Origin: Uranotaenia lowii
Taxonomy: Eukaryota > Arthropoda > Insecta > Diptera > Culicidae
Length of the DNA: 64,000 nt
Direction of reading: 5' to 3'
Assembly: GCF_029784155.1 (NCBI RefSeq)
Contig: NC_073692.1
Location: forward strand, 333,021,920-333,085,919
A program made the position numbers and the translations under genes. This document shows positions 1 through 64,000 of the stretch, piece by piece; the stretch's first letter is position 1; the number at the start of each line of letters is the position of its first letter. The notes below the pieces were generated by a model. That model was given only the letters and a program-made list of their open reading frames with translations. It was not told where the DNA came from and ran no database searches.

Positions 1-551
1 GGTGGTTTTCTGTTTTAGAAAGTAATCCTCAACTTTTTCATGCTTCGAGTGAGCTTCGACATCCTTATGGCTGAGATAATATGGAAACAATTGTTGAACG
101 ACTACAAGAAAAAATAAAAGTTTACAGCAGGCCCACATTTTTTAAAAGAATTTTCACATACATATTTGCGATAAATTTAAAAGCGCAAGTAAAATAATTT
201 TTCAAATCGAGTATTTAGAGTGAGCAAATAACATTAAATTTCTTAACAGAATGATAATGAACAAATTCCAGTTTTGTTTGTAAAATACCTATTTAGAATG
301 AGATTCATTTGTTTTAAAAATTATTATTGAAAACCAAATCCTACAGCAGAATTGTTTGTAGATAAACATAATATAATAAATAGGTTTTCTAAGCTAAATT
401 AAAACAGAACCTGAAAAACTGATTTGACAAGACAAGGCTTTAAAATTTACTCTACAGAACCTATTGGAGTTTTATAGATTCTAACAAAACCGAACGCGGT
501 TTTATAGGTTTAATTCATAGTTGGCTTGCATTCCCTTAAAAATCTAAATTG
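1..551. other. AT-rich sequence, no gene seen
   Basis: No coding frame, RNA or repeat boundary could be supported here. It adjoins the 3' side of the decayed LINE at 552-1650 and may include its eroded 3' end, but no recognisable residues remain. Confidence 0.4.
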
Positions 552-1650
552 TTACTTGGGTTGACGCACTCTTTCGATGGCACAAACATCAATTGGTAAT
601 TCTGCGTAGATTCTTTTTTGACAATTACCAATAACCATCCAGCTGCTTTTATTAAGATTCAGACACAATTTTTTATGTTTTAAAAACTCAGAAATATTTA
701 TGAAATTGTCATTTGCCTCTTGGATAACGAGCTCTAAGTCATCACCACTCCTATAGGAGACTGGAATCATCTGCAAACAATTTGTGACGATCATAACGTA
801 GAGAGTGGGCTTGTGATATAGCTCAGTTGGCAAGTCTGTTGTCTCCTGAGCCGATGTCCGTGAGTTCGAGCCCAAGAGTAAACATCGAACACAGTTGTAC
901 CGGATAAGTTTTTCAATAACGATCCGCCAACTGCAACGTTGATAAAGTCGCGAATGCCATAAAGATGGTAAAACGACTATAATCGAAACAAAAAAAAAAA
1001 AAAACGTTGAGAGTGTTTCATATCATTGATGTATAATATGAATAAATGGACCCAGAACGCTTCCTTGGGGGCCACCAGAATTATTTTCTCTATATCGTGA
1101 ATACTATGATTCATATTTGTTTATTTGCAGTCTACTTGAATAATAGTCTTTAACCCTTTAATGCATGACTTTATTTTAAATGAGAATAGCAGTTGTTGAT
1201 TCAGTGAAATAAAAACATTGTTATTCGAATAACATAACTGAACAGGTTTGGAATCGTGATTTAGAGTATTACATGCACAAGTTACGGCCAATCAAATTTG
1301 AAAAATAATTTTAGAAATGTTTGGTTCATTTCAATACAATTTGCAAATTTCTCACAAACCTTGTTAATTGGGTACAAGAAGCTTCCGAATCGTCTTTTGT
1401 AGCATTTAGACTTACTAATCGTAATATCGTTTTCCATAGCAATTTTCCATTATTTTGATTTCTACAAAGCTCATCTTGAATTGGTCGATACTAGCAAGTT
1501 TTATTTCACGTGAATATTCTTTCCTTACAAATTTGTATTTTCGCCAGCTTCTTTCGCATTTCGTTCTTAGAAACTTTTTATAAAGATCGTCTCTTCGCTT
1601 TTTCATTTGCATGAGGCTACTAGAGTACCATTTAGTACTCGAACCTGTAC
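552..1650 (-). pseudogene. Decayed non-LTR retrotransposon, reverse transcriptase region, split by a SINE
   Basis: On the minus strand, pieces of one LINE ORF appear in the correct order but in shifting frames. At about 1415-1630 lies the basic linker between endonuclease and reverse transcriptase (LYKKFLRTKCERSWRKYKF). At about 1040-1085 is the RT core motif GPQGSVLGPF, followed after a one-base frame slip by FILYIND. The catalytic FADD box is at 766-777, and the segment ending ISEFLKHKKLCLNLNKS lies downstream (about 610-690). The SINE at 808-1004 sits between the LYIND and FADD motifs. The layout fits the CR1/L2/Jockey group of endonuclease-bearing LINEs. Frameshifts and stops show it is dead. 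Clade is not resolved. The true 5' limit beyond 1650 is uncertain. Confidence 0.8.
808..1004 (+). repeat. tRNA-derived SINE, copy 1
   Basis: The head carries Pol III-like boxes: an A box around TAGCTCAGTTGGC and a B box GAGTTCGAGCC. A tRNA-unrelated body follows, ending in an A-rich tail. It is flanked by a 13-bp target-site duplication with one mismatch (795-807 and 1003-1015). It interrupts the LINE reverse transcriptase between two conserved motifs. Three more copies lie at 3977-4171, 6817-7002 and 40035-40224. Antisense reading frames over it are not genes. Confidence 0.9.
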
Positions 1651-3136
1651 CATTTATTACCGGCTTAACCTTTTTTTGACCACAAGTGCATTTACAGTAA
1701 TGCTCGGGAAAAGTAACTGGCCAACATTATACAAAATTCTGTTTGTGTTTTTTCTTGATCCATCTATTGACATTTCATGTCATCTTGGCTGATTAGCTTC
1801 CCAAATTTTCGTTTCACCGAATAGTTGAAAAGGTCAATATTCGGTACATCTCTATAAGAATTCATCAATTTTTTCAAATCAGTATCCAAATATATTGGTA
1901 CAGCTTTGTTCTGCTGGAAGTTTTCGGTTTATCAGTTTTATAAAATACGGATTTTGGTTTTAGTGCACCGATTTATCAAATCTTTCGCTGAATGAACCCC
2001 ACGAATGACTTTGGCACAAAATTATTGACCCAAAAATAATACAAATTTTAGCTTTGAGAAACTGGCATTGTGCATCTACATAAGAGTCATTAAACAAATG
2101 AGGATGATAAATACATGAGGAAGAAATAAAAAACTTTCCGCATCTTTTCGCATAATAAAAATAATCGACCCAAGGCGCCAAAAGAAAAAAATAATGAAGT
2201 TTAATGAATTCACTGGGAACTAAGCCTGTGTTAGTACCTCGATAATATACAACCCTGGAGACAATAATCGATTCTCGAACAGGCTCGGTTAGACTATTTG
2301 ATAAAACACCTCGTCAGGAGTTATGAGTGATCAATTCGATCTCAGTATCCATGGGTAGTTTTTTTTGTTTCTCTCGAATAAACATTTTATACCCGAGATA
2401 GTGCCTTTATCAATGATGGTTTTGGAAACAGCTCATTTTTGGAGCAGTGTGTTTTTGGCACAGAAAAATAAGCGATTGACATGGAGGTCAGCATCCTTTT
2501 TTTTGGGTTTAATTTTTCAATTAACTGAAGTGTCGGAAGTTTTAATGTTTGCAGTATCAAATAAGTTTTATTTCTTTTTATCTTTGCTGCACACTGTGTG
2601 TTCAGCAATGATAAAAAATATAAAACTGGGGGACTGAGGATCAAATAATCGAATCTTTGAGCGTCCTGAGACACCCCTAAATCAGGTACGGTTGAGATTA
2701 AATTATGCACAGGGCATTTTGTTGGACCATGCTACAAAATGTGTATATTCGGTAACAAATAATCGAAAATGAAATTTTCAAGTTTATCCAATGTCACCCT
2801 AGTTTAGAGTCAACAGTGTACAGTTTACATTATAAATTTTTGACTCCAGACCATACATTTCATCGGAAATCTCAAAATTTAAAAATTATCGTTTTAAATG
2901 TGTTGAAAATGAATAAACCCCCAGCTTTGGATGCCTTGTTCCTGGAACCCTTCTGTCTCGGAAGTCTTCCGGTCTTTTGTTGGCCACGTAGCCATTGCTT
3001 CGCGTAATGTTAACTAAGTACCCGAGTACAGTGTACTTGGTGGTACTTTTGCTGGTGCACTTTTAAGTAGGTAGAGTTGGTATGTATATCAGCAAGCAAC
3101 TACTGCAAGACTCTTTAGCTGGTAGGACTCTCTTCT
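1651..3136. other. AT-rich sequence, no gene recognised (probable kcc intron)
   Basis: Short open frames on both strands show no recognisable domain and look like chance frames in AT-rich DNA. The segment lies just downstream, on the minus strand, of the kcc exon splice donor at 3137-3142, so it should be the next intron of that gene. Confidence 0.4.
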
Positions 3137-3142
3137 ACTTAC

Positions 3143-3245
3143 CAGCACGATTTCAACCGCACCAACTATGTACATGGCCGCCGCCAGGGTTGTCCCGGTG
3201 TAGAACAATATCCCGACAGCGCCACCGAATTCGGGCCCGAGCGAT
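3143..3245 (-). CDS. kcc: K+/Cl- cotransporter (SLC12/KCC) internal exon
   Basis: Internal exon of 103 nt on the minus strand. It encodes [18 protein letters not shown] then [16 protein letters not shown], nearly identical to the loop and third membrane helix of animal KCC transporters (kazachoc in flies). These proteins carry K+ and Cl- out of cells across the plasma membrane by electroneutral symport. The acceptor is a good pyrimidine tract ending CAG (3246-3248) and the donor is GTAAGT (3137-3142). The first base completes an Arg codon split in phase 2, matching the donor phase of the exon at 30677-30759, whose last residues are YFMIS plus AG. The two exons join without missing residues compared with known KCC proteins. 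The downstream exon is not in the window. Identification rests on family memory but is strong. Confidence 0.93.
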
Positions 3246-3976
3246 CTGGAAATGGAAAGAAAGAAAGAAAAATGATGCTGATGAGAGAGAGCTATGAGCA
3301 AAGTGGAAGAAGAAGACCGGAACCGGCAAGAGGGAAACAAATAAGAAATCAAATAGTTAGCACAAGTACTGCTACTAAGCGGTCTTCCCATTCCTAGTCT
3401 CAGTCCCAGTTCCAGTCAAATGAAACGCGAATGGACCTACTCCATCTGACTTGACTAAGGACTGACTGGTCGTTCCGTCGTCGTTGTTGGTTCAGAAGAA
3501 GCAGAGGAAGAAGAAGTACCTCTTACTTACTCCTTGAGCTTCTTGCAGATGGAAAGCAGAGAGCGCATTAAGTCCTGAACTGTGTGGATGGAATGCATAA
3601 TTCAATTAATTCATGTCAAATTTGTTTGCATAACTTATAAATTTACTACTGTCTTGAGGCGAACAGCAGCAGCGCGTTGTGACGGAGGTTAAAGCGTGTT
3701 GATGGGGCAACTTAAGTTTTTGTTGGGATTTGAAGAGGGGAAGTATTCTGATATCGTCTGGAAGCAGACCTTTGCTTAGATAAGTATTTTTGTTTAAGAT
3801 TGAGTTGGACCAACTTTGTTATTGTGAGGACTGTACTTCTAAGTAGTGCGGTGCACCGCGGTGCTTTATTTTTTGTGATTCATCACAAATATTTTCAATG
3901 AATTGAAATTGTAAGACAGAATTTTGAATTTATTTTAATTTTTTTTTCCTATAAAATTATTATAACTAAATTCTTC
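3246..3976. other. kcc intron sequence next to exon
   Basis: The first 300 bases upstream of the exon on the minus strand are purine/pyrimidine-rich (GAAAGAAAGA, GAAGAAGAAG) and less AT-rich than the surroundings. No further exon or element boundary was recognised. Confidence 0.4.
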
Positions 3977-4171
3977 TTTTTTGTTTCGATAATAGTCGTT
4001 TTAACATCTGTATGTCATTCGCGAATTATATCAACATTGCAGTTGGCGGACAGTCATTGCAAAACATATTTGGGTACAACTGTACCTAATCGATGTTTAC
4101 GCATGGGCTCGAACTCACGGACATCGGCTCAGGAAGCAACTGACTTGCCAACTGAGCTATATCACGAGCCC
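3977..4171 (-). repeat. tRNA-derived SINE, copy 2
   Basis: Same family as the copy at 808-1004, in reverse orientation and more diverged. The oligo-T tract at its left is the tail. Box A and box B sequences are recognisable in reverse complement near 4120-4165. No clear target-site duplication was seen. Confidence 0.85.
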
Positions 4172-4455
4172 TACACTCTTTTTGAATGAATACAAATGTA
4201 GAAGGAATTTTTACATGGTATACCCGACTTCTCTCCAAATTGGATATAATCTAATTGGTAAAAACATTGCGGACCAAAAACGAGAATTCACGTGTTTCGC
4301 ATGTCGCAAGAATGCTACAATTAGATTAAGGTTGCCAGATTGCCTGGTTTGTGAACAGTCCGGTTTTCCTGATCTCATTAAAAAAAGGTCGGATTTTGTC
4401 CTGATTTATTCGGTATTAAAACACAAAAAATCGAATTATGTTGTAATTTTTTTAA

Positions 4456-5879
4456 CCCACTCGAGACGGATTGCACACCGTGTGTGCAATGACTTTCCGA
4501 GGCTATGAGACCGATTGCACACCGTGTGTGCAATGGAAGTTGTTTCAACTTTTTTATGATTTTGATGAGACTAGTGGTTCTTGAACCAATCGAATCTGTA
4601 AAGCATAGGTAAACATAATTTGACAATGGTTTCACTGTGAATGAAAATGTTTTCAAAATATCTGGGGATGAAAAAGACATAAATATAGGCAGCGCAGACA
4701 GATTTTCGTTTCGTACAGACTATTGTCGATACAGACAATAGGGCATTTGCAGGCTATTTGTGCTGTTGTTGTGGAAGTTTGCGATGTTGATTGTTTAGGT
4801 TATGGTGTGGAGAGAATAAGTGAAATTGATATGCATCTTGGACCTGGTGTATAGTGTTTGTGTGAATTCCGTATTGCAAAGTCTTATTTTTAAATTCTCA
4901 AGATTTAGAGTGTGCTATTGGGTTCTTTAGCCCTTGGCGGGGAGTTTTAGTAGATTCTACTTTCACAAAGATGTTCTTGAAATCTCTATCTTATAGTTGA
5001 AAATATTATTTACGGTAGCTATCGAATGATCAAATAAAATTTCAATTATTGGTTACTTTTTACAATTTATGTAAAAAATCCAAATGGAATACACTTTAGC
5101 TCTGTAAGTGTTTGCTTATAATATCATCATCATTGAATTTTTTGAATTTTTCATGAAATGTATTCAAACAATCAATTTATGAATTTCTAGGAAATTCTAG
5201 TTTTAATATTGTATTAAATTTTTTGAAATTTGAACGCTCCGTTCGATGTGCCTTCATGAAATGTTGGACAAATCACCCTTTTTCCAAGGTGCTATTCAGA
5301 AAAATGTATGGAAGATTATGTGATGAACACTAAATTTTTCATTGCATATTTTTTATGAAATATAGTTCTAAATCAATACAAGGATAAGTTAACCGGAGTT
5401 TAATAGTTAGACTACTTGAATAGTTCTTGGATAGAAAAATATCCACAAGAGAAAAAATTGGGTAGAAACAGACAAAGTAGAAACCGTCGTTATAAATCAC
5501 AAGAGTAAACAAATTTTTATTGGAAAAAGTTTTAAAAACACTAATTGTTGGTTCAAACCACATTACAATTCTTTGCATTATATTTTTTTCTTTTATAACC
5601 AAACAAAAATTGAAACGAAGGTTGATCATGTTTCGAATGGTGTATTTTCATTTTTCTGCCCATTGCACACCGTGTGTGCAATGCGGCTCCTCGAAATAAT
5701 TTTATTTCGAGGAGCGGACTGCACACACGGTGTGCAATGGACGTTTTTCGTAAATTTACGATTAAATTTTGAAAATTTCATTGTATTCATGTTTTTTAGA
5801 TAAAAATTGATCGAATCAAAGAATAAAAATTTTTGGCTCCTGGGGGACGCGTTCGAAAAAAGCCGCCGTCTCGAATGGG
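4456..5879. mobile_element. TTAA-flanked MITE (piggyBac-like target)
   Basis: A 1424-bp segment flanked by TTAA at 4452-4455 and 5880-5883. Its ends are inverted repeats: CCCACTCGAGACGG at the left and the inverse CCCATTCGAGACGG at the right. TTAA duplication plus a CCC start is typical of piggyBac-type elements. No transposase frame is present, so it is non-autonomous. A 22-bp palindrome, ATTGCACACCGTGTGTGCAA and variants, occurs four times inside. The uninterrupted paralogue at about 49845-49885 shows the empty site. Confidence 0.8.
5660..5740. repeat. 81-nt near-perfect hairpin inside the TTAA MITE
   Basis: Two arms of about 39 nt pair almost completely around a short AT loop near 5698-5702. 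Each arm contains the ATTGCACACC palindrome and a GGCTCCTCGAAAT-type segment. Confidence 0.85.
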
Positions 5880-6816
5880 TTAATTTATGCCTCCAAAACA
5901 AAATTTTTTGAGCAAGTTTTGCAAAAATAATCCTAAAAGATAATTCGCAAGCCTAAATACGATTTGAAATCTGTCAATGATTTTTTGATTAAATCCTTTT
6001 TTCATTTTTTTTCTCAATTTTTGTTGAATAATTTTTGGGCTTTGACAAAATTTGGCCGTATATTGCACGATTTTCGATCGTCAATTTTGAAATCAAATGC
6101 CTTGATTTTGCCAGGATTTTATATTGAGGCCGGAACTAATTTCAAATCATTCTTTGTCACTGGGAGTTGGAAAATCGCGAGGGGCCGATAATAAAAAATA
6201 TTGTGAAAAGCAAATAAATTGGAATGAATTACATGAAAAATTGTATGCAACTCAATTGCATACTTTATCAATGCACAAAACCTATAAATCAAATATTTTT
6301 TATCGAAAAATTCAATTAAATACATCAAACTTTATTTATTCCCCCTTTCGGGTTTTTTTTTTGGAAAATGAAGAAAGAAGAAATTGATATTTGTTCCGGC
6401 CCAGATATGTTCTGGAAAAATTTTGGCAACCTCAACTTAGAAGCATAACCCAAATGTTATAAAGTTAACAATGAAAATTTGTTTTGTAAAATTTAACACA
6501 AGACTTTTGGTAGCTCAAATATACTTAACTTGAAGAATTTTGTCCAACGAGTTCCGAGATTAAGATCGCTGAATTTTTATGTTTCCCAGATATGATTTCT
6601 TGGCAGTCATTAACCCTCATCCGTCCCTGAAATTTTTACCCATTACAGTCCATGGAGTGTCAATTTGACACTCCTGACCAAAATAAATATATCTCTCCAT
6701 GGCCGTAGGAACGGGGGGGGTTTTGGGGGTTAAACCCCCCCCATGAGTGTCAAAAAAAAAAGCAAGCTAGGTATTCTACTCTACACTCAAAATTTTAAAT
6801 TCATACTCAAATTATG

Positions 6817-7002
6817 GGCTTGTGATATAGCTCAGTTGGCAAGTCTGTTGTCTCCTGAGCCGATGTCCGCGAGTTCGAGCCCAAGAGTAAACATCGAACA
6901 CAGTTGTACCGGATAAGTTTTTCAATAACGATCCGCCATCTGTAACGGTGATAAAGTCGCGAATGCCATAAAGATGGTAAAACGACTATAATCGAAAAAA
7001 AA
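6817..7002 (+). repeat. tRNA-derived SINE, copy 3
   Basis: Same family as 808-1004, with an oligo-A tail and an exact 14-bp duplication (6803-6816 and 7003-7016). It lies inside the hAT-like element and is therefore younger than it. Confidence 0.92.
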
Positions 7003-7159
7003 ATACTCAAATTATGATAGTAGAGCAAAGATATTCAAGAGTAACTATCTGAACTAAAAACTAATACAAAAACCTCAAAAACCCATTTCAAGTACAAAAT
7101 TCTGCTACAGTTTTTCAAAATTTTCTCACTTGTGCATAGAATAAGATTGTCAGATTTTT

Positions 7160-7491
7160 TTACAGCATGTATCCGGGCCGAACAAATGTTTTGAATTCGT
7201 GTATTCGATTTAAAAATTGTTGACCAAATCCAGGCAAAACCGGGCAATTTTGGTCAAAACCCAGAAATTACCCATAAAAAATCTAGAATGATTATTCTTT
7301 CAAACTTGATGCAAAAATTTTGAACACATAAAAAAATTACAATACTATTTTTTTTTCAAGTTTCATTTGAGAATGAAAATGAGGACAATCCCGGGCAAAA
7401 TCCGGGCATTTCCAATGAAATCTGGGCAATCGGGTCGGATCGGACTTTTCCCTTATTCAATAATAAATATCCGGGCCAATCTTGGCAACCT
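7160..7491 (-). repeat. Family G repeat, inverted copy
   Basis: The reverse complement begins AGGTTGCCAAGATTGGCCCG and contains the family phrases TGCCCGGATTTTGCCCGG and AAACCGGG. The inner end is too diverged to place exactly. Confidence 0.6.
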
Positions 7492-9879
7492 CATCATAGA
7501 AATTCAGGTCTGAATATTAAATTTTAAATTTAACCCATTTTGGAGGTTCTGGTTCCATATTCCTATAACCAGAATTGTATTTCTACATATTTTCGTATTT
7601 CTTATGGTGTATCAAGCTTGGGATTCTTGATTTTCAGTTCGAATAATTATAAGAAAGTAGGAAACCCGTGTTCGATTTCGGTTTTGCATTCATATGAAAT
7701 TTGAATCATGTTTTTCGAAGATCAAATGCATTTTCAATATTTTGATAATAGTTTTCCGAATGTGGAAAAAGAAGAGATTTGTTCTATATTCAAATTCGAA
7801 GTTCTTAAATTTTTTTCTAACACAAAATTTCAACATTAAAAGCTTCTAAGAGGCGATTCAAAATTGAAAACCAGATTCAGATTCATCATTAGAAATTCTC
7901 ATTTTCAATCAGATTCATAAAACAGATTAAAAATAAATGATTGAAATAATGAATTAAGATTAAAGTAGGACTAGAGAATTTCAATAATAGATCCATGAAT
8001 GAGGGCTCTAAGATTTGGCTCATGAAATTCTAATCTGGAATTAAGATTCTTAAATCGTATTTTTTGTACATTTCGAAAAACGTATAGAAATTCAGAAACA
8101 GATTCAAAGTTTAATTTTTGGATTCAGGTTTAAATTCAGATTTAAAATTCAGAAAAAGATTCAGCTTGTGAATGCGTTTTTCAATCAACATAAAATTGTT
8201 GAGAAATTCAAGAGAACATTAACTTTAAAAAATTGTCAATTCAATTTCCAGATTTCAAAGTTTTTAATCAGAATTAGTATGTACACACAATTCAGCTGAA
8301 AATCACAAGCATAAAATAGTATTTGAATTAATTTTTTTTATTTTCATGGTGTATTGTTTAACATTATTCATATAGTAGCTTTTTTAAAGCCAAATTCCAA
8401 ACTAAAATCATAGACTTAGTGCAAATTTGCATCAAGCAAATTTGATTCGTTATTTTTTTTCTCTTCCTGTTTTTTTTTTTTTTGGAAAATTGTATTTATT
8501 TTCATCAAAGGTTAGAATTTTGGAATTTGCAAAAGAGTTTAGAAGATTGGGCTTGTTTGATTTGAGTATTGAATAAGTTTATTTTTAAGAAATTGAGGGC
8601 TACCCTAAAAAGAACTTATTTTATGATCAAATCATACAACTTTGATCTGAAAGACTTTTAAATAAATTCAAAAAAATTATCCATCGATGGAAGCAAATTT
8701 AATATTTTGTTTTTAGAGGTTTAATAAAAAAAAAAATAACTCACCCTTTAGACTAAGACCACTTTTCTAAAGCTACTTTTTTTAAAGGTTTTGTCAATGA
8801 CACTTTTCCATCCTTGTGGCATTCGTGTCTTTTTTGAAGTAATTATTTCATACGTGAAATATTAATGAGTTCAAATAATGAATAATCATATAGTTACAAA
8901 CATAATTTGTTTTATTTTTTTTTTAATTCCTGAGTTGTTAAGTAAAAAATCATAGGTAAACATTAGTCACCAAAACCCCCCCCCCATGAGTCGGTTCTTC
9001 CTACGGCCCTGTATCTCTCTTGTTTTTCAACCGATAACTCAAAAATGTTTTTCAGACATTATTCACTTACAATACTTCAGTTTTCCTGTATTGAAAGTCT
9101 AAGCAAAAAAAATCTGAAAAAACCAGCTTCGAAAAAAAGATGGTAGATCAACTACGAAATGCTCAAAAAAAAAACTTATTGTCTAAAAAAGCTAAAGTTA
9201 GATGTTGCACAAAAGGATTTTTTTTTCTTAAATTTCTTAAGATCATGACCACAAAAAATACTGAAAGTGGTGTAAAACCCGATCTTATCAATCAATGAAC
9301 CGTCAAAATTGTTAAAGTAATATCAGTTAAATTTTTAAAAGAGGATCGGAATATTGACGTTATTGGCACATTTTTGCATTTTTATATTGTCAAAATACGA
9401 AATACAGAGGATTTTTAACGAATTTTCAAAGGGAGCTGGTTTTCGAACTTGTTGTAAATTTGCAATTTCTCAGATTTTCTTGCACTTAAATTAAACTTTG
9501 CACTGCAGTTTGAGTTTATTAACTATGAGATTTCCGCAATTAATTTATGTTCACCAGAAAGGTAATTTCATACTGATTTTAATGGTTTTTATATAAATAC
9601 TGCGATTCTATACAAAAATATGAATAAGAAAAATGTAAAAACCTCCTTAATATTCTCAATTATTTTGACGTTGAGCTTTACCTACACTTCTTTCTATCTG
9701 CGCCAAAAATACTGAACTTTCCATACTTTTTCGAACTTCATACGGACGGGTGAGCAAAAACAGATAAAAAGGCGAGCGTCCGTGAATTTTCTGGATATAT
9801 TTTTAGTTTTATTTTTTTCATCTTTTTGTAAAGTAAATATCGCAGCGCTTATTTTATTACCTTAGTGTAGCCTTAGCCA

Positions 9880-10303
9880 GATTTATCGCTTTTATCTGGG
9901 TTTGCACGGATAATTAATACAAAATTAGGGAATAGTCCGGCCTGGCCCGGTTGCCCGGATTTGTTGATAAACGCCTGGATTTTACCCAGATTTTTTCAAT
10001 TTATTTGGAAAATCAAACAAAAACAAACAAATTTGGTTTAATTTTTTTTTATTTATGCCTCCAAAACGAATTTTTTTAGTTTTATAAAAATAATCATGAA
10101 AGTTTCATGAAGGTTAAAATGCGATTTAAAATTTGTCGATGAGTTTTGGGGGAAATTTTTTTTTCAATTTATTGTTGTTGAGTAATTTCTTAGTTTTGAC
10201 AAAATTTGCCCAGATTTTCGGACATAAGTTTTGAAATCAAATGCCTGGATTTGGCCCGGTTTTTATACAAAATTGTCGTGTTGAAACATTTCTGGCAACC
10301 TTA
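9880..10303 (+). repeat. Family G repeat copy
   Basis: Contains the family phrases GGCCCGGTTGCCCGGATT and TTTATGCCTCCAAAACGAA and ends TTCTGGCAACCTT. It is an uninterrupted relative of the copy at 4329-6436. Confidence 0.65.
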
Positions 10304-11773
10304 AATTACACATCTCAGGGCTGTCAGGAGGTCCGGGGCAATTTCTCTTGGAGTTCATTATTTGTTTTCTCATCTAAATTAAAGATATATCCGTAGCAGT
10401 TTGTACACAATACAATCTAGATTATTTATTCAAAAACAAGCTATATTTCTGCTTCATAAAATGCAAAAAATAAACGGCAGATCGTTTATTCAAACCCAAG
10501 AGATCAATCTCGATTAAATACATCATCACATTAAAATTTCAGATGAATAAATCAAAGTCAAAATTAAAATCAAAAATTTTCCTTAGAAATATACTTGTGA
10601 CACACAGAGATTCAATTCAGAGTCCAAGTCTAAAATTATTGTGCAGAATTAAAATTTTCAAAAAGCAAGTGGTTTCAGCATTTAAAATTCAAAATTTAAA
10701 TAAATAAGAAAATTTCAGTTGAAATTCCAAAAACGAATAAAAAATTGTGTATGATAAAGATTAAAAATCTGAAATAATGCCATAAATTGATATCAGTTTT
10801 TTTTACATACAGCATTGAAAAGCAGAATCTTTATTTAGTTAGAAGGAATGATTCAAATTACAAATTAATACTATAGATTTTGAATAGTTGTCAAAATAAA
10901 AAGAACAATGAAGATGAATTATTTCTCGAAATCAACATTAGGATATAGAACATGATTCCAATATTAGAATTCAAATCAAATTCAGTTAATGCATAAAATG
11001 AAAATTAAAATAAAACAGTATTCAACAAATAATAATCCAGCGCCAAGGCTGGGTTCAGTCATCCAGATAAAAATTCAAAACTAGTCTATAGATTTAAAAA
11101 CAAAAATCAAAACTCACGTTAGAAAATGAATAGATAATTTGACATCTGAGCATTTTTTTTTAATCATTTCTCCATTTGAAATGGCTCAAATTTAAGAAAA
11201 GTTTATAAGTATTTTCATATTCAATCAAAAACTTGATTGTGTTTCTTATTTTCCCAGAAGCACAACCGTACTTCAAAACTCGAAAATCGAATGTAAGCAG
11301 ATCGTTATGAATTTGAAAGTCTAAAAATAAAAGACCGTATTCGTTATTTGTTATCGCATTTTCTGAATCAAACATCGTACTTGATTAAAAAAAGGAATTA
11401 GAATTTTAGATAAACTGCAGTTTAAGAACTGAGAAATAAGGATTTTTTTCTAAAATCGTTAAAAAAATATATTTTTAAAATCAAAGGATTTTGATAAGTG
11501 CGTCATAAATATTGTAAAATATAAATATTTGTTGCCTTGTCGAAAGTTTGAAAGTTTTAACGGATACTTTACCATTTTGTCGTTTGCTTAACCCGTATGA
11601 CGCCTTCAGAACCAATGCGTTAAAGGGGCAAAACTGGTCAATTTTGAGATTATAATACATCACTATTTTTCATGTTTCAAACTATATTTGCGGAAGTTTT
11701 CAGATTATTAAAAACTTTCCGTCATACTTTTCCGATCAATCGAATCTATCGGAAAAATTCTCTTGGAAAATGT
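10304..11773. other. AT-rich sequence, no gene seen
   Basis: Low-complexity AAAATTCAAAATC-like sequence. Two short minus-strand frames (11160-11375, 11481-11663) have no recognisable domain and are treated as chance. Confidence 0.4.
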
Positions 11774-11777
11774 TTAA

Positions 11778-12475
11778 GGGGGGTTTATGTTTATTTTCTT
11801 ATTGTAAAACATTTCAAGAATGGTGTGTCAAATTTTCAAGTCAATTGAAGCAAAACTGTAGAAGTTATAGGCCTTTATCTCCTCCTATCTAATACTGCAA
11901 GAAAGCAAGAGCAGAAACTTCAAACGCGTTTTTCTCGAAAGCACATTTTTAAAGTCTGTGGACATCGTCATTTGAAAACTACTTATCCGATTCTTTTCAA
12001 ATTTGGAACATATTTTCTACATATAAAATACCAGACCCCAACGTTTTTATTTTTTATTTTTTTTTACTTTGGGGAGGTTTTACAGATAAAAAATGGCGGA
12101 TTTTTTCGTGAAAAATCGTAGTTTTTACTTCAAACAGCCACAAAAATTTCATAAAAATATTTTTAAGTTAAATAAAAACGTTGGGGTCCAGAAAAACATC
12201 TATTAAAAATATTTTGCTCTGATTTTTTGACTTCAGATGATTCTGTGCTGAGATACAGTGTCCACCGCAAATCATGTTTTCTAAAATGCATCCTCGAAAG
12301 TGCTCCGTCACCGGCTCATTTTTCAATATTTTTCTACGAAAAAAATTACTAAATGTTCTTTTAACAATGCTTTGTATAATGCAAAAAATTTGAATACATT
12401 TGTTTGAACGATAGCTCTAGAAAAAAATCGTGAAAATGGTGTTTTTTTTTATACCCGTTAGACCCTACTCCCCCC
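11778..12475 (-). mobile_element. TTAA-flanked MITE family T, copy 1
   Basis: Flanked by TTAA at 11774-11777 and 12476-12479. The right end is the inverse of GGGGGGAGTAGGGTCTAACG; the left end keeps only the GGGGGG start. It is related along its length, in opposite orientation, to the copy at 28835-29557. No transposase. The TTAA target suggests a piggyBac-type mobiliser. Confidence 0.78.
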
Positions 12476-12869
12476 TTAAAAAACTAGAAATAGGAAGCTT
12501 TGAAGCGCGTTTTCTCAAAAACAGCTTTGATGCACGTATAAAACTTTAGCTCTCAGGGCCTTATAAAATGACACTTGTATTGGTGATTTGCAGCTCGGAA
12601 CGACACTTAGAGGGCCCTGCGATCAAAATGATGATGTTAAAGATCCAAGTGTCAAAACGCGTAGTGTTTAGAAAAACATTGGAAAAAATTAAAAAAAAAA
12701 AACTTGTGTTTAATATGATTTAAAGATGAAGGAATTGGAGAATATGGTAAGAAAAAACGAATTCCGTAATTACTCATACTTTTTTATGTCAAGCTTGTGT
12801 TCAATTTGAGCTTATTTCAGTTCCCGAAAAAAACATTCTGCTTCAATAACCAAACGAAAAATAATCGAA

Positions 12870-13236
12870 TCAGTTGTCAAGGTGTGGCTTCGAAACTAAC
12901 AGAAGCTGGTCAAGCAAACGGATGAAATATCAATTCAAAAATAATGTGGATGAGAACGTTACACCAAAACGAAATTCAATTTCAATCTCACTAGAAGACG
13001 TTCAACCTGTTTATTCGAAACATTTGATTGGGTACCCAAGATCAAGAACCCGGTTTTATTCAACTTTTTGGATGCAGTTAAACTCGATAAAACTGCCAAA
13101 GCTTGCCGGCAAATTTGTAGAGCATTTCAGCAGCTGGATTGCATCAAATCTATCACTCCTAAACGGACAAACGAAAAACGTGAACTGTTCTATGTCCCCT
13201 GGAATTAACGTGAACAAGCGAAATAAAAGGAATTGA
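12870..13236 (+). pseudogene. Unidentified coding-like fragment
   Basis: Two overlapping frames look protein-like. One is open from 12874 to 13236. The other, open from 12954 to the stop at 13206-13208, has a more natural composition, ending with segments such as FNFLDAVKLDKTAKACRQIC and NEKRELFYVPWN. The family was not recognised. Likely a decayed transposase or captured gene fragment. No splice sites or neighbours help. Confidence 0.3.
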
Positions 13237-13689
13237 CTTTGATACAGAACTTCAGTAAAGAAATATTTTACATTAAAATTAACAAAAATTTAAAACACAC
13301 CCAAATGTTTCTTCAAATACTTAGTTGCCCCACAACATTCATGAGAATACGGAATTCGCTAGTTTAATCTTACTTATCAGTTGACCACACGTTGTTCCAC
13401 ACTTCAAGACGACCTCTTTAAGAATCGTTGTTACAAATCCCAAATTAAATTAGACAGATAAATTGTTAAAAGTTTTTTTTCTTTAATCCAAAAATCATTG
13501 AAACCATTCAAATAATGATTTTCTTACCCAATAGAACTATTGTTATTGTCCAGTTTCCGCAGGAAAATTAGTTTTGAGAACAATTTGTATTCACTGCCGT
13601 GTTGGAAAACAGCTATCATCACCTTTTTGTTAGTTCTGTTAGTGAAATCCAGTTGGCGCTGCATGTCAAAAAGTTTAGCTGCAAAACGC

Positions 13690-14640
13690 CAATAGTATAC
13701 TAAATATGTAAGGTGAATTCACTAGATTCACTTAGTCCACTAGAATCCACTAGAATCCACTACACGGTTGTTTGTTTATGATTCAACCACCGGTGAAAAA
13801 AACGGATTGGCTTTGAGTGCGCAGAATTTTAAGGCTGTTTATTATGATAGTTTGTAAAAGATTCGACCACCGGTAAAAAGACGGATTGGCTAAGGGAACA
13901 CCGGTTTTTAAGGCTGCTGCTACGATTGTTTATATTACGGCTCTGGTAAATAAATATAGTGACAGAAAAAGTACAGATTGGGAAAGCTGTTGCTAAGAAT
14001 ATTTTAGAATAGTTCCAGCTCTGATAAAAAAACAGAGCGACAGGAAAAGCACAGATTCACGGAGAAAAGAAACGACCTTTGATTCCATTATTTTAGCTTG
14101 TTATACTAATCATCAAAAGGTAGTTAATTTTTTCGCAAGTAACTATCAAAACTATAAACTCAACTATAAACTCAACTACAAAAGAAGAAGAAATTCAAGT
14201 TAAATATGCACCCGCAAATTGTAACAAATTAATAGATTTAAATCTTACGTTGCAAGAATAAACAAATCTACAAATCTACAAATCTACAAACTGCTGATTG
14301 ACCTTAGCAATCAACTATGAATACGATAAATTCAACTGTAATAGTATAATTGATTCAAATGTAAACATGATAGATTCAACTACAATTGTATGGTTGATTT
14401 TAGACATTCAACTATGAATATAATAAATTCAACTATACATTTCTGGTTGTGCTCTCACATTTGAATATAAATATTATGGATTCAACTATAACTTTATGAT
14501 TGTTTCAAGTTTAAATATGATTGAATTCAAGCATTGAACTATAAATATTATTGATTCTTCTTTAAACTGCTAATAGACCTTATGCAATTAACTATCAACA
14601 TATTAAATTCAAGCATAGTGGTATGATTAATCTATCTATA
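13690..14640 (+). repeat. Old AT-rich repeat, left part
   Basis: Begins with short direct repeats (CACTAGAATC-type) and phrases such as GATTCAACCACCGGT and GGCTGTTGCTAAGAATGTT, the latter recurring at 19736-19840. It grades into degenerate repeats of ATTCAACTATAAATAT. The Helitrons at 14641-17827 are inserted into it. The class of the host repeat is unknown. Confidence 0.5.
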
Positions 14641-15945
14641 TCTATATATATAAAAAGCAATTTCTGTATGTTTGTTTGTTTGTTTGTTTGTTTGTTTGTT
14701 TGTTTGTTTGTCCTCTATAGACTCAGCCGTCTTAAGAGCTAGAGGTCTGAAATTTGGCATGGATGCTCATTAGGACCAAGAAGGATGAAAAATGTTTTTA
14801 GATTTTCGGATGACCCCTTCTGAAGGGGGTCGTCCATAGAAGACAAATATTGTTTTCGCGATATTGACGTTATTTTTTGTCGGATCGTGTTGAAAATTTG
14901 CACATGAGTGTTTTGAAAGACGAGAAATTGATTTCAGATGTCAGATTATGTGTAAGGGATCGTCCAAAGGGGTCGTCCATATTAACTGTTCGCTGTTTTT
15001 GCGATATTGACGTTATTATACATCGTATTTAAATGAAAATTGGTACGCGATAGTTTTGAGTGACGTGCAATCGATTTGAGGTATCTAATTCAATGTAAGG
15101 GGCCGGCGAAAGGGGTCGTCCATATTAAATTTTCAGTATCTTAGTGATATTGACGTTTTTATACATCGGATTGGGATGAAAATTTGCACTTAGGAGTTAT
15201 TGGGGACAAAAAACTGATTTTACTTATCCAAACTAAAATCAGGGGTCGACCAAAGGGGTCGTCCATATTAACAATTCACTGTTGATGCGATATTGTCGTT
15301 ATTATACATCGTATTCAGATGAAAATTGGTACACGAGAGTTTTGAGAGACGAGTAATGGATTTCAGGTATTAAATTCAGTGTACGGGGCCGGCAAAGGGG
15401 GTCGTCCATATTAACCCTTCAATATTTTTGCTATATCGTTGATATTATACATCGGATTGGGATGAAAATTTGCACAATTTTCAGGGACAGGCAATCGATT
15501 TCAAATGTCAAATATTTTTCCAGGGGTCGACGAAAGGGGTCGTCCATATAGATTAATTGTTCACGGTTTTTTGCAATATTGACGTTATTATGCAACAGAT
15601 TGCTTTGAAAATTGGCACACGGGAGTTTTGAGGGAAGGGCAATCGATTTTAGATATCAAATAAGAAGCCACCGAAAAGGGTTTAACTTTTTGGCAATAAT
15701 TGCGTTGTTATGTAACGATTGAGTCTAAATTTATACACGGTTTTTATTGGCACGGTCAATTGATTCCTGATTTCAAATTTAGTAGCAGACGACAGACAAA
15801 ATGATCGTCCAATATTTTTGCAATTATTACTTAACAGTGAATTCAAAAGTGCATTTGGAAAATGCTTGGCAATTGACTTTCATGCAAACTGTTCATGACA
15901 TATTCCAAGTTACAAGCGAAACGGAGTTCGTATGGGATCAGCTAG
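14641..15945 (+). mobile_element. Non-autonomous Helitron 1
   Basis: Begins TCTATATATATAAAAAGC after a host A and ends ATCAGCTAG before a T. This is the TC...CTRR structure and A/T target of Helitrons. A (GTTT)n tract lies at about 14667-14711. The body is a degenerate tandem array with a 143-bp period: the anchor TGAAAAT falls at 14891, 15034, 15177, 15320, 15463 and 15606. No Rep/helicase gene. It abuts Helitron 2 directly. Confidence 0.8.
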
Positions 15946-17827
15946 TCTATATATATAAAAAGCAATTATCTGTATGTTTGTTTGTTTGTTTGTTTGTTTG
16001 TTTGTTTGTTTGTTTGTTTGTTTGTTTGTTTGTTTGTTTGTCCTCTATAGACTCAGCCGTCTTAAGAGCTAGAGGTCTGAAATTTGGCATGGATACCCAT
16101 TAGGACCAGGAAAGATGAAAAATGTTTTCAGATTTTTGGATGACCCCTTCTGAAAGGGGTCGTCCATACAAGACAAATAATGTTTTCGCGATATTGACGT
16201 TATTTTTCGTCCGATTGTGTTGAAAATTTGCACATGAGATTTTTAAAAGACGGATTGTGATGAAAATTTGCACATGAGTGTTTTGAGAGACGAGCAATCG
16301 ATTACAGTTATCAAATTTAGGGTTAAGGGTCGGCAAAAGGGGTCGTCCATATCAAATGATTAATGTTTTTGCGATATTGGCTTTATTTTACATTGGATTG
16401 TGATGAAAATTTGCACATGAGTGTTTTGAGAGACGAGCAATCAATTACAGTTATCAAATTTTGGGTCAGGGGTCGGCCAAAGGGGTCGTCTATATTCTCT
16501 GATTAATGTATTTGCGATATTGGCGTTATTTCACACCAGATTGTGATGAAAATTTGCACATGAGTGTTTTGAGAGACGAACAATCGATTACAGTTATCAA
16601 ATTTAGGGTCAAAGGTGGGCAAAAGGGGTTGCCAATATTCACTGATTAATGGTTTTGCGATATTGGCGTTATTGTACATCGGATTGTGATGAAAATTTGC
16701 ACATGAGTGTTTTGAGAGACGAGCAATCGATTACAGTTATCAAATTTAGGGTTAGGGGTCGGCCAAAGGGGTCGTCCATATTCACTGATTAATTTTTTTG
16801 CGATATTGACGTTATTATAGACCGGATTGTGATGAAAATTAGCCCATGAGTGTTTTGAGGAACGAGCAATCGATTTCAAGTTTTGAATGTGGATCAGAAG
16901 TCAGCTGAAGGAGTCGTCCATACCCAACTTTAATGATTTTGCGATTTTGACGTTATTCTTGGATTGGATTGGATTGAGATGAAAATTTCCGCATAGGAGT
17001 TTTGAGGGACGCTTCCAGGTTTCAAATCATAACTCAGGGGTCAGGGGTTATTATCTGTTCACTGTTTTAACGATATTCTCTTGATTGAGCATAGAATTGT
17101 AATGAAAATTGACACATGGGAGTTTAACAGAAAAGATAATTGATTTCAGATGTCAAGTTTTGAATCGTGGTCAAAAAAAGGCCGTACATGTCAGTTGCTC
17201 ACTGTTTTCGCGATATTGTCGTGATCATGCATCGGATTGAGATGAAAATGTTCAGATGAGGGTTTTAAACTATGAGCAATTGACTCCAGGTAGCATGTTC
17301 CGTGTCAAGGGTCGGCGAAAGGGGCGTCTATATTCACTGATCACTGTTTTCAAGTTCCTGACGTAATTTTACATATATGTAATTTGAAAAGAAAAAATGG
17401 CACAAGGGAGTTTTGAGGAGCGTCAAATTGGTTTCAATTATCGAATTTCGGGTCATGGGACAGAAAAAGGGGGTTTCATTGAAAGTTCATTGTTTTGTGC
17501 AATAATTTTGTTGGAGGCAGTTAATTGATACCAATTTAAGTGTGAAGGTCAAGCAAAAGAGTCGTGCACACAAACAAATAGTACATGTTTCTGCCATAAT
17601 GTCTAGATTTTGCAACTGATCGAGAAGAAAACACTCTCACATAAATTTTAATAAAAAGCCAATCAACCGTTTAATTTGAATTTCAAGTAAAAGTAATAGT
17701 AGCGACTTTAAGCACCGTTGAATTTTTTCCCCAAAATTGTCGAAAGAATGTTTCGAATACATTTTCTAAACTCATTTTTACGTACCAATGATTTAAAGTG
17801 AAACGAAGTTCGTACGGGATCCGCTAG
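15946..17827 (+). mobile_element. Non-autonomous Helitron 2
   Basis: Begins TCTATATATATAAAAAGC immediately after the CTAG of Helitron 1 and ends GGGATCCGCTAG before a host T. The (GTTT)n tract is at about 15975-16040. A tandem array with a 143-bp period is clear at 16261, 16404, 16547, 16690 and 16833 (anchor TGAAAAT). It becomes irregular (147, 123, 140) towards the 3' end. No coding gene. Short open frames over the GTTT tract are chance. Confidence 0.82.
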
Positions 17828-18917
17828 TTTAACTATAAATATAATCAATTCAACAGCAATGTATAATTGATTTAGACGTTCAACTCTGAATATCATAAAT
17901 TTTATTATACATTATTGATTGCCATCCACAAGAAACCGACCAGGAGGAAACCTTATTGTTGTGTGTGTTCTGACAGAGGTTGTAGTAATGCTTTGTGGTT
18001 TATCTATAGGTGGGGACAACCAAAACTTTAGTATTAGTTCCTTGTATCCATACAGTTGTTTAGGAACGACTGTGACGTTACGCAACGCCATCACGGAGTC
18101 AAGTGTTAAGCGCCCAAATGTAGCCATGGAATCTTTTTAGGAGGAATGTTTTTGACGCAAATAAACTTGTTTATTATTCAGCACGAAAAACGTCGCTGTG
18201 CTGCGCGTCAGAAAGAAAAAGCGTAAATGAAAGGGTGCTTTGATTGAGATTTATGAAATTACATAGAACATTGTATGCCGTCGGCGAATGGCGACTTCAG
18301 CGTCGAGACGTTCATGAACGTTTGTGAAGTAGCAATCAAAACATTGAAAAAAAAACTGATTCTCACACTCGTGCAAGGGGAACTCTTGTCCACACCTATA
18401 GATAAACCACATAGGTTTCATTCTTGTTTAAAGGTTAGGGCTGAGGCCTTTTGGTAAATTAGTGCTCTAAAGAACTGTCAGTATATCCTAATGGAGAAAC
18501 CCAAAACCGACGTGGCCCTTCATCTCAGCTAAAGGATCGAAAAGCTGACTTTTAACTATCCGGAAAAAGCCATCATGAGTATTTACCATAAAAATATTGT
18601 TAAGAGTGCAGCTCTCCCACCGAAAAATCAGTTGATCCTACAATATCAATAGTTGAACTCAATAAATCAATCATAAAAATATAATAAAATCTATCATATT
18701 TATAGTTGAATCAACTATACTAGAATAGTTGAATCAACTATACTAGTATAGTTGAATCAACTATACCAGTATAGCTGAATCTACTATACCAGTATAGTTG
18801 AATCTACTATACTTATTGTTGTATGCAGAAAATCCACCATAGGACTAAAGTTGAATCTATTATATTTATGATTGAGTGCGTAAAACCAATCATACACATA
18901 TAGTTGAATCTATTATA
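17828..18917 (+). repeat. Old AT-rich repeat, right part, with an unidentified GC-richer insert
   Basis: Continuation of the host repeat of the Helitrons (AACTATAAATATAATC and similar). Between about 17915 and 18450 lies more GC-rich sequence of another origin. It contains AATAAA near 18160 and a 20-bp inverted repeat (17994-18016 against 18388-18411, core CCTATAGATAAACCAC). It could be a decayed solo LTR, but no ends were established. Short frames inside have no recognisable domain. Confidence 0.4.
18706..18815 (+). repeat. Palindromic minisatellite
   Basis: About four tandem units of roughly 28 bp built on TATAGTTGAATCAACTATAC, each unit itself a dyad. It sits within the old AT-rich repeat. 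Confidence 0.8.
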
Positions 18918-19634
18918 AACTCAGAGGAAATCTTATTATAAATTCCATAAGATACACCTTATGAACCACTTTTTTGCGTCCAAACTAATTTTTCATAAGA
19001 GTCTTATGAAATTCTTTCAATTTTCATACGATGTTCTTATGAAAAATAGAAGAAACGGCATTGTGAAAAAATGATGAACACATTCATTCATAGCATCAGT
19101 TTTCTTTTCATCATCTAACAGTACGAAGCAATCGCCAGTTCATAGTTATTATAGTTTTCCTTCAATGTTAAACGTTATTGTTATCTCCGGAATGGTAAGT
19201 TAGATTTGATGTTTTTGGTGTGAACGTTGAATAAATATATTAGTAAACTAAAATACATTATTTGTTTACTTTTCAGCAAGCTGATCGGCAAAAAACGAAA
19301 GGTCGAAGATTAAGATGCGGCAAAAAAAACTTTGATGGAGCCGTCTGTTGATGCGCTGCTGATGGTGACCATGAAGGATTTAATTTTAAACAAATTTGGC
19401 AAACAATAAAGTGAATGTTTTCAGCATGAAATATCAAGAATTTTTCTTATAAGAAAGTGATTTACTGTTTCCATAAGAATCTCTTATGAAAAGCAACAAC
19501 CTTTCATTGAAGTAGGCGTTCATCTTGAGAATTCATTCGCGTCATAAGACAATCTTATGAATTTCATTAATTTTTCTTATGGCGCCACTTCATAAGAGAA
19601 TCTTATGGCATACATAATAGTATTTTTCTGAGTG
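18918..19634. mobile_element. MITE with about 45-bp inverted ends and a spliced gene-like core
   Basis: The ends are inverted: AACTCAGAGGAAATCTTATT at the left and the inverse CACTCAGAAAAATACTATTA at the right, each with a TA outside. The palindromic motif TTCATAAGA...TCTTATGAA recurs about seven times towards both ends. The centre (about 19120-19410) differs in composition and looks like a small two-exon gene. No transposase. Confidence 0.65.
19165..19352 (+). pseudogene. Possible two-exon mini-gene inside the MITE
   Basis: An ATG at 19165 starts 10 codons ending at a consensus donor GTAAGT (19195-19200). A pyrimidine-rich acceptor ends TTTTCAG at 19276, giving an 82-bp intron. In this frame the product is 34 residues and ends at TGA (19350-19352). 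A second frame of exon 2 also looks protein-like (basic KKRKVED, an internal TAA, then LMEPSVDALLMVTMKDLIL) and ends before an AATAAA near 19407. It may be a captured host 3' exon. Not identified. Confidence 0.35.
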
Positions 19635-20131
19635 TACATACAGTTGAAAGTTTCATATTTACAGTTGGTCGAGAATTATTCAGAAATATGATTGAATATA
19701 AGTTGAAAATTGTTGAAATATTTTTCCGTTTTGGGAAGGCTGTTGCTAAGAATGTTTCTTTGATTGTTCTGGCTCTGGTAAACAAGATCAGAGATGGGAG
19801 AGGCTGTTGCTAAGACTGTTTTTGGATTGTTTTTGGCAGGAAAAGTACAGATTCGAAAAGTTTCAGCTGAAAATGAGTAAAGATAGTTAGGATACTAAGA
19901 ATGGAATTTAGAATCGAGATGAAGTTTATGTGGAAAATTTAAATTCTGTTTTAGCGATAAAAAAATCGAAAAATTAAAAAGTTTTTCTTGAGAATAGCGG
20001 TGAAAAGGACTGTAGGGATGTGATGAAGGATATGTAGAAGATAAATAAAGCTTTTAAATAAATAAAATAACATTAAATGTTGAATTCGGCAACACTGATG
20101 TTAAATGATATAAAATAAATTTCTATGCAAC
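19635..20131 (+). repeat. Continuation of the old AT-rich repeat
   Basis: Repeats GGCTGTTGCTAAGAATG and GGAAAAGTACAGATTC phrases seen at 13900-14060, so it appears to be the right end of the same old repeat. No gene. Confidence 0.5.
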
Positions 20132-20152
20132 GTTTTATATTTTTGGCTGGTT

Positions 20153-20428
20153 TTGGCTGGTAAACGGTGGATAATGTGCAACACGAGACCCCATAGTGGT
20201 CATATCACCTCTTATTCACAACTCCTATCTCTACCTCCCCGCGGTGCCGGCTGGGGTGCGAGTAACCTAAGCGGAGATCGGGTACCCAACCCCGGTGGAT
20301 GCTTTGGTCGCATGCAGACTGAGAAGGTGGCCGCACGCGTCTGTTCCCCAGGTCAGGGGCGGCGTGCAACAACAACCGAGCGTCTGTTCTCCAGGTCAGG
20401 GGCGGCTCAAACAGCGTCTGTCTTGTAG
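20153..20428 (+). other. GC-rich 5' region of the LINE with a short upstream frame
   Basis: A 91-codon open frame without a known domain covers the 5' region. A phrase GCGTCTGTTC-CCAGGTCAGG is repeated at about 20337 and 20381. GC-rich segments such as CCGCGGTGCCGGCTGGGG followed by CCTAAGCGG could fold. An HDV-like self-cleaving ribozyme, known at the 5' ends of some RTE elements, is possible but not shown. Confidence 0.3.
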
Positions 20429-20448
20429 CAAGCGGCTGAATTTATGAA

Positions 20449-23400
20449 ATGCGGCTTCCGCCAGCTAAGTCCAAGATGGCAGCCCCATCGCGGGATAGGG
20501 ACTTTAGGCTAACAACCTACTGCTCCCGATTTAAAATTGTTACGGAATCCGAAAGAAATGACCGACCTGGAACTTTGGCGACGACTTTTAGCATGAAAAC
20601 ACGGACACGAATTGGAACTTGGAATGTTTTAACCCTTGCCCAACAAGGCAAACTGGAACAACTTGCTAGAGAGGCTAGCCGCCTCAAGCTTGAAATTCTG
20701 GGACTGAGCGAAGTCCGTTGGCCTAATACTGGAGAACACAAGACACAATCCGGGCAAGTCCTGCTTTACTCTGGCATACGAGGAGAACATGCTACTCGGG
20801 AACGAGGAGTTGGTTTCCTGTTAAGCCCGCAGGCCTACGCGGCCCTCATTAGATGGGAACCTATAAACGAAAGAATAATCGTAGCCAGATTTAGAACACG
20901 GGTTAGAAACCTTACAATGGTCCAGTGTTATGCGCCAACTGACGTTGCCGACTTGCAGGAGAAAGAGCAGTTTTACAGTCAACTGAACAGCGTGGTTCAG
21001 AGAATTCCGAAGGGTGACATTCAAATCCATTTGGGCGACTTCAACGCAAAAATTGGCTCCGACAATCAGGACCTTGAGCGCATCATGGGGCGCCATGGCC
21101 TAGGACAGATGAGCGAAAACGGAGAGCTGTTTGTAGAATTTTGTGGCAACAACAACATGGTGATCGGTGGATCGCTCTTCCCCCATCGACCAGCACATAA
21201 GGTCACTTGGGTATCCCGAGATGGCCGAACAGAAAATCAAATTGACCACATCTGCATCAGCCGAAAATGGAGAAGGAGCCTTCTTGATGTCCGCAACAAG
21301 CGAAGCGCAGACATTGCATCTGACCATCACCTCGTCCTTGGCGAGATACGACTGAGAGTTGCACGTGTCCAACGGCGCGAGGAGAAAGTCGGGTGTCGAT
21401 ACGACGTCCGCCGGTTGGAGAATCCAGAGGTGAAAAGGGCATACGTTGAACAGCTAGAATCCCGAACCTCGGAGCTGCCGACAGACGGAACAGTCGAAGA
21501 ACAGTGGTGTGGAATCAAGAATGCCTTTATCACGACGAGCCATGGTACTCTCGGTAAAGTTTGTGGAAGAAGAAGTGAATGGATGTCGGATGAAACTTGG
21601 AGGATGGTCGATGATCGGAGAAAGGCGAAAGTCGGAATTGAGCAGGCATGTACCGGGTCAGCCAAAGCAGCCGCCCGCTTACGATATGCGGAGCTGGAAA
21701 AGGCAGTTAAACGAGCTTGTAGACGAGACAAGAGAGCCTGGACAAACTCCCTAGCCGAAGAGGGAGAAAGAGCCGCCGCCAATGGAGATATCCGATTACT
21801 TTATGACATCTCTCGCCGCCTCAGTGGTGCAAGGACTAATGCAAGAATGCCGCTAAAAGACCGAGCAGGTCAGTTATTGACCGATCGAACAGATCAGCTC
21901 AAACGATGGACTGAGCACTTCGAACAACTCTTCCGAGTCACGAATAGCGATGGCCAACAGAATCTGCAGCTCGAAGCGCCAACAGTAAGTCGCATAAATG
22001 GCGTCAACTCGGAAGCGCCTTCGCTGGCTGAAATAGAAGCGGCAATCAAAAACATGAAATCCAACAAAGCACCTGGGATCGATTGCATCCCTGCTGAAAT
22101 GCTGAAAGCCGACCCTGCCCTATCAGCACAAATGTTGCACCGTCTTTTCGCTGACATCTGGGATACTGCAACATTCCCGGCCGACTGGATGCAGGGTATC
22201 CTCGTAAAGGTCCCGAAGAAAGGAGACCTGACAGAGTGCGGTAACTGGCGAGGCATAACGTTGATCTGTACAACCCTCAAAGTACTCTGCAAAGTGATTC
22301 TGAACAGGATCCAGGAGAAAATAGACGCTACACTCCGACGGCAACAAGCTGGATTCCGATCTCGACGATCATGTGTGGACCACATCACTACGCTACGAAT
22401 CATACTGGAACAAATCAACGAACTCCAGGACTCTCTTCTGCTGGTGTTCGTTGATTTCGAAAAAGCATTTGACCGACTGAACCACGAAAACATCTGGGCG
22501 GCACTAAGGCGACGAGGGGTCCCAGAGAAACTAGTCCATCTCATCGAAGCACAGTATGAGGCATTTTCGTGCAAGGTCTTGCACGACGGTGTCTTGTCCG
22601 AACCAATCCCGGTAACTGCTGGAGTGAGACAAGGATGTATTTTATCACCGCTACTTTTTCTAATCGTAATGGATGAGATTCTGATTGGATCGATTGACTG
22701 TGCACCGAACCGAGGATTGCCGTGGAATCCTTCAACAATGGAGCAACTGAACGACCTTGACCTGGCTGACGATATTGTTTTGCTCGCCCAAACACAACCA
22801 GATATGCAGAGCAAACTCGACGACCTCACCGAAAGTTCCAAGGCAGCTGGTCTCAAAGTCAATGTCGGAAAGACCAAGTCGATGGAGATCAACACAGGAA
22901 ATCCCTCCAGTTTCATGGTAGCTGGGCAACAAGTTGAGAAAGTGGAATGCTTCCAGTATCTTGGTAGCCAGATTACGCCTGATGGTGGTACCAGAAAAGA
23001 CATCGAAACACGGATCAGAAAGGCCCGATTTGCGTTTGCGAGTCTCCGAAACATCTGGCGCTCACGCCAGATCTCTCTACGAACAAAAATCCGAATCTTC
23101 AACTCAAACGTCAAATCCGTATTGCTGTACGGGTGCGAAACTTGGTGCACATATGCGGTAACGACGCGAAAACTGCAAGTATTTGTAAACCGCTGCCTGC
23201 GGAATATCATCCGCGCTTGGTGGCCTGGCAACTGGATCTCGAATGAGGAACTACATCGCCGGTGTCATCAAAAGGCGCTAGAAATCGAGATTCGGGAACG
23301 TAAGTGGAGATGGATTGGGCACACGCTGCGAAGAGATGAAAACGAGATTTGCAGAGAGGCGCTAGATTGGAATCCAGAAGGTCATCGAAGAAGAGGCAGA

Positions 23401-23556
23401 CCCAGAAACTCGTGGCGGCGAAGCCTAGCCGCTGAAATCCGAACTGTCGACGAGAATCTTGACTGGGACCAGGTGAAGACGCTGGCTCCGGATCGTCAAC
23501 AGTGGAGGTCTTTTACCACGGCCCTATGCACCGGAGGATCGGCGCGGGATCATTAA
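20449..23556 (+). CDS. LINE endonuclease/reverse transcriptase, RTE-like
   Basis: A 1035-residue uninterrupted ORF. An APE-type endonuclease lies at about residues 50-305: IGTWNV at 55-60, LSEVRW at 86-91, GDFNAK near 196 and the catalytic SDHHLV near 291. It nicks the target DNA. The reverse transcriptase spans about 540-850: NWRGITL near 600, FVDFEKAFD near 667, RQGCILSPLLF near 727 and LADD near 772, which holds the catalytic aspartates. A C-terminal region follows with RKWRWIGHTLRR and RRRGRPRNSWRR. ATGs at 20449 and 20593 are both possible starts; the endonuclease begins just after the second. All key motifs look intact, so the protein could be active. Clade assignment to RTE or a close relative rests on endonuclease type, single ORF and tail. 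Confidence 0.9.
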   Translation: MRLPPAKSKMAAPSRDRDFRLTTYCSRFKIVTESERNDRPGTLATTFSMKTRTRIGTWNVLTLAQQGKLEQLAREASRLKLEILGLSEVRWPNTGEHKTQSGQVLLYSGIRGEHATRERGVGFLLSPQAYAALIRWEPINERIIVARFRTRVRNLTMVQCYAPTDVADLQEKEQFYSQLNSVVQRIPKGDIQIHLGDFNAKIGSDNQDLERIMGRHGLGQMSENGELFVEFCGNNNMVIGGSLFPHRPAHKVTWVSRDGRTENQIDHICISRKWRRSLLDVRNKRSADIASDHHLVLGEIRLRVARVQRREEKVGCRYDVRRLENPEVKRAYVEQLESRTSELPTDGTVEEQWCGIKNAFITTSHGTLGKVCGRRSEWMSDETWRMVDDRRKAKVGIEQACTGSAKAAARLRYAELEKAVKRACRRDKRAWTNSLAEEGERAAANGDIRLLYDISRRLSGARTNARMPLKDRAGQLLTDRTDQLKRWTEHFEQLFRVTNSDGQQNLQLEAPTVSRINGVNSEAPSLAEIEAAIKNMKSNKAPGIDCIPAEMLKADPALSAQMLHRLFADIWDTATFPADWMQGILVKVPKKGDLTECGNWRGITLICTTLKVLCKVILNRIQEKIDATLRRQQAGFRSRRSCVDHITTLRIILEQINELQDSLLLVFVDFEKAFDRLNHENIWAALRRRGVPEKLVHLIEAQYEAFSCKVLHDGVLSEPIPVTAGVRQGCILSPLLFLIVMDEILIGSIDCAPNRGLPWNPSTMEQLNDLDLADDIVLLAQTQPDMQSKLDDLTESSKAAGLKVNVGKTKSMEINTGNPSSFMVAGQQVEKVECFQYLGSQITPDGGTRKDIETRIRKARFAFASLRNIWRSRQISLRTKIRIFNSNVKSVLLYGCETWCTYAVTTRKLQVFVNRCLRNIIRAWWPGNWISNEELHRRCHQKALEIEIRERKWRWIGHTLRRDENEICREALDWNPEGHRRRGRPRNSWRRSLAAEIRTVDENLDWDQVKTLAPDRQQWRSFTTALCTGGSARDH

Positions 23557-23582
23557 GTAAGTAAGTAAGTTTTATATTTTGG

Positions 23583-25885
23583 AAACACTAGTCAAAACAA
23601 AAAAAAATTGGTCAGTTATTGATTGTGTCATTTTTGTAAGCGACAGACGTGTCTGAGTTGATCTCTGTATTGTGATTCGTAAGGATCGTAAAATCATGAC
23701 AATTACTCGATTTGTACTTGATTGAATCTGTGAATACATTAGCATTGATAAATGTGATTACAGCTCTTTGCGCAAATTATCAACAGGTGGTTCATGTAAA
23801 CCTATCGAAACAATTTATCCGATACTGGTTGAATCCTCCCGGTACCATTGCCTAGCAGTGATTTTTCTAATTTTGTAGAAACATCTTGAATTGATTGAAA
23901 TAGACAAACGGGTGACAATGAGGTCGAAATTGGTCATTGATATTTATGCATATTATTTTGCTCATGAGAATAAGACCAATTTGATGAACCAAAGTGTATA
24001 CCTTGAAGAATGTGCATGTGTCTTGATTCAAATTATAAAAAAAAGCTTTATCTTTCTGCTATAAAATTTTCTGCTAAGTAGTAAATTGTATATATTTTAT
24101 TCACGAAGCTACGGAGCAACATCTGCTGCTCGGATTTACAGCTTCTCCGATGTCATTGTCCTACGATTCTTTTATTCCTGCTCATTCATCCACTTGAGAT
24201 GCAAACTTCAATTGTTTTCCAACTCGAGCAAGAAAAAAGAGTGAATCGAAGTCGGCCAAACAGAACAAGAAACAAGAATTTCGTTTTCCCGAGTCTTGTT
24301 TATTCCTAGTTGCATATGTATTTGTATCTTTATTTGTAGGCCATCCACCCGCCTAAGATGTCTAAGATGCGGCCACTTGTCGAATTCTTTTATCTGGTGT
24401 TGTGTTCCTTCAGTTTTTTTTTCTACGTTTCTTCCTTTCTTTCATCCTTTGTGTTGTGTTTGGTTTGCTGTTCTTGTTGTCTCTGAATTGCTTAATCGCG
24501 TATCGGTATGAAGCGGACCTGTGTTTGCCAAGTTTGCCAAGTTTGCCGCCGGAAGTTCGCTTTGCAGATTTCTTCGCTCTCCCACAATTGTGTAAAACGC
24601 AATTCAAACACTAGCAGCTGCATTCTTCTCTTTATCGGTTTACAACTTTAATCCTGGCGGGGCAGGCGTGGAAAACAGGGGGGTGTCAGCTGTTTTTCAA
24701 GTAGCCGGTTCTTGCTCAAAAGAAGTAATAAATAAAAAAAACTTTTCTTTTTTAAGTTTTTTTCTGGAGCATTTCTTGAGTGAATTGTGAATTGAGAGAA
24801 AGTTGGCTCGTTGAAATGTTCTAAAGAAAACACTGAATCTCAATCTTCCATTCAGCCAGGTTGTTTGCGTTTCTTGTCAGCCGGTGGAAATGTGAGCAAT
24901 TCCCATGGAATAATTGAAAAGTGAGCTGACAGTTTTGCCTAGAAAACTTCTGCCCACAGGTAGCACTCTAATGATTATATTACAGCTAAGGTGGAACATC
25001 GCTGGTAGAATGTTTCGTGAGAAAAATTTTCCCCATCGGTTTTCATTTCCTGAGAATCGCAATTATTATTTTGCGTGCTACTTTTCAGGTTGAATCAGAA
25101 CAAAAGGATACAATTTAAGAGTACAGGAATAAATTTCTGAATGCAAATTCTTGGTTGACTTTCCTAAACCCAGAGCCTAAAATCAACCATCCAAATTCCA
25201 CTTTTCCCAATAGAGATGTCTAAAGCCAAAAAGCGAAAGTTATTCTAAGCCAATGTTTGCCCGAAAAGTGGCCCAAGTTTATTGGTAATAAAGTTGTTGA
25301 TTGAATTAGCAAATTACTGACTCTCCGCTCCCGGTTGCCAAACGCCGGCCGATTGAATTTAATCTCGAGTTTGTATGTTCCCCACCCTACCCTCGTTGAT
25401 AACTTGTCGATATCAATAATGCTTACTAAGGCTTGAATTCTAATGTAGGTACTGAAACGAAAACTTTTCTGACTAAACAAATACCTATGAAGTTGATCAT
25501 CGTTTGCTCGGTGACGTTGCAAGTTTATGGCAAAACTTTGCTTCGGCTCTGGAATGTTACAGTTTGAGCTACTGTTAACCTACATTTGTAGATTAATCAA
25601 TTTTTGATTTTCAAATATAAGTTTTGATATTGTTTCCTAGTGTTAAAGCTGCATATAATCGAAAATACACCACTTTTTATTAATTTTAATGAACTGAAAT
25701 TTTTGTACGTCCTTTGAAAAATCCAGTTTGTATAATGTATAAGAAACGTATAAAAAATTTTTTTGAGAAATATACATACAAACTTTGTTAAACGTTTCAT
25801 ATACATACAACAATCATCGCATAAAACTCGATAAACAGCATTGACCCAGAGGTATGAAATATCATCGAATCCCAAGTGAATCGAA
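23583..25885. other. kcc intron, no gene seen
   Basis: Mixed-composition intronic sequence. Several short frames (24296-24614, 24648-24833, 25220-25522) have no domain, no matching splice sites and no neighbours that support them. No element ends were recognised. Confidence 0.4.
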
Positions 25886-26011
25886 AATCTGATGAGTTTT
25901 TCTGAACACTTAGTGAATTCTGCCTCACACTTGGTGAATTTTTGTTCACAATGGATGAATTCTGCCGCACATCTGATGAATTTTGCTGCACATCTGGTGA
26001 ATTTCGACACA
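25886..26011. repeat. 21-bp minisatellite, six units
   Basis: Six consecutive 21-bp units, consensus close to CATCTGGTGAATTCTGCCGCA, with no length change between units. Because 21 is a multiple of three, long frames read through it on the minus strand with seven-residue repeats such as KFTRCAA/KFIRCAA. They are best explained by the repeat, not by a gene. Confidence 0.9.
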
Positions 26012-27700
26012 CTTCAGTGTGCTGTCAATGTGCTTTCCTCGCGTTTCAAATGAACGTTGCACATAGCTGCATTTACTTACCAAAGTAGAGGCAATATACA
26101 TACACATTTTTAACATCTGGCTTAAGCGATAAGAAATATACAAATTGAACGATATTCAAAACCGTATTCGTACATCTTAAAAGTATGCGAGAGAGCGCAA
26201 GTTTTGCTTTCAATGCATTCAAACCGTTGCCTGCGACAATATTTGCTGCTTCTTTCCTTGAAAATTTTATAAACCATCTGATTTTTAGCAATCTGGTTGC
26301 ACTGCTTATCTCAAAGAGAACAACAAGGTTGTTTTCTCACTTGAATCACGCGCGAGAGAACAAATATTCATAGCGAACTTTCAATTATATCCGATTTATA
26401 TCGACTTTAAGTAACCATTTTTATGACTGTTTACTTATTTGGTAGTAATTGCGATTCGTCTTAACATTGTTAACGATTTGAGCTATCATTTCTCATGCGA
26501 CTTTATGTTTGCTGGGTGGGTGTGAGGAAGATGTATAAGAGATTTCTTGGCTTAAAACTTAAACCCTCATGAAATTGAGTTTATGAATATAAATCCAGTA
26601 GCTAACAGCAAAATATGACCTAGGATCCAAAGCGGTTCTGCTTCATGACTCTAGAATCTCATTTACACATATTAGTTATTCTAATTAGGTTTGCTTGAAT
26701 TTGCATTTTCTTTCATGAATTAAATTATGTTTAACTTTTACCGTTGAAGCTTATTGCAACTTATTTTTTTGATTATTATACACTCTTTAATCTTTTTGTA
26801 AATTTTTTGTTTATTTAGTTTAGCGACATTTCAATATTTTAGTTAATTTTGGTCGATCTAGGTCTTTAGCTTAATCTTCATAAAAAGCTAAAGCGCATTC
26901 TATACTACACCAAAATTCTAGTAAAGCTTAAATCTGGCTTTTTGGCTCTATCCTAGAAACGTCATCATGGCCATTCTTTTTAACTTTGATCAAATCATTA
27001 TGCTGTAAAATTCTGGTCACCAAAACTTTTATAATGCTTTTATAAAACATGTAAACAATTTTTGTTTTTTTTTATTCCGTGAGTCCTCCGAGTTTTTTTT
27101 TTATTTTTCCAGCAACCATGATGGTTTATGAATGATGATTGTATTATTGAGATATGATCTGATAAAATAAATAACAGAAACCAATGTTTTAACCATGTTA
27201 TGAGCATTTTTTCTACAGCCATTCAAGATTTTACGTAAAATGTGTATGAACTAGTATCTTACAATAAGTGCGGCTCGTCAAATCATTAGAATAAGGCAAA
27301 TTTTAATGAAATGTTTATATTTAATGGGAATAAATAAAAATAAAAAAATCGCGAAAAACACTTTTCTATAAATATAATTAAAAAATATGGCATTATGACA
27401 TCGCACACATTATGTATTTATTGAAAACAGGCCTGAAAAAATATTTTCAAATACTTGATATTGTGAATCCATCAACATGACGTCATTTTGGGCCCTTCGA
27501 TTTTACAACCAACTTGGCGTTTGTCAATTCAATGCTTAATAGTAAGATAAATGGCTAATTAGTTTTATGATGGTTTTATGAGAGCCATAAAAATAGTAAA
27601 AATTTTACGCTTCTCTCGCAAGCCAACCCATTACACGCATAGGAAGAGTTTTTCATTTCTGAGTTACCAATCATTAGTACAGTAAACGAAGACAGACTTT
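26012..27700. other. kcc intron, no gene seen
   Basis: AT-rich sequence without recognisable coding frames, RNA genes or element ends. Confidence 0.4.
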
Positions 27701-28230
27701 TTGAATGAAATAAGAGATTAGTTGTAAAAGTCCGGTGGAATTGATACCATGAGTTGAAGTCGAATTTGATTGTCTAGCGCCATTTTGAAATCCAACTGTT
27801 CTAAGCTAAACTTATACTCGTATTAAACCCCCACAATATGGGTATTGGGTGAACAAGCTAAACTAGAAAAAATCGAATTTTGCAATCCAACGCCAACTTG
27901 AAATCAAAATGGCGGCATCCGCTGAACTTCAAAGTGCTGTAAATGATTACAACCGCATGAATCAATATGGGTATTTTGTGACAGGGCTAAACGAGTACAA
28001 GTCAAATTTAGCTATCTGATGCCACTTTAGATGGTGATTTCGGTGATCTTTGGAATTTGGAATTTCATTAAATTTGATTTTCAGTGATTTACAGCATTTA
28101 TAAGATAAGCAGAAGCCGCCATTTCAAGATGGCGTCTGAAAGCGAAATTCGACATCTACTCGTTTAGCCCTTTTACTCAATACCCATATTTCAGGGGTTT
28201 CATGCAATTTTCAGACATTTGTCGTGTCCT
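27701..28230. repeat. Repeat cluster with tandem and inverted copies of an ATATGGGTATT unit
   Basis: Units of about 128 bp containing AATATGGGTATT, GGCTAAACGAGTA and CGCCATTTTGAAAT-type phrases occur in tandem (27710-28045). An inverted unit follows at about 28095-28200. No coding content. Possibly an old foldback element. Confidence 0.6.
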
Positions 28231-28566
28231 GTTTAGACATATCGATCGAAAACTGTCGCCTAATTTTATTGCGGTTTTAAAATAAAGCACTGCGTGCCTT
28301 TATAAAACGTGCAAAAAAACTTGAAATCCACTTTTTAGATAATGTTTTATTGGAGTTTTTAAAGAGTATTCTGATCTCTTACTAAAAAACTTAAACAGTA
28401 TGTTTAAGAAATAGCTGAAAATAGTTGAATCAAGAATCTAAACATTTCTCATGATCATTATAAAACAGTTATAAAACTAGCTGTAAATAAAATGCCATAA
28501 TATTGCCATAATAAAATTTTCGAATACTAATTGGCGTAATCTGAAATTTGAATGAATTTATTCAAG
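28231..28566. other. kcc intron, nothing recognised
   Basis: AT-rich, no supported feature. Confidence 0.4.
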
Positions 28567-30208
28567 TGTCCTCTTGACTAGCTTGATTGTTCACTCCTAT
28601 TTCAAGCTGTCGCCTTAACCTGCGTGATCATTCTTTTAACAAAACCCCAAAGCTGCCTTCTCAATTTGTATTCCAATTCAGATCTCACGATATTCAAACA
28701 TTTAATTCAAGTTGTTTCCTCAAAACGTTCCATGATTTGTTCTTACCACAAACTGTTCTTCCAACCCACTGGGTTTCTGTTTAGATAAAGCATTCAGGCT
28801 GTATTCGTCTTTCAGTCTAAAGCTATCCTCTTAAGGGGGGAGTAGGGTCTAACGTGTAAAAAAACACCATTTTCACGAATTTTTTTTAGAGCTATCGTTC
28901 AAACAAATGTATTCAAATTTTTTGCATTATACAAAGCATTGTTAAAAGAACATTTAGCAATTTTTTCGTAAAAAAATATTGAAAAATGAGCCGGTGACGG
29001 AGCACTTTCGAGGATGCCTTTTAGAAAACAGGATTTGCGGTGGACACTGTATCTCAGCACAGAATCATCTGAAGTCAAAAAATCAGAGCAAAATATTTTT
29101 AATAGATGTTTTTCTGGACCCCAACGATTTTATTTAGCTTAAAAAATTTTTTTTTTGAATTTTTGTGGCTGTTTGAAGGAAAAACTAAGATTTTTCACGA
29201 AAAAATACGCCATTTTTTATCTGTAAAATCTCCCCAAAGTAAAAAAATAGAAAATCGTTGGGGTTTGGTATTTTATATGTAGAAAATATGTTCCAAATTT
29301 GAAAAGAATCGGTGAAGTAGTTTTCAAATGACGATGTCCACGGACTTTAAAAATGTGCTTTCGAGAAAAACGCGTTTGTAGTTTCTGCTTGCAGTATTCT
29401 TGCAGTATTAGATAGGAGGAGATAAAGACCTATAATTTCTACAGTTTTGCTTCGATTGACTTGAAAATTTGACACAACATTCTCGAAATGTTTTGCAATG
29501 AGAAAATAAAAAAATTAAAAAATCGATTTTTTTAAAGTGTCAGACCCTACTCCCCCCTTAACTCGCTAAAGTTGTTACTTATACGTTCAGGCTATTCTCT
29601 CAATTTGCTTGAATTCTTAATAGCTCACAGGCTTTCCTCTCAACGCACCTTTCATTTTAATATTTTCCTCTCAACTCGCTCCAAATTTGCATCAATATGC
29701 TCTGGCGGTCCTTCCACCTCGCTTTCTCGTTTCAAGCTGTCCTCTCAACTCATTACAATTGTAATCAAAACGCTCAGGCTGTCATCTTAACTCGTCATTT
29801 AGTTTCAAGCTGTCCTCTCAAATCGCTTGAAATTCGTCATTCAATTCCAAACTGTCCTCTCAACTCTCTTGAAATCCGCGTCAATAAGCACTGGCGGTCC
29901 TTTTAAGTTACCATCCAATTTCAAGTTGTCCCCTCAACTCGCTTGAAATTGTATTCATAACGCTTAGGCTGTCCTCTCAGCTCGCCTTTTTATTTCAAGC
30001 TGTCCTCTTTACTCGCTTAAAATTTTCATCTGTATGCACTGGCGGTCCTCTCAACTCGCCATCCAATTTCATGCTGTCCTCTCAATTGGTTTGGAATTGG
30101 TAATAAAACGCTCAGGCTGTCCTCGAAACTCGCCTCTCAGTTTAAGCTGTCCTCAATGTAATGGCGGTCTTCTCAACTCGCCATCCAATTTCAAACTGTG
30201 CTCTCAAT
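28567..30208 (+). repeat. Minisatellite with about 50-bp subunits, split by a TTAA MITE
   Basis: Repeats of CTGTCCTCTCAACTCGC every roughly 35-55 bp. Variants AAGCTGTCC, CAGGCTGTCC and CTGGCGGTCC alternate, giving a higher-order spacing of roughly 125-190 bp for CTGGCGGTCC (near 29701, 29890, 30038, 30161). The left part (28567-28830) is more diverged. The MITE at 28835-29557 interrupts the array. Confidence 0.8.
28835..29557 (+). mobile_element. TTAA-flanked MITE family T, copy 2
   Basis: Flanked by TTAA at 28831-28834 and 29558-29561. Both ends are intact inverted repeats: GGGGGGAGTAGGGTCTAAC and the inverse GGGGGGAGTAGGGTCTGAC. No transposase. Joining the flanks across one TTAA regenerates a normal minisatellite unit, which supports the boundaries. 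Opposite in orientation to the copy at 11778-12475. Confidence 0.9.
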
Positions 30209-30670
30209 TCGTATATATATAGACACCTTAAGCTACTAGTTTTCTCATTATTCAGCATGAAAGAAAAAAAAATCCGAAAAAACATGCCTTAGGAAAACTG
30301 CTGTAATTCATATACTACACGTCCAAAAAATATTTGCTTTATGCATACGAAAGCTGAAGTTAATGTCTACATCATGAAGTCTAGAAATATTTTTTAAATT
30401 TTTTTTAATGAAAGGGTCACAAAAAGATCAAAAAAAGTGGTCTTAAAAACCTACTTTTCATTCGATTGCTAGTAAATACTGTTTGAGCGATGGGAGAGAA
30501 ATTTTTCTTTTAAATTTTGAATTTCCATTCAATAATGTCGTTAATGTTTTTTTGTACCAAGTTATTTAGAAAGCGTTGTTTTGTCGAAGCACAAATTGAC
30601 TATAAGTTATAACATCTCTATCTTTAGTCATCTACTCAGCATTGAAATGAAATAAAAAAGTAAACTTTCG
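30209..30670. other. kcc intron beside exon
   Basis: AT-rich intronic sequence between the minisatellite and the splice donor at 30671-30676. Nothing else recognised. Confidence 0.5.
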
Positions 30671-30676
30671 ACTTAC

Positions 30677-30759
30677 CTCGATATCATGAAATAGCTCCCG
30701 CCCGCAGGAACCACCCCGTTCGTGGCGATCGCAGACATGGAAATGGCAGTCAACATAGT
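30677..30759 (-). CDS. kcc: K+/Cl- cotransporter (SLC12/KCC) internal exon
   Basis: An 83-nt exon encoding TMLTAISMSAIATNG then VVPAGGSYFMIS plus the first two bases of an Arg codon. This is the second membrane helix and ion-binding loop signature of KCC transporters, one of the most conserved parts of the family. The donor GTAAGT is at 30671-30676. The acceptor AG is at 30760-30761, with a weak pyrimidine tract. It starts in phase 0 and ends in phase 2, and joins exactly to the exon at 3143-3245 (SLGPEFGG...). Intron length between them is 27,431 bp. The preceding exon, which should encode the QNIFGVI-type first helix, was not found in the window. Confidence 0.95.
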
Positions 30760-30761
30760 CT

Positions 30762-33700
30762 ATTCGGTCGATGGCATTTCCCCGATGATGGCAGATCGCA
30801 TCGAATCGGATTGCAGAGTTTCGAAGGTTTCGAAGGGCATGGGCGTTAAATTAGTTTGATTGGAATTATCGTGGGGAAAAAAGTAAAAGGAACAAAGTAA
30901 AATTGAATTAGTCAAAGTTTTTTTTTCATTCGTAGGACGTTGCTACTTTGTGATGTTCGATTGGGTGAATGGTGTGAATGTATGTATGAATGAGAGGATT
31001 CTATCGAGCGTTGGTCGACTTTGTATGGACCAATGTATGTTAATAATGAAAGCATGCATTTAAGTTAGCTCTACGGGATGGAACCTTTCTAATTGATTCA
31101 ACAAAGTTTTTCAATTGATGAGATTGCTGGAATGAGCTGGTGATGCAGCTAGAAAAGCTAATGGAAAATGGTCTGGTGAAATGAGTCGTTTCAAAATCGA
31201 TGAGCAGCAATCCAAAGTTTTGTAATTTTAACGATGGTCGTTCATTTTTCAGTTTATTACTTTTAGAATATATTAAAAATCGCTTCATCAGTTGAGGAAT
31301 CTCCCACAAATTTAAAACCAAACTAAGCTGTAGCTCAACTCTTCTGATCAAATTAGATACCATATTTCATCACTCGATTCAACTTTCGTACAGACTGCGG
31401 AGCTTCAATAAAACAATCATCAAATATAACTCAGATGCTACCCTCTTGCTGGAATTCCTAAATGATTCAATATTTACCCACTACTCTCGTCTTGACAAAC
31501 GCACCAGAATAGTTTTGTTCTGTCATATTTGCCAAGTTCGTTTACATTCTCCTGTCTCGGGGTTGGCAAATTCTCATGTTCAATGTCATGGAACTGGAGA
31601 GGTTCATAAATGTGTTGAACTTTCATATTATTGTGCTTAGAAGATTTTTTTAAGTTAAAATTTAAAAGTTATTTAAAGTTCGTCTAGCTTTGAACAAAAG
31701 GAACAAGTAAGCCCTAACACAGTCATATGAGTCATGATGAGACTTCAGCTAGAAGAGCAAATAATCCTCTCAATTTAGCCCCGCCATAATCGTAGACCTC
31801 CTCTTTCATCTGATTCAGCTGGTAAATACACACACAAGTAGTATATTTCAACTCAAAGACGAGATGTGGATGGGGGTGTTAATAATCCCATGGACCTACG
31901 ACAATCTACACCGTTTTCGCCTTTTCCCGGGAAGTCGTTTTCCATTTGAAGAAGTTGTAAGAGATCCGGGCACTTTCTTTGAGAGGAAAGGATCCTTTGC
32001 TTATTCCAAAGCATATTTGAAGTTGTCTAACGTTTTTTCTCCTTCCTAGAATGCGTAACAGCTTCCTTCAGCGGAATTTTGGAAAAGGAGTCTGACTTTT
32101 GACACAAGATCAGCGTTTCCATTTTCAAGACCGTTTCTTTCGTGAAAGTGTACGATTAGAAAACGGGGTTTATTTTTAGTGGAGTTGTTTATCGAAAAAG
32201 CGAGGACCATGTGTGTGTGTTTGCGAGTGCGTGGGTGGGTGAGCAAATTTGCGTATGGAAGAGGTTTTTGCGAACAATATCCCCATTTATAGTGCTTTAA
32301 GCCAAAAATCCTCCAGGGGAGCGTACGACGGTGAAGGCTTGAGTTTGTGATGTTTTCGGTTTCGCTACCAGTAGTCTGTAGGAATATTTTCGGTTTATTT
32401 GTGTTTTTTTCCTTGCTTCAGCTCTTCACTCAGAATGGAACCAGTCTTTGCCTGATGTAGGACCAACCCTACGCATAGACAGCTTGGAAAGCTTTTGGCT
32501 GCAGGCTCTATGCGATGCGAGGCGCTTAGATAAACATTTATTCGGGAGATTGTTTGTCGAAATCAAAGCGTGTGTGGAGCAAATGTTCGCGTACTTTGCG
32601 AGCACTGACGAGCCTCTTCTTCGCATTCTCGACAAATTTCTGCGTATTAGGGTGGTTCAAAAGGAATAGATATAGTTTCATAAATTTCCGTAGACAAAAT
32701 CAAGCCATTATCTCATGTTTGATCAAATGTTTATCAAATTTGTTAAAATTGTTTCCTTGACCTTGACGTTAAAAATCATGAGAAAAATACACACCAAACA
32801 AAAACAGGTTCTTATGAAGAACCACCTTAAGACGGGTGATGGGCTCAGATGTTCAAGTATTAAAAACCTAACCAGGATGCGTGGTATTGAGCAAGCTCAG
32901 GATGAAACTGGATTGCGTTTAAAGGTTTATCAATGAAAAAGGTGAACATTTTTATGCGATTGAAATGTTGCTTCAGATTAAATCAGCTGCAGGTAAAAAT
33001 GTTTCGAAGTGATCAAAAAATAGCATCAATATTCACATAGTGTTCGCAAGTAGGGTGGTAAGAACAGTGTTTGAAGTTTAAATTAGTTGATTAGTAAGAT
33101 AAATTGTTGTATGATTTTAATCGCCGTAATTTTTATGATTATAATTTTAATGGCATGTGCGGCAGAATGAAAACTGGAGTGAATTTATTTTATAGAAATG
33201 TGAAAGAAAGGTTGATAGACAGGCATTAGTGCGCCAATAGGAGAAAGCTTGATAGGTGTTGAAATTCTAGGCTAGAGGGCATGTTGATGAAAAGCTCCCT
33301 AGCAAGTAGCTAGTGAAGAGCAAAGGCGGGAGCAATTCATGGGAGCTCCTTCCATCTTTCCTTTTCTTTTTATAGAATCAAAAATATTAATCACAAATAC
33401 ATAATTAAAATTATATAAAATCTACAAGTTGAATTTGACTACATTCAAACTAACTATCACTACATACAGTGAGCGAAACAAGTTTTGTACCATAATTCGT
33501 GTAATTAACATTGTGTATTGCTTGTTAAAATTTGAATATTTGAAAATCGTCGAAATTTTTTTTCTAAAACTTGTTTAAGATTTTACAACGTAGCAGTTTG
33601 ATAGAGTATTATAGCTCAAATGTCAAACTTCTTAGTGCTAGTGGAAAATCTCTAAAAAATCTTTTTCAAAAGCTTTGGAATACTAGAAATCGCCTAGAAC

Positions 33701-36187
33701 CCTCTCATGGAGATTTTTTCCGAGTAAAATTATCAGATCAAGAAATGAATTTACTATAGCAACCGGAAATTTTTCGATCCCAAAAGGTGTCCAAAAATAA
33801 GCGTAAATAAACATGTCAAAAAACTGACTCGCCTTCAACGGAGTTTAGTCCTGGATCACTCTAGGCCAAAGACATTCTATTGTACGACACTAAGTATATA
33901 ACCTTCACGAATCGAAACTTTCATTGTTGTTAGTTTAAAAATGCAATTCAGCAAATCTTTTATATTGAAACTCAAATCTTGACACAAATCCCTACCTGAA
34001 GCATAGGTTGTTATTACAAAGGGTAACTTTAAAATGTTCAGGATTCGAAACCAACAATTTTAACTCCAAAACTCATGCACTGAATTGAATTGAATTTTAT
34101 ATATAAACAAGTTGGGAACCATGTGAGATGTGTTCAAAACTCACAATAAGTAGTTAAAAAAAACCTATTATCTCTTATAACTATTCTTTTTTATTTAAAA
34201 AATCGTGTATGTTATTATATATTTAGTATATGAACTAATATGAAATATTCTCTCAGAAACCAACTTAAGCCTCAATTAATTTTTATATCTTGAAGAAGAA
34301 ACCAATTTAAGGCTCAATTAATTTTTATATCTTATTCAATGCTGAAGTTCACATTCGAAAGGGTTGAGATAAATTACACAAGGCCACAAAATTCACATTT
34401 TCTAAGGTGCAAAAAATTTAAGAACTTATTTTGATTAATTTGGGTGCCCTGAACCCAAATGTGCAATTAGTTTTTTTTTCTATTAGCTTTAATTTTTTAA
34501 ATTCCTTCTGAAAATAGGTATACAAAATCTCATAAATTTCTGTATTTTTGAACAAAACCTATAAAAATTGAAATAAAGGTTTTGATTCAGCTATCATCTA
34601 TCCTCAAGACCGCAAGTATTTTCAACTTCTGCGAAAAAAAAGCTATAGAAGATTTCAATTTGTTTTCTTTACTCTATTTTGTAATAAACGAGAGTTTAAA
34701 CGAGTTTTTTGAAAAGTTTTAAATCAAATTGAATTGATATAAACATCAAATCGTTTTGCAGAATATAACAAATTCGTTCAAATAAGTAACACCCTTTTAC
34801 GAACTTTCTTCAGTAATGTCAGTAATATTATGTTCTCAAGTTTTTTAAAACTGTACAGTTTTACTTTTTTATGAGTATTTTTAATTTTCTTCATTTAAAT
34901 ATGATTCCTAAAATGAATGAAGCATCATAAACTAATTTAGAACATCAGATTTTACTCCAATTTCAACTTAGCTCCATTTAAAAACTCATTAACATAATAT
35001 CACCAAAACTAGAGATGGCAGACAAAATCTGACAAAAGATGAGAATTTAGGACACCGAAATCTACCAAATTTTAAAACATAGTCTTCAAAATAATGTTTC
35101 CTTGAGACATCAATTAAATTTTTTAAATAGTGTTTTGGAAATGGTTAGATGGTTTTATTGAAAAATTTTCCTTCTATATTGTTTAAAAATTTATCTTCTT
35201 CATCTGCATATTTTGTTTTAATATTGAAATTAATTAACCTTTTTTTACAACATAGTTTTCTGAATTTTACCGAAAAATATTATTCAAAAATTTTGTTTTA
35301 AAACACTTTTTTATTTGTTCGTTATATGTTAAATAGGTTGGTCTGCGATTTTTAATAATGAATTTTTGTGTTTTGGAAAAAAGTCTTTTGCGAAGCCTTT
35401 TAATCTAAATTTTTGATAGTTTTGTGTACATTCTGTCCCTATCAGGACCCAATTATTCAATAGATGGCAACAAAGAATTTAGAGCTTGAAATTTCAGATT
35501 GCATAACTTGGGCTCGATAATTAAAAATGTTTAACCTATTTTTTATATATTAAATAATCTTGAATCGATGATAATTTTTAAAATTAATATATGAAAAGTT
35601 CAAAAAATGATTTAAAGCAGCTATAAAGCTAAATTTCAACGGGCAATGTTAATATTGAAAATGCTTTGAGCTTTTACAACAAAACTGGGAGTTCTTATTT
35701 TTATTTCTATCAATTCCATATTTATCTTTCAAGAAATCGCCCACTATACAACCTGTACATTGTCAATATATTCCTTCAATGATGAATTGAACATGTTGTT
35801 TTATAAATCCTAAACATAAATAAAGATGATCGATAATCAACAAATATTATCATTTTCTGAACAATTTTCAATCGTGAGTAATTTCTAGCCTGGTTTGAAA
35901 CCTATTTTACATTTGGGGTATGATTTCTTTTTAAATCTGGTATGATGGCGTGATAATTCTATTTCTGACTCTTATGTCCGAAGTTTTTAATTTGAGTTTT
36001 ATTCTAAATCTCAATTGGCATTCAATTTCTGATGTTTCTAAAATTTTGAATCTAAATTTGTAAACTTCCATATTTGTAGCTGTTTTAATTCTGTTTTTAA
36101 ACAAATTTCTTTCAAAATAAAAACTATCATTTTATATCAATTAAAATCAATAAATCATTTCAAAACATTGTTTCTAATTGACTTTGA
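30762..36187. other. Upstream kcc intron, mostly unannotated
   Basis: AT-rich sequence. A less AT-rich island at about 31860-32650 includes a 73-codon plus-strand frame at 32448-32669 with no recognised family and open frames on both strands. A 50-codon minus-strand frame lies at 31474-31626, also unidentified. A short tandem duplication of about 40 bp lies at 34257-34333. No splice sites tie any of these to kcc. Confidence 0.35.
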
Positions 36188-36304
36188 ATCTTATCAGTGT
36201 TATCTAATTTTGATGCTGGGCAAAGAATCACACAGGTAGTTTAAAATGCTGTCGATAACAGAATGCCCTAACTCACATTATTTCAACATCTATTTGTTTC
36301 TTCT
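36188..36304. repeat. Long direct repeat (left), putative 117-bp target-site duplication
   Basis: Identical to 38279-38395 apart from two substitutions (36210/38301 and 36252/38343) with no gaps. It lies immediately 5' of the L1-like LINE; the right copy begins directly after the LINE poly(A). Confidence 0.9.
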
Positions 36305-38278
36305 TTATAGTAATATTCCGGAGCACTCCGAAACAAACAACAGGATGAAGAGAGTTGTTCCAAAAAATCACCAGGTAATGATGGAATACCCAAAGAGTTT
36401 TATCACAAAGCGTTTGATATCATTCATCGACAGCTGAACCTTATCATCAATGAAGCTTTAAGAGGTAACATTCCAGAGAAATTTACAGAAGGAGTTGTGG
36501 TTTTGTGTAAAAAGAAAACTAATGATGACACTATGAAGGCATATCGTCCAATATCTTTACTGAACTTCGACTACAAGCTACTAGCACGTATTTTGAAACA
36601 GCGCATGGAGAAAGTTATGTTAGAAAACAACTTATTGAACGTAAACCAAAAATGCTCAAATTCCGATAAAAATATTTTCGAGGCTGTTCTCGCTATTAAC
36701 GATCGCATTGCAGAACTTAAATGTCGTCGCCGTTCTGGTAGATTGGTTTCATTTGACTTGGATCACGCCTTTGATCGTGTGGACAAACAATTTCTCTTGG
36801 GTGTGTTAAGAAATATGTGTTTTAACCCGGGTTTTGTGTTCCTACTTGATAAGATAATGTCTTCGTCTCGTTCAAAAATTCTTATTAACGGAAATCTCAG
36901 TCCTATGTTTCCCATTCAAAGATCTGTACGCCAAGGCGATCCCTTAAGTATGCACCTGTTTGTCCTTTTCCTACATCCTCTCCTTGAAAAACTCCTCTCT
37001 ATTTGTAACGATCCCTTGGAGCTGGTAGTGGCTTACGCAGACGATATTTCCATCATTGTGGTTGATGATAGAAAACTTCCTTTTATCAAAGAAGCTTTTG
37101 AAAACTTTGAAAGATGTTCTGGTGCCATGCTCAACACACGCAAAACCGTATGCATCGGAGTTGGAGTCACTCCAGAGAATACGGCCAATGTAAATTGGAT
37201 GACATTTGAAGAAAGTGTAAGAATTCTAGGAATAACTTTTTTCAACTCTCACAAGCAAATGATTGACTACAACTGGGATAATGTCATACGGAAAACATCT
37301 CATCTGATGTGGCTTTTCAAACCGCGTTGGCTTAGTATTCATCAAAAAATTGTTATAATCAACACTTTCGTTACATCTCGTCTGTGGTTTGTGGCATCAA
37401 TAATAAATATGCCAAATTCAGCAATTGCCAGAATCACGTCCCAAATTGGCCAATTTATATGGGACAGGTATCCAACTAGAGTAGCTATAGAACAACTCTG
37501 TCTTCCTTTTGAGAAAGGAGGCTTAAATTTGCATTTACCAAGACAAAAAAGTAAAGCCTTATTAATCACCCGTTCTTTGCGTAGCTGGAATTCTACACCT
37601 TTCGCAAACTGCTTCCAAGTTCAAATGGAAAATCCTTCAAATCTTAAAGGTATTCCGGCTCTTTACCCCTGTTTGAAAGTTATTGCCAAAGAAGTCCCGT
37701 ATTTGCCACCACAAATGATAGAGTCGCCATGTGCCTCTTCGCTCCATAACTTCTTTAGGAGCAAGCTTGAAGTTCCAAAGATCATGCAAGAACATCCTGG
37801 AATCGAATGGACGAGAGTTTGGAGAAACTTAAGATGCCGAAACCTTACACCTTCTGAAAAATCTACTTACTATTTGTTGGTGAATCGGAAAATTCCTCAC
37901 GCTGGTCTTATGTTTCGCACCGGCCGTGCCATTACCTCTTATTGTAGTACCTGTCCAAACATCGCCGAAGACCTGGAACATATGCTGTCGACGTGTCCGA
38001 GAATAGCCCACTTGTGGAACCATCTTCAGTCAAAATTAAACGTAATTTTATCTCGAAGTACATCATTCCACATGGTTGCTATACCAGAGCTAAGAAATAC
38101 AAGAAGATCACAAAAGAGCAAGGCTCTGAAAATGTTTATAACTTATATAAACTTTCTACTAGATGCCAACAATAGTTTAAATGTTCAAGCATTAGATTTT
38201 GTTCTGAGTTGTAATTGTATGTAGTATGTAGTTGTATGAAATTTATAGTCCAAATAAAAGTTTTTACAAAAAAAAAAA
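36305..38278 (+). mobile_element. 5'-truncated L1-like LINE
   Basis: Contains the reverse transcriptase and C-terminal part of a LINE ORF, a short 3' UTR with AATAAA near 38253, and an A-rich tail to 38278. ORF1 and the endonuclease are missing, as in ordinary 5' truncation. It is bounded on both sides by the 117-bp direct repeat. Confidence 0.88.
36314..38224 (+). CDS. LINE reverse transcriptase, L1-like, 5'-truncated
   Basis: Open from 36314 to the TAG stop that ends at 38224, about 636 codons, with no frameshift. RT motifs in order: SPGNDGIPKEFYHKAFD near 36368, AYRPISLLNFDYKLLA near 36540, FDLDHAFDRVD near 36754, VRQGDPLS near 36926 and catalytic YADD at 37034. A C-terminal Cys/His region follows (CSTCPNIAEDLEHMLSTC near 37950), the RT-associated zinc-binding type. 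The RQGDP and RPISLLN forms fit L1-clade or Tx1-like LINEs. It lacks its endonuclease and a real start codon, so it is a dead-on-arrival copy, but the frame is fully intact and the insertion must be fairly young. Confidence 0.85.
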   Translation, partial: YSGALRNKQQDEESCSKKSPGNDGIPKEFYHKAFDIIHRQLNLIINEALRGNIPEKFTEGVVVLCKKKTNDDTMKAYRPISLLNFDYKLLARILKQRMEKVMLENNLLNVNQKCSNSDKNIFEAVLAINDRIAELKCRRRSGRLVSFDLDHAFDRVDKQFLLGVLRNMCFNPGFVFLLDKIMSSSRSKILINGNLSPMFPIQRSVRQGDPLSMHLFVLFLHPLLEKLLSICNDPLELVVAYADDISIIVVDDRKLPFIKEAFENFERCSGAMLNTRKTVCIGVGVTPENTANVNWMTFEESVRILGITFFNSHKQMIDYNWDNVIRKTSHLMWLFKPRWLSIHQKIVIINTFVTSRLWFVASIINMPNSAIARITSQIGQFIWDRYPTRVAIEQLCLPFEKGGLNLHLPRQKSKALLITRSLRSWNSTPFANCFQVQMENPSNLKGIPALYPCLKVIAKEVPYLPPQMIESPCASSLHNFFRSKLEVPKIMQEHPGIEWTRVWRNLRCRNLTPSEKSTYYLLVNRKIPHAGLMFRTGRAITSYCSTCPNIAEDLEHMLSTCPRIAHLWNHLQSKLNVILSRSTSFHMVAIPELRNTRRSQKSKALKMFITYINFLLDANNSLNVQALDFVLSCNCM

Positions 38279-38395
38279 ATCTTATCAGTGTTATCTAATT
38301 CTGATGCTGGGCAAAGAATCACACAGGTAGTTTAAAATGCTGGCGATAACAGAATGCCCTAACTCACATTATTTCAACATCTATTTGTTTCTTCT
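38279..38395. repeat. Long direct repeat (right), putative 117-bp target-site duplication
   Basis: Second copy of 36188-36304, starting directly after the LINE poly(A). See that entry. Confidence 0.9.
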
Positions 38396-38750
38396 ACCCA
38401 AAGCGCTCTAGCTTTGACCTGTCCAACTGTGAGTCAAGGTTGCCGAAATCACAGACAAATGTGTGATTTCACAGAATTTTGAGCCAATTTTCATCACAGA
38501 ATCTGTGTCACAGAACACAGAATTTTGGAAAATTCACGGATTTCACAGAATTTTTGAATTTGTAAAAATTTTCCAAATTATTATATTTTTGGCAAATATG
38601 AAATATAGATGGCTTATTTTAAATTTAAAAAGTATTATAAAAATTTTAAGGTTAATTGATTTTTCTCAACTAAAATGTTACAAAATACCCAGTTTATCAT
38701 GAATTTTTAATTTCATTAAAGAAAATAGCATCACAGAAAACTATCACAGA

Positions 38751-39743
38751 TTTTTTTTTTTTTGTTAATTCTTTATTTGAAACGGCTCATACCTTTAGGC
38801 TTTAAGGAGCCAAACTCTTTTTGTTTTTTTTTTTACAATAGTTTGCTTACTTCTAGTTCACTTTTTTTTAAAGAAAAGAAAATAGATAGGGAAATATGAA
38901 AATAAAAAGAATTATAGACGAAGATCAATAGCTTTAAGGAAAAGATATATTTCGAACATGTAGTCCAAGTCTATCACTGCCAGCACATCTCTCACTGGAA
39001 CATAGGGTGGTTTTCCTCGGGCCCGAAGGGAGTCTATGAAATTCGTTCTAGCGACAAGATGGACCTCGCACGACCAAACAATATGCTCGATGTCGTGGTA
39101 ACCTTGGTCGCAACTACACAAATTGCTGCCAGCAATATCAAAACGATAGAGTACCGCGTCTAAGGAACAATGATTGGACATGAGACGGGAAAATATACGA
39201 ATAAAATCCCGACTCAGGTCCAATCTATTAAACCATGGTTTAAGGCTTACCCTTGGGATAATCGAGTGCAGCCACCGACCATCCTCATCCTCGTCCCATT
39301 TGCGTTGCCAGTTGACAAGAGAGTTTCTTCGAACTAAAAAGTAAAATTCGTTGAAGGCGATTTCACGCTGATACGTGTCGCCTTCCATCGCCCCCACCTT
39401 TGCCAGAGAGTCTGCCTTCTCATTACCCTCTATCGAGCAATGAGAGGGAACCCAAACAAAGGTGATGGTAAAGCGACGTTTTGATAAAGCACTCAAACTA
39501 TCCCGTATCTTCTCGAAGAAGTATGGCGAGTGCTTTCCCGGTTTTATTGAGTGAATTGCTTGAACAGAACTCAGACTATCCGTTACAATAAAGTAGTGCC
39601 CGACTGGCCTTGAAGCGATACTGTCCAAAGCCCAATGAATTGCTGCTAACTCTGCTATATACACAGAGCATGGTGACTCGAGGCTGTAAGAGGCGCTAGA
39701 TATTTCGTTGAACACTCCAAATCCTGTTGATTCCTCTATAAGT
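38751..39743 (-). mobile_element. 5'-truncated I-like LINE, copy 1
   Basis: Minus-strand insertion with its A tail at 38751-38763 (T run on the plus strand) and AATAAA just before it. Flanked by the duplication ACTATCACAGA(T) at 38740-38751 and 39744-39755. Only the 3' RNase H end of the ORF remains. A related truncated copy lies at 41702-42264. Confidence 0.88.
38912..39743 (-). pseudogene. LINE RNase H and C-terminal zinc region
   Basis: Encodes the end of an I/LOA-type LINE polyprotein. RNase H motifs: the acidic helix YIAELAAIHWALD, then FIVTDSLSSVQAI, then VPSHCSIEGNEKADSLAKVG with the last Asp. The C-terminal CSCDQGYHDIEHIVWSC zinc-like motif follows. RNase H removes the RNA template during target-primed reverse transcription. 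The first catalytic Asp lies just beyond the truncation point, so the enzyme cannot work. The frame itself is open; its first residues upstream of 39743 come from flanking DNA. Confidence 0.85.
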
Positions 39744-39840
39744 ACTATCACAGATATTTTCGGTAAAATCATAGAAAGTCAAATTTTTTTTTCTCAAAAA
39801 CACAGAATTGAAAATTCTACTTAGATTCTATAAAATTTGC

Positions 39841-40034
39841 CGGAATGCAAATTCAGATTAATATTTATAATCTTATCAGTAAAACTTAGTATTTCTAAAG
39901 CTTGTGAGATGGAAATACATGAGTAAAAAATGATTTGAGAAATATATTTACTTCATCGTTGTGCACTTTTAAGGTCAACCAAACGAGTTGAAATTTGGCA
40001 TGTTAGATGAAACATTTGAATACCACAGCACTGA
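39841..40034. other. AT-rich spacer
   Basis: Nothing recognised. Confidence 0.4.
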
Positions 40035-40224
40035 TTTTTTTTGTTTCGATTATAGTCGTTTTACCGTCATTATGGCATTCGCGACTTTATCAACGTTGCA
40101 GTTGGCGGACAGTTATTTGAAAACTTATCCGGTATAACTGTGTTCGATGTTTACTCTTGGGATCGAACTCGCGGGCATCGGCTCAGGAGACAACAGACTT
40201 GCCAACTGAGCTATATCACAAGCC
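40035..40224 (-). repeat. tRNA-derived SINE, copy 4
   Basis: Reverse-orientation copy of the family at 808-1004, with the tail as a T run at 40035-40042. The boxes are in reverse complement near 40165-40215. No clear target duplication. Confidence 0.87.
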
Positions 40225-41348
40225 TGTGGGCCAGTGATATAATTTTTAATTTTATTAACGTAATGGAATTATCTTTTAATAAATACAAAATTATGATGAC
40301 ATTTTCTTCATTTTAAGCTTGTGTTTAAAAGTTTTTCATTTTCATTCAAAATTTAACAAATCCATCAATAAATGTACAAATTTCAACATTTTTCGATACC
40401 GTAAAAAACTTTACCCAGTATGACAGATTAGCTTAATGATAGCACCTACAAAATTTTTACTGGTTTGATCATCCTATTCCAAAACTGTTGGTGTAAAAAT
40501 ATTTTTCGAACAACCACCAATTTGTTTTAAAAAATTTTTTCATAATTCAGCTACCTGCCTGGGGTAAGATGCAACAAAATGTAAATCAAAGAGACAACTT
40601 GTAAATCTCGTTTCCATATAATCGAATATAATTATTTTGCATCACGCATTTGTCAACATTGAAATTTCATTCATCTAAACATTTATTTTTATGATTTCAG
40701 CTAGAAGAATTTTTTGAAGTATTTTTTGCCCCTGAATGTATGCAAAATCCTTTTGTTCAGAAAAAAAAAGTAAAAATTAGTTTTAACAGAACCAGAAATC
40801 ATGCAATTGGTGTTTTTATGCCTAATGGCTTTTACGGCATCAACAATTTATCATAACTTTAAAATTACGTTCATTTTCATTCGATTTCTCATTAAAATCA
40901 AAGTTTGTTGCAACTGAAGAAACCAATAATTTTTCTGACTACGTCAGTTTGATGTCCCACTAACCTTGAAACTTTTGATGCATCTGTGGACGTGAGTTTT
41001 TTAGAAGCCATTGAAGTTGAAAAGTGTAGCATGTTGCCCCAGTTGACGGTACTCTTGAATTTTTTTTACTAGTTCGTCAAAATTTGATAAGGAATTTGAA
41101 ATTTTGAGTTAAGAGAAGAACAATTCGCTTGGCATTTTTGGAATCTCTTGGGAATGGGGATTAAACCCAGAAACCCCCCCCCCCCCCTTCCCCTGTTCCT
41201 ACGGCCATGATCTGAGGTATCACAAAATAACTTTCTTTTTTACACGCTTGTCACCCAACGAAAATCATACTAAAATTTTCTGGACTGGAGTTGAAAAATA
41301 AACTAGGACTTAATTTGATAGCTTCTTATTTCGACTTGATCGGTCAGG
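40225..41348. other. AT-rich sequence ending in a hAT-like terminus
   Basis: No gene. At 41170-41212 a C-run followed by TGTTCCTACGGCCATG is the inverse of the hAT-like end at 6698, so a fragment of the same family probably ends at 41212. Its other end was not found. Confidence 0.45.
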
Positions 41349-42680
41349 GAACCCTCATCCGTCCCTGAAATGTTTACCCGTTACAATCCCTGGAGTGTCA
41401 ATTGGACACTCCTGACTAACCAATACATATATCTTTCTTGATTCTCAACCGTTTTTTCTACGAAAATTTTAATTTTGAAAACCTTGTGATGTTTTCACAA
41501 GGTTTTCCATATATGTTTTCCACACATATATTACAACACAATTTTCCGTTATTCAAAGTCTTAGATAAAAAAATCAGTTAGTAATCAGTAGATCAGCTAA
41601 AGTATGCTTAAAAAAACCCGGATAAATCTTGATATGATAATTGGAAAGTTGACGTAATTTGGCACATTTTTGCATTTTTTGATTTTCAAAATACGAAACA
41701 CGAGAAACTCTCTTCTCAACTGGCAGCGAAATTGGGACGAGGATGAGTTGGATCGATGGCTCTAACCCATTATCCCAAAGATAAGTCTTAAACCCTGGTT
41801 TAATAGATTGGACTTGAGTCGGGATTTTATTCGAATATTTTCCCGTCTCATGTCCAATCATTATTCCTTAGACGCGGTACTCTATCATGTTCATATTGCT
41901 GGCAACAATTTATGTAGTTGTGGCAAAGGTTACCATGATATTGAGCAAATTGTATGGTCGTGTGAGACCCACCTTGTCGCAAGATCAAATTTTATTGAGT
42001 CCCTTCGGGCCTGAGGGAAACCACCTAATGTTCCAGTGGGAGATGTGCTAGCTGTGGTAGACTTGGATTACATGTTTGAAATCTATCTTTTTCTTAAAGC
42101 TATCGATCTCCACCTGTAATCCTTTTTATTTTCATTTTTCCCTTTCTGTCTTTTTTGGTCTTTAAAAAACTGTTAGTCTTATGCAATCAATTTTAAAAAT
42201 CAATTCGAGTTTGACTCCCTCAAACCTACTGGTACGGGCCGTTTCAAATACATAATTGTTAAAGAAATACGAAACACAGAATTTTTGGTGAATTTTCAAT
42301 GCAATTGTCGCTGTTTATCGAACCTTTTTCAATTTGCAACTTATCAGCATTTCTCAGATTTAAATTCAACTTCGAAATGGATTTTGAGTATATTAACGAG
42401 ATATTTCAGTAATAAACTTATATTCATCAGAAAAGTAATTTCATATTTACCAATTCTATTGGTGTCATCACATTAGCGATGCAACTCTTTACAAAAATAT
42501 GATAATTAAAAATGTAACATATTGTCTGAACATTCACAAGTCAGCGCAAACTATCGCTAGCAGCTGCCTGTTAATTCCGAAATTGAACAAATCATAAGAT
42601 TGTTCGAACCAGTTGAGAAGAAAACGTCAATAATGCTGAACCTACCTACTTTTTCTAATTTTGATACCGACGGATGAGCG
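41349..42680 (+). repeat. Family R repeat, copy 2, split by an I-like LINE
   Basis: Starts AACCCTCATCCGTCCCTGAA and ends near ACCGACGGATGAGCG, as in copy 1 at 6611-9790. The segment 41702-42264 is an inserted LINE fragment. Outer limits approximate. Confidence 0.65.
41702..42264 (+). mobile_element. 5'-truncated I-like LINE, copy 2
   Basis: Plus-strand fragment carrying the C-terminal region (LCSCGKGYHDIEQIVWSC) and the same 3' end as copy 1 (GGGCCGTTTCAAATA). Flanked by an exact 13-bp duplication AAATACGAAACAC (41689-41701 and 42265-42277). In-frame stops and frameshifts show that the coding part is dead. Confidence 0.88.
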
Positions 42681-43047
42681 AAAACAGACAGAAACCCTAC
42701 ATTCCGCGTAAATATTCTGGATTAACTTTTAGTTTTAAATTTATCATATTTGTGTTAAGTATTGCAGCGCTAATGTCATTACTCCACTAGAATCGGTATG
42801 AAATTTCATTCTTGGTAAAAATATATTTGTTGCGAAAAACTTTCGGGAATTTTCCTCAAAATCCAATGCAAAGTTGAATTTAAGTGCAAGAAAATCTGAG
42901 AAGTTGCAAATTTACATAAATTTCGAAAAACGAATTCCTTTAAAAATTCGTCAAAAATTCTGTGTTTCGTATTTTGAAAATCTAAAGATGCAAAAATGTG
43001 CCGAATTACGTCAACTTTTAAATCCTCTTTTCAAAATGTATTTGGTA

Positions 43048-45087
43048 TCAGCTGACCCGGTATGCTTTGCTACTCCTTTAAAAAATAAATGAAATTTTCT
43101 TTAATTGTTTTGTGAGCATGATTTGAAATCAAATAACAACAAAGATCAAAAGTCATCGCTAACAATAAGCTGAAGTTTGGAAATGCAATACAAAGCCGAC
43201 ATAAACTAATTTTCATAAACTATCTTAATTCGTTTTCAAGCTTTCAAATTTTAAATTAGTTTTTATAAGCATCATAAGTTCTTCAATAAATTAATTGATA
43301 TAAATTCTCAACCCTCTCCTTCTTCCAATGCAGAAAGGGCTTACGGGCTTAACTTTAGATTTTTAATATCTGAAAAATGTAACATGGCACATTTTGCTCC
43401 ATTTGTTTGAGAGGAATTTTCAAGTCAAATATGTCAAATAAAGTATGAATAAAACCTGCTTCTTTCTACGCCCTGAGAAGCAAGGGTTTCAAATTATTCA
43501 TACGCAAGCAACCTATCATATTAAATATTGACCGATTTATGCAAAAAAAAAAAGAGTAAGGAAGGCCTCTTAGCCTTCTCATCCCCCACGGCTGGAGCTG
43601 TCCATTTGTTTGGATAATTTCTCGGGATATGCAAAAAATTGTATGGAAGCACTTCTTCTGTATCGTCAATTTAAAGCTCCTATTGCAAGAAAGGAATAAT
43701 TCCAATTATTCATAAAAATATTTCCATACCGGGCCAAATTTGGTTCCATTTGCTTGGTTAGTTTCCTAGTCGAGTTATGCAAAAACATGTGAGAGAGTCT
43801 CAACTCCTCTATCTATCTCTCAATTGGATGGAGAGGTGAGTACTTAATATTTTTAGAAATATTTCTTGTACTTGAATTCCCCTCGATGCCTTATTTGGTT
43901 TCATTTGCTAAATTCAATCTCATGCTGTGCGAAAAATTTGTATGGAAGCCCCTTTTTCCCATTTATATCCCCCGCATGAAGAAGGGAGGAGCCTCAATTG
44001 TTCATACAATAATTTTTCGTATTCAATTACCCTCCCATACAAAATTTGGTTCCATTTGCTCGATAAGTTCTCGAGGTCAGTGTAAAAATTGTATGAAAGC
44101 TCCTCCCCGATGGTAGAATGGTAAACTCTCAAAAAATCATATACACATTTTTTGTATTCAAATACCCTTACATGCCAAATTTGATTCCATTTGCTTGATT
44201 AGTTCTCGAGTTATGTAAAAAATTGTAAGAGAGCCCCCCCCCCCCTCCCTTTTTTATATCTCCCTGTTGCGAGGTTTAGGAACGGCGAAGGTCCGGGATC
44301 GTAATTAAAAATGCATTTACCGAACTTGCGGGCGCGGGGTCAATGACTGGTTCAATATGGACATAGCCAAATTTTCCACTTGGGCACCTTATTATTTTCG
44401 ATTTAAATATTACCGGATCTCGCGGAATAAGTGCAAACACCGTGTTTAGGGGAAGCAAAACATGCACTGTTTGTTGGAATTTTAACTTTTAATCTACTTT
44501 AATTTATTTTAAAATATATGCGTTTAAATTTAAATCTACGGAAGCACGGATACGAGATATCTTCGGATGGTTTACCCAGACTGCTGCTCGGGATCCAAAA
44601 CGGCGGGCTCCAAACTTCGGCTGGAGCTCGGCTGCACACAATAGATAGCGTCACGATCGTTTTGGGCGAAATATTTCCCACCCATTGTTTTCCACCTATT
44701 GTTGGGTGATAATCGATAGTTGGCGTCGCGACTACTCACAGCATCTGACTACCAATGAATTTTGTAGCGACGAGGGGTTTCGGTATTCAACACCCCCCAC
44801 TGGGAAAAAGGGAGCGGTATCAAACCATCATAGAAACATTTCCCGTACCAAAATACACTCCCATGCCAAATTTGGTTCCATTTGCATGATCATTTCCCGA
44901 GTTATGAAGACTTGTTACTTTTATTTGAGAGACCCCCTCTTCCCTTCCAGTGAGAGGGAGGGGTTCCAAACTATTTTAGGAACCTTTGCCGGTCTCAGAA
45001 GATTCCACCTGTCAAGTTTCCCGTAAAAGGGTTCAGTAGTTTTCGAGTCAGAGAGATAGACAGAAAAAAAAATTTTATATCTTAAGA
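43048..45087 (-). mobile_element. Helitron-like element 3
   Basis: On the minus strand it starts TCTTAAGATATAAAATTTTT after a host A and ends GGGTCAGCTGA (CTRR) before a host T. The interior has degenerate tandem units of about 137-159 bp built on AATTTGGTTCCATTTGCTTG and CTCGAGTTATGCAAAAA (near 43733, 43892, 44040, 44177, 44868). No gene. The boundaries agree with an uninterrupted family R copy. A probable solo LTR lies inside at 44265-44792. Confidence 0.72.
44265..44792. mobile_element. Probable solo LTR
   Basis: A 528-bp GC-richer block bounded by TGTTG...CAACA, placed exactly within one C-rich unit of the Helitron array. The flanking C runs make a 4-5 bp target duplication plausible but not provable. 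No coding frame or matching internal region. The LTR superfamily is not assigned. Confidence 0.5.
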
Positions 45088-45390
45088 TGACTTGAACAAT
45101 TTTGACAGTTCATTGATTGAAAAGTACGGCTTCAAACCCTTTTTTTTTACATTTGTTGTGGTCATGATCATTAAAAAAACTTAAAAAAATATATATCCTT
45201 GTATGCATCGTATAGCTTTCACTTTCAGCTTTCAAGAACGCCATGTGAATTTTTTAAGCAGTCTTCAACATTTGAGTTACATCACGAGGTTTTAAAATCT
45301 ATAAATATTGTAAAAATCGTTTGAAAAACAAGAGAGATACATCGATATTAAGCGAGGAGTGTATTGAAAATAAAGTTCTGATTAGGGAGT

Positions 45391-46044
45391 TTTTTCCTGG
45401 ACTTTAAGGGTGTGTCCATAAAAAAATGATGCAAAATTAAAGATTCCATGAACTAATTGAGCGTCCCCGAATTTTTTTTTATTTGGATGCACGCGAATAA
45501 AGTTACAATCCTTCGAACTTCCAACAGTGTCATATTGACACTCAAAAGCGGATTAGGAAAAATCTTATGAAATTTTTTAATTGTTTCACAGCAACAGCAT
45601 TGAAAAGTATTTTGCAAAACCAATTTAAATTATATTCCAGATACCTTTTTACGCACATGACGTGCGTTCTCTGATGTTCCTTCTGCTTTTTATGAAGCTT
45701 GAACCCAATTCAAAAGGCCGTCAGCCTATACATAGTTACAAGTTGTGGTGCCTCATTCGTATGTATCGCAAAGCAGCGAAATAAGCAGTTGTCATAATGA
45801 GACGTCGAGGACGACTTTCGTCAAGGCCAGCCACTCGGTGAAAAGCCCCTGTGATGTGTAAGTGTGTGTTTGTGTTTGTGCGTTGTTAACGATATATGGA
45901 ACAGTACGCTCGCATAAACGCTCTATGTGTTCTTGACTTAATTGCTTATGACAGCCCATTATTACCTGGACGCCTAGAATATACTCGGTAGGACTCGTAA
46001 AATGCTTTCAGTATAAGTTCACACAGATGCTGACAACATAAAAT
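45391..46044. other. Unannotated sequence
   Basis: Contains the small palindrome GTGTCATATTGACAC near 45528, a family R echo, and mixed sequence at 45680-46030. No coding evidence. Confidence 0.35.
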
Positions 46045-47038
46045 CACAGAGAACAGACATCGGGCCCCGAACAAAAATTTGTTGAAAACGTGTGTGAGAA
46101 TACCCACCTAAGTTTCAAACCAAATTCGTAAGTGGACTAACATCCATAAGATGTCGCTACCAGTACACATATTTTTCCATTTTTTCGACACGCTTAGAAA
46201 TTAATACTCATAGCTTATCTCAAATGAGGCCATTGCAATGTATGAGAGTAATACAACTTTTTGTGTAATAAATTTTAAGAACATCTTGATTTTCAAAACT
46301 GCAAATCATATTTCAATCATACTTTAATCGCTGGCATATGTCCCAGCATATGTTCTATATTGTTCAATAAATATTGGCGCTGAATTGAAAGTTGAATTCC
46401 AAGTTTTAAAGTATGTCTGTCAGTAAATAGTTTTCTAGAGCAGAGAATGTGAACATAAATGTTATAATTGTTAATTATGGGTCGGTATTCCGGTGGATGT
46501 TATCTTGTAACTCATGTTTATTAATAACTTTATTCATTTCTACTGATTACTAACCCTGAGTTACAAGTCCTCATCTATCGATCTCAGGTAACATCAACCA
46601 GAATATCGAGCCATAGTTTACAATTATAACATTTATGTTCACATTTTCTGTTCTAGAAAACTGTTAACTGATAGTAAAATCCCAACACATACTTTAACAC
46701 TTGGAATTCAACTTTCAATTCAGCGCCAAAATTGTTTGAACAATATGGGGCATATGACAGCGTTCAATTGTGATTGAAATATGATTTACATTTTTTTTAA
46801 GTCATGATGTTTTAAAATTTATTACATCAAAATTTGTGTTACTGTCATACATTGCACTGGCCTCCTTTGAGATAAGCGATGAGTATTAATTTCTAAGCGT
46901 GTCGAAAAAACGAAAACAAAAATAGGTGTACCGGTAGCGACATCTTATGTATGTTAGTCCACTTACGCATTTGGTTTGAAACTTAGGTTGGTATTCACTC
47001 ACACGTGTTGAGCTCCAGCTCGAACTCTGTTCTCTGTG
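46045..47038. mobile_element. Foldback MITE, almost one long palindrome
   Basis: Flanked by a 7-bp duplication ATAAAAT (46038-46044 and 47039-47045). The ends are CACAGAGAACAGA inverted repeats. The whole left half (to about 46517) reappears inverted in the right half (from about 46558), leaving a loop of about 40 bp. No transposase. Open frames over it are chance. Confidence 0.85.
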
Positions 47039-47238
47039 ATAAAATGCTATTCTGGTATGGATACGTTTAGTTGGGGATTGAAGCCCCAGTTGTTTTTCTA
47101 CTTCGCTTTCGTTCCTGGAAAAGTTCAGTTCATGAAAGGGAAACAGAACTGCAAATGGATTCCTAAATATATTTTTTTTCGGGGCTCGCCTCGGCATTTT
47201 GAGAGCCACAATTTATTATTGCCACAATGTCTAGAACC

Positions 47239-47366
47239 TTAACGAGCACCCAGTCTATTGTCGTCGACGTCGTCGTCACCGGAATCAGCCAGGATTTTCC
47301 CATTCACAAAAGGCGTGCCGAAGATATTAATCTTCTTTGAGTTGTCACCGGAACACGGCGTTGAAA
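47239..47366 (-). other. Candidate coding exon, unidentified
   Basis: A minus-strand frame follows a plausible acceptor (TTTGTATATACAG, AG at 47367-47368). It reads STPCSGDNSKKINIFGTPF then VNGKILADSGDDDVDDNR and stops at 47239-47241. Composition looks protein-like and locally less AT-rich. No family recognised and no clear donor. It could be a terminal or alternative exon, or chance. Confidence 0.25.
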
Positions 47367-47369
47367 CTG

Positions 47370-49398
47370 TATATACAAACGTCTTTAGGTAAAGTCAAGC
47401 AATAACAATGAGAATTGAGGTTGAATAACAACAACCATCATCAAACCCAGCAGGGCATTATTGAGGCATTTGAAAGCGCCCATATAAATTGCAAACCATG
47501 GCCCATCCCCAAGAAGATCATTAAAGCTCAGATTTGCATACGCATAACCTCACCTGAATGAACGATATGCAAGCCTAATAAAAGATTAATACCAGAAACG
47601 CACAAAATCATGACTGTGTTGGTTCGTGTTTGTATAAATGTACATACACATTCAAACATGAACGTCCATATGGGTTGAATCAACGTCCGAGTGCAACAGT
47701 ATTGAGGCACGAGCAGGATGCCATTTCCGGCCTTGGAACCATGATTTATTCATGGTCATCAACCGTTGCTGGAAGGTTTGCTTGTTGAGCTTCAATGGTT
47801 CACACAATTCCCGTTTGAAGGGAAACATTATGGTAGGTATCGTTTGATGGTACGGTTTATAATTTCATTTGCGCTTTATTTTAACATGCTTTTGAGCTGA
47901 ACGTTGACGGCTGGCATAAAATCCACCGAATTGATTAATCACGAACAGCGAAAAAAATCATTATAATATTGCTTGTTTTGCTGACCGGGATCAATTCAAC
48001 GATATTTGTGTTTTTCAATTAAATGAGGCATGCATATTTTACCATTGATTTATTTGGCTCGTTATGTTTACATGGAACATTTTTGTAACGATATCATCAT
48101 ACATTTTTTTTTAATTGAATATCAACTCAGGTAAGCTGAATTTTTGTTAAACAATGTTCTTGTATTTTGGTTTATCCAAACTTTCCGCATCAAAATGAAA
48201 AAATTGAAATTTTTAACGAACACAAAGATTTTCTACCATGAAAATTCCATTCCAAGATCCATCGGGTTGCAATCGAGCTACGCGAGAGGGTGGTTGCAGA
48301 TTTGAAAAAAAGCTTAAAACACAAAATAATATCAGACGTTATCGGACGTTATACCCAAGCAACTAATAGTTACCTATTCACATAAAAAAAAAAGGTTTTG
48401 CAAGTTACATATTGACTGACAAAGAGAAACAATTGCCCAATTCCCTTCTGTGCACTACGTGTACTCGTTAATGAACTTAAAAGTTGCGAAAATGCTTTAT
48501 AAGTACGATGTAAAGGACCTATGTTACAAAATGGGCACAAAAGTAGGGGGAAAGTTCATGGCTGATACGCGCCACTCGTGTTTTGAAGAATCTGTAACAT
48601 TTTAAGCCTTAATTCCAATGTAAATTTTAAAACATTTTCAATAAGCAGAGAAAACGAATAAGACAATATTTTCTAACACATCGATAGAGAAGGATCTAAA
48701 CTATGACTTTATGCTACAAATCATACTTAACTCGCTAAGGTATGCTTTTTATTGGTATATTTTACCACGGTCAATGCGCTCGTTATAACACGCCAATCTT
48801 AATATGCTGAAAAAAGCATTAATTTTCAAAACGGCCAATTTTCATTGAAAATGAACAAAAAGTCCAAAGCCATATTTTGAGCGTTAATGCAACCCAAAAA
48901 ATCTACTTTTCATTTTATTTTTATTTTGATAAGTCCATTTTGATATTGTTTTCAGTCAAAGTGTCTGGAAGTATTGGTGTGTTTTCGGTCTTCGTCTGCT
49001 TTCGGGTGTGTTCGGCTGCTAGGCGCGTATTGAATACACAGCGGCGCGTATTTGCAACACAGTTTTGTTCTGTGGCTTTTAATATGGTTATTGAAAATCA
49101 ACTTTTGAAGCAACTTAAGCAATTGGAGCAATAAAAAATCATAGGCATTTGTAGGAAAGTCTTTTCTTCAACGATTACACCCATTTTTAACTCAATTTGT
49201 ACGTTGAATACATAGCAAATCAGTGATTCGCTTAGGGCGTGCATAATAGGGCATGTTCCCCTACTCTAAACGGGATTTACTATGTCACAAAAGTGTATTG
49301 AAGTTTTTTTTTCCTCGCTGGCTGGCTTTCTGATTGTGCAGGTATGCTACGCGATCATATCACTACTTCAAGTTTTAGTTTCAGCTAGAACAACATCT
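47370..49398. other. Unannotated sequence
   Basis: Mixed AT-rich sequence. The short frames at 47528-47710 and 48877-49134 show no domain. No repeat ends recognised. Confidence 0.35.
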
Positions 49399-49475
49399 AA
49401 GCGTGGCCTTGTGGTAGCGTGTTCGATTGTCACCACGAAGGTCGGGTTTCAATCCCGAAACCGGACAAGTTTTTT
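49399..49475 (+). repeat. tRNA-like SINE head
   Basis: An A-box-like GTGGCCTTGTGGTAGCGT and a B-box-like GGGTTTCAATCCC lie about 35 nt apart. It is not a real tRNA gene because the acceptor stem does not pair. Body and tail not delimited. Confidence 0.45.
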
Positions 49476-49682
49476 CTCCAATAAGTAGGTAATTGGATTA
49501 TTTGAGTTAGTATTCTGATGTGTGATGTAGGAAAAAGCAATTGAGCAGCAAATTGATCAAATCTCGGTAAACCGCAATATTTCGATTTTGGAATACGATG
49601 CGCGACATTATGGTGGGTACCATGTATTGAATATAGTAAATAATCAAGTAAAGGTGATATAAACTGATGTCTAGGGTAATGT

Positions 49683-50120
49683 TGCCAGAATCGCTTTTAT
49701 CAGAATTTGCCCGGATATTCAATAAAAAACTAGGGGAACAGTTTGACCGGATCCAGTAGTCGTCCGGATTTAATTGAAAAAAGCTCGGATTTTGTCCAGA
49801 TTTATTCTCCTTATTAGGCAAATCAAAGAAAAAAATAGGAAATTGTGTTGTATAATAATTTTATTTATGCCTTCAAAACGAATTTTTTAAGCAAGTTTTT
49901 TAAGATTATTCACGAAAGGTTTTTGGAAGCCCAAAATAAAATTTAAAATTTGTCGATAAGTTTTGATAAAAAAATGTTCTAAATTTTTTGTTGGGTAATT
50001 TCTGGGTTTTGACAAAAAAAACTTCTGGTACTGCCTGGATTTTTGGTTCTTGGTTTTGAAATCAAACTACCAAATTTTGACAGGTTTTTGTATGAAATTT
50101 CCCTAATTTTTGGAAGCTGA
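49683..50120 (+). repeat. Family G repeat copy, uninterrupted
   Basis: Starts ATGTTGCCAGAATCGC and carries TTTATGCCTTCAAAACGAA without the TTAA insertion seen at 4456-5879. It provides the empty site for that MITE. Confidence 0.65.
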
Positions 50121-52510
50121 ACTAAAAGGCCGCTGGAATAGGAGGTAATATAGACTTGTTTTGTAGCTTCTAGGTATCAATAAGGACTTGATTTTGAGCT
50201 GCATAGAACGTTCTTCAGCTCAATGATGAGACTGAGTAAGCTTTTTCGTACCTGTTTTATGGGTCTTTTGGTTGCTTGGGTGATAATGTTCTCGCTGCTT
50301 CAAACATTTCGCCATCTTCGGCAAAGTTGTAGACAGAGATTTTTCCAGTAAGCTTAATATATTGTAATAACATTTGAATTGCGGGAAACCAAGTTGTTCA
50401 AGAGAAACCAAATCATATCTATTTCATCTTTGTACCCGAAAATGAACAAATTTTCAAAGGTGGTGGAAAGTATTAGAGAAACATGAGATATCAAAGAAAG
50501 AATGAAAGAAACACAATTAACCAAAAGTTCCATAAAACATTCTCTTAAAAGCTTATTCAGCTCTGCTCAAGGGCTGTATAGCATTCTATTCAGCTAGAAG
50601 TTTAACTTCATATCCACACTTTCAAGTTCCATATCCAAAGCTGAGTAGAAGGCTATTCAGGCTTTGTATGAACTCAAAAAAAAAAAACAAAACAGAAAAG
50701 GACAAACATTTTTTTTAGTTATTTTGAAATCTTTCAACTACTAAACAAATCTGTTAATTTTATCTTTGATCGATGGCCATAAATGATGGTATACTGAAAT
50801 CCAAAAGAGTTTAAAATAAAGTTCAACTTTTTCATTTCCTTATATTTACCAAATTCTTTTAAAATGATTCAATTCTTAGGTTTTGTGATTTCTGTGAACA
50901 AAATAAATTATTTCCAGCCTCTAAAGAATGGTTCCTATGGTTAATGAAGTTACTTCACATAACGCTTGGTTTCTTCATCCAGGAGCATTTTTCTTGGCAT
51001 GGTTCCAAAGATTTTACCCATTTGAAACGTATGGTTTTGGCGGTTCACGATTCTTCCTGTTCCTGTGTTCCAGATATCTGCGTTCTCTGCTCCATATGTT
51101 TTTGACTATTTTTAATGTTTTTATGTTAAAACAATTGAAAAATTAAGAAAGACAATAAAAAAAATAAATATTTTATTATTCTTTTGGACGTAGTAGGAAC
51201 TTCTAAAGAACTTCTAAAGAACTGCACAAGAATGAATAACAGAAAATCAGAGCTACGAATACACGAACTACGAAATAAACCCACACATAAATTAACTGTT
51301 TTGATAAAAAAGGTGACAAATTTTCTCTAAATGAATTTAATACTTACTCTAAAAACTGCTTCTTGCTTAGGGATATGAACCTGAGCCCTCCTGGTGAAAG
51401 CTGAGCACGTTACTTTTGGTACCATGAGCAATTCTTAAAGTTTCGATGTTCAGAAAATCAATTTAAACAAATCAAGGATTATCTTTTCTCGAAGTATGCT
51501 TTTAACTAAAAGATAAACAAACAATCACCGAATTAGATTCAGCAAGATTTGGAATTCAATTGATGTGAGTATAATGTTTGATGTTATTTTTGTGGAATAC
51601 TTAGCACCGCATTCTTTTTTCTACTTGTTTCAGCAGTTTAGAAAGAAAATTTTTTCAACTATCAAACCAAAAAGAGTAACGGGGGGACTAACCAAAAGAA
51701 AATGGAAAATTGAGTGAGGATTGAAAGAAAACTGAAAAAGAAGGCAATAAACAGAAAATCGTAAGTTTGCATAAAAATTTTTCTTTCCTCTGAGTGTCCA
51801 TTATGTTTTATTATTTCCAGTAAACTTTTGAAGTTTCGGACGCATAAATTTAATCTTATAAAGCAGTTCAACTTATCGAAACGGTCCGTTGTCCTATGCG
51901 GAAAACCTATGTTTTCAACTCATAAGATAATCCGGTGCTTGGTCGCTATCCTGCTTGATTCGACCTTATTGTTGGAGTGATTTGCAAGATGAGTCTATCA
52001 ATGAAATGATTAGGTATCACGATGCTCAAGTTGGAGGAGAAAAAGAACTCAAGGAATTCAATAAAATCTAAAAAACGACGTATGATTTGAGATTTGAAAC
52101 ATTAAATTGATATCTTCTGAATTTATTAATAAAAACGATTTCTCTCAATGAAATGTTATTCGGTTTATCATTTATATTTGAAAATTAACTATTTTCTCAA
52201 TTTTTAGCTTTCAGCTTCTATCTAAACTCATCTGGAGTTTAAAGTTTTATTCCTCTATAAATTTAATCTTATATATGACTCCTATGAGAGAGTAGTAATA
52301 AGGCTGTAATAATAACTTCGCAAAGGAAAAATAAAGTCGGATTGTCAAGGAGGAGATGTGTTTTTTCGTTTCGGGTAATATTGCTTAATTTTAAAACAAT
52401 GTAAAATGTATTTTTAAAACAATCTTGAAGATTTATGTCACCTTTCCATTTTTATCAAAACAGTTAATTTATGTGTTTTTTTTTATTAAAATACCGAATT
52501 GCGCGATATA
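50121..52510. other. AT-rich sequence with one tRNA-like motif
   Basis: No gene recognised. Near 51366-51440, on the minus strand, a B-box-like GGTTCATATCCC lies downstream of a possible A box. This may be a decayed SINE head, weakly supported. Confidence 0.35.
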
Positions 52511-52581
52511 ATTTGACAAAAATGAGTTTGCAAGAATATACTTTTAATAAGTATATTCTTGAAAACTCATTATTGTCAAAT
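52511..52581. repeat. 71-nt hairpin
   Basis: ATTTGACAAAAATGAGTTT and CAAGAATATACTT pair almost perfectly with their inverse across a TTTTAATA-like loop. It could be a microRNA-like precursor or a small foldback remnant. Confidence 0.8.
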
Positions 52582-52729
52582 CATCTAAGTTTAACAGATT
52601 CTTAAAAAGAAGCTTCTTTGAAAAAAAAACACCTCGTTACCTAACACCAGAAATTACTCATCAAAAATAAAAATAAATTGAAAAAAAACTTTTTATCAAA
52701 ATTCATCGACAAATTTTTAATTAAAAATT

Positions 52730-52945
52730 TTTCATAGTCATTTGTGCAAAACTTGCTTAAAAAAATTTGTCTTGGAGGAATCAATCAAAAATTTTCAAAC
52801 GGAATTTGTTATTTTTTCATAGATTTGTCAAATAAACTGAATAAATCTCGGCAAAATCCGGGCATTTTCAATGAAAGTTGGGCAAACGGGTCGGGCCAAG
52901 CTGTTCCCAAATTTTGAATTAAATATCTGGGCAATCTGATATCGT
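52730..52945 (-). repeat. Family G repeat, partial inverted copy
   Basis: Shares CAAAATCCGGGCATTTTCAA and GGGCAAACGGGTCGG phrases with the copy at 7160-7491. Confidence 0.55.
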
Positions 52946-53169
52946 TTATCAAGGATGATGTGATTTGAAAAGCGCTACTGACATAAAAACTCGAGATTTG
53001 GGTGTAGCTTTTTCTAGAACACTTGCAACATTGATTCTCGTCCTCTAGGCATCGAGATTTTCTACTGAAAAGTTCGCACGGCACTGTCAGAATCAAACTA
53101 TTTTTACACAAAATATTTCTTTAGTTCCATTGATTAAAGATTTTTTTACACAGTTGCTTGTAGGAACTG

Positions 53170-54085
53170 TAACAATAGACTGAATCGATTAAAGGTCATT
53201 TTTTGATTTCTCAAACCCTGGGGTCTGAAAAGTTTCGCTTTGGTTCAAAACTCATTCATGATTTTTTTGCAGAATTTTTCATTAACGTTTACATGAGTTA
53301 ATTTGAACATTTAGATTGTATGGGAAGATTGAATATTTTGCTCTGAAAAATAAAAATCATTTTTGTTACTTTTGTGGAACCAGATAATCTTTCATTTTTC
53401 GAGTAGCCTAAGCAGACAATTAGGAGCTTTCAGTTAAAAGTAGGGTAAGCGACGCTCTTATCTAAGAAGCTTTTCTTTTGCTGTTATTTGCTCTTCTTAG
53501 AGGTGTGTTCGAAAAAAATGCAACACTTTAATTTGTTACTAATTTTTGAATGCATGGATGGAAGTTGAATAAACTTTGTTTTTAGCTGTTAGATAATGTA
53601 ATGTGTACATTAGACAGAGTCGGTTTGGGTTATTTTTGAATTTCTCAAACCCTGGAGTCTAAAATGCTTAGAAGAAGAATGTATTGTTTATCAATGCGAA
53701 AAGGCATATCCCCATTCAACAACTAATAACTTTTTTGTCTAATTAGATACAAGGTTAAAGTCCTGAACAAAATTGTTCAGCGGAAAATTTCCTTTGGGAA
53801 TTTTATAAATTGGCACAAACACTGTCAGCTGGCTTGGTTCCACAGAAGAAACAAAAATGATGTTGATTTTTCAGTACAAAATATTCTTTTTTCCCATACA
53901 AACCTAAAAGTTCAAATTTACCCAAGTTAACGTTACTAAAAAAAAAATAATAATAATAACATTACTTAAAAATTCTACAAAAATCATGGATGAGCTATGG
54001 ACCAAGACGAAGCTTTTAAGACCCCAGGGTTTGAGAAATTCAAAAATGACCCCAAATCGACTCAGTCTAGTGCACATGTGCGAAG
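53170..54085. repeat. Three copies of a CTCAAACCCTGGGGTCT repeat
   Basis: Direct copies at about 53176-53245 and 53610-53675 and an inverted copy at about 53995-54080 share TTTGAATTTCTCAAACCCTG and a following TCTTAAAAGCTT-type end. Class unknown. Confidence 0.55.
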
Positions 54086-54495
54086 TTTTCGGACGCTCTG
54101 TCAAGTGGTTTTTAAGGTTGAATGAAAAAGTTAATCGACTTTAATTTTTGGGCATCACGTTCGCCATCTATAGTGTATACTATGAACCACCCTTTTTCGA
54201 ATCAAGACTATTTTTGAAAACGGTTTCCGTTTCCTAAAGCTCTTCCTTCTAAATTACACAAAATTTTATGTTCGGTCAAATTTATGACAAATATAGCCGA
54301 TTGTCTTTCTTCGGCACAAAAATGACATATTTGATTTTTTATCACTTCACCGCAGATATCACGTAATGGCACGATTTGAGATCCAACTAAAATAAAGATT
54401 CAACTTTTTAAAAAATTTTTGAGTGCTTTGCAGAAAAAAACAGTCGTGTTTGGAAGCAGTTTTCTTTGTATATTCATCAATTCGTCGTTTCAATC

Positions 54496-55495
54496 AATGC
54501 AAGGTCTTGCACGATGGTGTCTTGTCCGAACCAATCCCGGTAACTGCTGGAGTGAGACAAGGATGTATCTTATCACCGCTACTTTTCCTCATCGTAATGG
54601 ATGAGATTCTGACTGGATCGATCGACTGTGCACCGAACCGAGGATTGCCGTGGAATCCTTTAACAATGGAGCAACTGAACGACCTTGACCTGGCTGACGA
54701 TATTGTTTTGCTCGCCCAAACACAACCGGACATGCAGAGCAAACTCGACGACCTCACCGAAAGTTCCAAGGCAGCTGGTCTCAAAGTCAATGTCGGAAAG
54801 ACCAAGTCAATGGAGATCAATACAGGAAATCCCTCCAGTTTCATGGTAGCTGGGCAACAAGTTGAGAAAGTGGAGTGCTTCCAGTATCTTGGTAGCCAGA
54901 TAACGCCTGATGGTGGTACCAGGAAAGACATCGAAACCCGGATCAGAAAGGCCCGATTTGCGTTTGCGAGTCTCCGAAACATCTGGCGATCACGTCAGAT
55001 CTCTCTACGAACAAAAATCCGAATCTTCAACTCAAACGTCAAATCCGTATTGCTGTACGGGTGCGAAACTTGGTGCACATATGCGGTGACGACGCGAAAA
55101 CTGCAAGTATTTGTAAACCGCTGCCTGCGGAACATCATCCGCGCTTGGTGGCCTGGCAACTGGATCTCGAATGAGGAACTACATCGCCGGTGTCATCAAA
55201 AGGCGCTAGAAATCGAGATTCGGGAACGTAAGTGGAGATGGATTGGGCACACGCTGCGAAGAGATGAAAACGAGATTTGCAGAGAGGCGCTAGATTGGAA
55301 TCCAGAAGGTCATCGAAGAAGAGGCAGACCCAGAAATTCGTGGCGGCGAAGCCTAGCCGCTGAAATCCGAATTGTCGACGAGAATCTTGACTGGGACCAG
55401 GTGAAGACGCTGGCTCCGGATCGTCAACAGTGGAGGTCTTTTACCACGGCCCTATGCACCGGAGGATCGGCGCGGGATCATTAAGTAAGTAAGTA
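54496..55495 (+). mobile_element. 5'-truncated RTE-like LINE, second copy
   Basis: Matches 22570-23568 of the full-length element almost completely, including the TAAG tail. Flanked by an exact 11-bp duplication TCGTTTCAATC (54485-54495 and 55496-55506). Truncated inside the reverse transcriptase. Confidence 0.95.
54498..55484 (+). pseudogene. 3' part of LINE reverse transcriptase (RTE-like)
   Basis: Corresponds to residues from about 708 to the end of the 1035-residue protein at 20449-23556. Only about three amino-acid differences were noted by eye (for example I to T after MDEIL, and T to I near AEIR). The RQGCILSPLLF and LADD motifs remain. The endonuclease and the first RT motifs are gone, so it cannot function. 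An open frame continues upstream of 54498 only by chance into flanking DNA. Confidence 0.9.
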
Positions 55496-55561
55496 TCGTT
55501 TCAATCGTTTTGAAATACGGATTGATTTGCAGCTTCCACAGATCGTCAGCCTTCTCAAGTA

Positions 55562-56784
55562 GGGGAGATAAGGGCATAACGACCACCCAGGGCATAATGA
55601 GCATTCCTTTTTTCTACATAAGTACGCATTTTCTTGAACAAATTTTCATAAGGACTTGTTTCGTACTACCTATAGTATTCATTTTTCACCAAAAAAGAAA
55701 TATCCTTTTCATATTTACAGAAATATTAAATAATAACCAGCAAGGTTCTCAAGTGACGAAAATATTATAATTTTTGAGCACCACCAAATAAGCTTTTATG
55801 ACCTTTAAACCATCTTGAACTAAAATGTACGCACTGCAACATGATCTACACATTGTTTCTCAATTTTCAAGATCATAAATTTTTTGGTTTTTAACTTTAA
55901 TCAATTTTAAAACGTCTTTTTACTTTAATTTGTTCACTAGAGGCGAACAGAGCACTATCAATGAAGGCATAATGAGCATTTTCTGCCGAATAATCAAGCA
56001 GCGAATTCAATTCGATGAAGTCAACTGAATAATAGAGCTACAGCTTGACTAGTTTCGTCTGTCGATTTGGCCTATTGGTAAGGTGTCGGAGAGGTAATCA
56101 GTTGACTCGAGTTCGATTCCTGTTCGAGGGGATTTTTTTTTGCACGTTCCATTCATGATTGATTTTTTTTATTGTTACATTATACGGCTAATAGCATCAA
56201 AGCATCATCCATCAAACAAAACACCAGAAACATAATGTATCTGCATGTGTTCATTCTTTGAATTCTACAAACAAACCTAGATTGTTTTGTTATTGCTTTG
56301 TTTGATGAATCTACGCCTCACCGTTTAGTGCAATCATGATCATGAATGATAAATGAAAAAAAATCACCTCGACCAGGAATCGAACTCGAGCCTACTGATT
56401 ACCTCTCCGACATCTAACCAATAGGCCAAATCGTTAGACGATACAAGTTAAGCTGTAGCTCTATTACTCAGTTGACTACATCGAGTCGAATTCGCTGCTG
56501 GATTCCCCGGCAGAAAACGCTCATTATGCCTTCATTAATGGTGCACATACTGCCTCGGGGGGTTTCTCATTATGCCTCTACAGTGACTGGTTTTCAGCTT
56601 TCGGCAAAAAATTTTAAAATGCATTTTTAAACGTTTTTATCTACTTTTTCAAGTTTCATCCAATTAGGCTATAGACTATTTCAGTGTCTGAACACGAAAC
56701 AATGATGTTATTCACATATTACAGCTGTTCTCTATGGTTAAATAAGCGTTTTCCTTAAGGTGGCCATTATGCCCCCATCTCCCC
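55562..56784. mobile_element. Foldback MITE with tRNA-like arms, TA target
   Basis: Ends GGGGAGATAAGGGCATAA and the inverse GGGGAGATGGGGGCATAA, with TA outside each. Long inner inverted repeats at about 55955-56150 and 56345-56550 surround an AT-rich centre. Each arm carries a tRNA-like block (56064-56130 plus; 56364-56433 minus) with TGGCCTATTGG and GAGTTCGATTCC boxes. GGCATAATGAGC-type motifs recur at both ends and in both arms. No transposase. Confidence 0.82.
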
Positions 56785-57322
56785 TACAAAGTATCAAATT
56801 TTTCTATTTTTCTTCTTGTTTAACTCAGAAATGTTCAAGCGAAACTTGACAACGAAAAGATTCTGGCTGGAAACCTGCCAGGTGCCCGCTAAAGAGTTCG
56901 TTTAGCCGTCTATTATGAAATGTTTGGGCTATTTGCTCAAATATTTTGCCCACGATTTGACCACCCCATTTGGATAATTTTACCGAAGGGCAGCTGTTTC
57001 ACCTTGTAGAAATTAATTTAGCCTGTCTATTTGTCAGCTAGATGAATTAATCCGAACAAAATATCTTTTTCATCACTTTACTTATTTATAAATAATATAA
57101 ATAATAAAAATAATATTTTCGAATTCACTTGATAAAATACTCCTCAACTCCATGGAATCGATCATCTTCACTTTTTTTTGAATTTTTTTTCACCGTTAGA
57201 TCCTCCAGGACTCCTTAAACGATTTTCTTCATGAATATTAATCGAATAGTTAATATCCACCTGATTTTGGGTCTCCAACTGGGATTCTCCTGGATTTTTC
57301 TCGATCCTGCCCAAAAAATTTG
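56785..57322. other. AT-rich flank of the BEL element
   Basis: No feature recognised. A minus-strand open stretch at 57168-57327 continues from the LTR and is A-rich; it is treated as chance. Confidence 0.4.
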
Positions 57323-57327
57323 AATAC

Positions 57328-57899
57328 TGTTGGGGTGGGATTACCTTGCCTGGTATCTGGTGGATTGCTGGACTGTATGGATGCCTTCTCAATGGGGTCC
57401 TGTGCCTTGGAATTGGTGCCTGGAGATTGGTTCCTCGATGTTGGTTGGGTTGAGCCTTTCTCAACTGTTTATTTCCCAATTTTAGGACGTTCCGGACAAA
57501 ACAAATTAACGCGACGACTTATAAAAAACACGACACTAATAATTACACATTTATTCAAAACAAACTACATAATATATTTAAACTTTAACGATAAACGGGA
57601 ATGGTTTTGACGAGTGTTTAGGGCAAGTGATAGCACACGAATGGTGAAATTATATAATGCAAAATGGTGCTAACGAGTTACTTTCTTCAAAGCCCGAAAA
57701 GTACGTAGGTGCATTCTTCAAAGTGGGGTAGTTGGGTGGTGGGTGGATGGTAAATTTACTGTCTCTCTCTCGCTGTCATCTGTGGCTGTCGGTTGTAGTG
57801 GTGTGGTTCCAGTGTGGTGCGGATTCCGTCCATAGCGTTCAGCTGATTGGCCGTGAGGGGTAAGTGGATGCCTTTCTGGTGTTCTCATCGTAATAGACA
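57328..57899 (-). repeat. BEL 3' LTR
   Basis: 572 bp, TGTCTATTACG...CCCACCCCAACA in element orientation, with an AATAAA near its middle (57550-57555 on the plus strand as TTTATT). Same length and apparently the same sequence as 63371-63942. Short frames over it are not genes. Confidence 0.95.
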
Positions 57900-57979
57900 T
57901 CTTCGCCCGCGCTGAAATTGCCAGAATTTCTGAAACGAAATAAGAAAAGACCCTTCCGAACACACATGATCACTCAATC

Positions 57980-59840
57980 AACCTTCGAGGTGCCTTATTG
58001 TCGTCGGTGGTTTCGCTGTCCAGTGGCTGACATTCCGACGGTAGCAAACAGAGTTTTTCGACGGGCCGCTTCAGAACTCCGCTAGATGTCTTCAGTGTAA
58101 CTACTCTGACGACTCCATCTTCTCCCGGATGCAGCTGCTAGATACGACCTAATCTCCAACGCATCGGAGGTGTATTCTCATTTTTCAAAACGACGAGTTG
58201 ACCGACCTTGATCTCTACAGCACGTTTCCAGCGTTTGAATCTTCCTTGAAGTTGTGATAGGTACTCATTATGCCACCGTGCCCAAAAAAAATGTAGTTTC
58301 TGCTGCATAAGTTGATATTGTTTCAGTTGTCCTGGTTTTTTCTCGGTGAAATCTCGATCTGGTAGTTGTTGAAGCGGTCTTCCAGCTATGAAATGACCAG
58401 GAGTTAACGGCTCCAGATCGTTGGGGTCTTCCGACAATGGGGTAATCGGCCTTGAATTTAAACATGCCTCCACTTGTATTAGCAGCGTGTTGAAGTCTTC
58501 GTACGAAACCGCGTTGTCTCCTAGGACCTTCAGGAGATGTATCTTGGCAGACTTCACAGCAGCTTCCCATAAACCTCCGAAATGGGGAGCGGCAGGAGGG
58601 TTAAAGTGCCATTGGATCCCATGTTCAGCACATTCCTTAGTGATCTGCTGGTGATGCTGCCGGTCTCGAAGTTTCGCTAATAATTCCTTCAGCTGGTTCC
58701 GTGCGCCGACGAAATTAGTACCATTATCGGAAAACAAATCGGTAGGTATTGAGCGTCTTCCAATGAATCTACGCAGAGCCTGAAGAAATTTCTCCGTCGA
58801 CAAATCGGACACCAATTCTAGATGAATCGCCTTTGTACAGAGACATATGAAGAGGGCTACATAAGCCTTAAGTGGCGCTCGACGTGGTCCCTGGCGAATG
58901 TATACAGGCCCGAAATAGTCAATTCCAGTTCGTGCGAACGGCGGTGCTGCGGTTACACGGGCTCTTGGAAGTTCTCCCATAAACTGCTCGATGGCCTTCG
59001 GTTTCGTTCTGTGGCAGCGTAAACACTGATGGACAATATGACGAACGTAGCTGCGTCCTCCAAGAGGCCAGTAGTGGAGCCTGACATTACTCAGAAGAAG
59101 TTGCGGTGCTGCATGTAGTAACCGCTTATGATATGCTTCTAGTAGAAGCTTGGTGAAGTGGTGACGCACTGGAAGTGCTATGGGGTGTCTTGCTCCTTCA
59201 GGTATTTGTGCATATTTTAGTCTTCCTCCAAGACGAATAAGGTTATCGGATTCTAGAATTGGATTAAAGTAACGCATAGGAGAACCTCGATGAACTTCTT
59301 CACCCTTAGAAAGTTGTTTCCATTCTTCACTAAACGCTGATTGTTGAATTAAACGGATTATAGTGTATTCAGCTTCCTTCAGCTCGGGAGTAGTTAAAAA
59401 TCCAGTCGGTGTGGGTTCAAGTTTCCGAAAATGTTTAATAAGCCGCATCCAATACGCTGTTTTTCGAATCAGACCCGAAAACGAGGAGAATTTTTCCACA
59501 TACCAATCGATAAATCTCTGATTCTCTGTTGTCGCTACATTCGCTGCCTTTCGTTTCAATTCGCTGGTGACTGCCTCTGTTTCCATCCGTATAGGTTGTA
59601 CTGGCCAACTCGATGTCTCCTGCTTTAACCATGGTGGGCCTTCCCACCACAGGCTGGTGGATTCGATCTGCTCTGGTAATAAACCACGAGAGACCAAGTC
59701 TGCTGGATTTTGTTCCCCTGGGACGTGCCTCCACGATTGATTCTCGGTGATTGTTTGGATTTTGGAGACGCGATTAGCAACATATGTTGACCACGTTGTT
59801 GGAAGAGATTTTAGCCATCGCAAGACGTTCGCTTTCCTCG
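57980..59840 (-). pseudogene. BEL pol: RNase H end and integrase
   Basis: Open from the junction near 59840 down to a premature TAG at 58135-58137. Coding-like sequence continues in frame to about 57980 (HPGEDGVVRVVTLKT). It starts inside the RNase H domain (LRWLKSLPTTW, WRHVPGEQNPADLVSRG). The integrase follows: an H2C2 zinc region (HAAPQLLL...CLRCHRTKP), then catalytic D in TGIDYFGPVY, D in DLFSDNGTNFVGA and E in FGGLWEAAVKSAK. The integrase would insert element DNA into the genome. Residues encoded upstream of 59840 are antisense of the inverted protease block, not part of the protein. The RT is missing, so this is a broken pol. Confidence 0.9.
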
Positions 59841-60578
59841 GTACTTCTAGCAACAGCCGTAGTTTTGGTAGAGGACCAAACTGGAGGCAGTTATCCCGCG
59901 AGAGCCTTACTAGACTCTGGCTCTGAATGTAACTTGATGGCTGAACATCTATGTCAAAAACTCGGAATAAAAAGAAGGCATTCAAACTTATCGGTAATTG
60001 GAATTGGACAGGCCAACACTCGAATCAAACATCAGGTCACTGCAACCGTCAAGTCGCGGAACTGTCAGTACAAACAACAAATGGATTTCTTGGTTATGGC
60101 AAAGGTTACCGCGGATTTACCAACAACAGATATCAACATTTCAACCTGGAGATTACCCGAAGGAATCAAACTGGCTGATTCCGAATTTTTCGCTTCGAAA
60201 TCCATTGATCTTATCCTTGGCATCCAACACTTCTTCGAATTCTTCCAATCTGGTCAACGAATTGCGTTAGGAAATGGGCTACCGGTCATCACTGAATCCG
60301 TATTTGGATGGATAATATCTGGAGTGACAGAAAACAGGCAACAAATATCGAAAACTATCTGCAACACTGCAAGTTCAATGGATCTGGACGAATACCTAAC
60401 CCGGTTTTGGACATGCGAAGAGATGGGGTCTGTTCGCAATTATTCGCCAGAAGAAGCCCTATGTTAGGAGCAGTTTGCAAGCACGGTCCGCAGAGAAGAA
60501 GACGGGCGATACACAGTTTCATTACCAAAGGATGGAGACGCAACGTCTCGACTGGGCGAGTCGAGAAAAATGGCTGTA
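59841..60578 (+). pseudogene. BEL pol: protease and start of RT, inverted
   Basis: Plus-strand coding, opposite to gag and integrase of the same element. Contains the aspartic protease active site LLDSGSECNLMAEHL, then GIGQANTRIKHQV and FGWIISGV, the usual order for the N-terminal pol of BEL elements. A TAG at 60465-60467 interrupts the frame; coding-like sequence continues (REEDGRYTVSLPKDGD, LGESRKMAV) to about 60578, where a tRNA-like sequence begins. In place, the protease would cut the Gag-Pol polyprotein. As arranged here it cannot be expressed from the element promoter. Confidence 0.9.
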
Positions 60579-60615
60579 TCCATAGGTCGCTGGTTCAATC
60601 CGGCTCGAAGGACCA
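60579..60615 (+). other. tRNA-Tyr 3' half with CCA (captured primer sequence)
   Basis: 37 nt matching animal tRNA-Tyr from about position 39 to the 3' CCA: TCCATAGGTCGCTGG, a T loop reduced to TTCAAT, then CCGGCTCGAAGGA and CCA at 60613-60615. It is not a tRNA gene because the 5' half is absent and CCA is encoded. It joins through AA (60616-60617) to an LTR end, the arrangement of a tRNA primer extended into minus-strand strong-stop DNA. The usual T loop would have one more A. The tRNA identity is from memory of fly and human tRNA-Tyr. Confidence 0.8.
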
Positions 60616-60617
60616 AA

Positions 60618-60738
60618 TGTTGAGGTGGGATTACCTTGCCTGGTATCTGGTGGATTGCTGGACTGTATGGATGCCTTCTCAATGGGGTCCTGTGCCTTGG
60701 AATTGGTGCATGGAGATTGGTTCCTCGATGTTGGTTGG
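60618..60738 (-). repeat. Internal BEL LTR end fragment (121 bp)
   Basis: Matches the terminal 121 bp of the LTRs at 57328 and 63371 with two substitutions. It breaks off after GTTGGTTGG, where gag sequence starts. Gag-frame residues encoded here (EEPISMHQFQ) are LTR-derived. Confidence 0.92.
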
Positions 60739-62037
60739 CACTGTTCCTGAAGTAGAAGTACCTGGATTGTCCGAAGTATGTCTTATCGCTCCTGAGGTGG
60801 ATGGTGTTGGTGCGTCTGGCCGAAAACAAATCAACGTGTGATGTTTTCCCTTACAGTTGTGACATACGTATTTAGAAGAACATTCCGAAGCCACATGTCC
60901 TCGCCGAAAGCAGTTTCTGCATAGAGAGTTCGTACGAATCATCTTATCTCTTTCCGAAACCGATAACCGTTTGAAAGACTGGCACATGAAGAGTGGGTGA
61001 AAATCAGAGCAGGCAACGCATCGACCTTTGGGAAATTGGGTCGCACTGTGGCTAGTGCGGATTCCGAGTGGTTTCCTGTTGTACTCGGGTCGTCCTTCGG
61101 AGACCTTGCTAGGTAGTGAGCCGAGAACAGAGATCCTTTTTTGAATGAACTGCGTTAAATCCGAGATTTTATCCCGATCATTGCCGGCCGTGTGCTCTTC
61201 CCATGCGCGACGCGTTGTTGGGTCCAACCTAGTACATAAAATCTCCAGTAACAGCAAGTCCTTGTACTCATCGGCATTCACAAGTTGATCAAGGGTTTGT
61301 ACGACACGTTCGAAAGCTTCTAGTAAAGATTGCAGCTCCATTACGGATTCCTTGGTGACACCTGGGAGTTTCAGCAGTGCATTAACCTGCCTACGTTTCA
61401 GCAGCTTACTGTCGTTATACCGTTTCATTAAACATTCCCATGCGATTGAGTAATTTGCACTGGTTATAGCGAGAGGGTCGACCAACTTCTTAGCCTCTCC
61501 AGCTAAACAGCCCTTGAGATAGTGAAACTTCTCAATATCTGGTAAGTCCGCCTTCGTATGTATTAACGACATGTAAAGATCCCGGAAACTAAGCCATTCA
61601 TCCACATTTCCATCAAACTGCTGAAGTTTTATTTGAGGAAGCTTCACGTGTTCAACTGTTGGTTGCAAAGAGGAATCCATCATTCTTGTAGACTGGTGAA
61701 CGGTAGAAGACTCTTGCTCAATCTCCTTGACTCGTTCAAGCATGGCAGCCTTCGCATCGTAGTAGGTTTCTCCAAAATCGATACGAATTTGCGACGGTGA
61801 TGTGTTTGGCATTGTTACGTACTCCTCATGGGTTTCGATTTCAAGCAGTGTTTCATTAACCTTCTCCCACAATTCGTCTATTTTCGCCAACCGCACCTGG
61901 ATTTTCTCAACCGAAGTCACCTCAGCAAGAGTGCTCGAAAACGCTGTAATCGTCTTGAACATCTCAAGTTGCGCCCGAAGTTTCGTTTGTAGATTCTTCA
62001 CCGACGCCCCCTTGGTAGATGAAGTAGTAGCTGGCAT
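60679..62037 (-). CDS. BEL Gag
   Basis: 452-residue frame starting at ATG 62035-62037. An N-terminal helical region is followed by the DUF1759-type core (KLPQIKLQQFDGNVDEWLSF, IEKFHYLKGCLAGEAKKL). After that come a Cys-rich segment and two zinc knuckles (CRNCFRRGHVASEC and CHNCKGKHHTLIC). Gag forms the particle that packages the element RNA in the cytoplasm. The last ~20 codons, below 60739, come from the fused LTR fragment, so the natural end of gag is replaced. Otherwise it looks intact. Confidence 0.9.
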   Translation of the reverse strand: MPATTSSTKGASVKNLQTKLRAQLEMFKTITAFSSTLAEVTSVEKIQVRLAKIDELWEKVNETLLEIETHEEYVTMPNTSPSQIRIDFGETYYDAKAAMLERVKEIEQESSTVHQSTRMMDSSLQPTVEHVKLPQIKLQQFDGNVDEWLSFRDLYMSLIHTKADLPDIEKFHYLKGCLAGEAKKLVDPLAITSANYSIAWECLMKRYNDSKLLKRRQVNALLKLPGVTKESVMELQSLLEAFERVVQTLDQLVNADEYKDLLLLEILCTRLDPTTRRAWEEHTAGNDRDKISDLTQFIQKRISVLGSLPSKVSEGRPEYNRKPLGIRTSHSATQFPKGRCVACSDFHPLFMCQSFKRLSVSERDKMIRTNSLCRNCFRRGHVASECSSKYVCHNCKGKHHTLICFRPDAPTPSTSGAIRHTSDNPGTSTSGTVPTNIEEPISMHQFQGTGPH

Positions 62038-63339
62038 GGTAGTTGAACTTATTCACCGGTCACAGATTGAATGATTGACAGAACAGGATATGTGGGTGTA
62101 AGTAATTGAATGTTGTCTAGCTTCGGCTGTGAACATACACTGTAGAGCTCACTTACTTTTGAAAAAATTTAGCTGCGCAACCTCTACAGGTATGTTGAAG
62201 TTTCAGAAAACCAGGTAATTGATGACAAATGCAATTTCCACTCGGTTATCAATTGATTATGTTGTTGGCCACGTGCGTTGAAGGGAACGAGAATTGTTGG
62301 ATGTAGAATTCCGCAAAATTTTGCTTCGGTAGGACATATACGTGTGTAATTTACCTGACCGAAAAAACTGTAGCGCAATTTAAATTTTATCATTCGCAGT
62401 TAAAAACTGCAATTCCAAAATTAAATTGATAATTCCTCAAATCGTACTTCTTACAGCCCCTCGGAAGCTCAATGATGGTTGATGATCATTAGGTTGACAG
62501 TGTGTTCATATAGGGAAACATAAACTTCAATGTAGTATCCGCGTTCGCTTCGACAGAACATATACTAAAAGTGTAGTGCCTAAATTTCACTTACTTTACA
62601 GAAAAACTCGTTGTTCTGCTGTCGAAGTTACGTCGCGATGTATTCGGAAATAGTATCGGTTGTGTTACGGGTGAAAATTACTAGAAAGGTGCCGAATCAG
62701 TGTATTTATTTCTATCGGCAATCTCCAGAAATTTTCCTCAATGGACCACACTGCGCGGTGATGTGTGTGACCTCTTCAACACTTTTTATGATCGGTGTAT
62801 TAGTTATCCAAATGTTGATGATGCAACTCGGAAAGTGCATCCGAAGTTTGTTTACAAACAGGCGAAATAAAAACATGCGATGTAGGATCAAAATTTTCCA
62901 AACTACGGCTGGACGTATACTAGGTTCGTGTATTATTTACCTGACAAAACAGTACAAAGTACCCGCCAATAGGCTTTGACTGTTTTGGGTGATGATGGTG
63001 ATGATCGTGATCAGAAAGTTGTCGGTTTGGTCAGGAATCAGCCGCCGAAAACCATTTGCCGTGGTAAGTTGTGTTCGAGATCCTCCTCAGCAAGCCGGAA
63101 TGGTAGTGTGCAAATGATTAGGTGCTAAACGTGCAGTTTAGAATGCCCAAACGACGATAGCTGGTAATCTTATAAGAATTCCGTGCGATGTTTTCCTTGG
63201 CTGAGTGATGACCTCGATGGCGAAGATGTGTAGTGCTGAATCGTGATGAGTGTCGTGTTTTGTGATGGCGCCAAAAAATCGCTTGCCTTGCCTTTAGATG
63301 AAGCTTGCCTCGCTTCGATGGGCCCAGAAAGTGAAACTT
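62038..63339 (-). other. BEL leader between primer-binding site and gag
   Basis: About 1.3 kb without a recognised domain. This is long for a BEL leader. A plus-strand frame at 62611-62979 and others are not recognisable. Confidence 0.5.
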
Positions 63340-63368
63340 GCTGGCCGAAATCCGGTTCGAAGTGACCA
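63340..63368 (-). other. BEL primer-binding site, extended tRNA-Tyr match
   Basis: On the plus strand it reads GCTGG, three changed bases, AAATCCGG, then TCGAAG and GACCA with small differences. This resembles the T arm and 3' end of tRNA-Tyr over about 29 nt, longer than the usual 18. Two bases (63369-63370) separate it from the LTR, as is normal. Confidence 0.65.
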
Positions 63369-63370
63369 AA

Positions 63371-63942
63371 TGTTGGGGTGGGATTACCTTGCCTGGTATC
63401 TGGTGGATTGCTGGACTGTATGGATGCCTTCTCAATGGGGTCCTGTGCCTTGGAATTGGTGCCTGGAGATTGGTTCCTCGATGTTGGTTGGGTTGAGCCT
63501 TTCTCAACTGTTTATTTCCCAATTTTAGGACGTTCCGGACAAAACAAATTAACGCGACGACTTATAAAAAACACGACACTAATAATTACACATTTATTCA
63601 AAACAAACTACATAATATATTTAAACTTTAACGATAAACGGGAATGGTTTTGACGAGTGTTTAGGGCAAGTGATAGCACACGAATGGTGAAATTATATAA
63701 TGCAAAATGGTGCTAACGAGTTACTTTCTTCAAAGCCCGAAAAGTACGTAGGTGCATTCTTCAAAGTGGGGTAGTTGGGTGGTGGGTGGATGGTAAATTT
63801 ACTGTCTCTCTCTCGCTGTCATCTGTGGCTGTCGGTTGTAGTGGTGTGGTTCCAGTGTGGTGCGGATTCCGTCCATAGCGTTCAGCTGATTGGCCGTGAG
63901 GGGTAAGTGGATGCCTTTCTGGTGTTCTCATCGTAATAGACA
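63371..63942 (-). repeat. BEL 5' LTR
   Basis: 572 bp, same as 57328-57899. It carries the promoter and start of transcription of the element, in minus orientation. Confidence 0.95.
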
Positions 63943-64000
63943 AATACCTTAGATTTTAGATACCCTACAAATTAAAGTCGTGTAGGTGATCGTGTCATTT

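Follow-up and report, generated by a model that had tools for sequence, protein, structure and literature searches.

A mature tRNA-Tyr copy in a BEL element of Uranotaenia lowii as a probable record of reverse transcription beyond position 58 of the primer

The BEL element and its tRNA-Tyr tract

The window, i.e., the whole analysed stretch of 64,000 nucleotides (positions 333021920–333085919 of C2), comes from a genome of 1.078 Gb, in which three sequences are very large (216, 437 and 370 Mb). A BEL-type element is located on its minus strand (57328–63942) and houses a tRNA-Tyr tract. The features of the element are as follows:

57323–57327, no strand: target-site duplication AATAC, left copy (5 bp)
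57328–57899, minus strand: 3' LTR (572 bp; 100% identity to the 5' copy)
58138–59827, minus strand: pol from the RNase H side to integrase, normal orientation (Integrase_H2C2, DUF5641, rve just below the cut-off)
59816–59827, no strand: 12-nt match shared by the inverted pol block, at its end, and the RNase H side (10/12 identical, inverted-block version kept)
59816–60575, plus strand: inverted pol block comprising aspartic protease and the first part of the domain after it (maps to locus L025 from 3148 down to ~2389)
60574–60575, plus strand: CT common to pol and C32-U33 of tRNA-Tyr (2-nt microhomology)
60576–60615, plus strand: mature tRNA-Tyr copied from G34 through the terminal CCA (without G37-A38 and one A of A57–A59)
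60616–60617, plus strand: AA spacer from primer to LTR end (same spacer at the element's own primer-binding site)
60618–60738, plus strand: minus-strand LTR end, U5 side, 121 nt (two differences from the element's own LTRs)
60726–60738, no strand: 13-nt match of U5 and gag at their junction (11/13 identical, U5 version kept)
60739–62052, minus strand: gag with DUF1759 and, by eye, a zinc knuckle (truncated at its 3' end by the junction)
63350–63368, minus strand: the element's own primer-binding site (compared with tRNA-Tyr, C65 to T and one inserted T)
63371–63942, minus strand: 5' LTR (572 bp)
63943–63947, no strand: target-site duplication AATAC, right copy

The element was attributed to BEL/Pao by its two LTRs with a 5-bp duplication, DUF1759 gag, protease and integrase with DUF5641, and tRNA primer-binding site. 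A domain profile search identified DUF1759 of gag as PF03564 (E 1.6e-38), the aspartic protease as PF13650 (24.6 bits, cut-off 24.3) and, on the integrase side, PF17921 (30.1, cut-off 25.5) and the DUF5641 tail PF18701 (59, cut-off 23.1); rve scored 31.7, below its cut-off of 32.6. The window copy is broken, with the protease block inverted at 59816–60575 and the pol stretch between this block and the RNase H side missing. A complete reverse transcriptase between protease and RNase H is absent from this copy, in which the region from 1033 to ~2389 of L025 is lacking. The primer-binding site in the window is tRNA-Tyr-like with two differences, and that of L025 is exact tRNA-Tyr as far as it was read. 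Both LTRs are identical, and therefore the insertion is recent.

Elsewhere in the window, a reverse-transcriptase-like open frame was recognised by eye at 54423–55484, where positions 54498–55495 are 98% identical to 22570–23567. Dense overlapping direct repeats, 71–99% alike, occupy 14641–17390, and an imperfect palindrome of ~920 bp, which matches its reverse complement at 80% identity, lies at 46085–47009.

Read along the plus strand, which is the direction of the minus-strand cDNA, the rearranged part of the element consists of inverted pol, the tRNA-Tyr copy, AA, 121 nt of LTR end and gag in normal orientation. The earlier note on this DNA had reported 37 nt of the 3' half of tRNA-Tyr with CCA, AA and 121 bp of LTR end, and the sequence confirms it: positions 60579–60615 correspond to T39 to A76 of tRNA-Tyr, CCA included, minus one A of the A57–A59 run. 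The tRNA-Tyr genes of the same genome match 60579–60615, in agreement with the proposal that tRNA-Tyr is the primer. In these genes an intron follows position 37 or 38 and the CCA is lacking, and their sequence is otherwise as in the copy; the copy has the CCA and no intron, and therefore its template was mature tRNA. Note that ARAGORN called no tRNA in the window and called the intron-bearing tRNA-Tyr genes tRNA-Leu or left them unassigned, so that the genes were read by eye and by pattern instead.

The arrangement of LTR end, spacer and primer tRNA beyond position 58 is the layout of an over-extended plus-strand strong-stop DNA. With the AA found also at the element's own primer-binding site, it bears out the earlier suggestion of a primer extended by reverse transcriptase, and alignment to tRNA-Tyr likewise upholds the claim that copying went beyond A58 with a base lost in the A57–A59 run. 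The losses in the window fall at 57–59 and at 37–38.

Five sibling copies of the element were fetched, four of which hold the internal region and one (L029) only LTR sequence. The insert is absent from all four siblings with an internal region, which speaks strongly against the segment being normal sequence of the family, and mapping on the siblings identified the piece beyond the tract as pol in the opposite orientation, as had been proposed. In the four siblings pol reads ...ATGGCT|TTACAG, and in the window ...ATGGCT|GTATCC. The sibling sequence departs after CT, and therefore GTA (60576–60578, anticodon 34–36) is tRNA-derived, while CT (60574–60575) fits both; an assignment of GTA to pol had been considered and was dropped once the siblings were aligned. 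Thus, the tract (60576–60615) is slightly longer than first noted and lacks G37-A38. A stop next to position 37, which the earlier note had assumed, is not supported, as position 37 was crossed with the loss of G37-A38 and the copy ends at 34 (or 32). The same 2-nt loss was found in L010/L032, L017/L041 and L061, and by eye in L107.

Junctions and the proposed order of events

U5 and gag have 13 positions in common at their junction, of which 11 are identical; U5 letters stand at both differences, and both are wobble-compatible with gag RNA. A growing strand retains the letters that it has already copied. Therefore, U5 was copied first and gag second, which is the minus-strand direction. The far end of the inverted block has a match of 12 positions, 10 of them identical, in which the letters are those of the antisense protease; this strand was therefore copied before the RNase H side. 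On L025 the inverted block extends to position 3148 and gag starts at 3144, which places the two jumps at a single site. Only 2 nt are shared at the tRNA/pol junction. As to formation in particles or by later DNA repair, two junctions keep the growing-strand versions and the third has the 2 nt only. The same order was observed in L011/L033, where the tRNA tract is followed by an antisense protease block, 131 nt of which recur inverted, at 97% identity, in the adjoining sense block.

Judging from the sequence, the simplest order of events would be that two minus-strand pieces met on one RNA, that the plus strand then ran through gag, U5 and tRNA, and that a foldback or jump led through pol. Inside a BEL virus-like particle, tRNA-Tyr would sit at the primer-binding site and prime minus-strand DNA, which after 121 nt would jump from U5 to gag on RNA and copy gag down to the primer-binding site. 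Plus-strand synthesis would then pass through gag and U5 and enter the tRNA, still attached at that end. Synthesis would not stop at the putative m1A58, losing one base there, skipping G37-A38 and reaching the anticodon. The over-long end, unable to pair for normal transfer, would be joined to pol in the opposite orientation; the pol piece would run to the site of the gag jump and return, at the RNase H side, to the minus strand, giving a piece with two good LTRs that could integrate. The chances that this detailed chain of jumps is right in all its parts appear to us evenly balanced.

The tRNA copy may also be real and the chimera a product of DNA end joining of separate cDNA pieces, or of a later DNA rearrangement, instead of template switching. 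We consider this a serious, though lesser, possibility. The short tRNA/pol junction speaks in its favour, and so do the many tRNA-Lys tracts elsewhere in the genome that end exactly at nt 1 and pass into unrelated sequence, like a joined run-off end. Against it stand the 13-nt and 12-nt matches, which keep the growing-strand version with wobble-compatible differences, and the identical LTRs and the intact 5-bp duplication argue against a rearrangement after integration. At the tRNA/pol junction itself, with only 2 nt in common, end joining seems as likely as template switching.

Copies of tRNA-Tyr and tRNA-Lys across the genome

The genome was searched with the pattern GGTTCANATCCGGCTCGAAGGACCAAA, allowing up to three mismatches, which gave 148 matches (reversed control: 0). 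Seventy of the 148 were examined, namely 30 fetched with the search and 40 picked from the printed list. The alignment to the tRNA reached position 39 or further in 21 of these 70 (including L098, a tRNA gene), compared with a chance level of 0.3 on average for shuffled flanks and 1 for reversed flanks. These 21 without the tRNA gene, together with L015 and the window, make up a set of 22 tracts, in which the window was counted as starting at 38 since only the sequence from 60576 onwards was aligned; five of the tracts come from one LTR family, and the set is partly non-independent. Eight of the 22 tracts start at 26–29 and 14 at 35–39. Position 58 was changed in 14/22 (T 11, G 1, C 1, loss 1) and position 37 in 9 of the 11 aligned tracts that cover it (T 6, loss 3). 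At the other positions 31/845 were changed, a figure from the 22 tracts that excludes positions 49, 65, 37, 38 and 58. The set includes low-scoring alignments such as L064 and L069, and with a score of at least 53 the counts are 13/21 at position 58 and 9/11 at position 37.

A second pattern, GGTCRCTGGTTCNNATCCGGYTCGAAGGACCA, which is open at positions 57 and 58, gave 59 matches (reversed control: 0). By their last three letters these were split into 29 with CCA or one mismatch to CCA and 30 without. A letter other than A was found at position 58 in 17/29 of the CCA-tailed copies (T 14, G 2, C 1) and in 0/30 of the tRNA-Tyr genes (Fisher p 1.9e-7), where the 30 gene-type matches include some near-duplicates. 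The retention of A58 in 12/29 CCA-type copies and in 8/22 tracts counts against the read-through reading proposed here. Among them, L013/L038 keep A58 and have no LTR-like end after CCA; they were counted as unchanged in both tallies and may represent a tRNA-gene relic.

Ordinary decay or variant tRNA genes could in principle account for the changes at 58 and 37, and a second tRNA-Tyr isodecoder (A49/T65, four gene-type matches) does explain the variation of the tracts at positions 49 and 65. All 30 gene-type matches, the isodecoder included, have A57 and A58, however, and the low rate of change elsewhere in the tRNA-Tyr tracts differs sharply from the counts at 58 and 37, which makes this explanation very improbable.

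On the far side of the tRNA-Tyr tract, L012/L030 and L014/L042 run into sense protease, L033 runs into antisense and then sense protease, and L010/L032 return into U5 and the primer-binding site. The search for a partner LTR of L009, L010, L012 and L014 covered ~6 kb more on the internal side (for L014, 5 kb) and found none, so that these loci may be less than whole elements. Separately, L052 is a tRNA-Tyr tract with T58 whose CCA side adjoins gag-coding sequence, with no LTR end; priming inside gag is perhaps the cause.

The tRNA-Lys search used a pattern based on the Drosophila sequence, with CCA and an open position 58, and gave 61 matches (reversed control: 0), including three inverted pairs that look like duplicates. 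Position 58 was G in 24, T in 23, C in 3 and A in 11, i.e., changed in 50/61 relative to A, presumably the letter of the gene; among the 61 matches there was no clear tRNA-Lys gene without CCA. Each of the other positions was changed in at most 5/61. When 25 of the 61 tracts were examined, 14 began exactly at the first base of the tRNA, position 58 was changed in 21/25, and the other positions in 33/1708. The CCA is mostly followed by 0 to 2 bases and then by TG, as at an LTR end (exceptions are, e.g., L125 and L127), and L130 returns to its own LTR.

Several single loci have a structure of their own. L110/L137 form a palindrome of LTR end, complete tRNA-Lys complement, tRNA-Lys from ~nt 24 and LTR end. 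In L145 and L148 the LTR-like stretch after CCA stops matching related loci ~243 and 224 nt on, respectively, where other sequence follows; this stretch perhaps has the full strong-stop length. Beyond ~243 nt the sequence of L145 resembles gypsy RNase H by eye, from which we guess that the tRNA-Lys elements are of the Ty3/gypsy type.

A further possibility is that the extended tRNA match is inherited family sequence, such as a long primer-binding site, and not an event in this copy. Some families do have a tRNA-like leader at the primer-binding site, as does the element in the window, where 63340–63353 reads GCTGGCCGAAATCC compared with GCTGGTTCAAATCC of tRNA-Tyr; this leader resembles the over-extension sequence described for lentiviruses. 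However, tract and rearrangement are both absent from the four siblings, loci of other LTR families differ on the far side of the tract, and in the tRNA-Lys loci of one LTR family the common stretch begins at the first base of the tRNA. Inherited sequence is therefore very improbable.

It is hardly credible that the segment is a tRNA-Tyr gene, a pseudogene or a tRNA-derived repeat that landed beside LTR sequence: the 37 nt are close to tRNA-Tyr genes, but the copy differs from these in its CCA, missing intron and AA spacer as at a primer-binding site, and the genes show none of the changes at 58. A junction made by the assembly is just as hard to believe, since, although the data consisted of a single assembly, three junctions with matches typical of strand transfer lie between intact LTRs and a target duplication, and the same kind of junction occurs at many places.

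A class of read-through copies of tRNA-Tyr is well supported; a wider class that includes tRNA-Lys is strongly suggested, and repeated read-through with tRNA-Lys is very likely. The read-through event described by the earlier note is well supported in the window and is not unique, being one of a class with similar copies elsewhere in the genome.

In the minus-strand direction, the U5 of the element contains TGGACTGTA, identical to the anticodon arm (28–36) of tRNA-Tyr, at 63412–63420 and also at 57369–57377 and 60659–60667. At least 9 nt of tRNA-Tyr 1–58 were found within the first 100 nt of U5 in 8/42 LTR clusters (antisense control 0, shuffling 0.7), in a survey from which 12/71 loci were dropped for having no LTR-like TG. 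In other families U5 contains tRNA 2–15. From its sequence, the tRNA-like stretch of U5 looks like a further point at which the RNA meets the primer.

Interpretation and comparison with known systems

The tract in the window is very probably a read-through copy of the primer tRNA. The tRNA copies of both kinds are best read as evidence that reverse transcriptases of LTR retrotransposons have passed position 58 of the primer tRNA, misreading the putative m1A58 and m1G37, and that the over-long ends would then have been joined elsewhere by steps such as those proposed above. The tRNA copy, its losses, the junctions, their direction at the two longer matches and their absence from siblings are read directly from the sequence, whereas we infer that the attached tRNA served as template, that the positions concerned were modified, and how exactly the tRNA end came to be joined to pol.

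Whether m1A58 is the plus-strand stop in living cells has been debated for decades, mostly with HIV. Fixed copies show what follows under natural conditions if the stop fails, namely which base is inserted, where the next stop lies and what becomes of the over-long end. They also reveal directly which tRNA primes an element family, and germ-line tRNA modification may become readable from the genome sequence alone. On a broader view, which we put a little short of an even chance, the genome might be a natural primer-extension record: it would hold many independent chromosomal copies of primer tRNAs of at least two types, in which base changes and end points make germ-line modifications (m1A58, m1G37, a block near G26) legible. 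In that case m1A58 would be bypassed as a regular by-product, with structural change of LTR elements as the consequence, and the tRNA-like stretches of U5 may have been captured in this way and kept as a second primer contact.

A search by title and start of abstract, with subscription journals mostly outside its reach, found no report of LTR retrotransposons whose over-extended primer tRNA is preserved as copies in a genome. A close likeness is the over-extended plus-strand strong-stop DNA of HIV-1, where, as here, synthesis continues past m1A58 into the primer tRNA that is still attached (PMC13191261; PMC1785368). According to the accessible part of a review, HIV plus strands stop at m1A58, psi55, m5U54 or ms2t6A37 and, on unmodified tRNA, extend as far as the 5' end; TRMT6/61A mutant cells contain longer plus-strand products (PMC13191261). 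Reverse transcriptase was able to reach A37 in vitro; in the same source, as far as accessible, HIV with an unmodifiable A58U tRNA left no extra tRNA sequence in integrated proviruses, which counts against our reading (PMC1785368). The HIV-1 products are described as short-lived DNA, in vitro or in mutant cells (PMC13191261; PMC1785368), whereas the copies reported here are fixed in a genome, belong to LTR retrotransposons, carry base changes at putatively modified positions and record the subsequent jump.

In another case, an HIV provirus had tRNA-Gly fused to its 3' LTR (PMC12220202). As in the window, a reverse-transcribed mature CCA tRNA stands beside an LTR and is tied to a rearrangement; however, tRNA-Gly is not the primer of HIV and, in the accessible text, self-priming was proposed, whereas here the primer tRNA itself occupies the primer position (PMC12220202). 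The Helenus TRIMs also have tRNA-derived sequence in LTR elements, and some fungal families use spliced tRNA-Tyr as primer (PMC10886601). In the part of that work available, the tRNA-like sequence of Helenus is a promoter within the LTR and is inherited, in contrast to the tRNA in the window, which lies outside the LTR end, has a CCA tail and is absent from siblings (PMC10886601). Finally, m2,2G26, m1G37 and m1A58 leave strong mutation signatures upon reverse transcription of tRNA in tRNA-seq, i.e., reverse transcriptase errors at the same tRNA positions as here (PMC9943672). Those signatures, in the accessible description, are made in the laboratory (PMC9943672), whereas the changes reported here would be the work of retrotransposon enzymes and are preserved in chromosomal DNA.
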